Position numbers and translations under genes: made by a program. Positions 1 through 34,505 of a stretch of 34,505 nt of DNA are shown here, piece after piece; the stretch's first letter is position 1, and each line of letters opens with the position of its first letter. The notes beneath the pieces are model-generated. The model was not told where the DNA came from. It did no database searches and was given only the letters and a program-made list of their open reading frames with translations. The stretch is from Calditrichota bacterium (GTDB lineage: Bacteria; Zhuqueibacterota; Zhuqueibacteria; Residuimicrobiales; Krinioviventaceae): contig JAADGR010000276.1 in NCBI GenBank assembly GCA_013152225.1, positions 1 through 34,505 on the forward strand, read 5' to 3'.

Positions 1-159
1 TGGGATTGTATCATGGATTTATTGTTGAAAAGTAGCAACCATTCAGTTTTTTTATCATTTCGGTTGAAGCAAAGCGGAATATCGAAATCTCGTCATTCTC
101 CCAGGAGATTCCGGTATTCTCCCTGCGGTCGAAACCGGAATGACAGCACAATTCAATAT

Positions 160-855
160 TTAATACTTGGCATCTTTAATCGCCCTTGCCAGAATTTTTG
201 TCCACAACTTGTATCCATCGGCGTTGAGGTGCAATCCATCTGACACAAAGAGATCTTTTTTCGGTGAACCATCCCGACCGATCATGGGTGTAGCCGTGTC
301 GGCGTAAAATAAAAGTTTGTTCCTGTCGGAATAGGCCCGGATTAGTTCGTTCGCCTTTTTCATTTGTCCCCAAAGTGTCCATCGGTTGAGACTGGGTTTG
401 ATGGGGATATAAATAAAAGGAACGTCGGGAAATTTTGCATGCACTGCACGAAAGAATTTTTTATAGTCCGACAAAATTCTTTGCGGACTCTTGCCGCCGG
501 CGATATCGTTATCGCCGCAATAAAAGATGATGCACGAAGGCTTTTGATATTTCAGTGCAATGTCCTGAATAAAATAAAGCATATCCGAAATATGCGCTCC
601 GCCAAAACCGCGGTTGACTAGAGGCAGATCAGGAAAAAAGTTATGCGTTTTCCATTTGCGAATACTGGAACTGCCGATGAATAACACGGGACGTTCCGGA
701 ACGGCATTTTTCGCATCCCACTGACGAAACGAATCAATTTCTTTGAGAAAACGATTTGGGTCGGGATCGGTTTGCTGCGCCATAAGCGGCATGATGCTGC
801 TGAAAATCCAGAGCGCAATGATAAGAGAAAATAAGCGAGTTTTTAATTTTAGCAT
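160..855 (-). CDS. SGNH/GDSL-type esterase/hydrolase, secreted
   Basis: ORF 160..972; the internal ATG at 855 (MLKLKTRLFSLIIALWIFSSIMPLMAQ) gives a signal peptide. SGNH motifs: VLFIGSSSIRKW, GGAHISDM, YCGDNDIAGG, SDGLHLNADGY. Confidence 0.85.
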   Translation of the reverse strand: MLKLKTRLFSLIIALWIFSSIMPLMAQQTDPDPNRFLKEIDSFRQWDAKNAVPERPVLFIGSSSIRKWKTHNFFPDLPLVNRGFGGAHISDMLYFIQDIALKYQKPSCIIFYCGDNDIAGGKSPQRILSDYKKFFRAVHAKFPDVPFIYIPIKPSLNRWTLWGQMKKANELIRAYSDRNKLLFYADTATPMIGRDGSPKKDLFVSDGLHLNADGYKLWTKILARAIKDAKY

Positions 856-1034
856 GTTATTCCTTTCCTTTTGATGTAAAGCCTCGTTAGTTTTTCGTCG
901 GTGTCGTCCATAAAAACTTGCCGATCGAGACATAAAGAATCTACGAGATAGCGCTGAGTACCAAGCTCCCACAGGTTTTTGATTGTTTGTATAACTATAT
1001 TGATTTGTGGAACCTGCGGAAAGTTCGAGGACTT

Positions 1035-1112
1035 GGGAATCTTGTCGGAAAACGCTGAAACTGGAATATTTTTAATTTAATCGTCGATCCAACAAGATTC
1101 TTGCAGAATGAC
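1035..1112 (+). repeat. Dispersed repeat, same family as 23856..23944, copy 1 (lacks the left terminal GTCATTC)
   Basis: gggaatcttgtcggaaaacgctgaaactggaat...ttaatttaatcgtcgatccaacaagattcttgcagaatgac. Confidence 0.75.
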
Positions 1113-1155
1113 AAAAAAGTTAAATCTTTGCACCGGAGTAATTTCGGTATTCAAT

Positions 1156-1233
1156 CAATTTGTCACAACACCATGATTTATCATGGTGCTTTTACCATTG
1201 TATATTAAATGTGAACTGCTTTAGCAGTTTTAA
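1156..1233. repeat. Two-hairpin repeat (CACC..TTTA..GGTG + AAC.GC..GC.GTT), copy 1
   Basis: CACCATGA-TTTA-TCATGGTG (1169..1188) and AACTGC-TTTA-GCAGTT (1214..1229); 1156..1188 recurs inverted at 32943..32975 (32/33). Confidence 0.75.
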
Positions 1234-1248
1234 ACTGAGGCAGGCAGT

Positions 1249-2496
1249 CTATAAAAACATCATCCTGCTAATAAAAACCGCTGCCAGCACTCCAACCATG
1301 TCGGCGATCAATCCCGCCGGAACCGCATAACGGATTTTTTTAACCTGCACTGCGCCGAAATAAACGGCAATGACATAAAATGTCGTTTCCGTACAGCCGT
1401 AAATTGTGGAAGCAAGCTGGCCGGTAAACGAGTCCGGGCCGTGCGTTTTCAGCAGTTCCGTGATAATACCCAGAGTGCCGCTGCCGGAAAGCGGACGCAT
1501 GAGTGCAGCGGGCAGCACATCGGCGGGCATGCCGATGAGGTTTGTAAGCGGAGAAATAATCGTCACAAAAAAATCCATGGCTCCCGATGAACGAAACATG
1601 CCGATGGCCACCAGAATCGCCACCAGGAACGGAATGATTTTGACCGCCACCTGGAATCCCTCTTTTGCTCCTTCGACAAAGACTTCGTAAATTTTGATTT
1701 TTTTGAGAATTGCCATCGACGGAATAAGCAGCAGCAGCAGGGGGATAGTCCATCGTGAAATAAGGGTGATCAGGTTCTTAAACAGGTGCGGAGGTAAATT
1801 TTCAGTGATCGGCGTGAAAATATGATATTTCATCGCCAAAAGAATAGCAATAAGGATTGCGAAAAAAAAAGTCCAGCCCTTCCATGACTTTGAAATTTCA
1901 CTTTTAAATCCGGCCAAACCGTTTTCAAACGAAGCAAAAGTTTTCACAGCAAGAACAGCGGTAATAGTTGCCATGAACGATGAAAAAATTGTTGGACCGA
2001 TGATGGCCGTCGGGTCGCTCGATTGCAGTCCCGACCGCACAGCAATGATGGTCATAGGCACGAGGGTGATGCTTGCCGTGTTCAATCCCATGAACATGAT
2101 CATGGAATTGGAGGCCGTGTCTTTTTGCGGATTCAGAGTTTGCAATTCCTCCATCGCTTTGATGCCGAATGGTGTGGCCGCGTTGCCCAGCCCCAGCCAG
2201 TTTGCGGAAATATTGAGCATCATCGCCCCGATGGCCGGATGATCGCGGGGAATTTCCGGGAAAAGCCTGGCGCTCACCGGGCGGATAAGTCGCGCAAGGA
2301 CTTTGACAAGCCCCGCTTCCTCGGCGATTTTCATCATTCCCAGCCACAGCGTCATAATACCGATGAGCCCCAGGGCAATATCGACCGCTGTTTTTGCGCT
2401 GTCAAAAGCACCCTTGGTTATCGCACCGATATGTCCCGTAAACGCAGCAACAACGACTGAAACGGCAATCAAAAATAACCAGATGTAATTCATCAT
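1249..2496 (-). CDS. Nucleoside-recognition (Gate) domain protein, fused SpmA/SpmB-like membrane protein
   Basis: Multi-TM protein with SpmA-like N-half (MMLNISANWLGLGNAATPFGIKAMEELQ) and SpmB-like C-half (AALMRPLSGSGTLGIITELL...GPDSFTGQLASTIYGCTETTFYVIAVYFGAV). SD-like aggaga precedes ATG 2496/2493. Confidence 0.85.
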   Translation of the reverse strand: MMNYIWLFLIAVSVVVAAFTGHIGAITKGAFDSAKTAVDIALGLIGIMTLWLGMMKIAEEAGLVKVLARLIRPVSARLFPEIPRDHPAIGAMMLNISANWLGLGNAATPFGIKAMEELQTLNPQKDTASNSMIMFMGLNTASITLVPMTIIAVRSGLQSSDPTAIIGPTIFSSFMATITAVLAVKTFASFENGLAGFKSEISKSWKGWTFFFAILIAILLAMKYHIFTPITENLPPHLFKNLITLISRWTIPLLLLLIPSMAILKKIKIYEVFVEGAKEGFQVAVKIIPFLVAILVAIGMFRSSGAMDFFVTIISPLTNLIGMPADVLPAALMRPLSGSGTLGIITELLKTHGPDSFTGQLASTIYGCTETTFYVIAVYFGAVQVKKIRYAVPAGLIADMVGVLAAVFISRMMFL

Positions 2497-2526
2497 AAAA
2501 GAGTTTTCTCCTGAAAAGCACAATAG

Positions 2527-2548
2527 TGCAATCCATACAGGGATTGCG
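2527..2548. repeat. Single-hairpin unit related to the double-hairpin core repeat
   Basis: TGCAATCC-ATACAG-GGATTGC(G), flanked by AG...CTCC; same stem as the first hairpin of the 20491 copy. Confidence 0.5.
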
Positions 2549-2573
2549 CTCCAATTTTTGCCTGCAAATTCCT

Positions 2574-2700
2574 CGTCACCATGCTCTCAGATTGTGTAAA
2601 AACGAAGAGTGCAACGCCTTTATGCGTTGCAATGCAGCCCATAAAGGGGCTGCACTCCTGGAATTTGATCGTTTTCACACAGTCTGTCTGCGTGGTGACG
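2574..2700. repeat. Nested palindromic element: 32-bp imperfect inverted repeat enclosing the 53-bp double-hairpin core (2606..2658)
   Basis: Left arm 2574..2605 cgtcaccatgctctcagattgtgtaaaaacga; right arm 2669..2700 reverse complement cgtcaccacgcagacagactgtgtgaaaacga (26/32 identical). Core AGAGTGCAACGCCTTTATGCGTTGCAATGCAGCCCATAAAGGGGCTGCACTCC. Confidence 0.85.
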
Positions 2701-2704
2701 GCTG

Positions 2705-2777
2705 TGGACGCTCCGCGTCCAGTTATTGTACGCCAACCGGCCAGGATGCGATGCCTTCCCACGCGGGAGCGTGGGAA
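2705..2777. repeat. Two further intergenic hairpins
   Basis: TGGACGC-TCC-GCGTCCA (2705..2721) and TTCCCACGC-GGGA-GCGTGGGAA (2756..2777), both perfect. Confidence 0.6.
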
Positions 2778-2969
2778 CGAGGTTGATCTTTGTGTCGAAT
2801 AAGAGTTAGATTGTAAAAAGATAAAGTAATTTCAAAGAGATGCAAGTCAATTTTACTGGTGCCGATAAAAAGTACTTGTTTCAAACAATTCAAGTTTGTA
2901 AATTTGCCGGTCTTTTTTTTAAACATACGAGATTCTATTTATTTAATGACTTGAACCAAGGAGGAAGGA

Positions 2970-3158
2970 ATGAAAGCCAGCATAGATGAAGACCTGTGTA
3001 CTGCGTGTGAATTGTGTGTCGATACGTGCCCTGAAGTTTTTGAGATGGGTGATGACGTTGCCGTTGTTAAAGTCGATGTCGTTCCTGCTGATGCAGAGGA
3101 TGATACTCGCGAAGCGGCTGAATCCTGCCCGGCAGAATGTATTAACATCGAAGAGTAA
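2970..3158 (+). CDS. 4Fe-4S single-cluster ferredoxin
   Basis: 62 aa; CTACELCVDTCP...ESCPAECI cysteine pattern; SD aaggagg upstream. Confidence 0.93.
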   Translation: MKASIDEDLCTACELCVDTCPEVFEMGDDVAVVKVDVVPADAEDDTREAAESCPAECINIEE

Positions 3159-3194
3159 GAATTTAACTTTATAAAATTCTTTGTTGGAAAATAA

Positions 3195-3228
3195 ATGGCT
3201 GATTCTTTTAGAGTCAGCCATTTTTTTC
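3195..3228 (+). terminator. Rho-independent terminator after the ferredoxin gene
   Basis: atggctgattc-ttttag-agtcagccat followed by a 7-T run. Confidence 0.75.
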
Positions 3229-3249
3229 ATATTGCTTGCCCGATTTCCA

Positions 3250-3278
3250 TTGACAAAGAATAGAGATATTCTTATATT
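3250..3278 (+). promoter_or_regulatory. Sigma70-type promoter for the TRAP operon
   Basis: TTGACA (3250..3255), 17-bp spacer, TATATT (3273..3278). Confidence 0.6.
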
Positions 3279-3291
3279 TAATTTTTAAAAT

Positions 3292-3305
3292 TTGAACCGG
3301 TTTAA
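3292..3305. promoter_or_regulatory. LacI-family operator (site O1) in front of dctP
   Basis: TTGAACCGGTTTAA near-palindrome centred on CG, just downstream of the -10; reverse complement TTAAACCGGTTCAA matches site O2 at 13/14. Confidence 0.7.
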
Positions 3306-3327
3306 ATAACGAGTTTGGAGGCAGCAA

Positions 3328-4320
3328 ATGCGTTTCTCAAGATTTATCTTTTTGATGATCGTTGCAATAATAACCTCTGTGATACTTTTCTCCGGATGTA
3401 ATTCCGGCGGCAAAAAAGTTGTTACACTTAAACTGGCTCACGGCCTGTCTGTAGAACACCCCGTACATAAAGCACTGGTGTTCATGGCGCAAAGGGCATA
3501 CGAAAAATCCGATTCAACGCTAAAAATTGACATTTATCCCAACGAGCAACTTGGGAATGAGAAAGAATGCATCGAGCAGCTCCAGATGGGCAGTCTTGCA
3601 ATGACCAAAGTTTCCACCAGCCCTTTGGAAGTTTTCGTACCAAAATTCAAAGTTTTGGCCTTGCCTTATCTCTTTAAAAATGATGAGGAAAAATGGAAAG
3701 TTCTTAACGGGCCTATTGGAAAAGAATTGCTTGCTGCGGGGGAATCAGAAGGGTTAAAAGGGTTGTGTTTCTTTGACGCCGGGGCAAGAAGTTTTTACAC
3801 GAGCAAAAAGCCAATTCTAACTCCGGCAGACTTGAAGGGCTTGAAAATCCGAACCCAGCAAAGCCCTATGGCCATGGAAATGGTGTCCGCTCTGGGCGGC
3901 TCTCCCACGCCGATTTCCTGGGGCGAACTTTACACGGCACTGCAGCAAGGTGTTGTCGACGGTGCGGAAAATAATCCTCCCAGCCTGTTTACTTCCAACC
4001 ATTACGAAGTCTGTAAATACTACAGCCTCGATGAACACACCATGGTTCCCGACATTGTTTTGATCAGCACGATTGTGTGGAAAAAGTTGAGCCCTGCGCA
4101 TCAAAAAGCTTTGCAGGAAGCTGCTGACGAAACCGTGCCATACCAAATCAAATTATGGAAAAAGTTTGTTCAGGAAAGCATGGATAAAATGATTGCTAAA
4201 GGATTAAAAGTCTATCATCCTGACAAAAAACTATTCATAGAAAAAGCACAGGCAATGTACAAAAAATACCAGGGGACGGAAATTGGTGAGATGGCCAAAC
4301 GGATCCAAGAGGAACAATAA
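3328..4320 (+). CDS. dctP: TRAP transporter substrate-binding protein, DctP family (lipoprotein; likely sugar-acid/uronate type)
   Basis: Lipobox ..LFSGC; DctP motifs LKIRTQQSPMAMEMVSALGGSPTPISWGELYTALQQGVVDGAENNPPSL and HYEVCKYYSLDEHTMVPDIVLIS. Confidence 0.92.
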   Translation: MRFSRFIFLMIVAIITSVILFSGCNSGGKKVVTLKLAHGLSVEHPVHKALVFMAQRAYEKSDSTLKIDIYPNEQLGNEKECIEQLQMGSLAMTKVSTSPLEVFVPKFKVLALPYLFKNDEEKWKVLNGPIGKELLAAGESEGLKGLCFFDAGARSFYTSKKPILTPADLKGLKIRTQQSPMAMEMVSALGGSPTPISWGELYTALQQGVVDGAENNPPSLFTSNHYEVCKYYSLDEHTMVPDIVLISTIVWKKLSPAHQKALQEAADETVPYQIKLWKKFVQESMDKMIAKGLKVYHPDKKLFIEKAQAMYKKYQGTEIGEMAKRIQEEQ

Positions 4321-4322
4321 AT

Positions 4323-4853
4323 ATGTGGCGATCTTTACTTCGAGGGCTTGATAGATTCCTGGAAATGATCACAACAGTGTCTATGGCCTTGCTGACCCTC
4401 GATGTAACCTGGCAGGTGATCACGAGGTTTATTCTTAAACATCCGAGTGACTGGACTGAGGAACTTGCTGTTTTTCTGATGATTTGGGTCGGACTCCTCG
4501 GCTCTGCTGTTGCCCTTCACCGCGGCGCTCATTTGGGAATTGATTATTTTGTCGGCAAATTGAGCATCAAAAAAAAGTTGTACACCGAGGTATTTGCTTA
4601 TCTCTGTGTTACAGGATTCTCAATCGGTGTAATGCTATTAGGCGGGATTCAGATGGTCTCGATAACGTTTGCGCACGGCCAGGTTTCGCCGGCACTCAAA
4701 ATCCCGATGGGAATCGTTTATCTTGCCGTTCCTGTCACCGGTTTTTTCCTGACTTTGTATAGCATTGGATTTTTGATCGATTCGTTTACGCAACTGAAAA
4801 GCAAGAAAGACAAACCGAAAGCACCATATATTAATTTAACGCCAACAACTTGA
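4323..4853 (+). CDS. dctQ: TRAP transporter small permease, DctQ family
   Basis: About 4 TM; DWTEELAVFLMIWVGLLGSAVALHRGAHLGIDYFV; 2 nt after dctP. Confidence 0.9.
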   Translation: MWRSLLRGLDRFLEMITTVSMALLTLDVTWQVITRFILKHPSDWTEELAVFLMIWVGLLGSAVALHRGAHLGIDYFVGKLSIKKKLYTEVFAYLCVTGFSIGVMLLGGIQMVSITFAHGQVSPALKIPMGIVYLAVPVTGFFLTLYSIGFLIDSFTQLKSKKDKPKAPYINLTPTT

Positions 4854-4885
4854 ACTTTTTGCTATAAAAACTCCAAGGTATACTT

Positions 4886-6181
4886 ATGGACTGGCCTCTC
4901 ATTGTTTTAATTTCAAGTTTCCTTATCTTCCTTGTATTGAATGTTCCCATTGCTTTTTCCATTGGCCTGTCATCATTATTGACTATTTTTGCGATTGGCG
5001 GAATTCCGGCTTTTATGACTGTCGCCTTTAAAATTGCAACCGGCATCGATAGTTTTGCTTTGCTGGCAATTCCATTTTTTATATTGGCGGGTCAACTTAT
5101 GGGGCACGGCGGTATTGCCCGGCGCTTGATCGATTTTGCCAATGTTCTTGTCGGGCGTTTTCCCGGCGGATTATCGTATGTCAATATTATGACCTGCATG
5201 CTTTTCGGTGCGATCTCCGGTTCTGCGGTTGCTGCGGTTTCAAGCGTTGGTGGATTTATGATTCCCCTGATGAATGAAGAGGGGTACGATCGCGATTTCA
5301 ATGCCTCGGTGAGCATCACCGCTGCAACGACAGGCCTGCTCATTCCTCCCAGCAACGTGATGATCGTCTATTCTCTTGCAACGGGGGGCGCTGTCTCCAT
5401 TGCAGCGATTTTTCTCGCCGGTTTTTTACCGGGCATTCTTATGGGATTGGGTCTTATGGTTGTAAGTGGGGTGATTTCGGTGAGAAATCACTACGGCAAA
5501 GGGACCAGGTTTGGTTTTAAGGAAGGAATTGTAAAGTTTCTGGTCGCCTTGCCGGCACTATTTCTGGTCGTGTTGGTACTGGGAGGTATCCTCGCAGGTT
5601 TTTTTACGGCGACTGAGGCTGCAGCCATTGCTGTTGTATATGCATTATTCCTTTCCGTCTTTGTTTATCAAGAAGTGAAAATCAAAGAACTGCCGAGAAT
5701 ATTTTTGCAAGCAGGCATAACGACGTCAGTCGTATTTTTGCTTATCGGTACCTCGATGGCCATGTCTTATGTCTTGTCTTATGAAAATATTCCACAAGCT
5801 ATTAGTGCAGCTTTATTGGGACTGACCAACAACAAGATTCTCATTTTACTTATCATCAACTTGATGCTGTTATTTGTCGGTACATTTATGGACATGACAC
5901 CCGCAGTGCTCATTTTTACGCCGATCTTTTTACCCATTGTTGTAGGCATGGGAGTAAGTCCCATTCATTTCGGCATTTTGATGATTATGAATCTGTGCAT
6001 CGGCATCTGTACGCCGCCGGTCGGTTCTTGTTTGTTTGTCGGCTGCGGTATCGCTGATACGACGATTACTCATGTTATTCCTAAAATATTACCGTTCTTT
6101 GCTGCCATGATTGTCGTTCTTTTTATTGTAACTTATATTCCGGAAATTTCGCTGTTCGTACCTAAACTGTTTGGTTTTTAA
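4886..6181 (+). CDS. dctM: TRAP transporter large permease, DctM family
   Basis: Multi-TM; LLAIPFFILAGQLMGHGGIARRLIDFANVLVGRFPGGLSYVNI, GAISGSAVAAVSSVGGFMIPLM, TPAVLIFTPIFLPIV. Confidence 0.94.
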   Translation: MDWPLIVLISSFLIFLVLNVPIAFSIGLSSLLTIFAIGGIPAFMTVAFKIATGIDSFALLAIPFFILAGQLMGHGGIARRLIDFANVLVGRFPGGLSYVNIMTCMLFGAISGSAVAAVSSVGGFMIPLMNEEGYDRDFNASVSITAATTGLLIPPSNVMIVYSLATGGAVSIAAIFLAGFLPGILMGLGLMVVSGVISVRNHYGKGTRFGFKEGIVKFLVALPALFLVVLVLGGILAGFFTATEAAAIAVVYALFLSVFVYQEVKIKELPRIFLQAGITTSVVFLLIGTSMAMSYVLSYENIPQAISAALLGLTNNKILILLIINLMLLFVGTFMDMTPAVLIFTPIFLPIVVGMGVSPIHFGILMIMNLCIGICTPPVGSCLFVGCGIADTTITHVIPKILPFFAAMIVVLFIVTYIPEISLFVPKLFGF

Positions 6182-6189
6182 TACCCCTG

Positions 6190-6222
6190 CCACCTTTGCT
6201 TTTCACAAAGGTGGTTTTGTTT
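6190..6222 (+). terminator. Rho-independent terminator after dctM
   Basis: CCACCTTTG-cttttca-CAAAGGTGG perfect 9-bp stem followed by ttttgttt. Confidence 0.75.
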
Positions 6223-6231
6223 AACAATATC

Positions 6232-6245
6232 TTAAATCGGTTCAA
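6232..6245. promoter_or_regulatory. LacI-family operator (site O2), autoregulatory candidate
   Basis: TTAAATCGGTTCAA, 13/14 match to the reverse complement of O1, ending 4 bp before the lacI ATG (6250). Confidence 0.65.
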
Positions 6246-6249
6246 ATTT

Positions 6250-7293
6250 ATGGCTATGACTATTGCGGATATAGCAAAGATTGCCGGTGTGTCGCGCGCT
6301 ACCGTGTCCGGTGTTCTTAATAATAGCCCCACGGTAAGTGCAAAAACTAAAGATCGTATTCTTGCGATCATCAAAAAATATGATTATCGTCCAAACGAAA
6401 TCGCTCGTGCACTTGCTCTCAACCAGACGGGGATCATTGGGTTGATTGTCAAGGATATTTCAAACCCACTTTACAGTGAAATTGCATTGGGCGTTGAAGA
6501 CGTTTGCGGGCAGGAGGGGCTGAGCGTGATCATCGGCAACAGTCATAAGGAGTGGGATCGTGAAGTTGCGCATATTAACCTTTTAAAGCGCCGGCGCGTC
6601 GATGGTCTTATTATTTTCCCGCTGCAAAAGGGGGCTGATGTTCGTCATATTGCGGATCTTAAAAAAGAAAAATACCCTTTTGTTCTGCTGGCTGAGATTC
6701 CCGGTATTGAAGCCGATCTGGTTCGTGCGGATGATGAGGTGGGAGCGTTTCAGGCAACAGAGCATTTAATAAATCTCGGACGTAAAAGAATTGGTTATAT
6801 CACCGGCCCGCAGAGCGCCCTGGCCAGTGACCGCAGACTGTCCGGTTATCGCAAAGCGCTGAAAAAGCATGGGCTTGTTCCTAATGATAAGCATGTTATT
6901 CGCGGCGGATGGCGGCTGAAGGACGGCTATAAGGTGGGCAAGGAATTCTTGTCATGCGAAACAACCTGTCCTGATGCGGTTTTCTGTTATAATGATTCTG
7001 TTGCTATCGGTGTGATGAGAGCATTTGTTGAAAATGGTGTTCGTGTCCCACAAGATGTTGCCGTGGTGGGCTTTGACGATGCGGGCGTCGGTGCATATCT
7101 TGAAACCGGATTGACAACAGTTGCGCAACCGGCAATGGAAATCGGCCGTCGGTCTGCCATGCGGCTTGTTGAATTGATTCGCTTAAAAGATAATGCGCAA
7201 AAACCGAAAAAATTGTATTTGCAAACCAAGCTGCAAATACGCGAAACATGTGGTGCAAATAAAAAGGGGAGTGTAAGTGTTCAGAAAAAATAG
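6250..7293 (+). CDS. LacI-family transcriptional regulator
   Basis: MAMTIADIAKIAGVSRATVSGVLNNSPTVSAKTKDRI HTH followed by a periplasmic-binding-like domain. The ORF track starts at an upstream TTG (6196), inside the terminator. Confidence 0.93.
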   Translation: MAMTIADIAKIAGVSRATVSGVLNNSPTVSAKTKDRILAIIKKYDYRPNEIARALALNQTGIIGLIVKDISNPLYSEIALGVEDVCGQEGLSVIIGNSHKEWDREVAHINLLKRRRVDGLIIFPLQKGADVRHIADLKKEKYPFVLLAEIPGIEADLVRADDEVGAFQATEHLINLGRKRIGYITGPQSALASDRRLSGYRKALKKHGLVPNDKHVIRGGWRLKDGYKVGKEFLSCETTCPDAVFCYNDSVAIGVMRAFVENGVRVPQDVAVVGFDDAGVGAYLETGLTTVAQPAMEIGRRSAMRLVELIRLKDNAQKPKKLYLQTKLQIRETCGANKKGSVSVQKK

Positions 7294-7403
7294 ATGGTTT
7301 TGGTCGTTTTTTAAGAGCGCGGAACATTCTTTAATGCAAAAAGTTGTATTTTCAACATTTTGAGCAAATAAGTCGGTAACCGATTACAGGATTATATTTT
7401 TAC

Positions 7404-7452
7404 ATCCCCCTGGTTCCGCCTGCGGCGAAACCATCCCCCTTCAAAGGGGGAT
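7404..7452. repeat. Two-hairpin intergenic repeat
   Basis: GGTTCCGCC-tgc-GGCGAAACC followed by ATCCCCCTTcaAAGGGGGAT. Confidence 0.55.
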
Positions 7453-7527
7453 TTCACACGCTTTGCTTGATGACTTGAAAATCAGAGGGGATGTGAATGG
7501 CGGTCTTGCTATCGGTTACATAAAATA

Positions 7528-8328
7528 ATGAGAGAATCGGAGGATCGTGTGAGTTACGTGGAAAATGTATTTAGTTTGAAAGGCCGTGTTGCCGCTGTTG
7601 TTGGTGGTGGTGGTGTTCTGGCCGGTGCAATGGCACAGGGTTTGGCAAAAGCCGGCGCTGATATTGCCATCCTGGATTTAAATCCCGATAACGCCGAAAA
7701 GATGGCAAAAGCCTGCAGGGACCAGGGTGTAAAGGCGATGAGCATTGCCGTTGATGCCACTTCAAAATCGGGTTTACGGGAAGCGGAATCAAAAGCCAGG
7801 GAAGAGCTTGGCGTGGTCGATATTTTAATCAATGCGCCGGGTATTAATTCCAGCACACCTTTTTTTGAAATTCCAGAAGGCGAATGGGATAAAATTATTC
7901 AGGTAAATTTAAAGAGTATTTTTCTGGCGAGTCAGGTTTTTGCGAAAAAAATGATAGATAATGGCAAAAAGGGCAGCATTATTAATATTTCGTCCGCCTC
8001 ATCCGGGCCGCCTCTTTCAAAAGTATTTACGTATAGTATTAGTAAAGCAGGTATAAATAACATGACCCAGTTTCTTGCCCGCGAATTTGCAACCCAGGGT
8101 GTTCGCGTCAATGCCATTGCACCGGGATTTTTTCCTGCCGAACAAAACAGGAAAATTCTGACGGAAGAAAGAGTGGCTGACATTATGCGCCATACGCCGA
8201 TGGATCGTTTCGGAGACGCGGAAGAACTTGTCGGTACTGTTATTCTTTTATCATCGGAGAAGGCGTCGTCTTTTATCACAGGGGCAATATTTCGAGTGGA
8301 CGGCGGGTTTACGGCAATGACGATTTAA
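7528..8328 (+). CDS. SDR-family oxidoreductase (D-mannonate oxidoreductase/fructuronate reductase-like is a possible role)
   Basis: VVGGGGVLAGAMAQGLAKAGA cofactor motif, YSISKAGINN active site, GRVAA start. A GTG at 7549 after GGAGG is an alternative start. Confidence 0.88.
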   Translation: MRESEDRVSYVENVFSLKGRVAAVVGGGGVLAGAMAQGLAKAGADIAILDLNPDNAEKMAKACRDQGVKAMSIAVDATSKSGLREAESKAREELGVVDILINAPGINSSTPFFEIPEGEWDKIIQVNLKSIFLASQVFAKKMIDNGKKGSIINISSASSGPPLSKVFTYSISKAGINNMTQFLAREFATQGVRVNAIAPGFFPAEQNRKILTEERVADIMRHTPMDRFGDAEELVGTVILLSSEKASSFITGAIFRVDGGFTAMTI

Positions 8329-8458
8329 GCGAGAACGCTCAAGAGTAGTTTATAAAAATGAACTTGTTTTGCAATTCGGCTGCAAATTGTGTATGCAGTA
8401 GGGAGACCGGAGACGGGAAACAGGAAGTAATATATAAGAATTATAAGGAGCAATTAGA

Positions 8459-9913
<1,455 letters not shown>

Positions 9914-10678
9914 ATGAATAGATTTTCTTTAAATGACAAAACCGCTCTCATTACCGGCGCCAGCCGCGGACTGGGAAAGGCCATTGCTCTTGCTTTTGCC
10001 GATGCCGGTGCTAATGTCGTCCTCGTTTCGCGAAGTGAAAGCACACTTTTAAAAGTTAAAAAGGAGATTGAGCAAAAGGAGGGAAGGGCAAATATTTTTC
10101 CTTTTGATCTTTTCCAGGTCGATGAGGTCGGCGAGTTATTTCATCGAATCCGCGCCGAAACCGGTCATGTAGATATTCTCGTCAATGTCGCCGGCACCAT
10201 TTTTCGTACCGATGCCGTTGATTTTCCCCTTGACCAGTGGCAGCGAATTTTAACGCTGAATCTGACAGTGCCTTTCGTTCTCAGTCAGTCGTTTGCCCGG
10301 GCGTGCATTGACGGAAAACATCCCGGAAAAATTATCAACATTGCCTCTCTGTTGAGCGAAGCGGCGCGGCCCGGGATTCCGGCTTATACGGCCAGCAAAG
10401 GCGGCATTAAGCAGCTCACCATGGCGCTGGCTGTGGAATGGGCGAAATACAAAATCAATGTTAACGCCATCGGTCCCGGGTATTTTGAAACCGAACTGAC
10501 CAAACCGCTGGTGGATGACAAAGCATTCACCCGCTGGGTAAAAGAAAGTACGCCCATTGGCCGCTGGGGCCTGCCGGACGAACTCACCGGCGCTGCTGTC
10601 TTTCTTGCTTCCGCGGCTTCGGATTTCATTACCGGACAAACCATTTACGTAGACGGCGGCTGGCTGGCCAATTTATGA
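9914..10678 (+). CDS. SDR-family oxidoreductase (gluconate 5-dehydrogenase/KduD-like)
   Basis: LNDKTALITGASRGLGKAIALAFADAGANVVLVSRS; YTASKGGIKQLTMALAVEWAKYKINVNAIGPGYFETELTKPL; starts directly after the gnd stop. Confidence 0.88.
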   Translation: MNRFSLNDKTALITGASRGLGKAIALAFADAGANVVLVSRSESTLLKVKKEIEQKEGRANIFPFDLFQVDEVGELFHRIRAETGHVDILVNVAGTIFRTDAVDFPLDQWQRILTLNLTVPFVLSQSFARACIDGKHPGKIINIASLLSEAARPGIPAYTASKGGIKQLTMALAVEWAKYKINVNAIGPGYFETELTKPLVDDKAFTRWVKESTPIGRWGLPDELTGAAVFLASAASDFITGQTIYVDGGWLANL

Positions 10679-10699
10679 TTTAAGGCGCAATATGAGTTA

Positions 10700-10897
10700 A
10701 TGGGGGAATTGGAAGAAGAACGGCAGATTGAAGAACTCTGCGATCCGAATTCTTTTTCCAAATTCGTTGATTTTTTGGAAGAAGTATATGAATATTTTTT
10801 ATCCAAACAAGATGTATCGGGGTGTGACGACGATAAAATAAAGGGATTCATTTCCTTGCGAAAACTATTGAATCGTTATGGAGAAGTTTTTGGATAG
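10700..10897 (+). CDS. Small acidic hypothetical protein
   Basis: 65-aa ORF with no clear SD; weak support. Confidence 0.3.
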   Translation: MGELEEERQIEELCDPNSFSKFVDFLEEVYEYFLSKQDVSGCDDDKIKGFISLRKLLNRYGEVFG

Positions 10898-11026
10898 GTT
10901 TGAGAAAACGCTCAATGCAATAGATAGTATTTACAGCAATTTCATCTTTGAATTATTTTTAGATTTTCTAATAAAATTCCGGTATCCGTTATCCGGTTTC
11001 CGGTCTTCTGCTTCAAATTAATAGGA

Positions 11027-12298
11027 ATGAATAACGTGACAGGAAAAGGCTCAACAACAGAATTATTAAATGAAGCGCAGGTTTACGATCTTTGCGCAAA
11101 AGCTTTTGCAGAAAAACATCTGGAAAACAGACGTATCCTCGCTATCATCCCGGATAATTCGCGCACCGCACCCATGGACATTATGTTCCGGGTGGTTTAT
11201 AAACTGCTTGCCGAGCGCGTAAGGGCGCTGGATTTTTTGGTTGCACTCGGTACGCATCCGCCGATGAGCGATGAGGCGATTAACAAACGCGTGGGAATTA
11301 CTCAGGCTGAAAGGAAGACAAAATATCCCAGGGCACGATTTTTTAATCATGACTGGAAAGACCCGAATCAATTAAAAAACATCGGCACCATAACTGAGGA
11401 TGAAGTAGCCAGAATTTCAAAGGGCCTGATGCGGCAAAACGTCGATGTTACAATTAATAAAATGGTTTTCGATTACGATATGCTGATGATTATCGGCCCG
11501 ACGTTTCCGCACGAAGTCGTTGGCTTTTCCGGTGGAAATAAATATCTGTTCCCCGGCATTGCCGGGCATGAAATTATCGATATGTTTCACTGGCTGGGAG
11601 CACTCCTCACCAACCCCGTCATCATCGGCACAAAATACACAGCGGTTCGCGCTGTAGTGGATAAAGCGGCTACTTTTTTACCAATGGAACGAATGTGTTT
11701 GAGCCTTGTGATGAAGGGCGAAGAACTGTCCGGACTTTACATTGGTAAACCGGAAGAAGCGTGGTCGGCTGCATCGGATTTGTCCGACAAACTGGATATC
11801 GTTTATAAAGATCATCCCTACCAAAAAGTCCTTTCGTGCGCACCCAAAATGTACGATGATATCTGGACAGGCGGCAAGTGCATGTACAAACTGGAATCTG
11901 TTGTTGCCGATGGCGGCGAGTTGATCATTTACGCGCCGCACATCACAGAGGTTTCCGTAACGCATGGGGCTGTCATTGAAAAGATCGGCTACCATGTGCG
12001 CGACTATTTTCTCAGGCAGATGGATCGTTTCAAAGATATTCCCGGCGGCGTGATGGCGCATTCAACACATGTGAAAGGTATCGGCACTTTTGAAAACGGC
12101 GTGGAAAAGCCGCGCGTCAATGTCGTTCTGGCAACGCAAATTCCGCCGGATATGTGTAAAAAAATAAATTTAGGCTATCGCGATCCCAAAACCATCCATT
12201 TTGAGGAATGGGAGGGGCGTGAAGATGAGGGAATTTTATACGTTCCAAAAGCAGGGGAAATGCTCTATCGACTCAGGAATGATCCTTTTCGCAAATAG
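11027..12298 (+). CDS. LarA-superfamily (nickel-pincer-nucleotide) 2-hydroxyacid racemase/epimerase homologue (DUF2088 type)
   Basis: PDNSR, LGTHPPMSDE, GPTFPHEVVGFSGGNKYLFPGIAGHEIIDMFH. His162/Lys172/His188 have the same spacing (10 and 16) as His174/Lys184/His200 of LarA. Confidence 0.85.
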   Translation: MNNVTGKGSTTELLNEAQVYDLCAKAFAEKHLENRRILAIIPDNSRTAPMDIMFRVVYKLLAERVRALDFLVALGTHPPMSDEAINKRVGITQAERKTKYPRARFFNHDWKDPNQLKNIGTITEDEVARISKGLMRQNVDVTINKMVFDYDMLMIIGPTFPHEVVGFSGGNKYLFPGIAGHEIIDMFHWLGALLTNPVIIGTKYTAVRAVVDKAATFLPMERMCLSLVMKGEELSGLYIGKPEEAWSAASDLSDKLDIVYKDHPYQKVLSCAPKMYDDIWTGGKCMYKLESVVADGGELIIYAPHITEVSVTHGAVIEKIGYHVRDYFLRQMDRFKDIPGGVMAHSTHVKGIGTFENGVEKPRVNVVLATQIPPDMCKKINLGYRDPKTIHFEEWEGREDEGILYVPKAGEMLYRLRNDPFRK

Positions 12299-12376
12299 AA
12301 TTCCATTACTGTAAAAATGAGTAAAATAGACCCCGGATGCGCCGGGTGTCGGAACTGAAAGAATGGAGGTAAATCG

Positions 12377-13666
12377 ATGCCAGCGAATAAAAATGTTGTC
12401 GTTGCCCAATCAGGCGGGCCTTCGCCAGTCATTAATAATACGCTGCGCGGAATTATAGAAACGTGCCAGATGTTTCCCGATAAATTTGGGAAAATTTACG
12501 GCGGCTGGCACGGCATCGAAGGCGTTTTAAAGGAAGAACTCATCGACATTTCCGCGCAAAAAAAAGAAGAAATCAGTTTGCTGAGAACGACGCCGGCAGC
12601 GGGTTCCATCGGTACATGCCGCTATAAATTGAAAGCGCACCAGCAAGAGGATTTTGAGCGTGTTATCGAGGTTTTCAAAGCGCATAACGTCGGCTATTTT
12701 TTCTATATCGGCGGCAATGATTCGATGGACACGGCCAACAAAATAGCAAAACTGGCGCATAAAAAAGGACTCGATCTTGTTGCCGTCGGCGGCTCTAAAA
12801 CTATTGATAACGATGTCGGTGATTCGGAATTCAAACTCATCGACCACACGCCCGGCTATGGCAGTGTGGCGCGTTACTGGGCGCTCAACGTGCAGAATGC
12901 CAATGAGGAAAACATGGGTTCCAGTCCGGCTGATCCCGTTCTGGTTTTGCAGGCCATGGGACGAAAAATCGGCTTTATTCCGGCAGCCGCCAGGCTCGGC
13001 GATCCGGATCGGCAAATGCCGCTGCAGATTTATATGCCGGAATCCGGGCTTTCCCTGGATCAATTGACGGACAATGTGAATGACGAATTGAAAAGAAGCG
13101 ACCGCTGTATCGTCGTTGTCAGCGAAGGCTTTGATGTGGGCGACATCGGTGAGGTCAAGGATTCGTTCGGCCACACAGAGTTTAGCGCCAGCATGTTCAC
13201 GGCGCAGCAGGTTGTTGTCAATCATCTGAATAAAGTCGGACTGAAGGCCAGAGGCGCGGCCCGCGGGCAGGTCGTCGGCACGGACCAGCGCAGCACGATG
13301 ATTTATGCTTCTTCTGTTGATATCGATGAGGCATATAAAGTCGGGCAAAATGCCGTGGTGATCGCTGTTGAACATGGTTCCGGTTACATGTCCACAATTT
13401 TACGACGCCCGGGTTTAATCTACAACGTCGATTTCGACAAGGTGCCGCTGGAAGACGTTGCCAACTCGGAGCGCGAATTTCCCAAAGAATGGATCACACC
13501 CAATAGAATTGATGTGACCGATGAATTTGTAAAATACGCCCGTCCGCTCATTGGCGAGGATTGGGTGAGCGTACCAGTGATAAACGGCATGCAGCGTTTC
13601 GCTCGTCTCGAGAAAATATTTGCCGAACAAAGACTTGAGAAATACATACCCCAGGCTATCAGATAA
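12377..13666 (+). CDS. 6-phosphofructokinase family, diphosphate-dependent type
   Basis: AQSGGPSPVINNTLRG, FFYIGGNDSMDTANK, GSKTIDNDVG (Lys before TIDND is the PPi-type signature), QAMGRKIGFIPAAARL; SD ggagg upstream. Confidence 0.9.
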   Translation: MPANKNVVVAQSGGPSPVINNTLRGIIETCQMFPDKFGKIYGGWHGIEGVLKEELIDISAQKKEEISLLRTTPAAGSIGTCRYKLKAHQQEDFERVIEVFKAHNVGYFFYIGGNDSMDTANKIAKLAHKKGLDLVAVGGSKTIDNDVGDSEFKLIDHTPGYGSVARYWALNVQNANEENMGSSPADPVLVLQAMGRKIGFIPAAARLGDPDRQMPLQIYMPESGLSLDQLTDNVNDELKRSDRCIVVVSEGFDVGDIGEVKDSFGHTEFSASMFTAQQVVVNHLNKVGLKARGAARGQVVGTDQRSTMIYASSVDIDEAYKVGQNAVVIAVEHGSGYMSTILRRPGLIYNVDFDKVPLEDVANSEREFPKEWITPNRIDVTDEFVKYARPLIGEDWVSVPVINGMQRFARLEKIFAEQRLEKYIPQAIR

Positions 13667-13697
13667 TCCGTTGAACAAAAATGCGAGGTATAAAAAA

Positions 13698-14585
13698 ATG
13701 TCCGATCCCCAGGAAGGGTTGAAAAGTTTACAACCAATACACGAGTTTCTTATCGCCATTGATTCCGACGGCTGCGCTTTCGATACCATGGAAATCAAGC
13801 ACAAAGAGTGTTTTATTCCGAATATCATAAAATACTGGAATTTGCAGCCGGTTTCAAAATACGCCCGCGCTGCCGCCGAGTTCGTTAATCTTTATTCCAA
13901 ATGGCGCGGCATCAACCGGTTTCCGGCGCTCACCATGGCATTTGATTTGTTGAAGGAATGGCCGGATGTGCAAAAACGCCATGTCGATATTCCCGTGGCG
14001 CAGCCGGTGCGCGACTGGATCGAACGCGAAACGAAACTGGGTAACCCCGCGCTCAAGGCAGAAGTAGAAAAAACCGGCGATCCCGTTTTAACACAGGCCC
14101 TGGAATGGAGCGAGGCGGTGAATGCAACCGTTGCGGATATGGTTCACGATGTGCCGCCGTTTCCTTTTGTTCGCGAAAGCCTGGAAAACATTTCTCAATG
14201 GGCGGATGTCATTGTTTGCTCCGCCACGCCTAACGAAGCGCTTGTGCGCGAATGGGAGGAGCATGACATTGCCAAATACACGCGCATCATCGCCGGACAG
14301 GAAATGGGTAGCAAAAAGGAGCACATTCACCTTGCTTCGAACGGAAAATACGAATCCGGCAAAGTGTTAATGATCGGCGACGCGCCCGGCGACATGAAAG
14401 CCGCCCGCGCAAACGACGCGCTCTTTTTCCCCATCAAGCCGGGACAGGAAGATGAATCGTGGGAATTCTTTTTCAAAGAAGCGGCGGATAGATTTAAAAA
14501 CGGCGAGTACACAAAGGAATATGAAGCCAAGTTGATCAAAGAATTCGAAGCCCTGCTGCCGGAAGTACCGCCGTGGAAAAAATAA
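13698..14585 (+). CDS. HAD-family hydrolase/phosphatase
   Basis: AIDSDGCAFDTM motif I, VIVCSATP motif II, KVLMIGDAPGDMKAA motif IV; ATG 13698 preceded by gaggt. Confidence 0.8.
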   Translation: MSDPQEGLKSLQPIHEFLIAIDSDGCAFDTMEIKHKECFIPNIIKYWNLQPVSKYARAAAEFVNLYSKWRGINRFPALTMAFDLLKEWPDVQKRHVDIPVAQPVRDWIERETKLGNPALKAEVEKTGDPVLTQALEWSEAVNATVADMVHDVPPFPFVRESLENISQWADVIVCSATPNEALVREWEEHDIAKYTRIIAGQEMGSKKEHIHLASNGKYESGKVLMIGDAPGDMKAARANDALFFPIKPGQEDESWEFFFKEAADRFKNGEYTKEYEAKLIKEFEALLPEVPPWKK

Positions 14586-14601
14586 GTTTCGCAAAATGAC
14601 C

Positions 14602-14625
14602 CCAAAGGTTGCCAAAAACCTTTGG
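14602..14625. repeat. Perfect hairpin downstream of the HAD gene
   Basis: CCAAAGGTT-gccaaa-AACCTTTGG; followed by a second stem-loop (ccccgga...tccggg) near 14640..14671. Confidence 0.5.
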
Positions 14626-14879
14626 AGACTGTTAAAAAACCCCGGATGTCTCGCTTGGCGAGGCTCCGGGTGTTTGGCAGTGCCCTGACGGCCATTATGT
14701 TTTTTGCTTCCCCCATCAAAATTATCTCCTCACTCTAAATCCGGCTTAAAAATTGAATCCGTTATAGCTTTTCAAAATAATTCAGGATTCCTGATTTTTC
14801 TGTTGATTTTATCAAAATAATATTTATTTTAAAAGTAAATATTATCCGATATTATTTATTTGTAAAAGGGAAAATACCT

Positions 14880-16124
14880 ATGTATCCGCGTGAAATCATG
14901 AAAGATATTTACAGGTGGTTGGAACGGCCCGAGATAATCATCATTCATGGAGCCAGGCAGACAGGAAAGACAACCTGCTTAAAATTAGTGGAAGCGGAGT
15001 TGCAAAGACAGGGGAAAACGTTCTTTTATTTAACTTTGGAAAATTATGATTATTTGAACTTGTTAAATCAGAATCCCGAAAACCTGTTCAAAATTATTGG
15101 CTCGATTTTGCCTGAACAGGACAAAGTATTTGTCCTGATCGACGAAATACAATATTTGAATGATCCGACACATTTCATGAAATTTATCTTTGATCAATTT
15201 CATGATCGAATCAAAATAGTTGCAACAGGTTCATCTTCGTTCTACATGGATCGAAAGTTCAAAGATTCTCTTGTTGGAAGAAAGCAAATTTTTCATCTCA
15301 AACCGCTTAGCTTTCGTGAATACCTCATTTTTCAACAACGGGAGGACCTCGCAGGATTATTAAAACCGGGAATAGCAACTGAAAATTTTGATTATTACCA
15401 ATCAATTCCTCTTATCCGCCAGAATGAATTGAAAAAATATTATTCTGATTTCATTTGCTTTGGAGGGTACCCCGGCGTTGTTATAGAAAGGGAACGGGAT
15501 TTCAAAATGCGCAAGCTTGAAGATTTAATAAATTCTTATATCAAAAAGGACGTTCTGGAAGCCAGGTTGAATTACCCCGAAAAATATATGCAGATACTAA
15601 AATTAATTGCCGAGAAAAGTGGAGCGCTGTTCAATCAGAACCAGGTCGGGCAACTCCTGGGACTTTCGACCACGGCGTTGAATAATTATTTGTACGTTAT
15701 GCAAAAATCTTTTCACATCGCGCTGATAAAGCCGTTTTATCGCAATTTGCGAAAAGAGATAAGAAAAATGCCGAAAGCTTTTTTGCCGGATACCGGTTTG
15801 CGAAACGCACTGCTCGGTAATTTCTCTCCTATTGACATTCGGCTGGATAGAGGATATTATTTTGAGAATCTTGTTTTTATCCATCTTTACCATCATTTTG
15901 AAATAGATGATATAAAATTCTGGCGAACTCAAAATATGAGTGAAATAGATTTTGTCCTTCCGCATAAAATTGCCCTGGAAGCAAAGCTTCATGCAAAACT
16001 TTTCAACAAGAAAAAATATGAATACTTTTTGCAGCAGTATCCGCAGTTCAGATTACATGTAGTGCTTTTCGATGATCACTTGCAAATCGGCGATCGCTTT
16101 TTCTGGAATGTTATGTATTTATAG
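14880..16124 (+). CDS. AAA (AAA_14)/DUF4143 ATP-binding protein
   Basis: IIIIHGARQTGKTTCLK Walker A, VFVLIDEIQYL Walker B, ATGSSSFYM, C-terminal FWRTQNMSEIDFVLPHKIALEAKL. Confidence 0.9.
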   Translation: MYPREIMKDIYRWLERPEIIIIHGARQTGKTTCLKLVEAELQRQGKTFFYLTLENYDYLNLLNQNPENLFKIIGSILPEQDKVFVLIDEIQYLNDPTHFMKFIFDQFHDRIKIVATGSSSFYMDRKFKDSLVGRKQIFHLKPLSFREYLIFQQREDLAGLLKPGIATENFDYYQSIPLIRQNELKKYYSDFICFGGYPGVVIERERDFKMRKLEDLINSYIKKDVLEARLNYPEKYMQILKLIAEKSGALFNQNQVGQLLGLSTTALNNYLYVMQKSFHIALIKPFYRNLRKEIRKMPKAFLPDTGLRNALLGNFSPIDIRLDRGYYFENLVFIHLYHHFEIDDIKFWRTQNMSEIDFVLPHKIALEAKLHAKLFNKKKYEYFLQQYPQFRLHVVLFDDHLQIGDRFFWNVMYL

Positions 16125-16347
16125 CCTATATGTACTGCACTTCATGAAGAAGCTGAGCTTCTAAAGTTTTTTCCGTCCCAAGCTGGAACTTGGGACGGAG
16201 GAAAATATTTCCACAGGGTGCCGGCTCGGGCTGCATGGTATTGCCCCATCGTCGCGACGAATTTTCTTTTATTTTGATTGCATTTCATTATCCCAAAGGG
16301 GTAAAGTATTCAAGTTTTTATTTCGCCCTTTCAGGGCTGTTCGTTTG

Positions 16348-17154
16348 TCAGGGGGCCTGAATGTCGTTGTGATGTTCATCCCAATATGCAGGATCGCCAT
16401 TGTTATAGCCGGGGACATGAAGGTATCCTGCAGTCGTTACTGCATCCCAAAAGATGGTCCATGTTAAATTCTCTGAATTGTCATAGAACATCATGGAACG
16501 GTCGGTATCCTTTACGACATAGCGAAGCGTGTCTCCCTTTTCGGCGTGGCCATCCCAAACATTGGCAAAAGCAAGATTCGCATCCTCCGCGCTATTATGT
16601 TCCCAATTAATCGTGAGCATTTTTTCTGCCGCGTCGGGTTTCTGCGGATTGTAAAAAGTCCATTGCCCTGAATTGTTGTCGGTATTTGTCCAGCCGTCGT
16701 ACCACTTAAATTTTGACAGCGCAGGGTTGAATTTTGGATTCGTCACGTACATCTCCCAGTTCACCCTTTTGGTGTTGACATCAACCCAGCCTGCCAAATC
16801 CGCTTCGTAAGTTGTCAATCCGATTGTCTGCTGATAAACCCAGTGAAATTTTGCGTCATCTTTCAGGGTCGGATTTTGTGAGATTGCCGCGGCAAACAGT
16901 GTGGTGGGAATGGCCATGTTGACGAAAACCAGTGAATTGACAAATGCCACACGTATGGCTGCGTTGTTGAAATTGTTTTGTGAAGTGGTTTCAGCCGGTT
17001 TGGCGAGGGTTTTACCGAATGTGGAAAGATCGACTGTCATGGAACCTGCGGGCGGTAGTGCCGGTTGCTGTGGCTGCTCTTCGTTAACCGGATTCTTGCT
17101 GCACGCAAGGAGAACAACCAGCGCCGCTAGTAGTGTGAGTGCTGTTGTTTTCAT
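16348..17154 (-). CDS. Secreted lipoprotein of unknown function
   Basis: MKTTALTLLAALVVLLACSKNPVNEE lipobox; SD ggagg before ATG 17154. Confidence 0.75.
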   Translation of the reverse strand: MKTTALTLLAALVVLLACSKNPVNEEQPQQPALPPAGSMTVDLSTFGKTLAKPAETTSQNNFNNAAIRVAFVNSLVFVNMAIPTTLFAAAISQNPTLKDDAKFHWVYQQTIGLTTYEADLAGWVDVNTKRVNWEMYVTNPKFNPALSKFKWYDGWTNTDNNSGQWTFYNPQKPDAAEKMLTINWEHNSAEDANLAFANVWDGHAEKGDTLRYVVKDTDRSMMFYDNSENLTWTIFWDAVTTAGYLHVPGYNNGDPAYWDEHHNDIQAP

Positions 17155-17266
17155 TTTAACCTCCAATTAAAAAGTGGATTGCTCAATGAATTGGAGGATT
17201 ATACCGGAAAACAAGAAAAAGGTTTGTGATGTACTGCAAAATATAAAAGATTTAAATCGAAGCGCC

Positions 17267-17377
17267 TGTCATCGCGAGGAGCGGAGCGACAGTTTACCCC
17301 GAATTATCGGGGAAGCGGTCTTTATAAAACAGGATGTTAGTCGACATCCAGATTGCTTCGCTTCGCTCGCAATGACA
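17267..17377. repeat. Imperfect inverted repeat of the TGTCATTGCGAG... type
   Basis: tgtcatcgcgaggagcggagcgac ... gattgcttcgcttcgctcgcaatgaca, with an internal ccccgaattatcgggg hairpin. Confidence 0.65.
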
Positions 17378-17414
17378 TGTCTAAAAAGTACATCTGCGTC
17401 GCGACGCCACTGCA

Positions 17415-18968
17415 TCATATATTTAGACATTTCTTTGCCAGTGCGCGTGCCTGCCCCGTTCCCATGCGTCCTTTGAATGTCTCGAACAATTCTTCCTCGG
17501 ACATGGTTTCGGCCATGTTTTTGAGCATTTTTTCCTGGGCATGAAAAGCGCGCAGCGTCAGCTCTTCGCTATCCACGAGTGAATTCAGAATCGCTTGCAG
17601 TTCGGCCTGAATCTCGGCTGTTTCCGGTTTACCTGTCAGGTTGTTGAACTCACCCGGATCTTCTTTGACATTGAACAACAGATCGTCGTACCAGGTGAAA
17701 TGGATATATTTCCAGTCACCTTTGCGGATCATAAAAGAGCCGGTGGGATTGCCTTCCGAATGGCATTCGCTAAAGGCATAGCCCGGATGATTGCCGCTTT
17801 TGCCGAACATCATGGGAATAAGACTGTGCCCGCGCAGAGGTGAAGCTGTTTTTGTTCGCGCCATTTCCAGTATTGTCGCCACAACATCGACGTGGGCCAC
17901 CGGCGTATCGATGGCCACGCCCTTTGGCAAGCCTGCACCGGCCATGACCAGCGGCACGCGCGCCGCCACATCGTACAAATTATTTTTATACCACAACCCG
18001 TGTTCGCCCAAAGATTCTCCATGATCCGAAGTATAAATGAAAAGCGTGTTTTTCAGTTCGCCGCTTCGCTCAAGTTCATCCCATATTTTGCCGATGTACT
18101 CATCCAGTTCGGTGATCATACCGTAATAACCGGCGCGGGCGCGGCGAATTCGGTCTTCGGGGATCGGCGTGGCAATACGTTTAAAACGGCGCAATTCCTG
18201 AAAATCCAGGTGCAGATTTTCCAGGTGCCCCGGCGGGATGTTTGGCATGTCCATGTTGTAAACAGGATACATGTCCCGGTATTTTTGCAGGGCAACGAAC
18301 TTTGGGTGCGGTTCTGTAAATCCAACGTACAATGCCCACGGCTTTTTGATCTCTTTTTTATCCTCTGTCAGGAAAGTGAGCGCAAGTTCCGCACGCGAAG
18401 CATCTTCATGGCGTTCTTCACGCGGATGACCGTCCACGCCGGGGCGTTCCCCCATACGATAGGCCACGGGCCGGCGGAAAAGTGAAGTAATGTCCGGGTT
18501 ATGACGATGGCCATGGGTTGTTTCGATTTCTTCAAATCCCATATCGAAATCATCGTTCAGGTCCAGCTTGCCGATGGCCCGGCAATAATAGCCTGCATTT
18601 TTCAGAACAAGCCCCCACGTCGGATGACTACCGTCCCATACCGTCGAATTACAAAATGAATTGCAATCCGAGGCAAACATACCGGTCATCATGCCGGTAC
18701 GTCCCGGCACGCAGACAGGGTGACCGGTGTAAGCGCTGGTGAATGCTACGCCTTGTTTGGCGATCCGATCCAGATTTGGTGTTTTGACAATGTCATGTCC
18801 GGCGTAGCCGGTGTATTTGTAGCTGTGCTGATCGGAACTGATAAAAACAATGTTTGGTCTTTTGCGCGGTTTGGCTTGCGCGTCGTGACCGGCGCCCATA
18901 GCAACCGTTGCGGCACCCAGACTAGCGGTGAAGCGTTTTGCAAAATCTCTTCGCGTTAATTCGGACAT
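17415..18968 (-). CDS. Sulfatase (alkaline phosphatase-like superfamily), Tat-exported
   Basis: N-terminal TRRDFAKRFTASLGAATVAMGAG Tat signal; PNIVFISSDQHS; VCVPGRTGMMTGM formylglycine C-x-P-x-R motif; TSDHGESLGEHGLWYKNNLYD. Confidence 0.93.
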   Translation of the reverse strand: MSELTRRDFAKRFTASLGAATVAMGAGHDAQAKPRKRPNIVFISSDQHSYKYTGYAGHDIVKTPNLDRIAKQGVAFTSAYTGHPVCVPGRTGMMTGMFASDCNSFCNSTVWDGSHPTWGLVLKNAGYYCRAIGKLDLNDDFDMGFEEIETTHGHRHNPDITSLFRRPVAYRMGERPGVDGHPREERHEDASRAELALTFLTEDKKEIKKPWALYVGFTEPHPKFVALQKYRDMYPVYNMDMPNIPPGHLENLHLDFQELRRFKRIATPIPEDRIRRARAGYYGMITELDEYIGKIWDELERSGELKNTLFIYTSDHGESLGEHGLWYKNNLYDVAARVPLVMAGAGLPKGVAIDTPVAHVDVVATILEMARTKTASPLRGHSLIPMMFGKSGNHPGYAFSECHSEGNPTGSFMIRKGDWKYIHFTWYDDLLFNVKEDPGEFNNLTGKPETAEIQAELQAILNSLVDSEELTLRAFHAQEKMLKNMAETMSEEELFETFKGRMGTGQARALAKKCLNI

Positions 18969-19154
18969 TTTTAATCTCCCTGATTTATTCTTTGAGACCT
19001 CAAGTCAATGTCCCATTTCCATCCCGGATCGGACAGACAGCAAAACGATTTTCTCCCTTTCAGGCATTGAAAATATAGGATAATTGGATTGAAAATTCCA
19101 GGTAATTTTTCGGGGTGGTTTAAAGTTTGAATGCGAATACCCAAGAGGACGGCT

Positions 19155-19706
19155 TTATCCTTCGTTTTTCAAAACGGGATTGTTTTCAAGTAAAGCGGAA
19201 ATCTCCCTGATAATACTGCGTCCGCGTTCTTTTGCATACATTTGCCGCATTTTTTTATGTATATCCATTTTATCCGTTTTTCCGGCTTTGATTTGCTCCC
19301 GCTGTTTTTCATAAAACGCCTGAATTTCAGCAGGGCGGGGGCCCCAGTTACCAATCTCTTGAAATGTCCGGTTGTAAAAGATGAGCTTGGGAATGGCTCG
19401 TCCACCGTTCGTTAAATAGTTGTCCATTATTTCCAGGTTCTCATCTCTTTCGAGAATGCGCATTTTTATCCCGTCATGACTTTCGCTCCATTTCTGCAGC
19501 ACAGGCAGGACGGTTACAGAATCCGGGCATTTGATTTCTGTTAGTACAAGAATATTTAGTTTTCCCAGTTTTTTTAAGAGTTGCGAATCACGTTCGGTAA
19601 TTAAAGTCCTTTTATAATGATGTTCGTACAATTCTGCATATTCATCTGCATCTTGTAAAAAATTATGATATGACTTGCCCGAGAGAAATCTTTCCTCATT
19701 TACCAT
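19155..19706 (-). CDS. Thioredoxin-like fold protein
   Basis: LNILVLTEIKCPDSVTVLPVLQKWSES ... RAIPKLIFYNRTFQEIGNWGPRP; SD aggaag before ATG 19706. Confidence 0.7.
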   Translation of the reverse strand: MVNEERFLSGKSYHNFLQDADEYAELYEHHYKRTLITERDSQLLKKLGKLNILVLTEIKCPDSVTVLPVLQKWSESHDGIKMRILERDENLEIMDNYLTNGGRAIPKLIFYNRTFQEIGNWGPRPAEIQAFYEKQREQIKAGKTDKMDIHKKMRQMYAKERGRSIIREISALLENNPVLKNEG

Positions 19707-20406
19707 TTGCTCTTCCTTTTCGTTAGCCCGGGATAAATTTTCCATTATCAATGTTAGGTCACGATGCCGTTTATCCTCGATCGACGCTATCTATTTGGAT
19801 GATTGGCTCGCTTAAAGGATTCGGGGATTCTGTTCAATTTTTAATAATACTGATTCGGTAAAATGAGAATAATTGCAGGTAAGGAATTAGAGAATGAGCA
19901 TAGGTACTGTGTCAGGGGTTACAGATGATAGTACTGGAGAATTCACAGGTTTGTGCGATGAAAATGAAGGTCGGATTGTACGCCACAGCCTGCACCCCAA
20001 CCGGTAGTCTTTTCTTCCCCATGGTTTTGTCCACTATCGCAAAAAATCTTGTTCTTCAGTCTCAATCCAGTTTCAATCCTGGGGTTCTTTCCGACAGCAT
20101 ACTATCTCGAATGTTGATTTATATAAAGTTACGCTCGGGGATACGATAATCTCCGTTTTTGTATTGTTTGGCAGGTAGTTTTTTATTGCTTTTTCTTTCA
20201 AAAAGTTTAAAAAAACAAGAGTAAAGTGTTGTATTTTAAAGGAACTATGTTGTATACGATTTACTTGGCTTTTGAGTATACTGTTTTTCTGTATCGTACC
20301 ATTATTATTGTTCTCAGCTTTGATATAATATTCATTTAATTTGAAAAAAGCAAGAACTAAAGTGACATCACTTGTTATTTGATAAGCAGGGAGTGCTGGC
20401 AGGTAT

Positions 20407-20437
20407 AAAAAAAGGCAGCCAAAGCCGCCTTTTTTTA
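20407..20437. terminator. Bidirectional rho-independent terminator
   Basis: AAAAAAAGGCAGCcaaaGCCGCCTTTTTTT. Confidence 0.65.
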
Positions 20438-20441
20438 AAAA

Positions 20442-20586
20442 AATATGATTATGCAGATATTTCAGCTAGTGCAAAATTGCGGTAATAATCGGAGTGCAAT
20501 CCCTTTATGGATTGCACTGCGGCGCATAAAGGCGCCGCACTCCTTGCCGAAAAGATGTTTAGCTGAGGCATTTGCATAATCATATT
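20442..20586. repeat. Nested palindromic element: 26-bp imperfect inverted repeat enclosing the 53-bp double-hairpin core (20491..20543)
   Basis: Left arm 20442..20467 aatatgattatgcagatatttcagct; right arm 20561..20586 reverse complement aatatgattatgcaaatgcctcagct (22/26). Core GGAGTGCAATCCCTTTATGGATTGCACTGCGGCGCATAAAGGCGCCGCACTCC. Confidence 0.85.
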
Positions 20587-20602
20587 AAAAAAATTGCAGA
20601 GG

Positions 20603-21274
20603 CTACATTCGATCCTCGAGCCTGAATTCCTTGTAAAGTTTCATCACTGCCGGGACATAAGCACGGGTTTCGGCATATAAAATTTTGTTGTTGCGATTAG
20701 CGGCCAGCCACATTTCCGCGCGTTTCGGGCCGCCATTGTACGCGGCCAGGCCGCCGTCCTTTTCGTACATTTTAACCATTTCGCTCAGGTAACGGCAGCC
20801 AAGACGAATATTAATTATCGGATCAAACAACATATCCGACGATATCCATTCCAATCCCTCTTCTACTGCAAGAAATGCACCGGTCGTCGGCATGACCTGC
20901 ATTAGCCCCATTGCCCCTACTTTTGAAGTTATTTTCGGATCCCAGGTTTTGGCGCTTTCGTGGGTAATCGTAGCGCAAATGAAATCAATGTTGAGATTAG
21001 GGTATTTGCGACTCATAACATAGATTTCATTTGCTATCGCGGTCTCTGTTTTTTCGTCTATTTTTTTATTATATCGGGATATAATATCCACTATTTTGGC
21101 GATACTTGTTTGGCGTTCCTTGTCAATAGATGCGACTATTTTTTGCTCATAAACCGACTGTGAGAGCTGATGCAAATTATTCTCAGGTGCTACAACATAT
21201 TGATTATAGACGAAACCACAAGAGGCCAGGCCGAGAATTATGAATATGAAAAACAAAGCAATCTTTATTTTCAT
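20603..21274 (-). CDS. Lytic transglycosylase (SLT domain), membrane-anchored
   Basis: ATITHESAKTWDPKITSKVGAMGLMQVMPTTGAF; IRLGCRYLSEMVKMY; AAYNGGPKR; N-terminal hydrophobic segment. ORF extends to 21325; start at 21274 preferred. Confidence 0.88.
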   Translation of the reverse strand: MKIKIALFFIFIILGLASCGFVYNQYVVAPENNLHQLSQSVYEQKIVASIDKERQTSIAKIVDIISRYNKKIDEKTETAIANEIYVMSRKYPNLNIDFICATITHESAKTWDPKITSKVGAMGLMQVMPTTGAFLAVEEGLEWISSDMLFDPIINIRLGCRYLSEMVKMYEKDGGLAAYNGGPKRAEMWLAANRNNKILYAETRAYVPAVMKLYKEFRLEDRM

Positions 21275-21775
21275 ACTCCCTCTTTTTTGTGGTTGCATTA
21301 TTTCCTCCAATGGAATTTGTGGCATTTAAAATAAAGAATCTAACAAAATCTACGCTGTTTCCATTCCCCGTAGCATGATTTTAGTCACAAAACGTTTCTT
21401 TCACAAAACGAGCATAACCTGATTAGAAAAGGACTTTATCGATAACCAATCAAATAAAAGCAGTCGGCCAACTCTCTTATTTAAAGAACAGACAACTTTT
21501 GTGCCATTGGATGCTTTTTACGTCCTCTGATGGTAAAAAACGAATGCGAAAGATCAATTTTATTTGTAATAAAATCAAGGTTCCCGGTAAAAAATCTTGA
21601 GAAAGAAATAACTGTCGGAAAGGAGATTCAATTTTTCGAGGTTTCTTGACCAATTCCTGTCCCAAACGTGGCATATTTTACCCATCTACTGTTCATATTG
21701 AAACATAGTGCATCAATTTGTTCAACTCTTTTTTTTTCCGTGTTGAGGAGAATCTTTTTGTATGAGCAATTCCTG

Positions 21776-21804
21776 TTGACAATGACCTAAATCTTTTGTA
21801 AAAT
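21776..21804 (+). promoter_or_regulatory. Sigma70-type promoter upstream of the PEPCK gene
   Basis: TTGACA (21776..21781), 17-bp spacer, TAAAAT (21799..21804), about 125 nt before the ATG. Confidence 0.55.
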
Positions 21805-21928
21805 CTGTTGTTTAAATTAATCTTGGCCAAAATTCCGTTATTCCTTCCTTAACCTTTAAAACACAATAAAACAGTCGATTCAAAGCTTTCGACGAATACA
21901 TCCAAATTGAATACACAAAGGAGAGATT

Positions 21929-23728
21929 ATGACTGAAAATAAAAAACTAAAAAAATGGGTAGAGGAAATGGCTGAAATGTGCCGGCCCGATCAGATATAC
22001 TGGTGTGATGGTTCCCAGGAAGAATATGATCGCCTTTGCGATGAAGCTGTAGCCCGTGGTTCCTTTATCAAATTGAACGAAGAAAAAAGACCCGGCAGTT
22101 ACCTCGTGCGCTCTGATCCTGCCGATGTTGCCCGCGTCGAGGGCAGGACTTTTATTTGCTCGAAAAGAGAAGAAGACGCAGGACCAACCAATAACTGGAT
22201 GGACCCTGAGAAAATGAAGGACACACTTCGTGGACATTTTAAAGCAAGCATGAAGGGTCGCACCATGTATGTAATCCCGTACAGCATGGGCCCCCTGGGT
22301 TCGGAAATATCGCATATCGGCATTGAACTTACCGATTCGATTTATGTTGTGACCAACATGCGTATTATGACGCGCATGGGTCAGGCGGTTCTCGATGTCT
22401 TGGGCGCTGAAGGCGATTTTGTCAAATGCCTGCATTCCGTAGGTGCACCTTTGGCAGAAGGGGAAAAGGATGTTCCCTGGCCCTGCGATGCAAACAATAA
22501 ATTCATTAGTCATTTCCCGGAAGAAAAAGCAATCTGGTCTTATGGCAGTGGTTACGGCGGCAATGCCCTGTTGGGGAAAAAATGTTTTGCTTTGCGCATT
22601 GCTTCGGCAATGGCGAAAGAACAGGGCTGGATGGCGGAGCACATGCTCATTCTGGGTATTACTTCTCCTGAAGGCGAGAAAAAATATATTGCCGCAGCGT
22701 TTCCCAGCGCGTGCGGTAAAACGAATCTGGCCATGCTTATTCCTACTCTGCCGGGTTGGAAAGTGGAAACAGTCGGCGATGACATCGCCTGGATGGCTTT
22801 TGGCAAAGACGGCCGACTCTACGCCGTCAATCCCGAGGCAGGTTTCTTTGGCGTGGCTCCCGGTACTTCAATGGAATCGAATCCGAATGCCATGCTTTCT
22901 TTGACCAAAAACTCAATTTTTACAAATGTAGCCATGACCCCCGACGGCGATGTTTGGTGGGAAGGCATGACAGACGAACCACCGGCAAAATTAACGAGCT
23001 GGATTGGCGAGGAGTGGACGCCGGATTCGGACAAACTTTCATCCCATCCCAATGCACGTTTCACCGCACCGGCAGCACAATGCCCGGTCATCGATCCGAA
23101 CTGGGAAAATCCTACCGGCGTTCCGATTTCCGCCATTCTTTTTGGAGGACGAAGGCCGAGTGTCATTCCGCTGATTCATCAGGCTTTAAGCTGGCAGCAC
23201 GGGACATTTCTCGGATCCATTGTTTCTTCGGAACGAACCGCCGCTGCTGCAGGAAAAGTTGGCGTTCTTCGCCGCGATCCCATGGCCATGCTGCCGTTCT
23301 GTGGATACAACATGGGTGATTATTTCAGCCATTGGCTTTCCATTGAAGGGAGAACGACTCCCGACAAGCTGCCAAAGATATTCTATGTGAATTGGTTTCG
23401 CAAAGATGCGGAAGGTAACTGGTTGTGGCCCGGATATGGCGAAAACAGCCGCGTGCTCAAATGGGTTTTCGAGCGTTGCAATGGTTCCGGGAATGCGGTT
23501 GAAACCCCCATTGGAAATGTGCCTGCTTTGGATGCTGTCGATCGGACCGGCCTCGATATTTCAGATCAGGAAATGGCCGCGCTTTTAACTGTCGATCCTG
23601 AATTGTGGTTGAAGGAAGTGGAAAGTATCAGGGAACATTACAAAACCTTCGGAGACAAACTCCCTCAGGGATTAAAAGATGAACTTTCCTCGCTGGAAGA
23701 TCGACTTTTGCAGGCTGTGAAAAAGTAA
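21929..23728 (+). CDS. pckG: Phosphoenolpyruvate carboxykinase (GTP)
   Basis: [59 protein letters not shown] ggaga upstream. Confidence 0.97.
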
Positions 23729-23783
23729 AACTCGTACGAAATAAAATCAACCGTTTTGTAACGTTCAGGAAACTTTAATTTCC

Positions 23784-23819
23784 AGACTTCAAAGGTCTCT
23801 CAGACCTTTGAGGTCTTTT
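23784..23819 (+). terminator. Rho-independent terminator after pckG
   Basis: gacttCAAAGGTCT-ctc-AGACCTTTGaggtc followed by tttt. Confidence 0.7.
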
Positions 23820-23855
23820 CTGTATACTGCTAACTGAGCAATGCGAAGCCGACTC

Positions 23856-23944
23856 GTCATTCAGTAAGAATCTTGTTGGCTGGACAATTAAATAATAGAA
23901 CCACCAATTCCAGCGTTTTCCCGACAAGATTCCTTCTGAATGAC
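23856..23944 (-). repeat. Dispersed repeat with terminal inverted repeats (family GTCATTCnG..GAATCTTGT), copy 2
   Basis: gtcattcagtaagaatcttgttgg ... ccgacaagattccttctgaatgac; reverse complement aligns with 1035..1112. Confidence 0.75.
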
Positions 23945-24024
23945 ACGCTGCGTTCTGTTACATCTTTTAATTCTCAAATGAACAAAGGTGAACCCCCGCG
24001 ACATTAAAAGTTTCTCATATAAAA

Positions 24025-25149
24025 TCAGGTTTGCTGCCTTTGCGAACCATTCGCCGGCAATTGAATCCTGAACGAACTTCCTTCACCAACCCGGCTTTCC
24101 ACGACAAGTTTTCCGCCATGCTTTTCAACAAATTCTTTGCAGAGAATGAGTCCCAGGCCGCTGCCTTTTTCTCCCGCTGTTCCCACAGTGGAAATTTTAT
24201 CGGCTACGGAAAAAAGCTTGGGGATCATTTCAGGTGCTATACCAACACCCGTATCATTCACGCTAATTTCTACAGTCCCGTCCGTCTTTTGGGTTGCCAC
24301 TGTTATCTCCCCTCCGCTGGGAGTGAATTTCAGCGCATTGATCAGCAAATTTCTGATCACGAGATCTATCATATCTTTGTCGATTTTAATTTCTCCCGTA
24401 AAATCAAGCCTGGGTTTTAAGGATATTTTTTTATTCTCCGCAGTTTCAGTCAATAATCCGAGATTGGTTTTAATCATTTTCCCGACTGCAACCATTTCGG
24501 GACTGAATTGAATTGTTCCCGTCTGGGAACGGGACCATTGCAAAAGATTATCCAGCAATTCTCTTGTGGAATCGGACGTTTCCTTCAACGATTCCAGCAG
24601 TTCGTCGATTTCTTCTTTTGGAATTTCTCCAAAGTATTTTGAAATGAGTGAAATGAATGCAGAAATTGTTGCAAAGGGGCTTCTTAAATCATGAGCGATG
24701 ATGGAGAAAAACATATCCTTTGTCGCCACAAGCTCCTGAAGCTTTTCTCGTGAGCGTTTGAGTTCGACGTGCGTTTTGACCCTTGCCAGCAATTCGGTGG
24801 CATTGAAAGGCTTGGTCACATAATCGACCGCACCCAACTCAAACCCATTGACCACATCTTCAATTTCAGTTTTTGCTGTCAGAAAAATGACGGGAATGTC
24901 CTTTGCCTTCTCATCCGCTTTGAGTCTTTTGCAGACCTCGAAGCCGTCGAGTTCGGGCATCATAACGTCGAGCAAAATCAGGTCGGGTGAAATATTATTG
25001 ATGTTTTCAAGCGCCTGCTTGCCGTTGGTAGCAAATGCAATTTTATAGTTTTGCCGCTTGAGAATTGTACCCAATACTTGCAAGTTTTTTGCAACGTCAT
25101 CGACAATAAATATCAGTGCTTTATCATCGTTTTCTACCCTGCTTTCCAT
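24025..25149 (-). CDS. Response regulator-histidine kinase fusion (REC-HisKA-HATPase)
   Basis: FIVDDVAKNLQVLG...LILLDVMMPELDGFEVC...FLTA...TKPF; IIAHDLRSPFATISAF H-box; NLLINALKFTPSGG; NDTGVGIAPE; EKGSGLGLILCKEF. Confidence 0.95.
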   Translation of the reverse strand: MESRVENDDKALIFIVDDVAKNLQVLGTILKRQNYKIAFATNGKQALENINNISPDLILLDVMMPELDGFEVCKRLKADEKAKDIPVIFLTAKTEIEDVVNGFELGAVDYVTKPFNATELLARVKTHVELKRSREKLQELVATKDMFFSIIAHDLRSPFATISAFISLISKYFGEIPKEEIDELLESLKETSDSTRELLDNLLQWSRSQTGTIQFSPEMVAVGKMIKTNLGLLTETAENKKISLKPRLDFTGEIKIDKDMIDLVIRNLLINALKFTPSGGEITVATQKTDGTVEISVNDTGVGIAPEMIPKLFSVADKISTVGTAGEKGSGLGLILCKEFVEKHGGKLVVESRVGEGSSFRIQLPANGSQRQQT

Positions 25150-25163
25150 TTTACAACTCCATT

Positions 25164-28100
25164 CTATATGTTTTCTATTAATTGGGGAAAGAAATCAAGT
25201 GTTTTTGTCAGGCCGTCGATATCAAATTTTTGCGCTTCTGTGAGAATTTTTTCACCGTATTCCTTCAAAACATCTACCTGATTTTCAGCACCGAGATGTT
25301 TGATCTTTTCACCGAAGGATTCGATATCTTCGATAATCAGGGAATTATGAACATTTTCCCATTCGCCGGCAAGTTCTTCTTTCGATGAAAGCAAAAACTT
25401 GCGCAAAGATTCTTTTTTCTCCACGCTCATTTGCGTCATTGTGTCGATTTCAAATTCATGAAATTCCTGCTCAAGTCGCTTATCCTCAAGCTTTTCATAA
25501 GGCAGGAATCTCGTGAGTTCTTTAAAAAGCTGCGTCATTGAAACCGGTTTTCTCAAATATCCATCGCTGCCGATGTCTTTTACCTTTTGTTCTTCATTCA
25601 AGAGGGCGGAAGCGGTGAGTGCAATAATCGGAATGTGTTTTAAATTGTTATCGCTCTTGAGATATTTAATAGCTGCATAGCCGTCCATCACAGGCATTTT
25701 AATGTCCATCAAAATGAGATCAGGCTGATATTTCAGGGCGTTCTCAATTCCTTCTTTGCCATTTTCAGCTTCAAACAATTCGATTCCATGCTCACCGCTG
25801 AGAAAGCCTTTGACAAGCAGTCTGTTTGCAGGGACATCATCTACAACTAGAATTCGGGATTTGTGAAATCTGATAGAACCCGGAGAATCCTCATCATTTT
25901 TATCCGGTTTTTCGATCACCGAGGCAACATTTATATTTTTCAGTGTCACAATAAATTTGCTGCCTTTGCCTATCTCGCTTTCGAGCGAAATGCTGCCGCC
26001 CATCATTTCAACCAGCCTTTTAGTAATTGCCAGCCCCAATCCGGTGCCGCCATATTTATTTATGCTTTGACCTTCCTGTTGACTAAAGGCGTCAAATATC
26101 TTTTTAATCTGCCGCTCTTCTATGCCGATGCCGGTATCTTCCACGGAAAAAACAAGATTAAGCATTGAATGATCTTCTTGTGTGTAATCTTTTTCCACCG
26201 ATAATTTAATGTAACCTTTATCTGTGAATTTTACCGCATTACCGGCAAGATTAAGAAGAATCTGTCGAATGCGAACCTCATCCAAAATCAGGGCTTTCGG
26301 TAGTGCCGGATCAATTTCCATTATAAATTCCAGACCTTTTTCCCGGACTTTCCAGGAAAAGATGGTTTTCATTTCTTCAAAAATGGAAAAAGTATCAACC
26401 GAACGTGGCTGCAATTCCAGCTTTCCGGCCTCGATCTTCGACAGGTCGAGAATGTCGTTGATCAAACTCAGAAGGGTTTTGCCGCTTGAAGCTATCGCTT
26501 CAACCTGTTCCTTTTGCACGCCGTCTTTGATGCTCTGTCTCAGAATTTCCGCAAAACCTAATATAGCATTCATCGGCGTTCGGATTTCGTGACTCATATT
26601 GGCCAGAAAAACGCTTTTGGCCTTGTTGGCTTTTTCTGCAGCCTCCTTCGCTTTCTCAAGTTCCGCTTCGTATTGTTTTTGTTCGGTGATGTCCTGCGAT
26701 GTGCCGATAACTTTTAATGAATCATCATTTCCATTTCTCCCAATGTCCAGGAATACACTTTTCATCCATCTCATCTCACCATCCGGTTTTACGATCCGAT
26801 ATTCTACCGGCTCATCCCGTTGGGAAGATGAATCTATGTCAAGTATGCGCTGCATCTTTTCGATATCTTCCGGACTGACCAGATTGAGATAATACGATCT
26901 GAAATTCCTGATTATTTTTTTTTCTGTTGTCCCATGTATGCGAAACATTTCACTCGACCAGATGGCTGTGTCTTCATCCACATTCCATTCACTGCTGCCC
27001 ACTTTGGCAATCCGTTGGGCCTGCTTTAGGCGCTTTTCACTTTTCGACAACATCTCTTCAGCTCGTTTTTGGTCGCTAATGTCCAGGGCGACGCCAATTA
27101 TGCCGCCAATCTCCCCGGTGGCATTTTTGAAAACTGTTTTATTGACGATGACAGTGTGGAGCGAACCATCTCCATATTTCGCCACTGTTTCGTATGCGTG
27201 GGCTTTTTGCGTTTGTAATAATTCACGATCCATTTTGTCATACTTTTCTGCGAATTCGCGGGATGTAAGAGCAAAATCCGTTTTGCCAATAATATCTTTT
27301 TTGGGTAACCCCATCATTTTTTCAAATTCTTTATTACATCCCGTGTAAGCAAAATTTTCATCTTTGTAAAATACCGGTGTCGGTATTGTATCCAAAAGTA
27401 TTTCGATAAATTTGAACTGGGCCTGTAGTGCCTTTTCCGCATTTTTCCGCTCCGTAATGTCGACGATTGTACCGAAAGCGCCCTTTATTTCATTTTTTTC
27501 GTTATATCGCGGGGAGCATGTGACCAGCAGTTCCTTTCTTTTTCCATATTCGGAAATAAATGTCAATTCGGAAGTCGTAATCTCTCCCTTTTCGCGTTCT
27601 TGCTTATTTGCTTCTAAAATTTCCCGCGATTTTTTGTCAAACAAATCCGCCAGGTTCATGCCCATGAGGGACGGCGTATTGGTTTCAAAAATTTCGGCAA
27701 ACGCAGGGTTGGAGAAAATTATATTATCGTTAGAATCGATAATGCCAATGCCTTCCTGAATATTATGAAAAATATCGTTTAAAAGCATTTGCTGCCTGTG
27801 GAATTTCTCTTCGGTTCTTTTGCGCTCCGTGGCATCGATCGAGTACTCGATCATTTGAATGACATCACCGTCCTGGTTGAAGATTGGAAAAGCGTGAACA
27901 TCAAAAACTCTCTCTTCTCCAGCCAGCAAACGATGAACATGCTCAAGAAACACCGGCTTTTTGGTTTTTTTTACTTCTTCAAGAGGGCAGCGATGGCCTT
28001 CCTCTTCGCATTGCTCCGCCCTGTGATGAGAAAGTTGGTAGTAGGTTGTATTTTGTATGTTGTCCAGGTTTTTGGCAGCAGAATTTGCCATCAGGATTTT

Positions 28101-29261
28101 CCGGGTCTCAACGTCGACAACATAAAAGGGTTGCGATAATGAATCAAGAACAGTTTCCAGGAAGGCTTTTTGATCTTTTAATTCATGTTGTATTTTTTTT
28201 CGTTCGAATAATTCCTTTTTAATTTTTTCTTCGGACTTTAAAAGTTTGTTAGAATAATTCGTCAACATAACCAGAGCAGTTATGATGATTGCAAAAATAA
28301 TGATACCGGCCAAAACGAAATGCCAATATTGCTTTAATGCATCCATAAACATGATTTGGCCGAAATGCTCATAAGGAGGAAGTTTTAATTCTTCGAGGCA
28401 TTTATGCACCGGCTGGTAATTCAATGCAAGTGACCATCCTGCAATACGTGCTGCTACTGCCGCCGGATGATTTTGGGGCATTTGCAAAAGTTTTGCTTCA
28501 ACTCGTTCTGCTATTGAATTGGGAACATGTTTCAATTTGGCGATAGGCCATTCCGGATATTGAGATGTGGAATGCATGAGAGGAAAAGTATCATCCTTTG
28601 TCAGATGATTGTTGATGACGGCAAATCCCATAGGATTAATTTTTCCTGTTGCAACAAGTTCTTCGAAAATCCCGGTTCTGATGATGCCCGCATCGACGAT
28701 TCCCTTGCGTACAGCATAAACAACCGAATCCTGACTCCCGGCGAAAAGCAAGCTGCTAAAATCATGCTCAGGAACTATCTTGCTTTCCTTGAAAAGCCTC
28801 TCAGCCATAATCCAGCCACCGAAAGAAAATTTTTCGACAGCCATAACACGCTTGTTTAACAAGTCCTGAACAGTCCTGATTTTTTTCTTATCGGTTCTTG
28901 TGAAAATGAGACTGCCGAATACCGCCAGAACCCGGTTTTTTACCAGTCTGCGTATTGTTGCGATTTTTACAGCGCCATCCTTCATTTCTAGCTGCACATA
29001 CAGAGCAGGATTTGTAATAACAAAGTCGACCCACTCGTTCTCCGCAGATGCCATGAACTCTTGAAAAGAAAGAGGAATAACTTTGAATTGATAGTTCGGA
29101 ATTTCATGGCTCAGGTATTTTGCAGTTGGCTCCCAGGTTTGAAAGCATTTATCGACACCTCTGTCCGCTAAAACACCAATTTTGAGGATTTTGTTGTTTT
29201 GTGAGAATGCCGGGAGAAACGATAAAAGAAGACACAGAACAGAAATAACACACTTCATCAT
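25164..29261 (-). CDS. Hybrid sensor histidine kinase: signal peptide, PhnD-like periplasmic-binding domain, TM, about 4 PAS, HisKA, HATPase, REC, C-terminal helical/Hpt-like region
   Basis: LKIGVLADRGVDKCFQTWEPTAKYLS (PhnD-like); FVLAGIIIFAIIITALVML TM; several PAS blocks; FLANMSHEIRTPMNAILGF; NLAGNAVKFTDKG; GGTGLGLAITKRLVEMMGG; ILVVDDVPANR...LILMDIKMPVMDGY. Confidence 0.93.
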   Translation of the reverse strand: MMKCVISVLCLLLSFLPAFSQNNKILKIGVLADRGVDKCFQTWEPTAKYLSHEIPNYQFKVIPLSFQEFMASAENEWVDFVITNPALYVQLEMKDGAVKIATIRRLVKNRVLAVFGSLIFTRTDKKKIRTVQDLLNKRVMAVEKFSFGGWIMAERLFKESKIVPEHDFSSLLFAGSQDSVVYAVRKGIVDAGIIRTGIFEELVATGKINPMGFAVINNHLTKDDTFPLMHSTSQYPEWPIAKLKHVPNSIAERVEAKLLQMPQNHPAAVAARIAGWSLALNYQPVHKCLEELKLPPYEHFGQIMFMDALKQYWHFVLAGIIIFAIIITALVMLTNYSNKLLKSEEKIKKELFERKKIQHELKDQKAFLETVLDSLSQPFYVVDVETRKILMANSAAKNLDNIQNTTYYQLSHHRAEQCEEEGHRCPLEEVKKTKKPVFLEHVHRLLAGEERVFDVHAFPIFNQDGDVIQMIEYSIDATERKRTEEKFHRQQMLLNDIFHNIQEGIGIIDSNDNIIFSNPAFAEIFETNTPSLMGMNLADLFDKKSREILEANKQEREKGEITTSELTFISEYGKRKELLVTCSPRYNEKNEIKGAFGTIVDITERKNAEKALQAQFKFIEILLDTIPTPVFYKDENFAYTGCNKEFEKMMGLPKKDIIGKTDFALTSREFAEKYDKMDRELLQTQKAHAYETVAKYGDGSLHTVIVNKTVFKNATGEIGGIIGVALDISDQKRAEEMLSKSEKRLKQAQRIAKVGSSEWNVDEDTAIWSSEMFRIHGTTEKKIIRNFRSYYLNLVSPEDIEKMQRILDIDSSSQRDEPVEYRIVKPDGEMRWMKSVFLDIGRNGNDDSLKVIGTSQDITEQKQYEAELEKAKEAAEKANKAKSVFLANMSHEIRTPMNAILGFAEILRQSIKDGVQKEQVEAIASSGKTLLSLINDILDLSKIEAGKLELQPRSVDTFSIFEEMKTIFSWKVREKGLEFIMEIDPALPKALILDEVRIRQILLNLAGNAVKFTDKGYIKLSVEKDYTQEDHSMLNLVFSVEDTGIGIEERQIKKIFDAFSQQEGQSINKYGGTGLGLAITKRLVEMMGGSISLESEIGKGSKFIVTLKNINVASVIEKPDKNDEDSPGSIRFHKSRILVVDDVPANRLLVKGFLSGEHGIELFEAENGKEGIENALKYQPDLILMDIKMPVMDGYAAIKYLKSDNNLKHIPIIALTASALLNEEQKVKDIGSDGYLRKPVSMTQLFKELTRFLPYEKLEDKRLEQEFHEFEIDTMTQMSVEKKESLRKFLLSSKEELAGEWENVHNSLIIEDIESFGEKIKHLGAENQVDVLKEYGEKILTEAQKFDIDGLTKTLDFFPQLIENI

Positions 29262-29482
29262 CAACCCTTCCACTATATTCTATATATTTAAGATTATCAG
29301 TAAACAATGAGCAGGGGAGATACAATAGGAGGCATGAATAAGAATGCAAAGCAACGGTGCAGGCAAAGGCTCAGGTTCTAATAAGAGTAGAGAAAATTAT
29401 GAAATACGCAGATTAATTTGTTGATTCTTTGACAAAATATCTTTAAACTTGTTTTATAATTACTTTTAAAGGTTTATTCGTT

Positions 29483-31009
29483 ATGAGCATAATTTCCATT
29501 GATGGTCATTCTTTGGATCTGAACCGGCTTTACCGCGTGGCTGAATCGGGCGATCAGGTTGAGATTGCTTCCGACGCTATGGAGCGAATGCAAAAATCAC
29601 GCGATTGTATTGAAAAACTTGTAGCCGGCGGCAAAACGATTTACGGTGTAAATACCGGTTTTGGCAAACTGGCAAACGTTCACATCCCGCCCGATGAAAT
29701 CGAAGAACTGCAACTCAATCTGGTTCTCAGTCATTCCTGTGGAACAGGCCTCCTGATTCCTGCCAATATTGTCCGGGCAGCGATGCTGCTTAAAGCAAAT
29801 GCTCTTTGTTCCGGTTATTCCGGTAACCGCCCCATGATTGCGGAATTTCTTGTCGAAATGCTGAATCGAAATGTGATTCCATGTGTTCCGCAAAAAGGGT
29901 CTGTCGGCGCCTCGGGAGATTTGGCTCCATTAGCCCACAGTACACTCGTTATGCTTGGCCTTGGGGAGGCATGGTATAATGGTGAAAAGCTCGATGGAAA
30001 GGCCGCTCTTCAACGTGCGGGCCTGAAACCGATCACGCTCGCTGCCAAAGAGGGCCTGGCCCTTTTAAACGGGACACAGATTATGACGGCTTATGCAGCA
30101 CTGGCGCTGCTGCGGGCGAAAAGCCTGCTCAAGCTGGCAGATATTGCCGGGGCGATTACAGTAGAAAGTTTGCTGCATTCCAAAGTTGCATTTGATGAAC
30201 GCATACAAAGAGCCAGGGGTTTTAAGGATCAGATCAAAGTCGGGAAAAACATGCAGAGCATGATGGCTGACAGTGCCATCGTTGAATCCCACAAGGATTG
30301 CGGCAAAGTCCAGGATGCTTACAGTTCCCGTTGCGTTCCCCAGGTTCATGGATCTGTGCGTCATGCGCTTAAATACGTCGAAGAGGTCATCGATACTGAA
30401 ATAAATGCGGCAACAGATAATCCACTGATTTTTTACGAACAAGGAGAAGTTTTGTCCGGCGGGAATTTTCACGGTCAGCCAATTTCTCTGGCGTGCGACA
30501 CAATGGCTATTGCCATAGCGCAGCTTGCCAATATTTCTGAAAGAAGGCTGGAAAATATGATGGATCCGGCGCAAAGCGGTTTGCCGCCGTTTTTAGCAAC
30601 GGAAAGCGGCACCAACTCCGGGTTCATGATGGCGCAGGTGACGGCAGCAGCCTTGGTTTCGGAAAATAAAGTCCTGAGTCATCCGGCTTCTGTGGACTCT
30701 ATTCCCACGTCCGCGAATCAGGAAGATTTCGTCAGCATGGGAACACACGCTGCGCGCAAAGCCATGGAGGTTGTTGAAAACGCCGAAACCGTCATTGGCA
30801 TCGAATTGCTTGCCGGCTGTCAGGCAATGGATTTTCGCCAAGACCTTGCACCCGGCAAAGGAACCGGCCCGGCCTACAGGGTCATTCGCGAAAATATACC
30901 GACAATGCAAAAGGACAGATTGTTACAAAAAGACATTGAAAAAATTAAAGAGCTTGTGCGAAAGGGAGCCATTGAAAAGGCTGTCGAAGATTCGATCGGC
31001 TCATTATAA
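29483..31009 (+). CDS. hutH: Histidine ammonia-lyase
   Basis: YGVNTGFGKLANV; QLNLVLSHSCGTG; GSVGASGDLAPLAH (MIO ASG triad); SANQEDFVSMGTHAARK (HAL-type QE). Confidence 0.95.
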   Translation: MSIISIDGHSLDLNRLYRVAESGDQVEIASDAMERMQKSRDCIEKLVAGGKTIYGVNTGFGKLANVHIPPDEIEELQLNLVLSHSCGTGLLIPANIVRAAMLLKANALCSGYSGNRPMIAEFLVEMLNRNVIPCVPQKGSVGASGDLAPLAHSTLVMLGLGEAWYNGEKLDGKAALQRAGLKPITLAAKEGLALLNGTQIMTAYAALALLRAKSLLKLADIAGAITVESLLHSKVAFDERIQRARGFKDQIKVGKNMQSMMADSAIVESHKDCGKVQDAYSSRCVPQVHGSVRHALKYVEEVIDTEINAATDNPLIFYEQGEVLSGGNFHGQPISLACDTMAIAIAQLANISERRLENMMDPAQSGLPPFLATESGTNSGFMMAQVTAAALVSENKVLSHPASVDSIPTSANQEDFVSMGTHAARKAMEVVENAETVIGIELLAGCQAMDFRQDLAPGKGTGPAYRVIRENIPTMQKDRLLQKDIEKIKELVRKGAIEKAVEDSIGSL

Positions 31010-32488
<1,479 letters not shown>

Positions 32489-32597
32489 CAGCATTGCGAA
32501 GGATTTTGCGGTACTAAATGATAAAGCCGGATTAAGCCTCCGTAATTCCAAATAGAAGGAAAAGAAGTTTAACCCGGCCGTAAGGGGAAAAATCAGG

Positions 32598-32855
32598 TTA
32601 TGATTCTAATTGGCTTACAACAGCCGCTAACTTTGCTTTTTGATTGGCCGCCTTGTTTTTATGGATTTTTCCCTTGTTTGCCATCTTGTCCAAAAGAGAT
32701 GAAGCTTTGCGGTATTGCTCTTCCGCTTCCTCTTTGGTTTGCGCAGCACGAACTTTTTTGATTTGCGTTTTCAAAGTCGTTGAATAAACGCGATTGCGCG
32801 CATTGTCTCGTGCGTTTGTCTGAATCCTTTTAATTGCCGATTTATGATGTGCCAT
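32598..32855 (-). CDS. rpsT: 30S ribosomal protein S20
   Basis: MAHHKSAIKRIQTNARDNARNRVYSTTLKTQIKKV...GKIHKNKAANQKAKLAAVV. Confidence 0.96.
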   Translation of the reverse strand: MAHHKSAIKRIQTNARDNARNRVYSTTLKTQIKKVRAAQTKEEAEEQYRKASSLLDKMANKGKIHKNKAANQKAKLAAVVSQLES

Positions 32856-32942
32856 TAACAGTCCTTTCTTGTGAAATATTAAACGCTAATGATAAGAAAA
32901 ATTTATCAAAATATCAATATTTTTTTTGAGGAAAAATATAGG

Positions 32943-33047
32943 CACCCTGATAAATCATGGTGTTGTGACAAATTGAACCAACACCACAATTTATTGTGGT
33001 GTACAGAACGGATACAAAATTTTCGGCAACCGCTTCAGCGGTTTTAA
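32943..33047. repeat. Two-hairpin repeat copy 2, with an adjacent inverted hairpin unit
   Basis: Inverted unit 32943..32975; then CACCACAA-TTTA-TTGTGGTG (32982..33001) and AACCGC-TTCA-GCGGTT (33028..33043). Confidence 0.75.
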
Positions 33048-33093
33048 CTAAAGTGGATAAATAAAATTCATAAACTGAAATGCGGATAGGATT

Positions 33094-34209
33094 ATGGACT
33101 TGAATGTGAAAAAAGTATCGACCGGAAAAGAACTTGGACGATTTGTTCATTTTGCAAAAACAATTTACCGCGATGATCCCAATTGGGTGCCGCCAATTTA
33201 TTCGGAACAACTCAAATTCCTGGATAAAAACAAGGGCGTATTTTTTGAGATCGGAGAAGCCGAATACTTTATGGCTTTTGACGGCGATCGCCCTGTTGGT
33301 CGTATTTCTGCGCACGTAAATCATCAATATGAAAAATATCACGATTCCGAAACCGGATTTTTTGGTTTCTTTGAATGTATCGATGATCAAAACGTTGCCA
33401 ATGCTCTTTTTGACAATGCAATGCAATGGCTAAAATCAAAGAACAAATCCAAAATACTGGGCCCCATGAATTTCACCATCTATGATGAAGCGGGAATGCT
33501 CTGCGACGGCTACGACATCATGCCGGTTGTCATGCTTACGCACAATCCCCCATATTACAATGATCTTGTTACGGGTGCCGGTTTCAAAAAGGCAATCGAC
33601 TGGTATGCTTTTAAGGTTTATGCGGATGTTCCCATAAAACCCTCTTATTACAAAATACGCGATCGGATTCTGCGGCAAAAAGGGCTGGAAATCGTCCCGC
33701 TGGATATGAAAAAGTTTGCTCAGGCTGTCGACGATGTGGGTGTGATTTTCAAAGATGCGTGGATGGAGAACTGGGGACACGTCCCACTTTCCCAAGGGCA
33801 ATTAAAACACCTGGCGTCGGAACTTAAAAATGTCGTTGTTCCTGAATTGACTTATCTTGCTTATCTGGACGGCAAATGTATTGGTTTCAGTATGAGTCTG
33901 ATCGATGCAAATCCGGCATTAAAAAAAGCTAATGGTAAATTATTTCCTTTTGGTCTGATAAAAATTTTGAAGGAACTCAAAAAGACCAAGCGCATTCGAA
34001 CTATGGCTATGGGCGTTTTAAAAGAATATCGGCACAGAGGAATTGACATTGTTTTTTATCTGAACACAGTGGAAAACGGCATCAAAATGGGAATCACCGA
34101 GGCCGACTGTTCCATTATTGTCGAAACCAATGATCGTATGATCGGTGCCCTGGAGGACTTGAAAGCGGACAGGTATAAAACGTTTCGGTTTTATGAGAAA
34201 GAGATTTAA
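33094..34209 (+). CDS. GNAT-like N-acetyltransferase family protein
   Basis: 371 aa; VKKVSTGKELGRFVHFAKTIYRDDPNWVPPI ... ILGPMNFTIYDEAGMLCDGYD ... MAMGVLKEYRHRGIDIVFYLNTVENG. Confidence 0.65.
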   Translation: MDLNVKKVSTGKELGRFVHFAKTIYRDDPNWVPPIYSEQLKFLDKNKGVFFEIGEAEYFMAFDGDRPVGRISAHVNHQYEKYHDSETGFFGFFECIDDQNVANALFDNAMQWLKSKNKSKILGPMNFTIYDEAGMLCDGYDIMPVVMLTHNPPYYNDLVTGAGFKKAIDWYAFKVYADVPIKPSYYKIRDRILRQKGLEIVPLDMKKFAQAVDDVGVIFKDAWMENWGHVPLSQGQLKHLASELKNVVVPELTYLAYLDGKCIGFSMSLIDANPALKKANGKLFPFGLIKILKELKKTKRIRTMAMGVLKEYRHRGIDIVFYLNTVENGIKMGITEADCSIIVETNDRMIGALEDLKADRYKTFRFYEKEI

Positions 34210-34212
34210 TAA

Positions 34213-34505
34213 TACCACCCCTTCGGGGTTGGAAATTATGAATGAAAAAAATGCTATAATCATTGCATCCCTTCGGGATTGCTAATAGACTTGCCCTGAA
34301 CCTAAAGGGCTGTCATGATCGTTAACAGATAAAATGAAAACCTATGGCGGATGGTATTAAAAGAAAGCAAATTATTCTACCACCCCTTTGGGGTTGGAAA
34401 TTGTGAATGAAAAGAATGCTATAATCATTGCATCCCTTCGGGATTGCTGATAGACTTGCCCTGAACCTAAAGGGCTGTCATGATCATTAACAGATAAAAT
34501 GAAAA
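34213..34505. repeat. Tandem 128-bp multi-hairpin repeat, two copies (34213..34340, 34378..34505), 165-bp period, running to the window edge
   Basis: 123/128 identical; each copy has ccacCCCTTyGGGGttgg, GCATCCCttcGGGATTGC and GCCCTgaacctaAAGGGC hairpins; 37-bp spacer. Confidence 0.9.

Follow-up and report, generated by a model that had tools for sequence, protein, structure and literature searches.

Inverted GGAG-CTTTAT hairpin doublets in a Calditrichota genome: a probable REP system with an associated RAYT gene, carried within MITE-like elements

REPs, the short hairpins associated with REP-associated tyrosine transposases (RAYT, or TnpAREP), have a GT[A/G]G head as their defining feature (PMC2817692, PMC3686654). 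Most have been sorted into the GTAG and CGTC superfamilies; head-outward heterodimers are common and unexplained, and complementary stem changes have also been described (PMC3733652). One search model for simple hairpins uses a palindromic stem of at least 7 bp and a loop of 2–5 nt, and subclass 2.8 of the class 2 TnpAREP has the signature NHYH, W[YH], YIHYNP (PMC6006769). TnpAREP acts on single-stranded DNA, where it binds the hairpin and is guided to its cut by the tetranucleotide; recognition depends on the loop in two group 3 systems and on a bulge in E. coli, and that of perfect palindromes is only partly understood (PMC8266576). Some insertion sequences insert into REPs, ISPpu9 being an example (PMC8450116). 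A literature search for candidate division KSB1 together with REP repeats found no paper. Here we describe a repeat from a Calditrichota bacterium that is very probably a REP doublet (REPIN- or BIME-like), mobilised now or formerly by a RAYT, with many copies also lying as cargo inside MITE-like elements.

The stretch of DNA analysed (the window) comprises 34,505 nucleotides of contig JAADGR010000276.1. It contains two intergenic copies of a 53-bp core, copy A at 2606-2658 and copy B at 20491-20543, exactly where the original prediction had placed them. The copies align without gaps and differ at 10 of the 53 positions, eight of these differences forming four compensated stem pairs, and each core consists of two inverted hairpin units, all as proposed. 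The matching of hairpin 1 to hairpin 1 is valid, but it is only one of two equally good choices. The core being pseudo-symmetric, A aligns just as well with the reverse complement of B as with B itself (10 differences, four compensated pairs in each case); the BLAST match of B to A was a minus-strand one.

Each unit consists of a 5′ head, GGAG, which had gone unmentioned before, followed by an 8-bp stem and a CTTTAT loop. In copy A, unit 1 (2606..2631, plus strand) has the head AGAG in place of the consensus GGAG, the stem TGCAACGC/GCGTTGCA and its loop at 2618-2623, and matches the search pattern given below with one mismatch. Unit 2 (2633..2658, minus strand, inverted; head GGAG, stem TGCAGCCC/GGGCTGCA, loop CTTTAT) is an exact match, as are both units of copy B, at 20491..20516 (plus strand, stem TGCAATCC/GGATTGCA) and 20518..20543 (minus strand, inverted, stem TGCGGCGC/GCGCCGCA), each with head GGAG and loop CTTTAT. 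A lone unit of this family, now decayed (GGAGCGCAATCCCTGTATGGATTGCA; 2527..2552, minus strand, two mismatches), adjoins copy A. Just upstream of copy B, at 20407-20436, an A-run, a G+C-rich hairpin and a T-run (AAAAAAAGGCAGCCAAAGCCGCCTTTTTTT) resemble a bidirectional intrinsic terminator.

Genome-wide counts were obtained by pattern and BLAST searches and from extracted stretches. With copy A as query, BLAST returned 42 matches in its own genome, a draft of 4,891,513 bases in 533 contigs that is 93% complete. The pattern GGAGTGC-N5-CTTTAT-N5-GCA fixes head, stem foot and loop and leaves five stem pairs free; being blind to pairing, it provides a less biased test of covariation than a covariance model. 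With up to two mismatches, it matched the own genome 70 times, compared to twice for the reversed control. The unit recurs far above chance, with the dispersed copies of a RAYT-associated REP system in the broad sense. Allowing one mismatch, the pattern was present in 33 of 147 sampled genomes. Those in which it was abundant (up to 58 matches each, controls 0 or 1) all lie within the source phylum, outside which the sample held a single match. Head-outward doublets were found in 11 of the 63 genomes of the class, and 35 distinct doublets among the sequences examined. One locus of the own genome (L032) and one of the same genus (L076) appear to be one doublet locus shared by two species, with nearly identical flanks; one stem of the L076 doublet carries uncompensated changes (GGCTT opposite GCGCC).

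The claim that structure is kept while the stem sequence changes was borne out by pairing statistics in further copies. Free stem pairs were Watson-Crick in 94.3% of cases in 256 listed units from 13 genomes. For distinct units (n = 121), the value was 88.9%, compared to a mean of 51.9% (sd 1.8, maximum 58.8) when the right stem halves were permuted in 2000 rounds, a comparison that, like the other shuffles, is not a probability, as unit sequences share ancestry. In an alignment of 40 sequences, chosen to represent the range of stem types, mismatched examples among them, 94.7% of the cells were paired. The covariation score was 0.545, as against 0.179 after shuffling and at most 0.151 for slid structures; 74 cells had changed on both sides, compared to 25.8 in shuffled data, and the varying pairs were the four in the middle of the stem. 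Since shared ancestry weakens the shuffles, the stronger statement is that 25 fully paired stem types exist around a constant head and loop, a constancy that among pattern matches is partly imposed by the pattern. Stem variation around the fixed tag and loop is unusually free. Avoidance of identical stems within a doublet was not established: homodimers made up 0 of 22 genome-level combinations, with approximately 1.5 expected by shuffling (P(0) 0.18-0.21). Near-perfect palindromes made of identical units may drop out of short-read metagenome assemblies. A rule pairing one unit that ends in ...CC with one that ends in ...GC fits most doublets of the own genome and fails in L032 and in relatives.

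The compensation could stem from palindrome-correcting mutation rather than from selection. Template switching during replication, by which a quasi-palindrome is corrected as one arm is copied from the other, is an established mutational mechanism, and the outer MITE arms described below are also well paired. The element would then still be a REP doublet, and the covariation would say nothing about function. We consider this source of the compensated changes rather unlikely: it leaves unexplained why head, stem foot and loop are constant while the middle of the stem varies, and T–G wobble intermediates (e.g. ATTGC/GCGAT) occur repeatedly in one genome, as expected for stepwise change.

The original prediction had suggested a search for a REP-associated tyrosine transposase, and such a gene is present, flanked by GGAG-CTTTAT units. 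A search with Pfam Y1_Tnp hit the own genome at four places on three contigs; the matches on C170 and C157 are interrupted by stop codons, whereas that on C424 is intact. The intact gene (C424:7021-7569, corresponding to L057:522-1070) encodes 182 aa; the first of its flanking units lies 51 bp before the start, a second follows the stop directly and a third is found 59 bp downstream. The product passes the NCBIfam equivalog NF047646 (97.5 bits versus a cut-off of 80), matches E. coli TnpAREP 4er8 and contains the conserved motifs NHYH, WY and YILYNP; it has the HUH and catalytic Tyr motifs of the RAYT family.

Five further RAYT loci, in records named candidate division KSB1 (three) or only 'bacterium' (two), encode proteins 68-70% identical to the C424 RAYT, and units lie on both sides of the gene in all five. 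One of the six genes, in L066 (L066:3001-3538), is frameshifted and is still surrounded by many units. The six flanks were collected by protein similarity and not by the repeat, and are therefore free of pattern bias. Beside these genes, 14 of 14 perfect CTTTAT hairpins have the head GGAG, and the only other perfect hairpins are three unrelated ones. A link between the WY motif (WQ in many other RAYTs) and the GGAG head was dropped, since in subclass 2.8 W[YH] goes together with canonical heads. Next to copy A in the window, at 2706-2720 and 2756-2777, lies a second REP-like family (TTCCCACGC..GCGTGGGAA), often accompanied by GACGCTCTGCGTC. It is also found just upstream of the stop-containing Y1_Tnp match on C170 (L055, about 500-1000), which may be the decayed transposase of that family.

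Flanking of RAYT genes by the units in six genomes also bears on a very different reading, namely that the element is a structured RNA with kissing loops, whether a terminator, an attenuator or a small RNA. The element folds well as RNA, both window copies lie between genes, and the loops CTTTAT and ATAAAG are complementary. The predicted RNA folds were one long hairpin for copy A with its arms and a double hairpin for copy B; in DNA, many doublets had the two-hairpin form as their minimum-energy fold or close to it, and for others a single long hairpin came close. The complementarity is, however, automatic, because the units are inverted copies of one another, and lone units beside RAYT genes keep the loop, so that the kissing proposed in the original prediction is unsupported. 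An Rfam scan of the window gave no match, and together with the RAYT flanking this makes the RNA reading highly improbable. Other REPs are known for roles in transcripts, and the doublets may have a secondary role of that kind.

Each core sits within long inverted arms, which had previously escaped mention. The arms of A and B are wholly different because their carriers differ (F1 around A, F2 around B); they are not part of the core and belong to two different MITE-like elements. F1 at copy A is 99 bp long (2588..2686), with ends CAGATTGTGTAAAAAC / GTTTTCACACAGTCTG, like CAGACTGTGTGAAAAC, and is flanked by TCT at 2585-2587 and 2687-2689. It appears to have inserted in the loop of a third repeat, a hairpin whose left arm, GTCACCATGC (2575..2584), pairs in the fold with the right arm, GCGTGGTGAC (2690-2699). 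Most F1 copies are located in the loop of TTCCCACGC-TCCT-GCGTGGGAA hairpins, of which uninterrupted examples with a single TCCT occur in L047-L050; in L015, L016 and L052-L054, both F1 ends are directly adjoined by the 4-bp repeat TCCT, or AGGA where the orientation is reversed. F2 at copy B (20444..20584; ends TATGATTATGCA / TGCATAATCATA), present in about nine copies in the genome, is flanked there by low-complexity TTAAAAAAA (20435-20443 and 20585-20593); 9-bp flanking direct repeats of F2 are TAATTTATT in L035 and ATTTTGGAT in L031. A third carrier, F3, has the ends GTATCCGCTCAATA and, in L028, the 8-bp direct repeat ATGATTTA. All three have the inverted ends of MITEs, and several copies are without direct repeats. 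A search for an autonomous parent transposon of F1 or F2 found none.

Long inverted arms enclose most of the own-genome doublets examined, and the combination of arms and core recurs, as would be expected if they were one larger palindromic element whose core is unrelated to the RAYT. That explanation is already largely refuted and strikes us as very improbable. The GGAG core occurs in at least three unrelated arm types in this genome and in another in two relatives (L079 and L088, between ends TTAGTCAGATT). It also occurs without them: among the sequenced stretches examined, the own-genome doublets are mostly in F1, F2 or F3, with L024, L032, L034 and L039 outside. Conversely, F1 is found with a different interior: of 14 copies listed, ten have the GGAG core and four a different repeat (GTCATTGCGAG type), which is also present in L092 and L093. 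Finally, RAYT genes are flanked by units without these arms. On the simplest interpretation, GGAG doublets have been captured by unrelated MITEs, which carry them. Further combinations were noted. F1 has another repeat (GTCATTGCGAGGAGTG...CGCAATGAC) inside in L041, L051-L054, L092 and L093, and an F2-like left arm adjoins the GTCATTGCGAGGAGTG...CGCAATGAC repeat in L061, as though the acquisition of REP-type cargo by these MITEs were a recurrent event. In L091 (contig C376), an F1-like end pair (GAGACTGTGTGAAAAC) at about 450-590 encloses a third, unrelated interior, and a further F1-like end lies near the contig end.

That one core is found both within several unrelated arm types and away from such arms counts in favour of a REP doublet mobilised by a RAYT. 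Against it stand the GGAG head in place of the canonical GT[A/G]G, a loop longer than in the PMC6006769 model, and the presence of one RAYT beside many stem types, which is unusual for published REP classes; a second RAYT may have been lost, the draft genome being 93% complete. By analogy with TnpAREP, the mover would be the RAYT, a single-strand HUH nuclease encoded between copies of the GGAG-CTTTAT hairpin. Its substrate would be two REP-type hairpins, inverted with their heads outward, each with GGAG as a guide-like 5′ tetranucleotide. We infer that the C424 enzyme would bind the single-stranded hairpin through head, stem foot and loop, cut under guidance of the tetranucleotide and so move the doublet. 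Under the guide model of PMC8266576, GGAG would be expected to send the cut to CT or CC. The middle of the stem would need only to pair and could drift by compensated changes; near-constant head, foot and loop with paired change in the middle fit an enzyme that reads the first three and needs pairing in the last. A, B and many other copies lie inside the unrelated MITE-like elements (F1 and F2, and F3 elsewhere) and would be carried along as these transposed.

A bolder proposal, which we put forward tentatively, is that these RAYT/REP systems form a separate branch at the level of the phylum, where only GGAG head, foot and loop are read, one enzyme accepts almost any stem, doublets travel as MITE cargo and F1 goes into REP loops. 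The elements would then be nested like Russian dolls, with the doublet in a MITE and F1 in the loops of other REP hairpins. A family in which a single intact RAYT accompanies many fully paired stem types, all sharing head, foot and loop, amounts to a natural experiment on how TnpAREP recognises perfect palindromes, and the carriers show how MITEs can carry REP doublets. The family widens the head motif beyond GT[A/G]G, so that the cited repeat searches would miss it.

Several described systems share part of this arrangement. Like the heterodimers of the GTAG and CGTC superfamilies, the doublets consist of inverted units with different stems, but the tag GGAG belongs to neither superfamily and is absent from the text of PMC3733652. 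That work already reports heterodimers and complementary stem changes, so these traits are not new in themselves. In its motifs NHYH, W[YH] and YI-YNP, the RAYT matches subclass 2.8; unlike the present system, the sampled members of that subclass came chiefly from Cyanobacteria and had canonical GT[A/G]G REPs (PMC6006769). F1, located in a REP-like hairpin loop with TCCT on both sides in several copies, resembles REP-inserting insertion sequences such as ISPpu9 (PMC8450116), but it lacks a transposase and is itself the carrier of a further REP doublet. The Marinomonas loop TTTA (PMC8266576) resembles the centre of CTTTAT. The closest likeness is to REP/RAYT (TnpAREP), REPINs and BIMEs (PMC2817692, PMC3116915, PMC8266576): a short hairpin with a 5′ foot tetranucleotide, inverted doublets, dispersed intergenic copies, complementary stem changes and a RAYT gene flanked by inverted copies. 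The differences are the GGAG head, the 6-nt loop and the finding of a single intact RAYT in this genome alongside numerous fully paired stem types. The original prediction had counted membership of an already catalogued family against itself; this applies to the kind (REP/RAYT) but not to the head tetranucleotide and loop, which are outside the definitions in the papers cited: the foot of the hairpin has GGAG and not GT[A/G]G, and, while the 8-bp stem fits the PMC6006769 model, the 6-nt loop does not. RAYT flanking, doublets and dispersal nevertheless fit, which makes the family a variant within the REP/RAYT kind; the sequence tag is new, and the kind is already known.
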